Source: Pseudomonadota bacterium (GTDB taxonomy: Bacteria; Pseudomonadota; Alphaproteobacteria; Sphingomonadales; Sphingomonadaceae). From it: a DNA stretch of 34,227 nucleotides. Shown here piece by piece: positions 1-34,227 of this stretch. The stretch is from NCBI GenBank assembly GCA_018240895.1, contig JAFEEX010000006.1, forward strand, positions 49,308 through 83,534, read 5' to 3'. The notes under the pieces are model-generated. The model was not told the DNA's origin and ran no database searches. It saw only the letters and a list, made by a program, of their open reading frames with translations. Position 1 is the first letter of the stretch. Each line of letters opens with the position of its first letter. The translations under genes and the position numbers were made by a program.

Positions 1-375
1 TGCGGCTGGTTCGATGCGGTGCTGACCCGGCAAAGCTGCGCGATCTCCGGCGTTACCGGCATTGCGCTGACCAAGCTTGACGTGCTGGACGGGTTCGAAA
101 CGGTAAAGATTTGTACCGGCTATCGTCTGCGCGGGCAGGATCTGGACTATTTTCCCAGCCACGCTGCCGATCAGGCAGAAGTTGAGCCGATCTATGAAGA
201 GATGGCCGGGTGGGACGGCACCACCGCCGGCGCGCGCTCATGGGCTGATCTTCCCGCCCAGGCGATCAAATATATCCAGCGCGTGCAGGAATTGATCGAA
301 ACTCCGGTGGCGCTCGTTTCAACCAGCCCGGAACGCGAAGACACAATTCTGGTGCGTGATCCCTTTTCGGATTAG
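1..375 (+). CDS. purA: Adenylosuccinate synthetase, C-terminal part (partial at window start)
   Basis: This is the C-terminal part of adenylosuccinate synthetase, which joins IMP and aspartate with GTP in AMP synthesis. The frame is open from base 1 ([17 protein letters not shown]) to TAG at 373-375. The block around residues 9-40, including [18 protein letters not shown] and KICTGYR, is the conserved PurA region preceding the C-terminal substrate loop. The ending with ...[17 protein letters not shown] fits a normal PurA C-terminus. The start lies outside the window. It is a chromosomal housekeeping gene and marks the core genome left of the island. Confidence 0.97.
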
Positions 376-690
376 GATTCAGAATCTGTTGATCGCAAGT
401 CCAGGGCGGAAGGACGGTTTCTTGCAGGATCGAGAATTATTGGGATATTTGATATATTTCCGCGTATTTTGTTCTCGCGACAGGCCAGGTTGAATTCGAT
501 TTCAAAGGTTCGGCTGCCTGATTCTGAAACTTGCGTATCATTGTGCCAATACCGCGTGAACGATATCAGCAAAACTGGTTGAGGTCTTCCGTTGAAGCAT
601 TGAAAATGTGCGTCAGTTCACTTGTTTTCTGGCGTCCAAAAGGATAATATCCACATCTGGGAGGGTGGCCCATTTGAAGGGATTTCGCCA
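376..690. other. Intergenic stretch after purA, no gene supported
   Basis: About 315 bases of relatively AT-rich sequence separate purA from the winged-helix gene. A small palindrome of 5+5 bases around one central base (376-386) lies just after the purA stop, but no T-run follows. No open frame here has recognisable protein features. It probably holds the promoter of the next gene; I could not pick a convincing -35/-10 pair. Confidence 0.5.
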
Positions 691-1716
691 GTGGATGAAA
701 TGCAAGATCTGAGCTATCCCATCCACCGCAAGGTTGATGATGCGCGCCCATCAGGACTTTTTGCGACAAACACACATTCACGACAATTGCTTTCCCGTCT
801 CGCCGCCGAGATCGGTTTTACGCTGAATCATGTGCATTCCCTGGAAGAATTGATTGAAAAGCCAGAGATTCTTCAGGTGTTGAACCAGGTGACGATTGCA
901 TTTGATCGCGTTGACAGTGTGGCGGACGCTGCAGCGCGCGCGTTGAAGGGTGAGTTGGATGTGCGGGCCGATTTGACCGCGCTGGTACTCGTTCCGATGG
1001 AATTGCTCGATCTCGCCTGGAAAACCTTTCCCCCACATCAGGCAGTTGTGCTGGTCGATCCCTTCGCTTCTGAAATTTCGGAGGCGATGGTTCGTTTTGC
1101 CCGGTCACAGCCCGCCAATCGCGTCCGTGAAGGCGGCGATGCCGACAGCACCGCGATCCATTCGCTGATGCAGGAAGTCAGCAGGCTGTCAGAGCGGCTG
1201 GACATGATGCTGCGGGCGAATCAGGCATCTGGCGGTTTGCTGTTTCAGCCCAAAACCAGCGAAAAATATGCCGACGAACCGGCCGTGAGTGCGTTCAAAG
1301 ACCGCAAGGCATCATACAAGGGGGCCGACGATCAGGAAGGGGGCACGCTGCGCCAGACGCGCCCTGCGCTGCCAGACCCTTTGCTAGTGCGCCGGATCAT
1401 CCGCCAGCGTCAGCTTCGTGCCCGCTTTTTCCAGGGCGATCTGTTCGCCGATCCGGCATGGGACATCTTGCTGGATCTGACGGCGGCACGGGCCGAACAC
1501 AACCGCGTTTCGGTAACCAGCCTGTGTATCGCCAGCGGGGTCCCGCCAACCACGGCGCTGCGCTGGATCGGCCAGATGGTCGATGCGGGGCTGCTGCAGC
1601 GGGTGGATGATGATTCCGATCGCCGCCGCGCATTCATCGCGCTCACTGATCGGGCGGCCGATGCCGTGGCCCGTTATTTTGCCGAACTTGGCAGCCAGGC
1701 ATCCCGGCTGATCTGA
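691..1716 (+). CDS. Winged-helix (MarR-like) DNA-binding protein
   Basis: The C-terminal ~110 residues read as a winged helix: a recognition region VTSLCIASGVPPTTALRWIGQMVDAGLL followed by a wing with DDDSDRRRAFIALTDRA, the usual MarR-type pattern. The N-terminal ~150 residues resemble no enzyme I know and may be a receiver-like or sensing domain without clear motifs; a charged low-complexity linker separates the two halves. The start is uncertain. I chose GTG at 691 because GAAGGGA lies about 9 bases before it; ATG at 700 or an upstream TTG at 622 are alternatives. It probably acts as a transcription regulator; target unknown. It belongs to the chromosome, not the island. Confidence 0.7.
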   Translation: MDEMQDLSYPIHRKVDDARPSGLFATNTHSRQLLSRLAAEIGFTLNHVHSLEELIEKPEILQVLNQVTIAFDRVDSVADAAARALKGELDVRADLTALVLVPMELLDLAWKTFPPHQAVVLVDPFASEISEAMVRFARSQPANRVREGGDADSTAIHSLMQEVSRLSERLDMMLRANQASGGLLFQPKTSEKYADEPAVSAFKDRKASYKGADDQEGGTLRQTRPALPDPLLVRRIIRQRQLRARFFQGDLFADPAWDILLDLTAARAEHNRVSVTSLCIASGVPPTTALRWIGQMVDAGLLQRVDDDSDRRRAFIALTDRAADAVARYFAELGSQASRLI

Positions 1717-1777
1717 TCAGGCGAATGCAGGCGATTGACGCGCGGGCGCAGCACGGTAAAAGCGCCGCTCCCGAAAG

Positions 1778-1853
1778 GGGCGCTTAGCTCAGTTGGTAGA
1801 GCATCTCGTTTACACCGAGAGGGTCGGCGGTTCGAGCCCGTCAGCGCCCACCA
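1778..1853 (+). tRNA. tRNA-Val (anticodon TAC)
   Basis: The cloverleaf folds cleanly. The acceptor stem is GGGCGCT with AGCGCCC, the D-arm is GCTC...GAGC, and the anticodon stem TCTCG/CGAGA carries loop TTTACAC, giving anticodon TAC. The T-arm contains GTTCGAGCC. CCA is encoded at 1851-1853. It is a separate tRNA from the one used as the integration site, whose 3'-end copy lies about 140 bases downstream. Confidence 0.95.
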
Positions 1854-1990
1854 TATTTCCGATCGTTGACGTTCGCACGCATCTGAAAACCCCAGAAACA
1901 TCCATACTCAACCTCAATGAATCCAAGGCTGCTCAACAGCGTCCCGCTGAAAGCGGTCCGAATGAGATTGATCGGAAACGGCTGAAATAG
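1854..1990. other. Short chromosomal spacer between tRNA-Val and the att repeat
   Basis: These 137 bases contain no gene I can support. A small hairpin (CCGCT, GAA, AGCGG, near 1953-1965) could be the old downstream terminator of tRNA-Pro before the island separated the two. Confidence 0.4.
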
Positions 1991-2018
1991 GGTTTTTGGT
2001 CGGGGAGACAGGATTCGA
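1991..2018. repeat. Left attachment site (tRNA-Pro 3'-end remnant)
   Basis: Twenty-eight bases identical to 28624-28651. Bases 1997-2018 correspond to the CCA end, acceptor strand and part of the T-arm of tRNA-Pro in reverse orientation; the rest of a tRNA is absent. The sequence turns AT-rich immediately inside (2019-2060), including a small palindrome at 2035-2047, as is common at element ends. Confidence 0.9.
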
Positions 2019-2447
2019 TTATTCCAGATAAAATATTGAAATTCAATCAAAAATAGATTCGAGAAAAACGTCAGCTACCTGCACCGTTACCAACACGAAA
2101 ATGGGCTGGAAAATGGTTGCAGTGCAGTCCGATTCTTCTCCCGCTGCACCCTGCAGCGATATCATCAAAGACGGCACCCTTGCAACGGCGCGAAGCCGCC
2201 GGACGCCCTGCGCCCGGGCTTGTGGGCCAGCGGGCGTCCGGCAATGAGAGAGGCAAGAGTGCCAGCGGGTCCGCACAAAGACCCCGCACCCTCAGGAGCG
2301 CGTCAGCGCGGGACAGAGTGCGTCAACAAACAATCCCGCTCAACTTCCTGCTCCTGATCGTCACCCGAATGGGCCGGGACTACAGGCCCGGTCCGCTCTG
2401 GCGGATAGAGCAGGTTGCCCGAAGGGCAGCCCAACCTCCTGGCGATT
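2019..2447. other. Left end of island, no gene supported
   Basis: About 430 bases without a convincing gene. It starts AT-rich next to the attachment site and becomes GC-rich. It holds three inverted repeats: the long one at 2198-2242, a shorter one near 2370-2391 (CCGGG/CCCGG), and a nested hairpin at 2413-2436 (GGTTG/CAACC around GCCC/GGGC) just downstream of the permease gene, which may act in transcription termination although no T-run follows. GTTACCAACA occurs at 2087-2096 and again upstream of the integrase gene. Confidence 0.5.
2198..2242. repeat. Perfect 11-bp inverted repeat near left end
   Basis: GCCGGACGCCC at 2198-2208 is repeated as its exact reverse complement at 2232-2242, with a 23-base GC-rich spacer that can itself pair in part. 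No T-run follows on either strand, so it is not a classical terminator. It could be a structural site of the element, such as an integrase or accessory-protein site, or a remnant. Confidence 0.6.
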
Positions 2448-3230
2448 TCAGAAGATCGCCTTGTACAGACTGAACAGGCTCGTCGCCGTGAGCAGGCCGC
2501 CGACCATTGCAAGTAGCCGCTTCGCTGGGATGCGTTTCGCAATCACAGCCCCAAGGGGAGCTGCCATCAGACCCCCGATGATCAGTCCTACCGCAGCGAT
2601 GGTGAAGGCCTGCAAACCCATGGTCAAAATGAAGGTCGCCGAGATGGTTGTGGTCAGGAAGAATTCGGCGGTGTTGACCGTACCGATTGTAGTGCGCGGG
2701 TCGGTGCCTTGCACCAGCAAGTTCGAGGTGACGACCGGACCCCAGCCGCCGCCGCCCGCCGCATCGAGGAAGCCGCCCAGCAGGCCCAGCGGCTCGACGA
2801 CCTTGGCTGGCTTGTGCTCGTGTCCATGTTCCATTTCCCAGGCGCGCCAGAGCAGATAGATGCCGATACCGGTCAGGTAGGCCATGACGAACGGCTTGGC
2901 GACATTGCCGTCGATATTGGTCAGCAGATATGCGCCAGCAACACCGCCGATCATCCCTGGCAGGGCCAGGCGCGCAAAGAGCTTCCAGTTGACGTTCTTG
3001 TGCACGATATGGCTGACCGCTGAAGCCGCGGTGGTGAAGGTTTCGACGACATGCACACTGGCTGAAGCGCGCGCCGGGGCGAGGCCCAGAACGCTGACCA
3101 ACAACGTGTTGGTGATCACGCCAAAGGCCATGCCCAGTGCGCCATCGATCAGTTGAGCAAAAAAACCGACCCCGATGAACGGCAACATGGCCTGGATATG
3201 CTCGGCGGTAAGCTCCGGAAGCGTGAACAT
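2448..3230 (-). CDS. TauE/SafE-family permease
   Basis: A 260-aa polytopic inner-membrane protein of the TauE/SafE (DUF81) family, whose members move sulfite, sulfonates or other sulfur-containing anions. Both half-repeats of the family are visible: the N-terminal half opens with GFFAQLIDGALGMAFGV and the C-terminal half with GLLGGFLDAAGGGGWGPV. About seven to eight hydrophobic segments are predicted by eye. A cytoplasmic His-rich stretch (EMEHGHEHKP) lies mid-protein. A strong GGGGGA ribosome site lies 5-6 bases before ATG. It starts 12 bases after the TonB receptor gene, so the two are surely one operon, and its substrate is probably the compound that receptor imports, or sulfite released from it. 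Confidence 0.9.
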   Translation of the reverse strand: MFTLPELTAEHIQAMLPFIGVGFFAQLIDGALGMAFGVITNTLLVSVLGLAPARASASVHVVETFTTAASAVSHIVHKNVNWKLFARLALPGMIGGVAGAYLLTNIDGNVAKPFVMAYLTGIGIYLLWRAWEMEHGHEHKPAKVVEPLGLLGGFLDAAGGGGWGPVVTSNLLVQGTDPRTTIGTVNTAEFFLTTTISATFILTMGLQAFTIAAVGLIIGGLMAAPLGAVIAKRIPAKRLLAMVGGLLTATSLFSLYKAIF

Positions 3231-3242
3231 TTCGTCCCCCTA

Positions 3243-5687
3243 TCAGAATTCGATTTTGGCGGTGAGTCCCCAGGTGCGCGGGTCGCCAGGGTTGCCGACG
3301 ATCAGGCCGGTGTTGCCCGAAGGAACCTGAAGCTGCTCAAAGTAGTTGACGTCGAAAGCGTTGCGCACCCAGCCGAAGAGATCGAACCCGGTGTCGGTGC
3401 GGAACCCGGCACGGAAGTTCGAGAGCACGTAACCGTCTACCCAGGTGTAGGCCGAAGGCGTGGGGTTTGACGAAAAGCGCGTGCGCCCGCTGCCGTCATA
3501 GCCGAAGTAGACCCGGCCTTCCTTCCCGAACAGCGTCGCGGGCAGGTTGCCTTCCGCGCCCCACGAGAGCGACCATTTCGACACGCCAGGCAGGCGCTGG
3601 CCGGAAATGTCGCAGTTGGACGGGCTGTTGCCAGGCACGCCGGGAGCAGCGATAGGTGTGCCGCTGCCACCGCCAGACAATTCAGGCGGGCACGGCGCAT
3701 CGACGAACTTGCGATATGTCGCATCGGTCCAGGCCCCGTTAGCATAGGCGTTGAACCGCTCGCTGGGACGGATCGAAAAGTCCCATTCGATGCCTTGCGT
3801 GCGAACCTTCTCCGCATTGGCGAGATAGCCGCGCAACACGCCAAGCTGGCCGTTGGTCACCAAGGCCTGGTAGTCGCCAATCTCGGTTCGGTAGGCGGAG
3901 AGGTTGAGCGTTGCCTTGCGATCCCAGAACTGCGTCTTGAGGCCGACTTCGTAATGATTGACCTTCTCCGGCTTGACCGTCCCGGCAGCCAGGAGCGGAT
4001 TGCCAGCAGCATCGCTGGGTACCCCGTTTAGATTGATTCCGCCCGACTTGAATGTGTGGGCATAGGTCGCAAAGGCATGGATATCGGGCGCAAGTCGGTA
4101 GCTGGCGGTCAGGTCATAGGAGAAGTTCCACGCCGAAAACTGCGGTTCGAATCGCTGCGGGGCCAGAACCCCGCGCTGCGCGACGATCCAGGGATCGCTG
4201 GCATAGGGGCCGGAAAACAGCACAAGCTGGCGCGTCCCATCCGAAGCCGTGCCGGTGACAACGGAATCGTAGAGCCCGTTCTTCTTGTCGTAATTGACCC
4301 GCAACCCGGGCTGGATCGTAAGCGCGTCGGTCAGCTTCCAGCTGACCTGCCCGAACAGCGCTGCGCTGGTGTTGTCGAGCCGGATATCGTTGTTGGCGGT
4401 CAGCCCACTGAGGACCGCCGGATTGCTGGCGAGCGGACTCGACGGGTTGAGCAGCCAGCGGCTTGCCGCCGGACCCTGCTCCTGCAGGCCCTGGGTGCGA
4501 ACCTGCTGATGGAATCCGAACAGCCCCACCACGAAGTCGAACCGGTCTCCGCTCTGGGCATAGCGGAACTCCTGGGTCCACTGGTCCTGCTGCGACGGGT
4601 TGTTCGAAGCGGTGGTGATGGGCAGGCCGGTGAAGTCGCGATCATTGGCCGGCTTCCAGTCCCAGAACCGCCAGGCGGTAACCGAAGTAAACGTGCCCGG
4701 GCCGGTATCCCATTTGACCCGCAGGTTCACGCCGCCGATCTTGTTGCCGGCATTGAGATCGGCATCGAGGTCTGTCACCCGCGCGAACGGATCGGTGCTG
4801 GGCACGGTGTAGCCTTGCGCGGCGGCAAGGGACGCGAACTGGCGATTGAGTGGTCGCTGGGTTGCCCCGGTCCGGACATAGACCGTCCCGCAGCATTCCG
4901 GATCCTGCGTGCTGAAATCGCCTTGCAGCAGCACATCGACGCTGGCGCTCAGTCGCCACAGCAACTGGCCGCGCAGCCCGAGGTTGTCCTGTTCGTTGAT
5001 CCAGTTACCGGTCCTGACATTGCGGATCGTGCCGCGCCGACCGGTCGAGGAAATCGCCAGCCGCGCGGCCAGGCTGTCCGAAAGCGGCCCCGACACAGCC
5101 GCCTTGGCCTGCTTGAAACCAAGGTTGCCGATGGTCACTTCGGCCCTCCCTTCGAAATCGAAGCTGGGCTGGCGGGTGGTGATGTTGATCGCCCCCGCCG
5201 TGGTGTTCTTGCCGTAAAGCGTGCCCTGCGGTCCGCGCAGCACTTCGATCTGCTTGACGTCGAGGAAGTCGAAAGTCGCCGAGGCAACCCGCGAATAGTA
5301 GACATCGTCGACATAGATCCCGACGCCTTGCTCGATCCCGTCGTTGGTGAGGCCAAAGGGCACACCGATCCCGCGGATATTGACCGCCGAATTGCGCGGG
5401 TTCGAGGAATAGAACTGCAGGGTCGGCGTCAGCTGGGTGAGCCGCCCGACATTGAAGCTGCCGGTGTTGTCGATGTGCTCGCCGCCGATGACCGAGATCG
5501 CCACCGGTACCTGCTGCGAGGTTTCCGAACGGCGTCGCGCGGTTACGGTGATTTCGGGCTCTTCCGATTGTCCGGTGCCGACCGAGCTCTGCTGGTCTTC
5601 GGCGGCGGCCTCCGCTGCACTGGCTGCGGTACTTGATAGAATGGTGGACGCCAGAAGGGCGCCCGCAATGGCATGAATTCTGAGCAT
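3243..5687 (-). CDS. TonB-dependent outer-membrane receptor
   Basis: An 814-aa receptor with a signal peptide (MLRIHAIAGALLASTILSS, cleavage near SAAEA), then a TonB-box-like segment EPEITVTARRR. The plug domain includes IEVLRGPQGTLYGKNTTAGA at roughly residues 140-165. A long beta-barrel ends in TWGLTAKIEF with the terminal Phe typical of outer-membrane proteins. A TTG four codons upstream is possible, but ATG at 5687 has GGGAA at good spacing. Length and plug match the CirA/FecA-like receptors abundant in sphingomonads. The neighbours (DUF2292 upstream, TauE/SafE downstream) suggest uptake of a sulfur compound rather than iron, but substrate is not readable from sequence. Confidence 0.93.
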   Translation of the reverse strand: MLRIHAIAGALLASTILSSTAASAAEAAAEDQQSSVGTGQSEEPEITVTARRRSETSQQVPVAISVIGGEHIDNTGSFNVGRLTQLTPTLQFYSSNPRNSAVNIRGIGVPFGLTNDGIEQGVGIYVDDVYYSRVASATFDFLDVKQIEVLRGPQGTLYGKNTTAGAINITTRQPSFDFEGRAEVTIGNLGFKQAKAAVSGPLSDSLAARLAISSTGRRGTIRNVRTGNWINEQDNLGLRGQLLWRLSASVDVLLQGDFSTQDPECCGTVYVRTGATQRPLNRQFASLAAAQGYTVPSTDPFARVTDLDADLNAGNKIGGVNLRVKWDTGPGTFTSVTAWRFWDWKPANDRDFTGLPITTASNNPSQQDQWTQEFRYAQSGDRFDFVVGLFGFHQQVRTQGLQEQGPAASRWLLNPSSPLASNPAVLSGLTANNDIRLDNTSAALFGQVSWKLTDALTIQPGLRVNYDKKNGLYDSVVTGTASDGTRQLVLFSGPYASDPWIVAQRGVLAPQRFEPQFSAWNFSYDLTASYRLAPDIHAFATYAHTFKSGGINLNGVPSDAAGNPLLAAGTVKPEKVNHYEVGLKTQFWDRKATLNLSAYRTEIGDYQALVTNGQLGVLRGYLANAEKVRTQGIEWDFSIRPSERFNAYANGAWTDATYRKFVDAPCPPELSGGGSGTPIAAPGVPGNSPSNCDISGQRLPGVSKWSLSWGAEGNLPATLFGKEGRVYFGYDGSGRTRFSSNPTPSAYTWVDGYVLSNFRAGFRTDTGFDLFGWVRNAFDVNYFEQLQVPSGNTGLIVGNPGDPRTWGLTAKIEF

Positions 5688-5772
5688 GATGCTTCCCAAA
5701 GAGAGAGGGATGCGTCCGGTGGTCCGGTCAGCATCAGGCTGCGCAAGGATTGGTGTTGAACTGGCGAAGTGT

Positions 5773-5946
5773 TCAGATGAAGCGGCGCTTTTCGGTCACT
5801 TCCATCTGGACCAGCTTGCCCTCGTGAACGGTCAACTGGATGCCGCCAAAGCGTAGGTTGGTCAGCGCCTCGGAAATGAGACGGAGCGGATCGGCTTCGG
5901 CTGACGCCCGCCTCGATCCCGACCGATCTTCTGTGTCTTCAGGCAT
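5773..5946 (-). CDS. YezD-like DUF2292 small protein
   Basis: A 57-aa protein whose second half (LISEALTNLRFGGIQLTVHEGKLVQMEVTEKRRF) is the DUF2292/YezD signature: a helix, two strands around a basic residue, and the ending TEK-R-F. The family is small, of unknown biochemistry, and commonly sits with sulfate or sulfur acquisition genes. ATG at 5946 is preferred, with GGGGA six bases before it; a GTG at 5958 is the longer alternative. It leads the DUF2292-TonB receptor-TauE operon (85 bases to the receptor gene). Two competing inverted repeats lie just upstream. Family assignment is strong; its role here is inferred. Confidence 0.85.
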   Translation of the reverse strand: MPEDTEDRSGSRRASAEADPLRLISEALTNLRFGGIQLTVHEGKLVQMEVTEKRRFI

Positions 5947-5960
5947 GTAGGTCCCCACAT

Positions 5961-5989
5961 TCGAGACGTGGCGAATCTCGACTCGCCAC
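5961..5989 (-). promoter_or_regulatory. Competing inverted repeats in DUF2292 leader
   Basis: On the minus strand GTGGCGA (5989-5983) pairs with TCGCCAC (5974-5968). TCGAGA (5981-5976), lying in that hairpin's loop, pairs with TCTCGA (5966-5961), which ends a few bases before the ribosome site and about 15 bases before ATG 5946. The two stems interleave, so they are alternatives or would form a very tight pseudoknot. This could be a regulatory RNA or, as DNA, a pair of operators. It matches no riboswitch class I can name. Confidence 0.5.
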
Positions 5990-6176
5990 AGGCAGGGGAC
6001 TAATCATAACTGTTTTAGTAGACAATAGGTCTGCGATGAAGTTTTTGTTTGCTGCGGCGAAGCGAAGAAGAAGCAACCCGACCATCGAGATTCATTGCCG
6101 CCCGTGCGGTGTGCGGCTAGGTATGGCCAAGCCGGGGCAAAGCAACCTCCCGATCAGGCGTCACCGCCCAAGCGTT
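5990..6176. promoter_or_regulatory. Divergent promoter region between DUF2292 and chrA
   Basis: The AT-rich patch 5999-6060 stands out from its surroundings and most likely carries the divergent promoters. An imperfect palindrome with ACTAA/TTAGT arms spans 5999-6019 and may be an operator. I could not assign it to a known regulator family, nor define -35/-10 elements confidently. Confidence 0.35.
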
Positions 6177-6211
6177 GCCTTCACCGTCCGCTCCGCAGCG
6201 GACGGCAAGGC
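6177..6211 (+). promoter_or_regulatory. Long hairpin just before chrA ribosome site
   Basis: CCGTCCGCT (6184-6192) and AGCGGACGG (6197-6205) pair perfectly around a 4-base loop, and outer arms GCCTT/AAGGC (6177-6181, 6207-6211) extend the stem. It ends three bases before GAGG (6214-6217), the ribosome site of the GTG-started chrA gene. No T-run follows, so an effect on translation or mRNA stability is more likely than termination. Confidence 0.6.
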
Positions 6212-6220
6212 GTGAGGTAA

Positions 6221-7537
6221 GTGGTGACAGAGCAAGATATCCAGCCAGACTTTCGTAAACTTGTCCGCGTCTTTGCGCGGATCGGCCTGCTCAGCTTTGG
6301 CGGTCCGGCGGGCCAGATCGCACTCATGCACCGCGAACTGGTCGGAGAGCGCCGATGGATCAGCGAGGACCAATATCTCCACGCGCTGAACTTCTGCCAT
6401 CTGCTGCCCGGTCCCGAGGCGCAGCAACTCGCCACCTGGATCGGGTGGAAACTCCACGGCGTCCGGGGCGGGCTGGCGGCAGGGCTATTGTTCGTTGTTC
6501 CGGGCGCTTTGGTCATTCTCGCGCTGTCGATGATCTATGCCTTCGCCGCAAAACTCGTTTGGTTCGCCGCGCTGTTCCTCGGCATCAAGGCTGCCGTTCT
6601 GGCAATCGTGGTCCAGGCCTTGCTTCGCATTGCTGGCCGCGCGCTTGACACCGGGTTCAAGCAGCTGCTCGCAGCCAGCGCTTTCGTCGCGCTCTTCCTG
6701 CTCGACGCGCCGTTCCCGCTTGTCGTGCTGGGGGCAGGGCTGGTCGGAACCATCGTTGCTTCGGTGCGTCCCGATTGGCTGGCCATCAAGCCATCGCGCC
6801 AGACGCAACCGCATGGACCACGTCCCTGGCGGCAATCGCTGCGCACGATGCTGCTATGGGCCGCAATCTGGGCCGCGCCGCTGGTCCTGGTGCTGGCGAC
6901 GCTCGGTCCGGACCATGTGCTCTGGAAGATCGGCAGTTTCTTCTCGCAGCTGGCCGTGGTGACCTTTGGCGGCGCCTATGCCGTTCTCACTTATATGGCG
7001 CAGGAGGCGGTCCAGGGCTTCGGCTGGCTTTCGGCTGGCGAAATGGCCGATGGCCTAGGCCTTGCGGAAACGACCCCGGGGCCGCTTATCATGGTCACGC
7101 AGTTCGTCGGTTACCTCGCAGCCTTCCGAGCGCCCGAACCTTTCACGCCGACTATCGCGGGAATACTGGGCGCAGCGCTGACCACCTGGGTTACCTTTGC
7201 CCCATGCTTCCTGTGGATCTTCACCTTCGCGCCCTGGATCGAGCGAATGGAACACGCACCGCGCCTCAAGGGCGGCCTCGCGGCGCTTACCGCTTCGGTC
7301 GTCGGGGTCATTGCCAACCTCACGCTCTGGTTCGTGCTGCACGTCCTATTCGCACAGGTGAACGAAGCCCGCTGGGGCCTGGTGCGCCTGCATAACCCCG
7401 AGTGGCCGACCTTCGACTGGCGCGCAGCCGTGCTCGCCGCGATCGCAGCAATCCTGATCTTCCGCCTTCGCTGGAACGTGATTGCCGTGCTTGGGGCGGT
7501 TGGCCTGGGCGGCCTGTTGCTTGGCAGCCTCGCCTGA
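6221..7537 (+). CDS. chrA: ChrA-type chromate transporter
   Basis: A 438-aa member of the CHR family of chromate efflux transporters, inner membrane. The duplicated family layout is clear. The N-terminal half has FARIGLLSFGGPAGQIALMHRE and LPGPEAQQLATWIGWK; the C-terminal half has FSQLAVVTFGGAYAVLTYM and GLAETTPGPLIMVTQFVGY. Full length compares with the usual 390-450 residues. The start is GTG 6221 (or 6224) behind GAGG. It expels chromate, a sulfate analogue, and is divergent from the sulfur-related operon, so both may be linked through oxyanion stress. No chrB regulator is present. Confidence 0.93.
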   Translation: MVTEQDIQPDFRKLVRVFARIGLLSFGGPAGQIALMHRELVGERRWISEDQYLHALNFCHLLPGPEAQQLATWIGWKLHGVRGGLAAGLLFVVPGALVILALSMIYAFAAKLVWFAALFLGIKAAVLAIVVQALLRIAGRALDTGFKQLLAASAFVALFLLDAPFPLVVLGAGLVGTIVASVRPDWLAIKPSRQTQPHGPRPWRQSLRTMLLWAAIWAAPLVLVLATLGPDHVLWKIGSFFSQLAVVTFGGAYAVLTYMAQEAVQGFGWLSAGEMADGLGLAETTPGPLIMVTQFVGYLAAFRAPEPFTPTIAGILGAALTTWVTFAPCFLWIFTFAPWIERMEHAPRLKGGLAALTASVVGVIANLTLWFVLHVLFAQVNEARWGLVRLHNPEWPTFDWRAAVLAAIAAILIFRLRWNVIAVLGAVGLGGLLLGSLA

Positions 7538-7579
7538 CTGGCGACGGGAACGCAATGATCCCAGCGACCTCGCCTCGTC

Positions 7580-8341
7580 CTACTTTACCTGAACGAGGCA
7601 ATTCACGGGGCGTTTGGTAGCCCGGGCCGAGCGGGCGCAATGCTCGATCTGGTCCCGGTTTGCATTCGCGATCTGTGCCGCCTGCGAGAGGTCCTCCCAG
7701 GCTTTTGGATTGGCGGAACGGACCATGCGGATACCACCTTCAAGGACCGAACCTTCGCCGAGGGCACGGCGGGCCATCCATTCGGGGACCTGCCAACTCG
7801 ACGGCAATTCGCGGGCGAGCATACCGGGCAGGAACATCATGAGCAGGACTGCCAGCGCGGCCCCGGCAGCAAAGGCCATGCGTTCACGCCTCAGTTGCTC
7901 CGTCAGCTTGACGGCACTGCCCAGGGCCTGCGCGATTGCATGATGCTGTCCGTGGGCTGCGGACTTCCAGTGGCGGATCACGTCCTCGTCATCCTTCCGT
8001 GCCGACCTAGCCGCAGCTTCGATCCGGCTGCCGAGGGTCTCGGGGGTTACGGTCATGGCCGGCATTTGCTCGATCCGGGAAAGGCCACGCCCGACCGCCT
8101 CCAGGCTGGCATTCATTTCGACAAGGGTTGCACCATAGTCCGGCACAACGACGTCAGCGCGCTCGGCGGCGAGGTGCTCTACCGCTCGCCGGACCAGCGC
8201 AATCTGACCCTCCAGCCGGCCAAAGGCTTGCGCAGCCGGATCGGGTTCTTCCGAATGCAGTGGGGCTACTGGTTTGTCCGGTATTGCCTCATTGTCGGCA
8301 TCGAGATCGAGGCTGACATCATCATCTTCATTCCGGTTCAT
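7580..8341 (-). CDS. DUF6118-family membrane-anchored protein
   Basis: A 253-aa protein resembling the DUF6118 family that usually follows traA in sphingomonad conjugation/mobilisation blocks. It has an acidic N-terminus (NRNEDDDVSLDLDADNEAIPDK), a helical central region likely to form coiled coil (residues ~35-135), one membrane segment (AFAAGAALAVLLMMFLPGML, about residue 155) and a C-terminal part with two cysteines (EHCARS, VNCLVQ). It begins 11 bases after traA and is surely co-transcribed. A role in DNA transfer is inferred from position only; no catalytic motif is seen. Confidence 0.75.
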   Translation of the reverse strand: MNRNEDDDVSLDLDADNEAIPDKPVAPLHSEEPDPAAQAFGRLEGQIALVRRAVEHLAAERADVVVPDYGATLVEMNASLEAVGRGLSRIEQMPAMTVTPETLGSRIEAAARSARKDDEDVIRHWKSAAHGQHHAIAQALGSAVKLTEQLRRERMAFAAGAALAVLLMMFLPGMLARELPSSWQVPEWMARRALGEGSVLEGGIRMVRSANPKAWEDLSQAAQIANANRDQIEHCARSARATKRPVNCLVQVK

Positions 8342-8352
8342 TGCTCTTCTCC

Positions 8353-11247
8353 TTAGAGTCCAAAGTCCATGCTGCGGGTGCGTCCAAGCCCGAGACTGGC
8401 GGTAAGTTCGCGTTCGAGGCTGCGTTCGAGCTTGAGATAGAGGCCAAGCTCGCGGGTGCGCTTGGTGAGGCGCTCGGTGAGCTTCGGATCGCGTTCGAGA
8501 CCCTTGGCCAGCTCGGCCATCTGCTTCGCGATGCCGCGCGCTCCGGCCACATCGCCGCCGCGTTGCAGCGCATCTCGTGCTGCGGCCATCTGGCGCCAGT
8601 CGCTGACGAACCGGTCTGCGCGCTTGCCGGGATCGGCGCGCAATTCAGCTTCGACCTTCATGGCTTGATGCGCGCCTTGTGAGCGCCCGGCAGCGGCCTC
8701 GACAGCCAGGTCCGGCGCACGGTCGAACGCCCTGGCGAGATCGGCAGCGCCATTGGGTTGCAGCATTTCAAGTGCCTTGCCAGCGCGTTCCAGGGTCTCA
8801 TTCTGGTGCGGCAAAATCGAAAGGCCGCGCGCCTCCATCTGCACCGCGTCGATGTGCGCCCGGGCGTAACGCTCGATCGCCCGAAGCTGCGAGTTGGCTG
8901 CGGAACCGGGGTCTGGGATTGCCTCGAGCTTGCTCTTGCCCGGCCGGAACCCGTCGAAGATACCGCGCACCTTGGCCGGAATCTGCCGCACCAATTCGGC
9001 GTCCTTCTCGCGGAAGGTAATCCCGCGCCGTTCGGCAAAGTCGCGGGCCGGATCGCGCTCGCCATAGTCGCTCGCCATGTCCTTGGCACGCTCCCGGCCA
9101 AGGACCCGAACGAGCTTCAACTGGTCGGCAAAGTCGTCTCGGCCGTAGTGCAGATCGACCTGCTCGCGGTGCCGCGAGAGCGCGACATAGGCTCCGTGGC
9201 TGTCCATGCCCGGCGTTGCCAGGAGATGGGTGCGATCGACCGTTACCCCTTGCGCCTTGTGGATCGTCGCGGCGTAGCCGTGGTCGAAATGGGCATAGTC
9301 CCTGCTGTCGAAGCCGACCTTGCGTCCGTCGTCGGTGCGCACCGCAATGCGCCCCGCCTTGATCGCGTCGATAGTCGCGAGCGTCCCGTTCTTGATCCCC
9401 AGGCTGCGCTCGTTGCGCAGGAACATCAGTCGGTCGCCCGAAGCGAACTGGCGTTCGCCGCGCTCGGTCCTGATCTCGACATCGGAACCCAGTTGACCCG
9501 CCAAACGCAGCCGTTCGCGCGCCATCGCGTTGAGTGCGCGCACCTCGTCGTTGGTATGCGTGAGGATGATCCGGCTTGTCGCCGGATCGCCCTGCCGGTC
9601 GCTGTCCCAGCGGGCGACAAGCGCCTCGCGCGCGCCCTCACGAGAAGCCTCGGCATGGACCATGCCATTCTCGGCATAGGCCCCGATCGCTTCCCCGGTG
9701 CGACCGGTCGCGAGGTGCCGCGTGGCATCGCGCTGCCAGTCGGCCTGCTGGCGGCGAATCTCGGTGATCTCGACCCCGCCGTGGCGCTGGTGAAGCGCGC
9801 GGAACGCAGCCCCGGCCTCGATCGCCTGGAGCTGCTGCGGGTCGCCGACCAGCACGACCTTGGATCCTGCTTCGGCGGCGCGGCTGAGCACGCGCCCCAT
9901 CTGCCTGGTGCCGACCATCCCTGCTTCGTCGATGACCAGGACATCGCGCGGACCCAGGAGGTCGCGGCCTTGGTTCCACTGGTATTCGAGGCTGGCAAGG
10001 GTGCGCGAGGCGATCCCCGAACCGTTCTCGAGGTTCTCGGCGGCGATCCCCGAAAGCGCCGTGCCGCGCACAGTGTAGCCAGCGCCTTCCCAGGCTTCGC
10101 GCGCCACGCCGAGCATCGCGCTCTTGCCGGTTCCGGCATAGCCGATGACGATCGCCAGACCCGTGCTGCTGGTGACATGCTCGAAGGCAGCGCGCTGTTC
10201 CCCGGAGAGCAGCAACCCGCGTTCTTCGGCTCGGGCAATTGCCCGTTCGACATGGCGCTCAGCTACGCTATGTCGGTCCCGTCCAGCCAAGGCATCACCG
10301 GCCCGATCGAGCCGCTGCTCGGTCTCGATCATGCCTCGCGAGGTGTAGCGCTCAGCGCCCCGGCCATCCTTGCCGAGCGCGACCAGTTCGGGGGCATGGC
10401 GCACGGCATCGAGCGCGGCATCGAACTGCTCCTTGCCATCGCTGTGGCGGTGGATGAACGCCGCAAGATCGCGTGCGGTAAAGGTCGCCTGTTGGTGCGT
10501 GATCGCATCGAGCGCGAGCGCGGGATTGGCGATAATTCTTGTCCCGTTCCGCTGTGCAATCGCGCGGTGTTCCTCGATCCGATCGGCCTCCAATCCGCGT
10601 GTGCCGATCCGCGATGCGGCGGGGCCGATCTTGTCTTGCGGTTCGAGCGCGATGCCCTGCTCGGCGAGGCTGCGGTGATCGATCCGAGCATCGATATCGA
10701 GTTCTGCCAGTCGCTGATTGACATGCTCGGCCCAGCGCTCGCGCCACTGCTCGATCAGCTCGGAGCGGTTCCAGTCGCGAACCTTGGCACCGAACCCATC
10801 GGGGCCAACTTCGCGCATGGTCAGCATGACATGAGCGTGCGGCTTGGGCTTGCCGTCCTCGCCAATATCCCAATGGACATTGAGGTCGGCGATCATCCCT
10901 TCGGCGACGAACTCGGCCTCGACGAATTCGCGGGCAAGCTCGATTGCCTCTTCCTTGCTGAGCTCGCGGGGGAGGGCGAATTCGACCTCGCGGGCAAGCT
11001 GCGCGTCCTTGCGCTTCTCGGCCTTCTCGACCGCGTTCCACAGCCGCTCGCGGTCGGCAAACTCGGCGGGCGCGCCTTCGGGCAGTAGCACTTCGGAATG
11101 AACGACCCCGGCCTTGTCGGTGAAGTCGTGGGCGCGGTCGATCCGCTCATCCTGGAGCTTCTCACCGGCGCGATAGGCAGCCGCCGCGACCGAACTGCGC
11201 CCGCTCGACCGGCCGATGACTTTCGCGCTGAAGTGGAAGATCGCCAT
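8353..11247 (-). CDS. traA: Ti-type relaxase/helicase TraA (MobQ)
   Basis: A 964-aa conjugative relaxase-helicase that nicks and unwinds DNA at oriT. The N-terminal MobA/MobL relaxase domain has the opening MAIFHFSAKVIGRSSGRS, an active-site-type Tyr in AAAAYRAGE, and the metal-binding His pair in KPHAHVMLTMREV (~residue 134). The helicase part has Walker A GYAGTGKSAM (~370), Walker B VLVIDEAGMVG (~437), then VGDPQQLQAIE and the late GYAATIHKAQGVTVD and VALSRHREQV motifs. A second ATG three codons earlier (11256) is possible, but homologues start at MAIxHFS. It is divergent from traC/traD with the predicted oriT between. It is slightly shorter than Ti TraA (~1100 aa), but all motifs are intact. 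Confidence 0.93.
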   Translation of the reverse strand: MAIFHFSAKVIGRSSGRSSVAAAAYRAGEKLQDERIDRAHDFTDKAGVVHSEVLLPEGAPAEFADRERLWNAVEKAEKRKDAQLAREVEFALPRELSKEEAIELAREFVEAEFVAEGMIADLNVHWDIGEDGKPKPHAHVMLTMREVGPDGFGAKVRDWNRSELIEQWRERWAEHVNQRLAELDIDARIDHRSLAEQGIALEPQDKIGPAASRIGTRGLEADRIEEHRAIAQRNGTRIIANPALALDAITHQQATFTARDLAAFIHRHSDGKEQFDAALDAVRHAPELVALGKDGRGAERYTSRGMIETEQRLDRAGDALAGRDRHSVAERHVERAIARAEERGLLLSGEQRAAFEHVTSSTGLAIVIGYAGTGKSAMLGVAREAWEGAGYTVRGTALSGIAAENLENGSGIASRTLASLEYQWNQGRDLLGPRDVLVIDEAGMVGTRQMGRVLSRAAEAGSKVVLVGDPQQLQAIEAGAAFRALHQRHGGVEITEIRRQQADWQRDATRHLATGRTGEAIGAYAENGMVHAEASREGAREALVARWDSDRQGDPATSRIILTHTNDEVRALNAMARERLRLAGQLGSDVEIRTERGERQFASGDRLMFLRNERSLGIKNGTLATIDAIKAGRIAVRTDDGRKVGFDSRDYAHFDHGYAATIHKAQGVTVDRTHLLATPGMDSHGAYVALSRHREQVDLHYGRDDFADQLKLVRVLGRERAKDMASDYGERDPARDFAERRGITFREKDAELVRQIPAKVRGIFDGFRPGKSKLEAIPDPGSAANSQLRAIERYARAHIDAVQMEARGLSILPHQNETLERAGKALEMLQPNGAADLARAFDRAPDLAVEAAAGRSQGAHQAMKVEAELRADPGKRADRFVSDWRQMAAARDALQRGGDVAGARGIAKQMAELAKGLERDPKLTERLTKRTRELGLYLKLERSLERELTASLGLGRTRSMDFGL

Positions 11248-11276
11248 GATGGCCATCCAGTTACGCCATCAAAGCC

Positions 11277-11304
11277 ACGTCGGCACGACGTATAAGCGCG
11301 CCCT
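11277..11304. other. Predicted origin of transfer (oriT/nic)
   Basis: Between divergent traA and traC lies ATAAGCGCGCCCT (11292-11304), one base from the (A/T)TAAGTGCGCCCT core of RSF1010/Ti (MobQ) nic sites. A perfect small inverted repeat ACGTCG/CGACGT (11277-11282, 11286-11291) adjoins it on the expected side. In Ti plasmids oriT occupies exactly this position between traA and traCDG. Nicking is inferred. Confidence 0.75.
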
Positions 11305-11420
11305 CTCTCGAAACTTTCTCGTTCGGGACTCAGCCGTATCAGAGCGTCCCAGTGACCTTGCTGCATTGGACGAGGCGCAGCCGTACAATCGGCGCATCAC
11401 CTCCCGATGGAGACACGGAC

Positions 11421-11723
11421 ATGCGCAAACCGCGCGAAATTGATTCGGAACTGAAGGCGCTTGCCGACAAGGCGAGAACGCTCAAGGAACGCCGCGTGCG
11501 TCAGCTTGGCGAGCTGGTGATCGCGACCGGCGGCGATGCACTTGAGCCCGATGTGCTGGCGGGGGCCTTGCTTGACGCTGCTACCAGCAACGACAGCGCA
11601 GCACAGGAGGGCTGGCGCGCTCGCGGCACGGCGTTCTTTCAAGGGAAGGCCAGCAATCAAGGCCGAGCTCGTGGCAAGCCGGATCGGAACCGCCCGGGCG
11701 ACCGCAGCGAAGCATCGGCTTGA
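11421..11723 (+). CDS. traC: Conjugal transfer protein TraC
   Basis: A 100-aa protein of the TraC family of Ti-like mobilisation modules, thought to assist relaxosome assembly at oriT. It begins MRKPREIDSELKALADKART, a basic coiled-coil region, then QLGELVIATGGDALEPDVLAGALL and WRARGTAFFQG, which matches the family; the tail is basic and disordered. ATG 11421 has GGAGA about eight bases upstream. The frame is open further 5' to 11352, but the family start is here. It lies divergent from traA and 22 bases before traD. Confidence 0.85.
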   Translation: MRKPREIDSELKALADKARTLKERRVRQLGELVIATGGDALEPDVLAGALLDAATSNDSAAQEGWRARGTAFFQGKASNQGRARGKPDRNRPGDRSEASA

Positions 11724-11745
11724 GTCGGCGAAGGCGCGGGCCGAC

Positions 11746-12012
11746 ATGCGCGACTGGCAGGTTAAACGCCGCGAACGCACCCGCCAGCTGATCGAGCTGG
11801 GCGGGCTGGTGGTGAAGGCGAACCTGGTCGATCTCACCGACGACGATCGCGCGACGATCTACGGCGCGCTGCTCACTGTCGCAGTCAAAATGCGCGGGGA
11901 GGAGGGGGCGCATGCGCTGGCGCTGTGGAAGCGCAAGGGCAAGCGCGCGTTCGAGGCAGAAGCCGAACTCAGGAACGGTAAAGACCCCGGCAAAAGGTCC
12001 GCCGGGGCCTGA
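11746..12012 (+). CDS. traD: Conjugal transfer protein TraD
   Basis: An 88-aa TraD-family protein, small and basic, from the Ti-type transfer module; it is unrelated to the F-plasmid coupling ATPase of the same name. Diagnostic stretch: MRDWQVKRRERTRQLIELGG then LVVKANLVDLTDDDRATIYGALL. GAAGG lies ~12 bases before the ATG. A GTG at 11671 would give a longer N-terminus overlapping traC, and some homologues may use such a start. It probably binds DNA or relaxase as an accessory factor. It ends nine bases from the convergent ssb gene. Confidence 0.82.
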   Translation: MRDWQVKRRERTRQLIELGGLVVKANLVDLTDDDRATIYGALLTVAVKMRGEEGAHALALWKRKGKRAFEAEAELRNGKDPGKRSAGA

Positions 12013-12036
12013 GCGGCGCGCTATTTCGCGCGCCGC
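12013..12036. terminator. Hairpin between convergent traD and ssb
   Basis: GCGGCGCG (12013-12020) and CGCGCCGC (12029-12036) form an 8-bp stem with an 8-base loop exactly where traD and ssb meet tail to tail; the right arm lies inside the ssb 3' end. No T-run follows on either strand, so termination efficiency is uncertain. Confidence 0.45.
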
Positions 12037-12389
12037 TTGCGGGGCTGTTCGGCAGTGGCTTCCTTGGCCTTCGCGAGGAAGTCGACCTGCTCGGCCACGA
12101 TCTCGCAGCCGTAGCGGGCCTGACCTTCGCTGTCGGTCCAGCGGGAGTAGTGGATCCGGCCGGTGACCATGACCATCGCGCCCTTGTTGACGTGCTCGGC
12201 GACGCATTTGCCGATCCCGTTGAAGCAGGTGATCCGGTGCCATTCGGTCTCGGTCTGGCGGGCTCCATCGGCGTCCTTGAAGCTGCGGGTGGTAGCGAGC
12301 GAGAGGCTGGTGATCTGGGCGCCTGACTGGGCGGTGCGGACTTCGGGATTGTTGCCAACGAAGCCGACGAGGGTGACGTTGTTCTTCAT
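12021..12389 (-). CDS. ssb: Single-stranded DNA-binding protein (element-borne)
   Basis: A 122-aa SSB: the OB-fold opens with MKNNVTLVGFVGNNPEVR, followed by SLATTRSFKDADG, ETEWHRITCFNGIGKCVAEHVNKGAMVMVTGRIHY and YGCEIVAEQVDFL. The C-terminal tail is short and basic (QPRKRRAK) and lacks the acidic DDDIPF-type tip of housekeeping SSB, as is often seen for mobile-element copies. ATG 12389 is preferred, with AAAGG upstream; a longer reading to 12551 adds residues unlike SSB. It probably protects transferred single strands. A small hairpin AAGGGA/TCCCTT lies in its leader near 12419-12434. Confidence 0.93.
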   Translation of the reverse strand: MKNNVTLVGFVGNNPEVRTAQSGAQITSLSLATTRSFKDADGARQTETEWHRITCFNGIGKCVAEHVNKGAMVMVTGRIHYSRWTDSEGQARYGCEIVAEQVDFLAKAKEATAEQPRKRRAK

Positions 12390-12808
12390 GAGAGAGACCT
12401 TTCGAAGCTCTGGTTCGTCCAAGGGACCATCCCTTTGACTGAGCCCCGAAGAGGCCGGGCACGGACAGCTCTGCACCGAATACAGTGAGGGAAACGTCGC
12501 TCGAAGGAGTGGTGCGGGCAGGCATGCGCAGCATGACCACACGGTCCGCATGAGCGCACGTTGCAGCGCCTGGCGGGGTTCGGTCAGGGGCGTGGATTAG
12601 TCATGAAAGGGGAGGTGTTCTTGGGCTGTATCGAGGTGCAAAGCGTATCGAATGGTGGGCGGCGGTGCTGTCGGGGTTCGCTGACATATCGGACATTCAC
12701 GGCATCAAATTAGCTTATCGAAAGCGGACGCTCGTTTAGAAAGTATTGATCGCACCATTCGACCAGGTTCTTGGGGCATCAACGCACCGGAGAACCGACA
12801 TGCCCGCT
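12390..12808. other. Spacer between mobilisation block and nas operon
   Basis: About 420 bases hold the ssb promoter and 5' leader, then a stretch with no gene I can support. From 12690 to 12790 the base composition is more AT-rich. It lies immediately after the nas operon end; no clear intrinsic terminator for that operon is visible here. It may mark a junction where the nitrate locus joined the mobilisation module. Confidence 0.45.
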
Positions 12809-12994
12809 TTACTGAGTTTCTTTCGTTCGAGGCAAATTGCTTTGCCGGGTGCCGGACCGCATGGTCTCAAAGCCACAGCACGGGCATTCTAGGGATCGGC
12901 TGGCGGCCTGCCGAGAATTGTCCGTCCATGTCTGACCACAGCGCTGGCAGACGCGCGGGATCAGGTTGCCGAGCAATATCTTCAATCGCTTCAT
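12809..12994 (-). CDS. Small zinc-ribbon protein, last gene of nas operon
   Basis: A 61-aa protein with a CxxCG ... CxxCG layout: VCQRCGQTW at ~15-23 and ECPCCGFE at ~36-43, the arrangement of a zinc ribbon or rubredoxin-like knuckle. The rest is basic (MKRLKILLGNLIPR at the start; a polar tail). Its ATG overlaps the cobA stop by four bases (ATGA), the same coupling used by every junction in this operon, which is strong evidence that it is a real gene. I do not recognise it as a known nitrate-assimilation protein. It could bind zinc or iron as a small regulator, chaperone or electron carrier; none is shown. Confidence 0.68.
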   Translation of the reverse strand: MKRLKILLGNLIPRVCQRCGQTWTDNSRQAASRSLECPCCGFETMRSGTRQSNLPRTKETQ

Positions 12995-13782
12995 GCTGTG
13001 TGCCTCGAGATCGTGGACAAGGCGAGGTGCGAACACTGCTGCGCGCGACTGGGCACGGGCTGCAGAGCCGTTCCAATCAGGAGCAGTGCCGGACCGCTGC
13101 CAGAGCAGGCTTTCGCAGCGAGGGGCAAGAGATCGAGCCGGGTTGAAAGCGACTGCTCGCCGGGCAGACTGGCGTTCTCTACGATCGCCACCGGCGTATC
13201 TTCGGCCAGACCATGAGCCTGCAGCTGGCGCGATACTTCTGCGGCAGCGGCCTTGCCCATGTAGATCGCGAGCGTGGCGTCGGGATCGGCCAGCGCCTGC
13301 CAGTCCAGCTCGGGCGCTGCTCCGGCGCGGACATGCGCGGTGGCGAAAACCAGCTTGCGGGCCATGCCACGCAGGGTCAGCGAGCAGCCAAGGCTGGCGG
13401 CAGCGGCGCTGGCGGCGGTAACCCCTGGGCAGATCGCCACCGACACCCCGGCGGCGCGGCAGGCATCGAGTTCCTCGGTGGCGCGGCCGAAGATCGCCGG
13501 GTCGCCGCCTTTCAGGCGCACCACCCTCTCCCCCGCCAGCGCGGCGGCCACGATCAGGCGGTCGATGCTCGCCTGGTCCTTGGAATGGCGGCCCGAACGC
13601 TTGCCGACCGAAACGGTCCGGACCCCGGCGGGGATCAGATCGAGCACGCCGGGGCCGACCAGGGCGTCGAAAAACACCACGCTGGCTGCGCAGATCAACC
13701 ACTCGGCCTTGCGGGTCAGCAGCTCAGGATCGCCGGGGCCGGCGCCGACCAGCCAGACCATACCATCGGGGAACTGGGTCAT
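12991..13782 (-). CDS. cobA: Uroporphyrinogen-III C-methyltransferase
   Basis: A 263-aa SUMT that adds two SAM-derived methyls to uroporphyrinogen III, giving precorrin-2 on the way to siroheme, the cofactor of NirB. Tetrapyrrole-methylase motifs are present: VWLVGAGPGDPELLTRKA at the N-terminus, VVRLKGGDPAIFGRATEEL, the CPGVTAASAAAA loop, LVFATAHVR, and ATLAIYMGKAA. The C-terminal ~25 residues are an unconserved extension (VPSRAQQCSHLALSTISRHTA). The gene overlaps nasA by 4 bases, fitting co-supply of the nitrite reductase cofactor. No dehydrogenase/chelatase (CysG-N/Met8) is encoded in the window, so siroheme completion must use a chromosomal enzyme. Confidence 0.93.
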   Translation of the reverse strand: MTQFPDGMVWLVGAGPGDPELLTRKAEWLICAASVVFFDALVGPGVLDLIPAGVRTVSVGKRSGRHSKDQASIDRLIVAAALAGERVVRLKGGDPAIFGRATEELDACRAAGVSVAICPGVTAASAAAASLGCSLTLRGMARKLVFATAHVRAGAAPELDWQALADPDATLAIYMGKAAAAEVSRQLQAHGLAEDTPVAIVENASLPGEQSLSTRLDLLPLAAKACSGSGPALLLIGTALQPVPSRAQQCSHLALSTISRHTA

Positions 13783-16346
13783 TCGGCGGCCTCCAGCGGC
13801 TGGACGAGGTAGTCTTCAAGCAAGCGCGCAAGGGCCGGACGGCACGAGCCGCAATTGGTCCCGGCGAGGGTAGCCTCTCCCGCGCAGGCGGCGGCGCGGA
13901 TCTGGTTCGCGCCGATGCCGTGGCACACGCAAACGATCGACCCGCGATCCGGCTGGGGACTGGCCGAACGCCCGGCCAGCAGTTCCGGCCCCTCCAGCCC
14001 GGTCTGCCCAAGCTGCTCGCCGACCCATTCGCGGGGTGGAAGCTGCCCGCTGCGGGTGAGATAGAGCGCGGCGGCAAGCGAGCCATCGGCTGCGCGAACC
14101 ACGCTGCGCCGCATGCCGCGTGCAAGGTCGGCGGCTTCGATCCGCTGCCCCTCCGGCAACAGGGCGTCGGTCCGGATCTCGCCGTTGCCGGCAAGTTCGT
14201 ACAGCCAGCCAGCAGCAATCCGCGAACGGCTCCACCACACCAGCCCGCTCGGCACCGGGGCCTCGCGCGTGGCCAGGAAGGCCCGCCACTCCGGCTCGAC
14301 CGGCTCGACCCGCGCCGGGGTGTTCTTGAAGCCGGGCTGGCCGGATACGGGGTCGGTTTCGGAAAGGGGCAGGCGATTGGCGCGTGCCTCGCCCGCCATC
14401 TGATCGGTCCAGTGCATCGGCACGAACAGATCGCCGGGGCGCTGGCTGTCGGTAAGGCAAACGCGGAACAACGCGCTGCCAGCCCTAGTGGTGACCCGCG
14501 CGAGGCCGCCGTCCATCAGGCCCTGCGCCCCGGCATCAGAGGGGTGGATTTCCAGCAAGGCCTCGCGCCGGTGCTGCGACAGCGTGGATGACAGTCCGGT
14601 GCGGGTCATGGTGTGCCACTGGTCGCGGTAGCGCCCGGTGTTGAGGCGCAGGGGAAAGCGCGGATCGCACTTGGGGGCGGGCGGCGCATTCACCGCGATC
14701 AGCCGCGCCTTGCCATCGTCATGGCTGAAGCGTGCGGCCAGAGGGTGCGCGCCGCCCCACAGCAGAGGGGCAAGCTCTGCATAGTCCGCATCGCCAATCG
14801 CGGAGAGGTGCGACAGGTTCAGCGCTTTGCCGTGCCGGGAGGCAAGCGCAGTCATCGCGGCATATTCGCGGAACACTGCGGCTGGGCTGGTAAAGCCAAA
14901 GGCCTTCTCCCAGCCCATCCGTGCGGCGAAATCACACAGGATCGCCCAATCGGCGCGCGGCCCGGATTCAAGGGTGCCCGGCGGCGGGAACAGCGCGCGC
15001 TGGCGGCTGATCCGGCGCTCCGAATTGGTGACGGTGCCGTCCTTTTCGCCCCAGGCCAGCGCCGGCAGGCGGATGTGGGCCATCCGGGCAGTGTCGGCAT
15101 CGGCGATCACTTCGGAAACGACCAGCGTCTCGCACCGCGCCAGTGCCTCGCGCACGAAACCGGCGTCGGGCATCGAGACGGCCGGGTTGGTCGCCATGAC
15201 CCAAAGGAACCTGATTCGGCCGTCATGGACTGCGCGGAACAGGTCGACGGCCTTCAATCCCGAACCTGCGCAAATATTGGGGGCGTTCCAGAATTCGGCG
15301 ACGTCGGCGCGTTCGGCGGGTGAAAACCCCAGGTGGCAGGCAAGCGTGTTGGCCAGCCCGCCGACCTCGCGCCCACCCATGGCGTTGGGCTGGCCGGTGA
15401 TGGAGAATGGGCCGGCTCCGCCCCGGTTGAGCCGACCCATGGCCAGATGCAGGTTGATCACCGCATTGCCCTTGTCCGTTCCCCAGCGCGACTGGTTGGC
15501 ACCCTGGCTGAACAGGGTAACCATGCGCGGATGCGCCGCGACCAGATCGGCCAGCGCCGCGAAGGTGGGAAACGGGACGCCGGGGTCGTTGCTATCCAGC
15601 CCGGCAATGAACCCTTCGGGCACTGCGCAATGCTCGGCAAGAAACGCGTGGTCGAGCAGATTGCGGTCGCGCATTTCCGCCAGCAGGGCGTTGAACAGGG
15701 CGATGTCCCCATCGGGTTCGACCGCGACGTGCAGGTCGGCCTGCTCGGCGGTTTCGGTGCGGCGCGGGTCGATCACCACCAGTTTGGTGCCGCGTGCCTT
15801 GCGCGCAGCCTCGATCCGCTGCCAGATCACCGGATGGCACCAGGCGGTGTTCGATCCGACCAGCAGGATCAGGTCCGCCGCGTCGAGGTCGTCGTACGTG
15901 CAGGGAACCACGTCCTCACCAAACGCGCGGTTGTGCGCGGCGACGGCGCTGGCCATGCACAGGCGGCTGTTCGTGTCGATGTTGCCGCTGGCGATGAAGC
16001 CCTTCATCAGCTTGTTCGCGACGTAGTAATCCTCGGTCAGCAACTGGCCCGAAACGTAGAAGGCCACGCTGTCCGGTCCGTGTTCGGCGATGGCCGCGCG
16101 CATCTTTGCTGCGGCGAGATCGAGCGCCTCGTCCCAGCTGGCCTCGCGCTGTCCGATCATCGGCGCCAGCAGTCGCCCCTCGAGCCCGACCGTTTCGCCA
16201 AGATGCGTGCCCTTGGAGCAGAGCCGGCCGAAATTGGCGGGATGATCCCGGTCGCCCTTGATCACCACGGTCCGCTCACCCGTCACCGTGGCGCGGATCC
16301 CGCAGCCGACCCCGCAATAGGCACAGGTAGTGCGGACCGTATTCAC
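13779..16346 (-). CDS. nasA: Assimilatory nitrate reductase catalytic subunit
   Basis: An 855-aa cytoplasmic molybdoenzyme reducing nitrate to nitrite. N-terminal [4Fe-4S] ligands are CAYCGVGC (residues 8-15) with a fourth Cys in RLCSKG (~46). Mo-bisMGD blocks follow: QLLTEDYYVANKLMKG, NSRLCMASAVAAH, VGSNTAWCHPV, FSITGQPNAMGGREVGG, and late LRLNTGRYRDQWHTMTRTG. The C-terminus carries a BFD-like [2Fe-2S] domain (IVCVCHGIGANQI ... TNCGSCRP). GTG 16346 is the start because it overlaps the nirD stop (GTGA) and begins just before the Cys motif. No separate NasB-type reductase is encoded, so electrons may enter through the BFD domain. Confidence 0.95.
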   Translation of the reverse strand: MNTVRTTCAYCGVGCGIRATVTGERTVVIKGDRDHPANFGRLCSKGTHLGETVGLEGRLLAPMIGQREASWDEALDLAAAKMRAAIAEHGPDSVAFYVSGQLLTEDYYVANKLMKGFIASGNIDTNSRLCMASAVAAHNRAFGEDVVPCTYDDLDAADLILLVGSNTAWCHPVIWQRIEAARKARGTKLVVIDPRRTETAEQADLHVAVEPDGDIALFNALLAEMRDRNLLDHAFLAEHCAVPEGFIAGLDSNDPGVPFPTFAALADLVAAHPRMVTLFSQGANQSRWGTDKGNAVINLHLAMGRLNRGGAGPFSITGQPNAMGGREVGGLANTLACHLGFSPAERADVAEFWNAPNICAGSGLKAVDLFRAVHDGRIRFLWVMATNPAVSMPDAGFVREALARCETLVVSEVIADADTARMAHIRLPALAWGEKDGTVTNSERRISRQRALFPPPGTLESGPRADWAILCDFAARMGWEKAFGFTSPAAVFREYAAMTALASRHGKALNLSHLSAIGDADYAELAPLLWGGAHPLAARFSHDDGKARLIAVNAPPAPKCDPRFPLRLNTGRYRDQWHTMTRTGLSSTLSQHRREALLEIHPSDAGAQGLMDGGLARVTTRAGSALFRVCLTDSQRPGDLFVPMHWTDQMAGEARANRLPLSETDPVSGQPGFKNTPARVEPVEPEWRAFLATREAPVPSGLVWWSRSRIAAGWLYELAGNGEIRTDALLPEGQRIEAADLARGMRRSVVRAADGSLAAALYLTRSGQLPPREWVGEQLGQTGLEGPELLAGRSASPQPDRGSIVCVCHGIGANQIRAAACAGEATLAGTNCGSCRPALARLLEDYLVQPLEAAE

Positions 16347-16684
16347 GCGGCCTTCTTCCCGACCACCGCCTCGCGCAGCAGATAGATGCGTCCGGCATCG
16401 ACCTTCAGCGGGATCGTCGGCACGCACCCCTTGTCATCGCCCAGCGCCTCGCCGGTCTTCAGCGAGATGTTCCAGCTGTGTAGCGGGCAAGTCACCACGT
16501 TGCCGTGGACGATCCCCTGGCTGAGCGGCCCCTGCTTGTGCGGGCACTTGTTGACCAGCGCGAAGAATCGGTTGTCGAGCGTATGGAACACGGCGATTTC
16601 CTCACCCCCGCGCACCGGCAGGGTGCGGGCATTGCCCGGGGCAATCTGGTCCACCGGACCGATATCGAGCCATTCTCCGATCAT
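16343..16684 (-). CDS. nirD: Nitrite reductase small subunit (Rieske-type)
   Basis: A 113-aa small subunit of NADH nitrite reductase. Rieske ligands are complete: CPH at 47-49 and CPLH at 66-69, within NKCPHKQGPLSQGIVHGN and VTCPLHSWNIS, so this is the [2Fe-2S]-binding type, unlike the ligand-less E. coli NirD. ATG 16684 overlaps the nirB stop by four bases (ATGA), and its own stop overlaps the nasA GTG. It works with NirB in the cytoplasm. Confidence 0.95.
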   Translation of the reverse strand: MIGEWLDIGPVDQIAPGNARTLPVRGGEEIAVFHTLDNRFFALVNKCPHKQGPLSQGIVHGNVVTCPLHSWNISLKTGEALGDDKGCVPTIPLKVDAGRIYLLREAVVGKKAA

Positions 16685-19176
16685 GCTACAATCTCCATCG
16701 GCCGTACTTCGGCCAGGTGCTGGTGCAGCTGCGCGTCCTCGCCTGCGACGCGCCGCGCCCAGGGATCGTCCTGCATGAACTGCTGCGAGTACCGGAACCG
16801 CGCGGCCAGGGTGGCGACCGCAGCGGGATCGCTGAACAGTCCGGCCTTGACGTGCTCCAGCCCGACCCGTTCGATCCACGGCGCAGTGCGTTCCAGGTAG
16901 TGCGCCTGTTCGCGGTAGAGCTGGATGAAGGCCGCACAGACGTCCATCGCCTCCTGCTCGGTCTCGACCTTGCAGAGCAGGTCGGTGGCGCGGACCTTGA
17001 TCCCGCCGTTGCCGCCGACGTGCAATTCGTAACCGCTGTCGACGCAGACCACGCCAAAGTCCTTGATCGTCGCTTCGGCGCAATTGCGCGGGCAGCCGCT
17101 GACCGCGATCTTGAACTTGTGCGGCATCCAGCTGCCCCAGGTCATCCGTTCCAGCTTGACGCCAAGACCGGTCGAATCCTGGGTGCCGAACCGGCACCAT
17201 TCGCTGCCGACACAGGTCTTCACCGTGCGCAGCGACTTGCCATAGGCATGACCCGAAACCATCCCCGCGTCATTGAGATCGGCCCAGACCGCGGGCAGAT
17301 CCTCTTTGCGGATCCCGAAGATGTCGAGCCGCTGGCCGCCGGTCACCTTGACCATCGGCGCGTTGTACTTTTCCACCACGTCGGCGATCGCGCGCAGCTC
17401 GCGGGGATTGGTCAGCCCGCCCCACATCCGCGGAACAACCGAATAGGTTCCGTCCTTTTGGATGTTGGCGTGCATCCGTTCGTTGACGAAGCGGCTGTGC
17501 TGTTCGTCCTGGTATTCGCCCGGCCAGGCGCATAGCAGGTAATAGTTGAGCGCCGGGCGGCAGCTGGCGCAGCCGTGGGGCGTGGTCCAGTGCAGCTCCT
17601 GCATCACCTGCGGGATCGCCTTGAGCTGCTTGTCCACGATGTTGCGACGCACGTCGTCGTGGGTGAAGCTGGTGCACTTGCACAGCGTCCTGGGGCCGCT
17701 TTCGACCGCGCCGCCCAGCGTCAGCGCCAGCAGGCTTTCGACCAGGCCAGTGCACGATCCGCACGAGGCCGAGGCTTTGCAGGCCGAGCGCACCCCATCG
17801 AGGCTGTGCGCACCGCCCATGATGCAGCCGACCACCTTGCCCTTGGAAACGCCGTTGCAGCCGCACACTTCCGCATCGTCGGACAGGGCGGCAACGGCGG
17901 CATTAGGGTCCGCAAGGGCGCCCCCCTGGGCGAAGGCCTGGCCAAAGATCAGGCCCTCGCGGATCGCGGAGATATCCTCGCCCTTCTTGAGCAGGTCGAA
18001 GTACCACGAACCGTCGGCGGTATCGCCATAGAGCACCGCACCGACCAGCTTGCCGTCCTTGACGATCACCCGCTTGTACACGCCGCGCGAGGCATCGCGC
18101 ATGACGATGTCTTCCGCGCCGTCATCGCCCGAAAAGTCCCCGGCCGAGAACAGGTCGATCCCCGAAACCTTGAGCTTGGTTGAAGTGACCGAGCCCTCGT
18201 AGCCCGATGGCGTCCCGGTCGCGGCATCGGCCAGCGCGCGGCACATGTCCCATAGCGGCGCGACCAGACCATAGCAGGTCCCGCGATGCTGGACGCATTC
18301 GCCCACTGCTATGATCGCCGGGTCGGAGGTGACCATGTGGTCATCGACCACAATCCCGCGCTCGACTTCCAGCCCGGCAGCCTTGGCCAGCGCCGTGGCC
18401 GGTCGGATGCCGACCGCCATCACCACGATGTCGGCCGGAAACTCGCGTCCGTCCTTGAGCCGGACGCCTGCGACGTGGCCGCCGCGTTCAAGGATCGCCG
18501 CCGTGTCGCCGCCGGTGACAATGGTCTGACCGCGGCGTTCGAGCTCGGTCTTGAGCAGGTAACCCGCCGCCTCGTCGAGCTGGCGTTCCATCAGCGTCGG
18601 CATCAGATGGACAACCGTCACTTGCATGCCGCGCAGTGCCAGGCCGTGCGCCGCTTCCAGTCCCAACAGGCCGCCGCCGATCACCACGGCATTGCCACCG
18701 CCGTTCGCCTTGCCAGCTTCGGCAGCGGCCAGCATCTTGTCGACATCGTCCAGATCGCGGAAGGTGACCACGCCGGACAGGTCATGCCCCGGCACCGGGA
18801 TGATGAACGGATCGGACCCGGTCGCGATCAGCAGCCGGTCATAGGGTTCGACCCGGCCCGACTTTGCCGTAACAGTCCGCGCCGTACGGTCGATCGCCAC
18901 CACCGGATCGCCGGACACCAGCGTGATCGCATTGTCGGAATACCATTCCGGACCGTTGATGACGATGTCATCGAACGCCTTCTCGCCCGCCAGCACGGGC
19001 GAGAGCATGATCCGGTTATAGTTGACGCGCGGTTCGGCGCCGAAGATCGTTACCGCATAACGGCCCGGATCGCGGGCCAGAACTTCTTCCACAGCGCGGC
19101 AGCCAGCCATACCGTTGCCGATCACCACCAGCCGTTCGGCCAGCGGCTGGCCGGACCTGGCGTCCTTCATGTTCAT
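16681..19176 (-). CDS. nirB: NADH-dependent nitrite reductase large subunit
   Basis: An 831-aa enzyme reducing nitrite to ammonium. Order of domains: FAD/NAD oxidoreductase (LVVIGNGMAGCRAVEEVLA; VVIGGGLLGLEAAHGLALRG), BFD-like [2Fe-2S] segments (EVCGCNGVSKGKVVGCI ~437; SCGSCTG), then the siroheme/[4Fe-4S] half with TCVGSEWCRFGT (~650) and SGCPRNCAEATIKD (~695). Start ATG 19176 has AAGGGG about 11 bases upstream; ATG 19170 is an alternative. A longer frame to 19272 would translate through the leader terminator and is rejected. It is the first gene of the nirB-nirD-nasA-cobA-zinc-ribbon operon, regulated by the ANTAR-type leader before it. Confidence 0.96.
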   Translation of the reverse strand: MNMKDARSGQPLAERLVVIGNGMAGCRAVEEVLARDPGRYAVTIFGAEPRVNYNRIMLSPVLAGEKAFDDIVINGPEWYSDNAITLVSGDPVVAIDRTARTVTAKSGRVEPYDRLLIATGSDPFIIPVPGHDLSGVVTFRDLDDVDKMLAAAEAGKANGGGNAVVIGGGLLGLEAAHGLALRGMQVTVVHLMPTLMERQLDEAAGYLLKTELERRGQTIVTGGDTAAILERGGHVAGVRLKDGREFPADIVVMAVGIRPATALAKAAGLEVERGIVVDDHMVTSDPAIIAVGECVQHRGTCYGLVAPLWDMCRALADAATGTPSGYEGSVTSTKLKVSGIDLFSAGDFSGDDGAEDIVMRDASRGVYKRVIVKDGKLVGAVLYGDTADGSWYFDLLKKGEDISAIREGLIFGQAFAQGGALADPNAAVAALSDDAEVCGCNGVSKGKVVGCIMGGAHSLDGVRSACKASASCGSCTGLVESLLALTLGGAVESGPRTLCKCTSFTHDDVRRNIVDKQLKAIPQVMQELHWTTPHGCASCRPALNYYLLCAWPGEYQDEQHSRFVNERMHANIQKDGTYSVVPRMWGGLTNPRELRAIADVVEKYNAPMVKVTGGQRLDIFGIRKEDLPAVWADLNDAGMVSGHAYGKSLRTVKTCVGSEWCRFGTQDSTGLGVKLERMTWGSWMPHKFKIAVSGCPRNCAEATIKDFGVVCVDSGYELHVGGNGGIKVRATDLLCKVETEQEAMDVCAAFIQLYREQAHYLERTAPWIERVGLEHVKAGLFSDPAAVATLAARFRYSQQFMQDDPWARRVAGEDAQLHQHLAEVRPMEIVA

Positions 19177-19216
19177 TGGCGCATTCACCCCTTGAGGCTC
19201 CTGTGATGCGCGCAAC

Positions 19217-19261
19217 AAAAAAGGCCGCCTCGAACCGTTCGATTGGAACGGTACGGGCGGC
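19217..19261 (-). terminator. Intrinsic terminator in nirB leader
   Basis: On the minus strand GCCGCC (19261-19256) pairs with GGCGGC (19229-19224), and inside ACCGTTC pairs with GAACGGT. A run of six T (19222-19217) follows after one C. It lies about 40 bases before the nirB start and overlaps the ANTAR P2 hairpin. Confidence 0.88.
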
Positions 19262-19321
19262 TTCGTTGCCACGCGTTGGTAAAGTTGTGCGACCGGGTGC
19301 TGGATCGCCCTTCATTGGGCG
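19217..19321 (-). promoter_or_regulatory. ANTAR (NasT) antitermination leader of nirB operon
   Basis: Read on the minus strand, hairpin P1 has stem CGCCC/GGGCG (19321-19317, 19310-19306) with hexaloop AATGAA. Then 33 bases, then P2 with stem GTGGC/GCCGC (19272-19268, 19261-19257) and hexaloop AACGAA. Both loops have A1 and G4, the known ANTAR target rule. The 3' arm of P2 is the 5' arm of the terminator, so the two are mutually exclusive. NasT encoded at 25268-25846 is the expected binder: with nitrate present it is released by NasS, stabilises P1-P2 and lets transcription reach nirB. Confidence 0.85.
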
Positions 19322-19376
19322 GCACGACCTTTCGCTTGGGCAAGACTAGGTGATTCGGCAGCGGGATGGCAAGCGG

Positions 19377-19395
19377 TTTTTGCAGTGCAGCAAAA
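19377..19395 (-). promoter_or_regulatory. Conserved box upstream of nirB leader
   Basis: The plus-strand 16-mer TTTTTGCAGTGCAGCA (19377-19392) is repeated exactly at 24037-24052 upstream of the second leader. It sits 56 bases before P1 here, 55 bases there. With following bases it forms an imperfect palindrome TTTTGC-N6-GCAAAA. It lies in the 3' flank of the porin gene, so nirB probably has its own promoter here. I cannot fit it to a sigma-54 or NtrC consensus. Confidence 0.6.
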
Positions 19396-19419
19396 GCAGC
19401 CGCCATCCCGCAGGCACGA

Positions 19420-20685
19420 TCAATAGGCCACTTCAGCTTGCAGCCACAGCTTGCGGGTATCGGCAAAACCCGCCGCCTTGGCGTTGAAATCGGCATATTT
19501 GACCAGCAGACCGACCCGGCCCAGCTTGAACCCCACCGAGGCGTCCCATTCATCGCCGTAGTGCGTCGATCCGAAATCACTGCCGAAGCGGTGGAAGGTG
19601 ACTGCCGCGTTGAGCCCGGGCAGCGCCTTGAGCTTGGCGAGCTTGTAGCTCACCCCGCCGTACCAGTCCTCAAGCCCGTTGGTCGGCGTGGTCAGGAACA
19701 GGTCGGCCCAGCCGTTGAACTTGTGCAGGGTCGCCATCGAGGTCTGGAAAGAGCGGCGCACGCCGGTGGTCGACAGGGCGCTGCCCAGCTTTTCATAGCC
19801 TGCCGTCGCGGCGAGGTTGCCATGGGCCAATCCGGCCTCCACGGCCATGTAGTCTATCCCGAAGTCCAGCGGGTTCTGCTGAAAATCCATCTGCCGGCCA
19901 TAGCTGGCCATCAGGTTCAGCTTGCTGGACTTGGCCAGGGTGAAGCCGGCCGTGGCGCGCGCGCCATAGGTCTGGGTGTCGGCATTGGTCACCGCCAGCG
20001 CACCGCCTTGCTCCTTTGCATCGTAGTCGAGCAAATAGGCAAAGCCCCTGACCTGCACCGGCCCCAGCTTGGTGCCAGCACCCAGGAAGCCGAAGTGACC
20101 GTCATAGGCCCGACGCGGCCCGGCATCGAAGCCAAACACGGTGCGCTGGCTGATCGCGAAAGTGCCATCCAGACTGACCGGCCCAAGCTTCGCCTCGGCG
20201 CGCACCGCGTCGAAGGTCTGCTCGTTCTGCCGCCAGCCGACCGAGCCGACGAAGCGCTGATCGTCGAGATTGATGCGCTGGCGACCCAAGGTGAGCGTCA
20301 TGGCCTTGGTTTTGTACTGCAGCTGCAACCGGTTGAGCTCGATGCTCATCGGATCGGGAACCACGGCGTAACCCGCTCGGCGCTGGCGGTCGGCGATCAC
20401 GAATGGGAAGGCATTGTAGTGGTCGGTGATCGCAAGCGTGCCTTCGCTTTCACTGAGCAGCGACAGACCCGATGCGTGCTTGAGTTCCGCCCCGGCACGC
20501 AAGCGCAGGGTGACGGCATCAGCGTCCAGCGTGGGTGTGTCGACCCCTTCATAGCGCAGCCGCGCTTCAACGATCGGATCGAGCGAGAAACTGTCCCCCA
20601 GCTTTACCGGATCGCCGGGAGCGGCCAGCGCAGGTTGGGCGGCGGCGGCAGCGACCAGCGCTGCGGTCTTGAGCAAGCTCTTCAT
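19420..20685 (-). CDS. Alginate-export-family outer-membrane porin
   Basis: A 421-aa beta-barrel protein with a signal peptide (MKSLLKTAALVAAAAAQPALA) and the alginate_exp (AlgE-like) domain: DPIVEARLRYEGVD, ADAVTLRLRAGAEL, LNRLQLQYKTKAMTLTLGRQRINLDDQRFVG, ending in WLQAEVAY with a terminal aromatic residue. Such porins often sit in alphaproteobacterial nitrate loci, and a role in letting nitrate through the outer membrane is inferred from its place downstream of narK; alginate export is unlikely with no alginate genes nearby. It begins 110 bases after narK, separated by a strong hairpin. Confidence 0.87.
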   Translation of the reverse strand: MKSLLKTAALVAAAAAQPALAAPGDPVKLGDSFSLDPIVEARLRYEGVDTPTLDADAVTLRLRAGAELKHASGLSLLSESEGTLAITDHYNAFPFVIADRQRRAGYAVVPDPMSIELNRLQLQYKTKAMTLTLGRQRINLDDQRFVGSVGWRQNEQTFDAVRAEAKLGPVSLDGTFAISQRTVFGFDAGPRRAYDGHFGFLGAGTKLGPVQVRGFAYLLDYDAKEQGGALAVTNADTQTYGARATAGFTLAKSSKLNLMASYGRQMDFQQNPLDFGIDYMAVEAGLAHGNLAATAGYEKLGSALSTTGVRRSFQTSMATLHKFNGWADLFLTTPTNGLEDWYGGVSYKLAKLKALPGLNAAVTFHRFGSDFGSTHYGDEWDASVGFKLGRVGLLVKYADFNAKAAGFADTRKLWLQAEVAY

Positions 20686-20762
20686 GTGTTATCTCCGGAT
20701 TGGCATTGTGCCGGATTTCCGGACATCCCCCCTGTTCGTCGCCGCTTTCCGGGCGGTCGAAC

Positions 20763-20787
20763 GGGGCGAGGCAGTTCGCCTCGCCCC
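20763..20787 (-). promoter_or_regulatory. Intercistronic hairpin between narK and porin genes
   Basis: GGGGCGAGGC (20763-20772) and GCCTCGCCCC (20778-20787) form a perfect 10-bp stem with a 5-base loop, starting nine bases after the narK stop. No T-run follows in the direction of transcription. It may protect upstream mRNA from 3' exonucleases or partly terminate, so that narK and the porin are made in different amounts. Confidence 0.6.
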
Positions 20788-20795
20788 AGGCGATA

Positions 20796-22049
20796 TCAGA
20801 TGCGGGCGCCCTGCAGCGCCGCGCCCCAAGTGGTGCGCCACTTGGCCTTGACCGCGGTCAGCCCGACCAGCGCGACCACGGCCAGCGCGGCAAAGATCAG
20901 GAAGCCGATCGAGGCCGAACCGGTGGCCTTCTTGATCGCGCCGAGCGAGCTGGCGAGGTAGAACCCGCCCAGACCGCCGCCAAACCCGACCAGCCCGGTC
21001 ATCACGCCGATTTCCTTGCGGAAGCGCTGCGGTACCAGCTGGAACACCGCGCCGTTGCCAATCCCCAGCGTGCCCATCACCGCGACGAACAGGGCAATCG
21101 CGAGCGCCAGGCCCGAAGTTGCGGCAAAGGCGATTACCGTCAGCAGGATCGCGGCGACGATGTAGACGGCGGTAAGCGTCTTGATCCCGCCCATCCGGTC
21201 GGCCAGCGCGCCGCCGACCGGGCGCAGCAGCGAACCCATGAACACCGCGGCGGCGGTGCAGTAACCGGCCACCACCGGGGTCACCTTGAAGGTGTCGGCA
21301 AAGAAGGTCGGCAGCGAGCCCGACAGGCCGACGAAGCCGCCGAAGGTGACGAAGTAGAACAGCATGAACCACCAGGCGTCCGCTTCCTTGAGCACGGCGG
21401 CATAGGCGGCCATCGGTTTGGGTTCAGGCTGCTCGGGGCTGTCCTTGGCAGCGACTAGGTAGAACGCAAAGACCGCGACCAGCGGGATCAGCGCCAGGCC
21501 GAACACGTTGGTCCAGCCATAGGCCTTGGCCAGCAGCGCGGCGAACAGCGCGGCGAAGACCGTGCCGGAATTGCCCATGCCGGCAATGCCCATCGCCTTG
21601 CCCTGGTGTTCGGGCGGATACCAGCGGCTGGCCAAAGGCAGCGAGACGGCAAAGCTGGCCCCGGCAAAACCCAGCACGACGCCAACCGCGAGTGTCGCTT
21701 CGTAGCTGTGGACGCCGAATTTCCACGCGGCAAGCAGCCCGCCGATCACGACCACCTGGTTGATGATACCGGTCACCTTGGGACCAATTCGGTCAACCAT
21801 GAACCCGTTGATGAGCCGGATTACCGCGCCCGCCAGCGTCGGGACGGCGACCATGAAGCCCTTTTGCGCCGGGTCGAGCCCGAGGTCCTTCGAAATGATC
21901 GGGGCAAGCGGCCCCAGCATCACCCAGCACATGAAGGCGATGTCGAAATAGAGGAACGCGGCGATCAGCGTCGGGCGGTGGCCCGATTGCCAGAACGATT
22001 TGCCGACCGGAATTGTGGGTGCATCGGATGTCATCGCAAGTGTAGCCAT
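20796..22049 (-). CDS. narK: NarK/NasA-type nitrate/nitrite transporter (MFS)
   Basis: A 417-aa major-facilitator transporter of the nitrate-nitrite porter family in the inner membrane. Family marks: FDIAFMCWVMLGPLAP in the first helix, LPLASRWYPPEHQGKAMGIAG, and both nitrate-signature Gly-Asn segments, AGMGNSGTVFAALFA and LGIGNGAVFQLVPQ. About 12 membrane segments. ATG 22049 has a perfect AGGAGGG seven bases upstream; the longer frame beyond it would run into the divergent kinase gene. It brings nitrate in for NasA. It has no ANTAR leader of its own directly upstream; the nearest one lies 1.8 kb upstream beyond the oppositely oriented kinase gene. Confidence 0.94.
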   Translation of the reverse strand: MATLAMTSDAPTIPVGKSFWQSGHRPTLIAAFLYFDIAFMCWVMLGPLAPIISKDLGLDPAQKGFMVAVPTLAGAVIRLINGFMVDRIGPKVTGIINQVVVIGGLLAAWKFGVHSYEATLAVGVVLGFAGASFAVSLPLASRWYPPEHQGKAMGIAGMGNSGTVFAALFAALLAKAYGWTNVFGLALIPLVAVFAFYLVAAKDSPEQPEPKPMAAYAAVLKEADAWWFMLFYFVTFGGFVGLSGSLPTFFADTFKVTPVVAGYCTAAAVFMGSLLRPVGGALADRMGGIKTLTAVYIVAAILLTVIAFAATSGLALAIALFVAVMGTLGIGNGAVFQLVPQRFRKEIGVMTGLVGFGGGLGGFYLASSLGAIKKATGSASIGFLIFAALAVVALVGLTAVKAKWRTTWGAALQGARI

Positions 22050-22093
22050 GATTTGGCCCTCCTGAGGCTTGACGGAACGGGTTTGGAAACGAT

Positions 22094-22130
22094 CCTCACG
22101 CGGGCGGGCGGCGCGCCCGCATGCGTGAGG
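22094..22130. promoter_or_regulatory. Hairpin between divergent narK and kinase genes
   Basis: CCTCACGC (22094-22101) pairs with GCGTGAGG (22123-22130), and GGGC/GCCC continue the stem past a 4-base bulge. The whole narK-kinase gap is only 95 bases, so this structure must overlap the promoter or leader of one or both genes. As DNA it could be a shared operator; as RNA it ends 14 bases before the kinase ATG. Confidence 0.55.
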
Positions 22131-22144
22131 GGTGACGGGAAACG

Positions 22145-23836
22145 ATGCGCAGCGAAGGCCAACTGGTGGTGGCGGCAGGCTTTGCGAGCCTGATCGGGAC
22201 ACGCGCGGAAAATCAGGATTTCGGCGCCGTCCACACCGGCACCGCGCTGGAACAGACCCGCCACGGGATCATCGCTGCGGTGGCGGACGGGGTGTCGGGC
22301 GGCAAGGCGGGACGGGCCGCGGCCGAACTTGCGGTGCGGGCGCTGATCGAGGGGTTCTATGCCATGCCCGACACGCTGGGCCCGGCCCGCGCGATGCAGG
22401 TTCCGCTCGCCGCCTACAACCGCTGGCTGCACAGCCAGGGGCGGGGCGAGATCATGACCAACAGCGCATCGACCTTCACCGCTTTCGCGCTGCGCGGACG
22501 GCGCGCGCATCTGGTCCATGTCGGTGATAGCCGCGCCTGGCGCTTTTCCGGCGGCCGTTTGACCTGCCTGACCACCGATCACGTCCGCCCCGAACCCGAT
22601 CTCAGCCACGTGCTGATCCGCGCGCTGGGGATCGAGCCCGAATTGCGGCTGGATCACGGCGATCTGGAACTGGCCGAACACGACCGTCTGCTGCTGACCA
22701 GCGACGGGGTTCACGCGGTCCTCAATCCTGCGAAGATCGCCGCAATCCTGGGCGAAAATGCCAGCGCCGAAGCGACTGCCGAACGCCTTGTCGAAGCCGC
22801 GATCGACGCCGGTGGCAAGGACAACGCCACCGCGCTGGTGCTCGACGTGGTGCGCCTCCCGGCCCCCGATCACGACGGGATCCTGGCCGGACTTTCGGCC
22901 CTGCCGTTCGTCGATCCCCCACGGCCGGGCGAGAGCATCGACGGCTTCAGGGCGGAACGCGTCCTGTCCGAAGGACGTCACGCGGTGCTGCTGGTGGCGA
23001 CCGACGGCGAAGACGGCAGTAAGGTAGTGATCAAGTTTCCCCGCCGCGAGGTGCTGTCCGAGCGCGCGCTGCGACTGGCTTTTGCCCGGGAAATGCTGCT
23101 CGCGCAGCGGGTTACCAGCCCGTTCGTGCTGGGCGCCCATCCGGTCAGGCCCGATCGCCAGACCGCGCTTTACGGCGTCCAGCCGTTCCTTGACGGCGAG
23201 ACCATGGCCCAGCGCATGGAACGCGGCTTGCCGGCGCTGAAATCCGGGCTGGACGCCGCGATCAAGCTGGTGCGCGCTGTGGCCGCACTCCACCGGCTCG
23301 ACGTGATCCACCGCGACATCAAGCCTGACAATGCGATCCTGACAACGGACGGCGGGCTCAAGCTGATCGACCTGGGGGTCGCCCGCCTGCCGCGGGTCGA
23401 AGATTTCCGGGTCGACGAGATTCCCGGAACTCCGGGTTTCATGGCGCCCGAACAGTTCGAGGGGAACGCTGGGGACGAACTGACCGATCAGTTCGCGCTG
23501 GGGGTCACGCTGTACCGCTGGTTCACCGGCAAATGGCCCTATGGCGAGCAGGAGGCTTTCCAGCGTCCCCGCTTCGGCAAGGCCCCGGCTCCGTCCACGC
23601 ACCGCCCGGAAATTCCGAGCTGGCTCGACGATGCGATCCTGACCGCGCTCCAGTCCGACCGCGACGCGCGCTTCGGCGATGTCATCGGCCTGCTCCGGGC
23701 GCTGGAGGGCGGAGGCTCGCTGGACCTCGGCAAGCGCCGCAATCTGCCCTTGATCGAGCGCGACCCGGTGCGTTTCTGGCAGGTGCTCAGCGCGCTGCTG
23801 GCTGCGGGCCTGCTGGCCTCGCTGTTGCTGCGCTGA
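22145..23836 (+). CDS. PP2C phosphatase-Ser/Thr kinase fusion with membrane tail
   Basis: A 563-aa bifunctional signalling protein. Residues ~10-240 are a PP2C phosphatase: GTRAENQDFG, AVADGVSGGKAGRAA, HVGDSRAWRF, LLTSDGVH and GGKDNATAL keep the metal-binding Asp residues. Residues ~270-535 are a Hanks-type kinase: VVIKFP (Lys), HRDIKPDN (~389), LIDLGVARL (DLG for DFG), GTPGFMAPEQF. The glycine-rich loop is weak. One C-terminal membrane helix (LSALLAAGLLASLLLR) anchors it. Such fusions recur in nitrate loci, perhaps tuning transporter or reductase activity; targets unknown. It is the only plus-strand gene of the locus, divergent from narK, with an ANTAR leader pointing into its 3' end. Confidence 0.92.
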   Translation: MRSEGQLVVAAGFASLIGTRAENQDFGAVHTGTALEQTRHGIIAAVADGVSGGKAGRAAAELAVRALIEGFYAMPDTLGPARAMQVPLAAYNRWLHSQGRGEIMTNSASTFTAFALRGRRAHLVHVGDSRAWRFSGGRLTCLTTDHVRPEPDLSHVLIRALGIEPELRLDHGDLELAEHDRLLLTSDGVHAVLNPAKIAAILGENASAEATAERLVEAAIDAGGKDNATALVLDVVRLPAPDHDGILAGLSALPFVDPPRPGESIDGFRAERVLSEGRHAVLLVATDGEDGSKVVIKFPRREVLSERALRLAFAREMLLAQRVTSPFVLGAHPVRPDRQTALYGVQPFLDGETMAQRMERGLPALKSGLDAAIKLVRAVAALHRLDVIHRDIKPDNAILTTDGGLKLIDLGVARLPRVEDFRVDEIPGTPGFMAPEQFEGNAGDELTDQFALGVTLYRWFTGKWPYGEQEAFQRPRFGKAPAPSTHRPEIPSWLDDAILTALQSDRDARFGDVIGLLRALEGGGSLDLGKRRNLPLIERDPVRFWQVLSALLAAGLLASLLLR

Positions 23837-23854
23837 ACGGGTCTGTTGCACCTT

Positions 23855-23871
23855 CGAAGCCCCCTGCTTCG
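23855..23871 (+). terminator. Weak hairpin after kinase gene
   Basis: CGAAGC (23855-23860) pairs with GCTTCG (23866-23871) about 18 bases after the kinase stop. There is no T-run on the plus strand, so it is at best a weak terminator. It lies just beyond the T-run of the opposing leader terminator. Confidence 0.3.
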
Positions 23872-23878
23872 CGCACGC

Positions 23879-23923
23879 AAAAAAGCCGCCATGAACGATC
23901 CGGGCTGGATCGGTTCAGGCGGC
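23879..23923 (-). terminator. Intrinsic terminator of the second ANTAR leader
   Basis: On the minus strand GCCGCC (23923-23918) pairs with GGCGGC (23890-23885). TGAAC/GTTCA and GATCC/GGATC extend the stem with single-base bulges, and six T (23884-23879) follow directly. It is a strong intrinsic terminator facing the 3' end of the kinase gene. Confidence 0.88.
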
Positions 23924-23982
23924 GCCGTTGCCACGCAATGTCAGTTTTCAGCCAACTGCCGGGTTCGCGCCGCCAATGGCGC
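23879..23982 (-). promoter_or_regulatory. Second ANTAR (NasT) antitermination leader
   Basis: On the minus strand P1 has stem GCGCC/GGCGC (23982-23978, 23971-23967) with hexaloop ATTGGC. After 32 bases, P2 has stem GTGGC/GCCGC (23934-23930, 23923-23919) with hexaloop AACGGC. Both loops have A1 and G4. The P2 3' arm doubles as the terminator 5' arm, exactly as in the nirB leader. The leader starts 80 bases after the nasS stop. Downstream in this direction is the antisense of the kinase gene, then narK. It must therefore gate either an antisense transcript or long read-through into narK. Confidence 0.82.
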
Positions 23983-24036
23983 CGGGTCTTGTGGCTTGTC
24001 TATGGATAAGCGATTCGTGGGGCGCAGGTAAAGTGC

Positions 24037-24056
24037 TTTTTGCAGTGCAGCACAAA
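24037..24056 (-). promoter_or_regulatory. Conserved box upstream of second ANTAR leader
   Basis: The 16-mer TTTTTGCAGTGCAGCA (24037-24052) is identical to the box upstream of the nirB leader. It lies in the short gap right after nasS, so a minus-strand promoter separate from the nasTS promoter is likely here. Confidence 0.6.
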
Positions 24057-24062
24057 ACGCGC

Positions 24063-25268
24063 TCAGGGCAGGCGGGCGAGATAGCCTGTCAGGTCGTGCG
24101 GATCGAAGCTCAGCCCGTCGAAGAATCGGTTGCTTTCCAGTGTCATCACCCCCTGCTGGGTGCCGACCGGGGTCGGACCGGCAAGGCTGCCCTCGACCTT
24201 GGAGCTGGCCCCCGGCAGCGGTTCGGCGCTGCCCAGCAGGGCGCTGCGATAGACGTCGGGACGAAACACGCCGGCCACCTTGCCCGCCTCCTCCGCCACG
24301 ATTGGCGTCCTTTCCCACCGCGCCATCTGCGAATAGAGCCACTCGGCCTGGCTGACCCAGGGGAAGTTGGCCGCCTCGCGGTACTGGAACATGAAGTCGG
24401 CATAGTGGATCGGGGCGCTGCCACGCTCGAGCGTCAGTCGGTCGGCGATCGCACGGCGGATCAGTTCGGCCGACCCGTCGAGGTATTCCGGGCGGGCGAG
24501 GATGGCCGCGTTGGCATCCCAGTTACCTGGATCGACGAAGTGGCGCGCGGCGGCGATCAGTGCGCGGATCAGGGCCTCGACATCGCCGCGCCGTTCCTCC
24601 AGCCGTGCCTCGCGCAGGGCGAGCACCTTTTCCACCCCGCGGCGCCAGATCTGCGCGGTCGCCAGCACGATCCGCCCGGCCCCGCGCTCTACCGCGACCG
24701 AGTTCCACGGTTCGCCCACACAGATCCCGTCGACCTCGCCCGCGTCGAGCGCATCGGCGCAGAACGGCGGGGCGACCGTGACAATCTCGACGTCGTGATC
24801 GGGCCGGATGCCGCTTGCCGCCAGCCAGTAGCGTAACATGTAGTTGTGGCTCGAATAGCGATGGACCACCCCAAAGCGCAGCCGCTTGCCCTCGCTTGCG
24901 CGCATCTTGACCACGGCCCCCAGCGCGGTGCCGACAATACGGGGGTCGCCCAATCGGCCGGGTTTGCAGACCAGATCGGCCAATTCCTGGCGCAGCGTGA
25001 CGGCATTGCCGTTAAGCCCCAGCACGAAGGGGACCGACAACGGCTGCGCCGGGCGGCCGCGCCCCAGGGTGGTGGCGATAGCCAGCGGCGCGATGAGATG
25101 CGCGGCATCGGAATGGCCATAGAGCAGGCGGTCCAGCACCGTCGCCCAGCTCATGTCCCGGACCAGCGACAGCGACAGCCCTTCGGCTTCGGCAAAGCCG
25201 TGCTCGCGCGCCAGGATCGGCAGGCAGGCATCGACCAGGGGCAGGAACCCGATCGTCAGTTCGGCCAT
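24063..25268 (-). CDS. nasS: Nitrate/nitrite sensor NasS
   Basis: A 401-aa protein of the NrtA/NMT1-like solute-binding fold, without a signal peptide, starting MAELTIGFLPLVDACLPILAREHGFAEAEGLSLSLVRD. Further family blocks are FVLGLNGNAVTLRQELADLV, HRYSSHNYMLRYWLAASGI, and DGICVGEPWNS. The lack of an export signal and the pairing with NasT show it is the cytoplasmic sensor NasS rather than a transporter component. Known role in the family: it holds NasT inactive until nitrate or nitrite binds. Its ATG shares a base with the nasT stop (TGATG), so the two are translationally coupled and probably made in a fixed ratio. Confidence 0.92.
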   Translation of the reverse strand: MAELTIGFLPLVDACLPILAREHGFAEAEGLSLSLVRDMSWATVLDRLLYGHSDAAHLIAPLAIATTLGRGRPAQPLSVPFVLGLNGNAVTLRQELADLVCKPGRLGDPRIVGTALGAVVKMRASEGKRLRFGVVHRYSSHNYMLRYWLAASGIRPDHDVEIVTVAPPFCADALDAGEVDGICVGEPWNSVAVERGAGRIVLATAQIWRRGVEKVLALREARLEERRGDVEALIRALIAAARHFVDPGNWDANAAILARPEYLDGSAELIRRAIADRLTLERGSAPIHYADFMFQYREAANFPWVSQAEWLYSQMARWERTPIVAEEAGKVAGVFRPDVYRSALLGSAEPLPGASSKVEGSLAGPTPVGTQQGVMTLESNRFFDGLSFDPHDLTGYLARLP

Positions 25269-25846
25269 CAGGCGCCTCCCATCAGCTTGTGGGCCGTGAC
25301 CACCGCTTCGGCGATCTCGGCAATGCGTCGGCCCTGGTTCATCGCCGTCTTGCGCAGTTCGGCATAGGCTTCGGGCTCGGTGATCCTGCGGCTGTCCATC
25401 AGGATCCGCTTGGCCCGGTCGACGGCGTCGCGCTCGGCCAGTTTGCCCTGCGCTTCGGCAAGATCGGTCTGCAGACGGGCAAAGGCATTGAACCGCCTGA
25501 CTGCCAGATCGAGAATCGGGCGAATGCGGTGCGGTGCCAGACCATCGACCACATAGGACGAGACCCCCGCATCGATCGAAGCCGCCAGCGCCGCTTCATC
25601 GGACTGGTCGACGAACATTGCGATCGGCCGGGCCACCGCGCGGCTCACGGCGAAGTATTCCTCGAGCACGTCGCGCGAAGGATTTCCCAGGTCGATCAGG
25701 ACGATATCGGGCGCAATCTTTTCGATCCGGGCGACCAGCCCGTTGCGCTGGGTCAGGACGAAGATCTCGCAATCGTCGAACGCAGCGAGCCCTTCATGGA
25801 TCACTGCCGCACGCGAGGCGCTTTCATCGACGATCGCAATGCGCAT
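25268..25846 (-). CDS. nasT: ANTAR-domain antiterminator NasT
   Basis: A 192-aa RNA-binding antiterminator. The N-terminal receiver-like domain begins MRIAIVDESASRAAVIHEGL and has DIVLIDLGNP; the C-terminal ANTAR domain is AKRILMDSRRITEPEAYAELRKTAMNQGRRIAEIAEAVV. ATG 25846 has AAGG at good spacing and gives the usual NasT length; an ATG ten codons earlier (25876) lacks a ribosome site. Its RNA targets are visible in the same locus: two leaders with A1/G4 hexaloop pairs (19257-19321 and 23919-23982). It is regulated by protein-protein contact with NasS. Confidence 0.94.
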   Translation of the reverse strand: MRIAIVDESASRAAVIHEGLAAFDDCEIFVLTQRNGLVARIEKIAPDIVLIDLGNPSRDVLEEYFAVSRAVARPIAMFVDQSDEAALAASIDAGVSSYVVDGLAPHRIRPILDLAVRRFNAFARLQTDLAEAQGKLAERDAVDRAKRILMDSRRITEPEAYAELRKTAMNQGRRIAEIAEAVVTAHKLMGGA

Positions 25847-25959
25847 CGATGCCTTGTGCAGCGCGTCATGCTGCATTGCAATATGGATTTGGCGGAGACG
25901 AGGATCATGCCCGCGAAACTGACTATTGTGGTCAGGCTCTTATCCGTTGGTAAATCCCG

Positions 25960-25993
25960 TTACCGGCCCCCGACCATTACCAGGGGCCGGTAA
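25960..25993. repeat. Perfect 11-bp inverted repeat beside recombinase gene
   Basis: TTACCGGCCCC (25960-25970) and GGGGCCGGTAA (25983-25993) are exact reverse complements with a 12-base spacer. It begins four bases downstream of the recombinase stop. It could end the recombinase transcript, although no T-run follows, or be a recombination site for that enzyme. Confidence 0.6.
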
Positions 25994-25997
25994 TGGT

Positions 25998-26630
25998 TCA
26001 GATGTCAGTTCGCTCAGAAAGCGTCAGGGCGTCATCGACGTCCACGCCGAGATATCTCACAGTATTCTCGATGTTGGTATGACCGAGCAAAATCTGCACT
26101 GCTCGGAGGTTTCCCGTCGCCTTGTAAATCAACGATGCCTTGGTCCGTCGCATCGAATGTGTTCCGTATTCGCGGACATCGAGACCGATCATTGCGACCC
26201 ACTCGTCCACTAGACGAGCATACTGCCTGGTGCTGAGGTGGCCCAGATAGTCGATCCGGCTTGGAAACAGAAAGTCGAGGATCGAACCGCCCCGACGCTC
26301 AAGCCATGCTTCAAGGCTCCGCCGCGCCTCGGACATGATCTCGAATTGAACCGGGCGACCAGTTTTTTGCTGAATCACCGTCGCCCGGTTGCGGATCTGG
26401 CCGCCACTTACCACGTCACCGATCCTTATCTTGACGAGATCGCAGCCCCGCAACTTGCTATCGATGGCAAGATCGAACAGCGCCCGATCACGCAACCGCT
26501 TGTGCTCGTCGAGGTAGAATCGGATGGCCCAAATATCACGACGCCTGAGCGGGCGCTTTGGCCCTACATGCTGTCCAGCGTTCCATGGCCGCCGTACATG
26601 GACGGCAGGGTCAAGGTCTGAATATCCCAT
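25998..26630 (-). CDS. Short tyrosine recombinase
   Basis: A 210-aa tyrosine-type site-specific recombinase comprising little more than the catalytic domain. Catalytic residues are all present: Arg in DSKLRGCDLVKIRI, Lys in VIQQKTGRPVQFE, HSMRR (HxxR) in THSMRRTKAS, and His plus the nucleophile Tyr in LLGHTNIENTVRYLG. It belongs to the ~200-aa family with an N-terminal RRPWNxGxxVGxKxPL stretch that recurs in many proteobacterial genomes. Unlike the P4-type integrase next door it lacks an arm-binding domain, so it probably acts on simple core sites. Its natural target is unknown. Confidence 0.9.
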   Translation of the reverse strand: MGYSDLDPAVHVRRPWNAGQHVGPKRPLRRRDIWAIRFYLDEHKRLRDRALFDLAIDSKLRGCDLVKIRIGDVVSGGQIRNRATVIQQKTGRPVQFEIMSEARRSLEAWLERRGGSILDFLFPSRIDYLGHLSTRQYARLVDEWVAMIGLDVREYGTHSMRRTKASLIYKATGNLRAVQILLGHTNIENTVRYLGVDVDDALTLSERTDI

Positions 26631-27005
26631 GACACATCTCCAGTGGCCGGAATGGCCAAATGAAGTTTATCCGGTTCAGTAAGAGAGATGTCCGCTTTCC
26701 TCGTCGAAGCATTCAGAAGTTGCCATTCCAGAATGTCGGCTAAGCGGTCACGCCCTTCGAATGTGCCATCGCTGCAACACATCCGATGCAATCGGATTTC
26801 CAACCTCATCGCGGTCCAGTTGCGCGCCTGAAGTCTGCGTACTTCCCTTTGCTTCCGAAGTCGTCCCAGAACTGTTCAATCTGACGAAATTCTGAGAGGG
26901 CAGTGGCAATCCGCGATGCAAATCGCCTATTGCCAACTCGAAAAATGTTCCCATTATGTTCCTTCAGGAGGGGCGCAACGACTGAGCCTAGATGGAACTA
27001 ACACC
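26631..27005. other. Spacer between recombinase and AlpA-like gene
   Basis: About 375 bases of lower GC than the nas locus. Two short minus-strand frames (26564-26809, 81 codons, and 26748-26954, 68 codons) have no family I recognise and no clear ribosome site, so I do not call them. The stretch probably carries the promoters of the recombinase and AlpA-like genes. AGGAGGGG at 26966-26973 is a strong ribosome-site match 33 bases before the AlpA GTG. Confidence 0.4.
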
Positions 27006-27233
27006 GTGTCCCACTCCGAACGCATCATCCGCCTGAAAACCGTACTCGCCCGCACCGGGCTTTCCCGCTCCACCGTATATCGCAAGATCGCCGAAGGGAC
27101 GTTCCCGCCTCAGGTGCGCATCAGCATCCACGGTGCTGGCTGGCATGAGTCATCAATCGATACCTGGATTGCCGATCCTGCGGCCTATCGATTTGTTTCG
27201 AAGCCTGTGAGCGGTGATCACGTCCTGGCGTGA
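27006..27233 (+). CDS. AlpA-family DNA-binding protein (probable excisionase/regulator)
   Basis: A 75-aa AlpA/MerR-like helix-turn-helix protein: RIIRLKTVLARTGLSRSTVYRKIAEGTFPPQVRIS then GWHESSIDTWIAD is the full family signature. AlpA-type proteins control P4-type integrases or act as directionality factors. The start is uncertain. GTG 27006 fits the family length with GGA nearby; the strong AGGAGGGG at 26966-26973 instead points to an in-frame CTG at 26982. Its 3' end overlaps the convergent integrase 3' end by 16 bases. Confidence 0.85.
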   Translation: MSHSERIIRLKTVLARTGLSRSTVYRKIAEGTFPPQVRISIHGAGWHESSIDTWIADPAAYRFVSKPVSGDHVLA

Positions 27234-28456
27234 TCGCCGTTCAGGCCCTTGCGCTCCGCCTTGTCGAGATAGTCTGACCACCAGTGCATCATGTCCCGGC
27301 GCTGGGTGAGGTAGCGTGCCGAGTTGTAAGCGGCGCGCACCCCGCGCTGGACATGGGCGAGCTGCATTTCGATCCAGTCGGATTCGAACAGGCCGGACTC
27401 GTTGAGCACGGTGCTGGCAAGGCCGCGGAAGCCGTGGACCGTGGCCTTACCGCGCAGACCGATGCGATACATCACGTCGAGCATCCGGTTCTCACTGATC
27501 GTCCCGGTCTTGCTACTGGCGACAGGGAACAGGAACTTGCCGTACAGCTCGTTCCCCGCCTGGCGATAGGCATTGGCGGCATCGATCTCCTCAAGCAGGC
27601 GGACTGCCTGCGGTGAGAGGGGTACGATATGCTCTGTACGCATCTTCATCCTGTGGGCCGGGATCCGCCAGATCGGGTTGTCGGTGCTGAGGCCCTCGAA
27701 CTCGCTCCATTCGGCAAAGCGGGTTTCTTGTGTGCGGACCATTGTGTGGATGGTCCAGCGCAGCGCTAGATGGCTCATCGGTTCGGCCTGGTCGCGGCTG
27801 AGCCCGGCAAAGAATGCCGGTAGGTCCCGCGCCTCAACCTTGGCCCGATGCTGGACTGGCGGCGGCTTCTTCATCGCCGGGCCAATGTCGCGGCTCGGAT
27901 CGCTGCGGCAAAGTTCCATGGCGATCGCGAAGCGGAACACTTCACTGCAATAGTTGCGGACGCGGTGCGCCATCTCGATCGAACCGCGCGCCTCGATCTT
28001 GCGCAGCGCAGCCAGGAGCATCGGCGGATCGATCGCGGTGATCGGCTTGCTGCCAAGCGCCGGGAAGATGTCCTCGCGCAGCCGGGTTTCGACCACGCGG
28101 GCATAGCGCGGCGACCATGCGCAGCGCCGCGCCTCGATCCAATCGTTGGTAACTTCCTCGAAAGTGTTGGTAGTTGCCTCGATCAGAGCGCGCTTGGTCG
28201 CCTTGCGCACCTCGCTGGGATCGCGCCCCGCGAGAAGTTCGAGCTTCGCATCGTCACGCCATTTGCGGGCATCTGCCAGCTTTACAAGCGGATAGGGGCC
28301 TCCGGAGAGCAGCTTTTGCTTGCCCAGGAATCGGTAGGCCAGCCGCCAGTGCTTCTTTCCCTCGGGTGTGACCAGAATGAAGAGGCCGCCGCCGTCCGCC
28401 TTCTTTGTCGGACGATCTCCAGGCCTCAGGGCACGAATGGCTGTGTCGGTGAGCAT
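27218..28456 (-). CDS. P4-type tyrosine integrase
   Basis: A 412-aa integrase of the P4/CP4-57 type that inserts elements at tRNA 3' ends. The N-terminal DUF4102-like domain reads MLTDTAIRALRPGDRPTKKADGGGL with LSGGPYPLVKLADARK; the catalytic domain has Arg in MVRTQETRFAEWSEF, VHGFRGLAST (HxxR), His in MQLAHVQRGV and Tyr in AAYNSARYLTQR. It is intact. It lies about 170 bases from the tRNA-Pro attachment site, with its start facing the tRNA, as is usual for this class. It is the enzyme expected to use the 28-bp repeats. An inverted repeat spans its start codon region. Confidence 0.95.
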   Translation of the reverse strand: MLTDTAIRALRPGDRPTKKADGGGLFILVTPEGKKHWRLAYRFLGKQKLLSGGPYPLVKLADARKWRDDAKLELLAGRDPSEVRKATKRALIEATTNTFEEVTNDWIEARRCAWSPRYARVVETRLREDIFPALGSKPITAIDPPMLLAALRKIEARGSIEMAHRVRNYCSEVFRFAIAMELCRSDPSRDIGPAMKKPPPVQHRAKVEARDLPAFFAGLSRDQAEPMSHLALRWTIHTMVRTQETRFAEWSEFEGLSTDNPIWRIPAHRMKMRTEHIVPLSPQAVRLLEEIDAANAYRQAGNELYGKFLFPVASSKTGTISENRMLDVMYRIGLRGKATVHGFRGLASTVLNESGLFESDWIEMQLAHVQRGVRAAYNSARYLTQRRDMMHWWSDYLDKAERKGLNGDHART

Positions 28457-28506
28457 GTTGGTAATTTAGCAGAGGGCGCCAAAAAGACCAACACGGTTAC
28501 CAACAT
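28455..28506. promoter_or_regulatory. Inverted repeat around integrase start
   Basis: ATGTTGGTAA (28455-28464) and TTACCAACAT (28497-28506) are exact reverse complements 32 bases apart, one overlapping the integrase start codon, the other in its promoter region. GTTACCAACA also occurs at 2087-2096 inside the opposite end of the element. These could be arm-type integrase sites or an autoregulatory operator. Confidence 0.5.
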
Positions 28507-28558
28507 CCGAGCGGGCTGGGCTGGGATCGGATGAACCCAAATGAGATGAAAAATTGGC

Positions 28559-28578
28559 CTGAATATGCTGATATTCAG
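28559..28578. promoter_or_regulatory. Hairpin in the attachment-proximal region
   Basis: CTGAATAT and ATATTCAG form a perfect 8-bp stem with a 4-base loop, 46 bases inside the right attachment repeat and in the integrase upstream region. On the plus strand it is followed by CCATTTTG. It may be a weak terminator shielding the integrase promoter or a site for excision proteins. Confidence 0.4.
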
Positions 28579-28623
28579 CCATTTTGTGAGAAAACTCGAT
28601 TTCGGATGAGATCACCTGAAATC

Positions 28624-28706
<83 letters not shown>

Positions 28707-28725
28707 ACCTGGGGTATCTGTCCGC

Positions 28726-28802
28726 TGGTGGGCCCGGCAGGACTCGAACCCGCGACCTAGCCGTTATGAGCGGCCAGCTCTAACCAACTGAGCTACAGGC
28801 CC
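28726..28802 (-). tRNA. tRNA with CAT anticodon (Ile2 or elongator Met)
   Basis: On the minus strand the acceptor is GGGCCTG/CGGGCCC with encoded CCA. Anticodon stem GGCCG/CGGCT has loop CTCATAA, so the anticodon is CAT. The 5' GGGCCTGTAGCTCAG and overall body resemble lysidine-modified tRNA-Ile2 of alphaproteobacteria more than initiator tRNA; elongator Met cannot be excluded without comparison. It lies 19 bases upstream of tRNA-Pro, probably co-transcribed. Confidence 0.88.
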
Positions 28803-28858
28803 GATGCCAGCACTGGCACGTCCGGGCGGACCGGCGCGCGTTAGCGGGTGGGGCGAGA

Positions 28859-29914
28859 TTAGGCAAGCTCGACCGACGCCATGATGTCGCTGACGCTGGA
28901 TGGAGCGCAGCCGCGCTGGTGCAGATAGGCAAAAACGCCGCGCCACCAATCATAAAGCGAGTCAAGATCCGCCTCGGTCTTGACATAGGGGGTATAGCCC
29001 GGCGCGAGCGAAGGGCTGTGAAACGAAAAGACCAACACCGGCAAACCCATATCGAGCGCGATGTCGATGCCGCGAATCGCTTCGGCAAGCGTGACGCCCT
29101 CCGGGGTGAGGGGGATGCGTTCCATCAGCCGCATTCTGGAAAGCAGGCCGCGCATCTGCGGCACGCGCCACAACCGCGGATAAAGCCAATCCCCAAGCTG
29201 GCGCAGCAGGCCGGAATAAACGGTGGTCAGGGGCAGTTCCATCAACCGGTGGTCTGTGTCGAGCCACCAGGGATACAGCGGCAGTCCGCGAAAATTGGGG
29301 CCGCCGGCAAAGCTGTAGTCAAAATTGGACCGGATCGAGCTGTCGATCGCGATCCCGCCTTCGGCAAGGATTGCCGCCGTGTTGGGGCCAACGCCATAGC
29401 GCCCGGCGCGGTAGATCAGCGGAACTGCACCAAAGTTGTCTTCAATGGTCTGGCGCAACCGGGTGAATTTTGCGCGTTCCAGGTCGCGCGGCAGATTGCC
29501 GGCAAAGCTGTTGTGTTCGGTAACGGCTTCATCGTGCGGCGGGCTGACCCAGGGGTGAAGCTGCACGCCGATTTCGGCGCGGCCCGCGGCCAGCGGTTCG
29601 CGCAGGATGTCGGCGGCACCGGGCGATGTGGCGATCGGATAGTCAACCAGATAGATCGGGCAGACGCCCGCACCTTCGCAAAACTCCTGAAACCGGGCCA
29701 GACGGGCAATGGTATGGACGGTATGGCCTGATCGTTCGATCGGCTTGGTCCAGTCAAATTCCTCCTCAGTATCAACGGTGAGGATGAAACGCGGGGCCAA
29801 GCCCGGCGTGAAGCGAACAATCCGGTCAGGCCCGGGGGCCTCGGTGATGCGGATATCCGCCAAGACTTGCAGTTTCCCTTGTTGGTGTGCCGTGGTCGTG
29901 GCTGCCGGGGTCAA
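28859..29914 (-). CDS. WalW-type polysaccharide deacetylase family protein
   Basis: A 351-aa protein of the polysaccharide-deacetylase superfamily, WalW-like. The first motif is a variant of the NodB Asp pair, RFILTVDTEEEFDW (~residues 43-56); the second metal His region appears as VQLHPWVSPPH (~137-147). Further family blocks are RAGRYGVGPNTAAILAE, FDYSFAGGPNFRG and VFSFHSPSLAPGYTPYV. No signal peptide is seen. The ATG overlaps the stop of the histidine-kinase-like gene by four bases, so the two are translationally coupled. Substrate unknown; envelope or exopolysaccharide modification is the usual guess. Chromosomal, right of the island. Confidence 0.82.
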   Translation of the reverse strand: MTPAATTTAHQQGKLQVLADIRITEAPGPDRIVRFTPGLAPRFILTVDTEEEFDWTKPIERSGHTVHTIARLARFQEFCEGAGVCPIYLVDYPIATSPGAADILREPLAAGRAEIGVQLHPWVSPPHDEAVTEHNSFAGNLPRDLERAKFTRLRQTIEDNFGAVPLIYRAGRYGVGPNTAAILAEGGIAIDSSIRSNFDYSFAGGPNFRGLPLYPWWLDTDHRLMELPLTTVYSGLLRQLGDWLYPRLWRVPQMRGLLSRMRLMERIPLTPEGVTLAEAIRGIDIALDMGLPVLVFSFHSPSLAPGYTPYVKTEADLDSLYDWWRGVFAYLHQRGCAPSSVSDIMASVELA

Positions 29915-31695
29915 TCACCCGTGCTGCCTGCGGATGTATGGCTATGGTCCGGCGCACCCTGGGTCAACCCCGGAAGGGTCAATCGCAGACGATCGCCCTT
30001 GTGAACCAGAGCGCCACCGGCTGCCCTGATCTCTGCCGCAACCAACCGCAAGGCAAAGCCAAGGCCGAACACCCCGGCGGAAATGACCTGCGGCACGGCA
30101 CCGGCCGCCGCCTGGAAAAGTTCTTCTTCACTGCGGGTGGCCAGCGTGGCGGGCAACGCAACGTCAATTCGCACCAGCCCCCGCTTGCTTTGCAGCTTGA
30201 GGCGCAGGATTTCACCCGGTGCGGATACCCCCGCCAGCGTTGCCAGCAAGCGCCAGACGATCCGTTCCACCTCTATCCGCGCAAGCCCCACCGGGGGCAG
30301 GCTGTCATCAGACTTGAGCGCGAACCCGCTGCCACGCTGGCGGGTGTGCGCCGCCAGCTGGGCGATGGTCGAATTTACCACTTCGCCCAGATCGGTCTCA
30401 CCCGGCTCCAGATCGATTGCATGACTTTCCAGCTTGGCCAGTCGCTCCAGTTCCCCGAAGGCGGCCAGCATCCGGGCGGCATCGCCGGCAATCGAGGCGG
30501 CGAGCGCGCGGTATTCGTGCGGTGTGGGGCCGAAAAGCTGCTGCTGAATAACCTCGGCAAAGCCCTGAATCGCATTTACCGGGGTGCGCAGCTCATGCAG
30601 CATCTGGCGGATCCGGTCTGATTGGCTTTCCGGCTGGATTGCGGCCTCCGCCGGAGCCGTGACGGACGGCTCGCCGAAGCGGCGCATCCGCCCGCGCCAG
30701 CCGAGATGACGGCCGCCAAGCGGATCGAACCACGGTGCAGCATCGATCTGCCATGATCCGGTGATTCCCGGGGCTCCTTCCAACGTGGCTGCAATCGCCA
30801 CCAGTGGCTGACGGCGACGCAGCGCCTCGCCCAGTGAGCCGGGCGTATCGGTGTTGATTCCGGCCAGCGCCAGACCCACGATCATCGGGGCCACGCCAGG
30901 GTCGGTCCAGACGATCCGGCCGGCGGCATCGGTCGCAAAGTTGAATGCCTTTAGCGCGCAGGGTGCCGGGAACAGGTGATCTTCATCCAGCGGCAGCCGC
31001 GGCGCATCGACCATGGGCTGATGGTCAATCACCCGGCGGGCGCGGCGATAGGCCTCGATCCGGCGGACCAGGGCACCAATGCCATCCCCGGCGGTTGGCG
31101 GAGGGGACTGGGAAGGGAGTATGTCAGGGTCAGCGGGGGCGGACCCGGCCATTGCCGGCTGCGTATCATCTGCCGCCGTGCTGGCCGGCGCAGCCACGTG
31201 GGGTTGGGCACCGGGAAAAGATTCACCCGTGGTTGCCTCCGCTTGCACCTGGGTGGCGACAGGCAAGCCGCGCTCAACAATGCCGAGGCGCGCCAACTGC
31301 AATTCCACGGCCCGCCCCAGATCGTGCCGGCGGCGAACGTGGCCGCGGGTGATGATCGGCAGCGCCGGAATCAGGTCAAGCCATTGGTTTTCATTGAGTT
31401 CAGCGCGGTCAAGCGCCGCTCCGGCCACCAGTGAATCGTCCTGGGCAAGGCTGGCCACCAACCGCGGGGAGCGCAGCCGCAAGCCATCATCGCGCACCAT
31501 GGCGGCGCGTTCCTGCGCGGGAATGGTCACGGCCAGTTCCCCCAACCGGGCAAAGGCGCTGTCAATCTGTTCGCCGCGCGTTTCGCTGGGCACGGTTCCC
31601 AGCAGATCAAGCAGTTGCCGGTATTGAATGCGACGCACCGCCGGACCGTCCGCCCGCAGGCGCAGCACGGTTCCAAGACGGTCATCGAAATGCAT
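29911..31695 (-). CDS. Histidine-kinase-like protein with degenerate ATP-binding domain
   Basis: A 594-aa soluble protein. The N-terminal ~130 residues resemble DUF2336 helical repeats (RIQYRQLLDLLG ... RLRSPRLVASLA). A Pro/Ala-rich linker (~150-200) and a probable PAS-like region (~240-330) follow, then a HisKA dimerisation helix with phospho-acceptor His in MLHELRTPVNAIQGFAEV (~366). The ATPase part lacks the usual N-box Asn (ERIVWRLLATLAGV) and a DxGxG G1 box, keeping only a G2-like FGLGFALRLVAAEIRAAGG. It may be a pseudokinase or phosphoacceptor. ATG 31695 has GGAG six bases upstream. It is coupled to the deacetylase gene; no response regulator is adjacent. Confidence 0.82.
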   Translation of the reverse strand: MHFDDRLGTVLRLRADGPAVRRIQYRQLLDLLGTVPSETRGEQIDSAFARLGELAVTIPAQERAAMVRDDGLRLRSPRLVASLAQDDSLVAGAALDRAELNENQWLDLIPALPIITRGHVRRRHDLGRAVELQLARLGIVERGLPVATQVQAEATTGESFPGAQPHVAAPASTAADDTQPAMAGSAPADPDILPSQSPPPTAGDGIGALVRRIEAYRRARRVIDHQPMVDAPRLPLDEDHLFPAPCALKAFNFATDAAGRIVWTDPGVAPMIVGLALAGINTDTPGSLGEALRRRQPLVAIAATLEGAPGITGSWQIDAAPWFDPLGGRHLGWRGRMRRFGEPSVTAPAEAAIQPESQSDRIRQMLHELRTPVNAIQGFAEVIQQQLFGPTPHEYRALAASIAGDAARMLAAFGELERLAKLESHAIDLEPGETDLGEVVNSTIAQLAAHTRQRGSGFALKSDDSLPPVGLARIEVERIVWRLLATLAGVSAPGEILRLKLQSKRGLVRIDVALPATLATRSEEELFQAAAGAVPQVISAGVFGLGFALRLVAAEIRAAGGALVHKGDRLRLTLPGLTQGAPDHSHTSAGSTGD

Positions 31696-31856
31696 TGAAG
31701 CTCCACTTCAAACGGGGTGATGCCTTATCAGGCGCGGGCATCGCCTGTCGCTGCTTTATCAGACTTGTCCCCAGCCTGAAGGGGCAGCAATTGATGCGTT
31801 GCAAAGCGGGACGATTGCGATATGAAACAATAATATTATCTGTGGGTCGGGGTCGG

Positions 31857-31888
31857 CCTGCGATTATTGCGACCTGCGATTATTGCGA
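31857..31888. repeat. Perfect tandem 16-bp repeat before Lrp gene
   Basis: The 16-mer CCTGCGATTATTGCGA occurs twice with no gap (31857-31872, 31873-31888), 66 bases before the Lrp/AsnC start. A related GATTGCGATAT lies at 31813-31823. Spaced at 1.5 helical turns, it suits cooperative binding by an oligomeric regulator such as the Lrp protein itself. Confidence 0.6.
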
Positions 31889-31953
31889 AATGTGTGCTGA
31901 CGCAGCAAGGGACACCTTGCCTCTGTTGGGGCCGCTGCGAAGGGATGGGGTGC

Positions 31954-32418
31954 ATGGCTAATCTGGATTCGATTGACCGTCGGCTGCTCGCCGAACTGCA
32001 GGATGAAGGACGCGTGACCAATGTGGAACTGGCCAACCGGGTTGGCCTGACCGCGCCGCCATGCCTGCGCCGGGTGCGCGCCCTGGAAGAATCGGGGGTG
32101 GTTCGCGGTTATCATGCAGATCTGGACGCATCGAAGCTGGGCTTTGCCATAACCGTGTTCGCCATGGTCAGCCTAAAGAGCCAGGCCGAGGATTCGTTGC
32201 GGCAGTTCGAAGATGCGATGAAGGATCTTCCCGAGGTGCGCGAATGCCATATGCTGAATGGCGAGATTGATTTCATCCTGAAGATCGTCAGCCGGGATCT
32301 GCAAAGCTTTCAGGAATTCCTGACCAGCAAGCTTACGCCTGCGCCCAATGTCGCCAGCGTCAAGACCAGCCTGACGATCCGTACCGCCAAGCAATTGCCC
32401 GGGGTGCCGCTGGAATAG
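31954..32418 (+). CDS. Lrp/AsnC-family transcription regulator
   Basis: A 154-aa Lrp/AsnC regulator. The N-terminal HTH is MANLDSIDRRLLAELQDEGRVTNVELANRVGLTAPPCLRRVRALEESGVVRGYHADLD; the C-terminal RAM domain has FAITVFAMVSLKSQAEDSLRQFE, LPEVRECHMLNGEIDFILKIV and SVKTSLTIRTAKQLPGVPL. ATG 31954 matches the family start and has GAAGG 10 bases upstream; ATG 31945 is too close to that site. It responds to an amino acid or related ligand, unknown here. The tandem 16-bp repeats upstream suggest autoregulation, and it probably controls the MFS gene 23 bases downstream. Confidence 0.93.
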   Translation: MANLDSIDRRLLAELQDEGRVTNVELANRVGLTAPPCLRRVRALEESGVVRGYHADLDASKLGFAITVFAMVSLKSQAEDSLRQFEDAMKDLPEVRECHMLNGEIDFILKIVSRDLQSFQEFLTSKLTPAPNVASVKTSLTIRTAKQLPGVPLE

Positions 32419-32441
32419 GCCGGCGCGCGGAGGGCCGATTG

Positions 32442-33749
32442 ATGACTGTGCGGGAAGGCGATGCCGCCGCCCTGAAAAGCGCCGTTGCCAAGGCGGGCTG
32501 GCGCATTCTGCCGCTACTCGCCATCGGTTACCTGGTTGCCTATATGGACCGGGTCAACGTCAGCTTCGCCTCAACCCAGATGAATGTCGATCTGGGCTTT
32601 TCAGCGACGGTCTATGGCTTTGGGGCGGGGCTGTTCTATCTGGCCTATTCGCTGGTAGAGGTGCCTTCCAACATCCTGCTGATGCGCTTTGGCGCGCGGC
32701 GCTGGCTGGCGCGGATCATGATCATGTGGGGGCTGCTGGCCGCCGCGATGATGTTTGTGCGCACCCCGCTGGAATTTTACACCCTGCGCTTTCTGCTGGG
32801 GCTGGCGGAGGCAGGATTTTTCCCAGGCGTGATCTTCTACCTGTCGACATGGTTTCCCGAACGGCAGCGGGGCAAGGCGGTGGGGTTGTTCTATCTGGCC
32901 AATCCGCTGGCGGTGGCGGTGATGGGGGTAATTTCCAAGCCGCTGCTGGCGCTTGACGGCCATGCCGATCTGCGCGGCTGGCAGTGGCTGTTCCTGATTG
33001 AGGGGTTGCCGGCGGTGGTGATCGGGCTGGGGGTGTTGCTGTGGCTGCCCGAAACGCCGCAGCGCGCACCGTGGCTGACGGATGGAGAGCGCCAGGCCCT
33101 TACCACCGCGTTGGCCGAACACCCCCAGCAGCGCGAAAATCACGGCGGCCATGCGATGCTGGCAATCCTGTCGGACCGGCGCGTCCTGCTGCTGGCGCTG
33201 ATCTATTCGCTGACCCTGTCGGCGGGCACAACCTTCATCCTTTCCGGCCCGGCGATCCTGATGGAGGCTACCGGATGGGGGCTGGGCGCGGTGGGATCGC
33301 TGATCAGCGCGGGCGGGCTGGCCGCGGCCGCGCTGATGCTTATCGCCGGCTATGTCACGGACCGGCGGGGCGAACGCTATTCCGTGCTGCTGATCGCGCT
33401 GGTGATCGATACGCTGGGTTACCTGCTGATCGCACTGGCCCCATCGGCGGGGATGGTGGCGGCAGGGGTGATTCTCAGCCAGATCGGGCGCGGAGCCCAT
33501 TCCACCGCGCAGGTTGCGCTGTGGGCGGACGTGCTCAAGGACCGGCGGCTGGCAATCGGGGCCGCCGCCATTTCGACCGTGGCCAATCTTTCAACCTTCC
33601 TGCTACCCTTCGCCTTTGGCGCCGCCAAGGACGCGACTGGCAGTTACAGTGCAGGGCTGTGGGCCTTGCCGGTGCTGCACATCCTGGCCCTGATCGCGGC
33701 TGTGGTGCTTTACCGGACTTCGCGAGGGCGGCTGGCGAGCCAGGCCTGA
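32442..33749 (+). CDS. MFS transporter, anion:cation symporter type
   Basis: A 435-aa major-facilitator protein with about 12 membrane segments. The ACS (phthalate/tartrate/galactonate-like) subfamily is indicated by LLAIGYLVAYMDRVNVSFAS in the first helix, YLAYSLVEVPSNILLMRFGARRWLARIMIMWG, and FLLGLAEAGFFPGVIFYLSTWFPERQRGKAVGLF. It imports an organic anion with a cation; the exact substrate cannot be read. ATG 32442 is served by GGAGGG. It follows the Lrp gene by 23 bases, so co-transcription and ligand-responsive control are likely. Confidence 0.9.
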   Translation: MTVREGDAAALKSAVAKAGWRILPLLAIGYLVAYMDRVNVSFASTQMNVDLGFSATVYGFGAGLFYLAYSLVEVPSNILLMRFGARRWLARIMIMWGLLAAAMMFVRTPLEFYTLRFLLGLAEAGFFPGVIFYLSTWFPERQRGKAVGLFYLANPLAVAVMGVISKPLLALDGHADLRGWQWLFLIEGLPAVVIGLGVLLWLPETPQRAPWLTDGERQALTTALAEHPQQRENHGGHAMLAILSDRRVLLLALIYSLTLSAGTTFILSGPAILMEATGWGLGAVGSLISAGGLAAAALMLIAGYVTDRRGERYSVLLIALVIDTLGYLLIALAPSAGMVAAGVILSQIGRGAHSTAQVALWADVLKDRRLAIGAAAISTVANLSTFLLPFAFGAAKDATGSYSAGLWALPVLHILALIAAVVLYRTSRGRLASQA

Positions 33750-33793
33750 ATCCAAACGCAGGAATGGCGCATCAAACCATGTGGGCAAGGGGC

Positions 33794-34227
33794 TTACGCC
33801 TTTTGCTTGGCCAGCCAATCCTCCAGCCACTTGATCGTATAATCGCCGTGGATGAAATCAGGTTCGGTCATCAGCGCCTGATGCAGCGGGATGCTGGTTT
33901 TGACCCCGCCGATTACCATTTCTTCCAGCGCACGCTTCAGGCGCATGATGCAGCCTTCGCGGGTGCGGCCCTTGACGATCAGCTTGGCGATCATCGAATC
34001 GTAATAGGGCGGAATCCGGTAACCGGCGTAAAGCCCTGAATCGACCCGCACGTTCATGCCCCCGGCGGCGTGATAGCTGCTCACCGTGCCGGGCGAAGGG
34101 GTGAAGGTCCAGGGATCCTCGGCGTTGATCCGGCATTCGATCGAATGGCCGGAAAACTCGATGTCCTCCTGCGCCACCGACAGCGGCTTGCCATCGGCCA
34201 CGCGGATCTGTTCGCGCACCAGATCGA
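33794..34227 (-). CDS. accC: Acetyl-CoA carboxylase biotin carboxylase, C-terminal part (partial)
   Basis: The C-terminal ~144 residues of biotin carboxylase, the ATP-dependent subunit that carboxylates biotin on AccB in fatty-acid synthesis. Clear family blocks are FSGHSIECRINAEDP, FTPSPGTVSSYHAAGGMNVRVDSGLYAG, IPPYYDSMIAKLIVKGRTREGCI and VIGGVKTSIPLHQALM. The frame stays open to the window edge, so the start lies beyond. It is convergent with the MFS gene, 44 bases apart. Housekeeping chromosomal gene. Confidence 0.96.
   Translation of the reverse strand, partial: DLVREQIRVADGKPLSVAQEDIEFSGHSIECRINAEDPWTFTPSPGTVSSYHAAGGMNVRVDSGLYAGYRIPPYYDSMIAKLIVKGRTREGCIMRLKRALEEMVIGGVKTSIPLHQALMTEPDFIHGDYTIKWLEDWLAKQKA

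Follow-up and report, generated by a model that had tools for sequence, protein, structure and literature searches.

A putative NasT-controlled leader facing a reversed phosphatase/kinase gene, and avoidance of stop codons on the antisense strand of that gene, in nitrate gene clusters of sphingomonads

How might an RNA leader of the kind controlled by the antiterminator NasT serve a transporter gene when an entire gene of opposite orientation lies between the two? The question arises from a window of 34,227 nucleotides (the whole stretch of DNA analysed, from contig JAFEEX010000006.1 of the Sphingomonadaceae assembly GCA_018240895.1), in which the minus strand reads nasT, nasS, leader 2, a gene on the opposite strand, narK, a porin-like gene, leader 1, nirB, nirD and nasA. 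The ANTAR antiterminator gene nasT (25268..25876, minus strand; Pfam ANTAR, E 1.9e-17) holds the single ANTAR match found by a search of the window's genome, which is 89% complete. It adjoins nasS (24063..25268, minus strand; Pfam NMT1_2, E 3e-63), the putative nitrate/nitrite sensor partner, named by analogy with the NasS-NasT pair described in the available text of PMC3795266. The opposite-strand gene, here termed KIN (22145..23836, plus strand), encodes, according to Pfam (Pkinase, PP2C_2) and its kinase motifs, a fusion of PP2C phosphatase and Ser/Thr kinase; three kinase motifs are kept in all 36 KIN loci, window included, and one PP2C pattern is matched in 31 of them. The proposed target of leader 2, narK (20796..22049, minus strand), has its own ribosome-binding site and encodes a nitrate/nitrite MFS transporter (MFS_1), with 286.9 bits against TIGR00886, under the cut-off of 311.7.

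The surroundings of the cluster were also annotated. A phage-type integrase recognised by Pfam (25998-26630), a relaxase-like gene (8353-11256) and a second integrase-like gene (27218-28456), the last two identified by eye, flank the nitrate cluster near tRNA genes at 1778-1850, 28633-28706 and 28729-28802, which suggests that the cluster may reside on an integrative element. A chrB-b RNA (6132-6178, plus strand; Rfam RF03086) lies directly upstream of a gene at 6221-7537 that is chromate transporter-like by appearance, a guessed name.

Leader 2 occupies 23879-23985 of the minus strand, between nasS and KIN, and is aimed at the 3' end of KIN. It comprises hairpin P1 (23967..23982; stem GCGCC/GGCGC, loop ATTGGC), the antiterminator hairpin P2 (23919..23934; stem GTGGC/GCCGC, loop AACGGC) and an intrinsic terminator (23879..23923) built of a hairpin at 23923-23885 and a T6 tract at 23884-23879. 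The terminator includes the 3' arm of P2 (GCCGC) in its own 5' arm, so that the two structures are mutually exclusive. ANTAR targets are described, in the portion of PMC3369931 dealing with EutV, as two hairpins with hexaloops bearing A at position 1 and G at position 4, and both loops of leader 2 have these bases in the window; position 1 of the P1 loop is G in place of A in several relatives. By these features leader 2 is a dual-hairpin/terminator leader of the ANTAR type, to which NasT would bind.

Methods that look at one sequence at a time respond weakly to this leader: it is absent from the output of a plain terminator scan of the window, no leader family reached the gathering score in an Rfam search, and its low folding energy stands out only mildly (z -1.74, against z -4.80 for leader 1). 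The evidence beyond chance is therefore comparative. An alignment of leaders from 25 of the 36 loci facing KIN was made, the others being omitted because they had no automatic leader (L010, L015), a mis-set P1 (L005) or a divergent sequence (L186, L196, L198, L204, L205, L207, L215 and L217). In this alignment 39 cells, all of them within P1, carried changes in both partners of a pair, where shuffles gave 14.7 and 0 of 500 reached that height. The covariation score was 0.356, slid structures scoring 0.05-0.10; pairs with double-sided change numbered 5, much as in the shuffles (4.6). P2 never varies among the 25 leaders and is hence silent on covariation. A covariance model built from the alignment, R1, gave two strong matches in the 3.17-Mb genome of the window, namely leader 2 itself, which belongs to the training set (E 1.1e-20), and leader 1 (19218..19324, minus strand; E 1.3e-17), which lies outside it and is the usual NasT leader upstream of nirB; three weaker genome matches had E 0.015-0.095. 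The P1-P2-terminator leader with loops ATTGGC and AACGGC, reported earlier on the minus strand opposite the end of KIN, is confirmed by its coordinates, its loops and this comparative evidence.

A putative promoter for leader 2 (24004..24052, minus strand) consists of the box TGCTGCACTGCAAAAA at 24052-24037, TTTACC at 24033-24028 and TTATCC at 24009-24004; a promoter scan of the window returned nothing on either strand. The box recurs directly past the nasS stop in most aligned relatives, and exact TGCTGCACTGCAAAAA is found at only 2 places in the genome, upstream of leader 2 (24037-24052, minus strand) and of leader 1 (19377-19392, minus strand). A near copy with 2 mismatches lies reversed at the start of nasT (25869-25884, plus strand). 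The nitrate genes may share this box as a regulator site, and a sigma-54/NtrC site is one conceivable reading of it.

Gene order among relatives was surveyed in two collections. The named-genome scan kept 80 loci of 295 relatives, of which 58 (L024-L081; kinase identity 35% or less) were dropped as not orthologous, and duplicates (L140/L083, equal to L006, and L153/L084, equal to L013) were left out of the final counts. All 22 named relatives (L002-L023; 70-87% identity), which include Novosphingobium, Chakrabartia, Croceibacterium and sphingomonad or pseudomonadotal metagenome-assembled genomes, have KIN between narK and nasS and in head-to-head orientation to narK; Novosphingobium capsulatum NBRC 12533 (L020) and N. 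nitrogenifigens DSM 19370 (L023) both have the reversed arrangement. Within the window's family, KIN (E <= 1e-120, at least 50% identity) was found in 22 of 397 genomes, and it is head-to-head with narK in all 20 that have narK in view, window included, two further KIN genes lying at contig ends without narK there. The order around KIN, which the earlier note had singled out as a check, is in this way conserved, with the reversed gene placed between leader/nasS and narK. The other possibility raised there, that KIN had inverted within an older order of leader, kinase and narK, is unsupported as a recent event, the reversed orientation being present in many genera, and no codirectional order of leader, KIN and narK occurs among the loci examined.

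A leader facing KIN was found by script in 34 of the 36 loci (with P1 mis-set in L005) and by eye in L010 and L015. In L015 the T tract of this leader is broken (TTCTCT), and an nrtA-like gene past narK is preceded by another leader (L015 6336-6428); constitutive read-through is possible in this locus. In one locus of another family (L238), KIN is reversed between nasS and narK with the end of nasS at the KIN stop and no leader between.

To which genes the leader belongs can be judged from loci where KIN is missing. NasT was present in 95 of 298 family genomes, at 97 places, and among 79 fetched stretches nasS was followed by reversed KIN before narK in 14 (two of which, L149 and L150, have a porin between nasS and KIN), by narK in 23 (one of them, in L211, only 26% identical), by an nrtA-like gene in 29, by a porin in 8 and by another or unreadable gene in 5. 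An automatic leader candidate stands between nasS and narK in 21 of the 23 loci and between nasS and nrtA in 24 of the 29, mostly with the same box directly past the nasS stop. Conversely, the leader-KIN unit occurs without adjacent nasTS in four genomes (L161, L266, L267 and L268), with narK in view in the first three and the unit at a contig end in L268; the terminator calls in L267 and L268 were made by eye. On this distribution the leader would go with the transporter and not with nasTS. ANTAR-binding small RNAs of ethanolamine systems soak up ANTAR protein, and the terminated leader could likewise be a decoy for NasT with incidental read-through, a reading consistent with its putative own promoter, its short terminated product and its position near nasTS. 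We regard it as very improbable, considering that relatives have the same leader immediately upstream of narK or nrtA, and that it accompanies KIN away from nasTS too.

On a NasS tree of 99 rows the KIN-reversed class is scattered, and supported branches force at least 9 gains or losses, in a sample where 22 rows had been picked via KIN, so that the reversed class is over-represented, and L238 was counted in that class. The scatter suggests that the arrangement is old, has been exchanged, or both. It would also suit a relic, in which KIN was recently inverted or inserted and leader 2 is now useless; retention of the leader, the promoter box and the openness of the antisense frame across many genera makes such a relic scarcely credible.

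The frame in question is the antisense frame aligned with the codons of KIN, where a stop arises wherever KIN has TTA, CTA or TCA. Taken by itself, the window's open antisense frame would carry no weight, since no more than about 1.7 stops are expected there. Across 36 distinct KIN genes, these codons account for 1 of 3099 Leu and Ser codons, and in the neighbour genes for 251 of 13538 (p 1.7e-21). Neighbour codon usage would lead one to expect 54.5 of them in KIN, and as every other neighbour-rare codon in KIN stands at 0.68-1.58 of expectation, the deficit is not one of general codon bias. A set of 18 spread representatives yielded 1 of 1505 against 123 of 7451 in neighbours (p 4e-9). For six further loci the prediction was written beforehand, and 0 of 509 Leu and Ser codons were of this kind against 27 of 1531 in neighbours (p 5e-4); L089, L090 and L096 among them had been partly fetched and mapped earlier, their codons being uncounted until the prediction. 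Neighbour genes were taken as the control since, according to the accessible text of PMC7457138, long antisense ORFs in genomes are commoner than codon make-up predicts. Their codon usage replaced a synonymous-shuffle null, which could tell nothing, since rearranging the codons that a gene has never yields those that it lacks.

The 13 codirectional KIN paralogues carry 17 such codons among 1174 (p 3.6e-9 against KIN), individually 0-2 with several having none, and these paralogues are themselves rather poor in TTA, CTA and TCA when set against 488 of 21831 (p 0.08). A share of the deficit may accordingly be a trait of these kinases at large, which would not cover the fall to 1 in 3099. Kinase relatives from other families, with KIN and narK codirectional, had antisense stops at 4 of 93 (L237) and 8 of 92 (L239), as their neighbour genes did too; L238, with 0 of 91 in KIN and 1 of 416 in its neighbours, is made uninformative by its codon usage. 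The sole antisense stop among the 36 KIN genes, a CTA codon in L021, comes after 188 codons, one third of the way in, and this locus is a draft metagenome contig. The avoidance of stops along the whole antisense strand of KIN is a further point against a NasT decoy.

The window's antisense frame, asORF (22031..23851, minus strand), has 606 codons, starts with GTG 27 nt past the T tract of leader 2, spans all of KIN and stops 19 nt inside narK. The possibility that it is a true overlapping gene with a functional protein gains from the fact that the frame is open across the entire KIN in 35 of the 36 loci and that an in-frame start codon lies between leader and KIN end in all 36, at 6-78 nt before the KIN stop (15 or 18 nt in 24 of them). 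The ribosome-binding sites upstream of asORF surpass shuffles only slightly (mean duplex -6.2 against -5.2 kcal/mol). The four-fold sites of KIN, which are the first positions of antisense codons, nevertheless diverge over the whole gene like those of its neighbours (253 pairs of 23 loci: 0.477 against 0.413-0.508, median ratio 1.05); no reduction that would mark purifying selection on antisense amino acids was found, and hence no antisense protein sequence seems to be kept. Local dips in four-fold divergence do occur (0.37 at codons 151-180 and 0.40 at 541-570, against 0.47 overall) and would favour a protein, which however has no Pfam match at E <= 1. A comparison of antisense amino-acid identity with shuffled codons (0.497 against 0.425, 12 loci) was set aside, as the shuffling also removes shared ancestry. 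An overlapping gene is thus held to be quite improbable, and it is the absence of stops in the antisense frame, not a protein, that seems to be under selection.

The asORF stop falls within -3..+4 nt of the script-set narK start in 21 of 36 loci, against a mean of 9.5 and a maximum of 15 in 200 runs with shuffled gaps, where overlaps also appear because many narK genes begin with ATGA. The script-set start is upstream of the likely start in some loci, and by eye L023, L171, L196, L198 and L205 also show a stop/start overlap, bringing the hand count, made with no shuffle control, to 26 of 36. Among the six further loci, 4 could be judged, and in all 4 the asORF stop overlaps narK as ATGA (by eye). 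In L149, L150 and L271 a porin gene lies between leader and KIN, with the leader upstream of it; here the stop of the porin gene shares bases with the ATG of asORF (TGATG), and asORF in turn stops within the narK start (ATGA), so to all appearance the antisense frame is wired like a member of an operon.

Such chaining bears on whether transcription of narK comes from a promoter of its own within the gap of about 95 bp, leader 2 producing only an antisense RNA that silences KIN under nitrate. A narK promoter may indeed lie within the 22050-22145 gap: the narK strand has GGATC-N16-CGTC, exact in 20 of 36 loci, and CGTCAA stands 23-25 nt upstream of the narK ATG in most listed loci. The same bases read TTGACG-N16-GATCCT on the KIN strand (22069..22096, plus strand), GTCAA being present in 34 of the 36 gaps, and the motif is taken as a putative KIN promoter because CGTCAA is missing from the 110 nt upstream of narK in all 23 loci lacking KIN. 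Moreover, a mere silencer would need no stop-free frame up to the narK start, and the chained stop/start overlaps would be pointless; we therefore judge an independent narK promoter with a purely silencing leader unlikely. A near-perfect inverted repeat, CCTCACGC..GCGTGAGG (22094..22130), lies between the KIN and narK starts, and its form is kept in many relatives.

Taken together, we consider it probable that the locus is a NasT-gated noncontiguous operon combined with an excludon, in which antitermination at leader 2 would lead through a translated antisense stretch over KIN into narK. Leader 2 would be the NasT-controlled leader of the nitrate transporter, and in this lineage the reversed KIN lies between that leader and narK. 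When nitrate is lacking, NasT would be held by NasS, transcription would terminate at 23879 and KIN would be made from its own promoter. When nitrate is present, NasT would stabilise P1 and P2, the terminator would not form, and RNA polymerase would run about 1.8 kb antisense to KIN into narK. Untranslated (naked) antisense RNA is a target of Rho. With a frame free of stops from past the leader to the narK start, ribosomes could follow the polymerase, the likely benefit being escape from Rho-dependent termination together with coupling to narK. Expression of KIN and of narK would go in opposite senses, so that the locus would be an excludon nested in a noncontiguous operon. Read-through across the whole of KIN into narK, as suggested in the earlier note, is strongly supported by the conserved order, by the leader directly before narK or nrtA elsewhere and by the stop-free frame ending near the narK start; this support concerns the arrangement, while the transcript, its translation and the repression of KIN that would follow are predictions drawn from it. 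Points that weigh on the other side are the modest ribosome-binding sites of asORF and the separate one of narK, the stop/start overlaps that shuffled gaps also yield, the paucity of the three codons in codirectional paralogues, the stop in L021, the leaders of L015 and the gap motif that could serve narK.

We also lean, with less assurance, towards a broader proposition: that bacteria can keep one antisense frame free of stops, without any amino-acid demand, solely so that ribosomes carry the polymerase through a reversed gene to the operon's following gene, a translated antisense track that nitrate would here switch on by way of NasT. If true, avoidance of stop codons on the antisense strand would let genuine antisense transcription be recognised in genomes and would provide a test for functional antisense transcription that needs nothing but sequence. 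It would make plain how a reversed gene can be part of an operon where Rho should end an untranslated antisense RNA, and it would link the PP2C/kinase with nitrate assimilation, as the transporter's opposite. Given the signal of stop avoidance, named Novosphingobium strains offer a defined locus at which the function of long antisense transcripts can be put to the test.

A search of open-licence literature on NasT/ANTAR leaders, excludons, noncontiguous operons, antisense RNA and Rho, and Novosphingobium nasT gave no report of this arrangement among the matches listed (at most 25 for a topic, out of as many as 1,425), judged by title and opening of the abstract, and no open-licence paper was found linking nitrate assimilation, protein kinase, narK, nasT and nirB. 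The following comparisons draw on excerpts of the cited papers. In Paracoccus, NasS-NasT control of the nasA leader involves the same regulator pair and leader type as here; that leader precedes its gene in sense, with no antisense arm found in the text at hand, whereas transcription from leader 2 would cross KIN in antisense (PMC3795266). The pop frame antisense to ompA is likewise a long open frame embedded opposite a gene, but is proposed to code for a protein (PMC7103648), whereas the antisense amino acids of KIN show no constraint beyond KIN's own.

Antisense-acting riboswitches appear to be the nearest conditional antisense switches, being conditional RNA switches that, like leader 2, face the 3' end of an opposite-strand gene (PMC9943018). 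They bind metabolites, whereas leader 2 would be the target of a protein antiterminator, and the excerpts of that source contain no report of a selected open antisense frame. The excludon of Listeria has a long 5' region antisense to a divergent neighbour, as described in PMC7154746, and the same geometry is found at KIN and narK, as far as nucleotide order tells; here the long region is placed under an ANTAR terminator and is apparently translated. The nearest known kind, going by the excerpts of PMC7154746, is the noncontiguous operon menE-menC-MW1733-ytkD-MW1731 of Staphylococcus aureus, where an operon transcript similarly crosses an internal gene on the opposite strand and mutual exclusion is expected. 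The conserved order with opposite-strand KIN agrees with this kind, and the avoidance of stops in one antisense frame of KIN speaks for translation, cotranscription and translation alike being deduced from sequence only. The internal antisense stretch of the S. aureus operon is described as untranslated, a trait that may not be essential to the kind, whereas that of the KIN locus is kept without stops and in many loci runs into narK through a stop/start overlap, and, unlike in S. aureus, entry into it would be gated by a NasT leader (PMC7154746).
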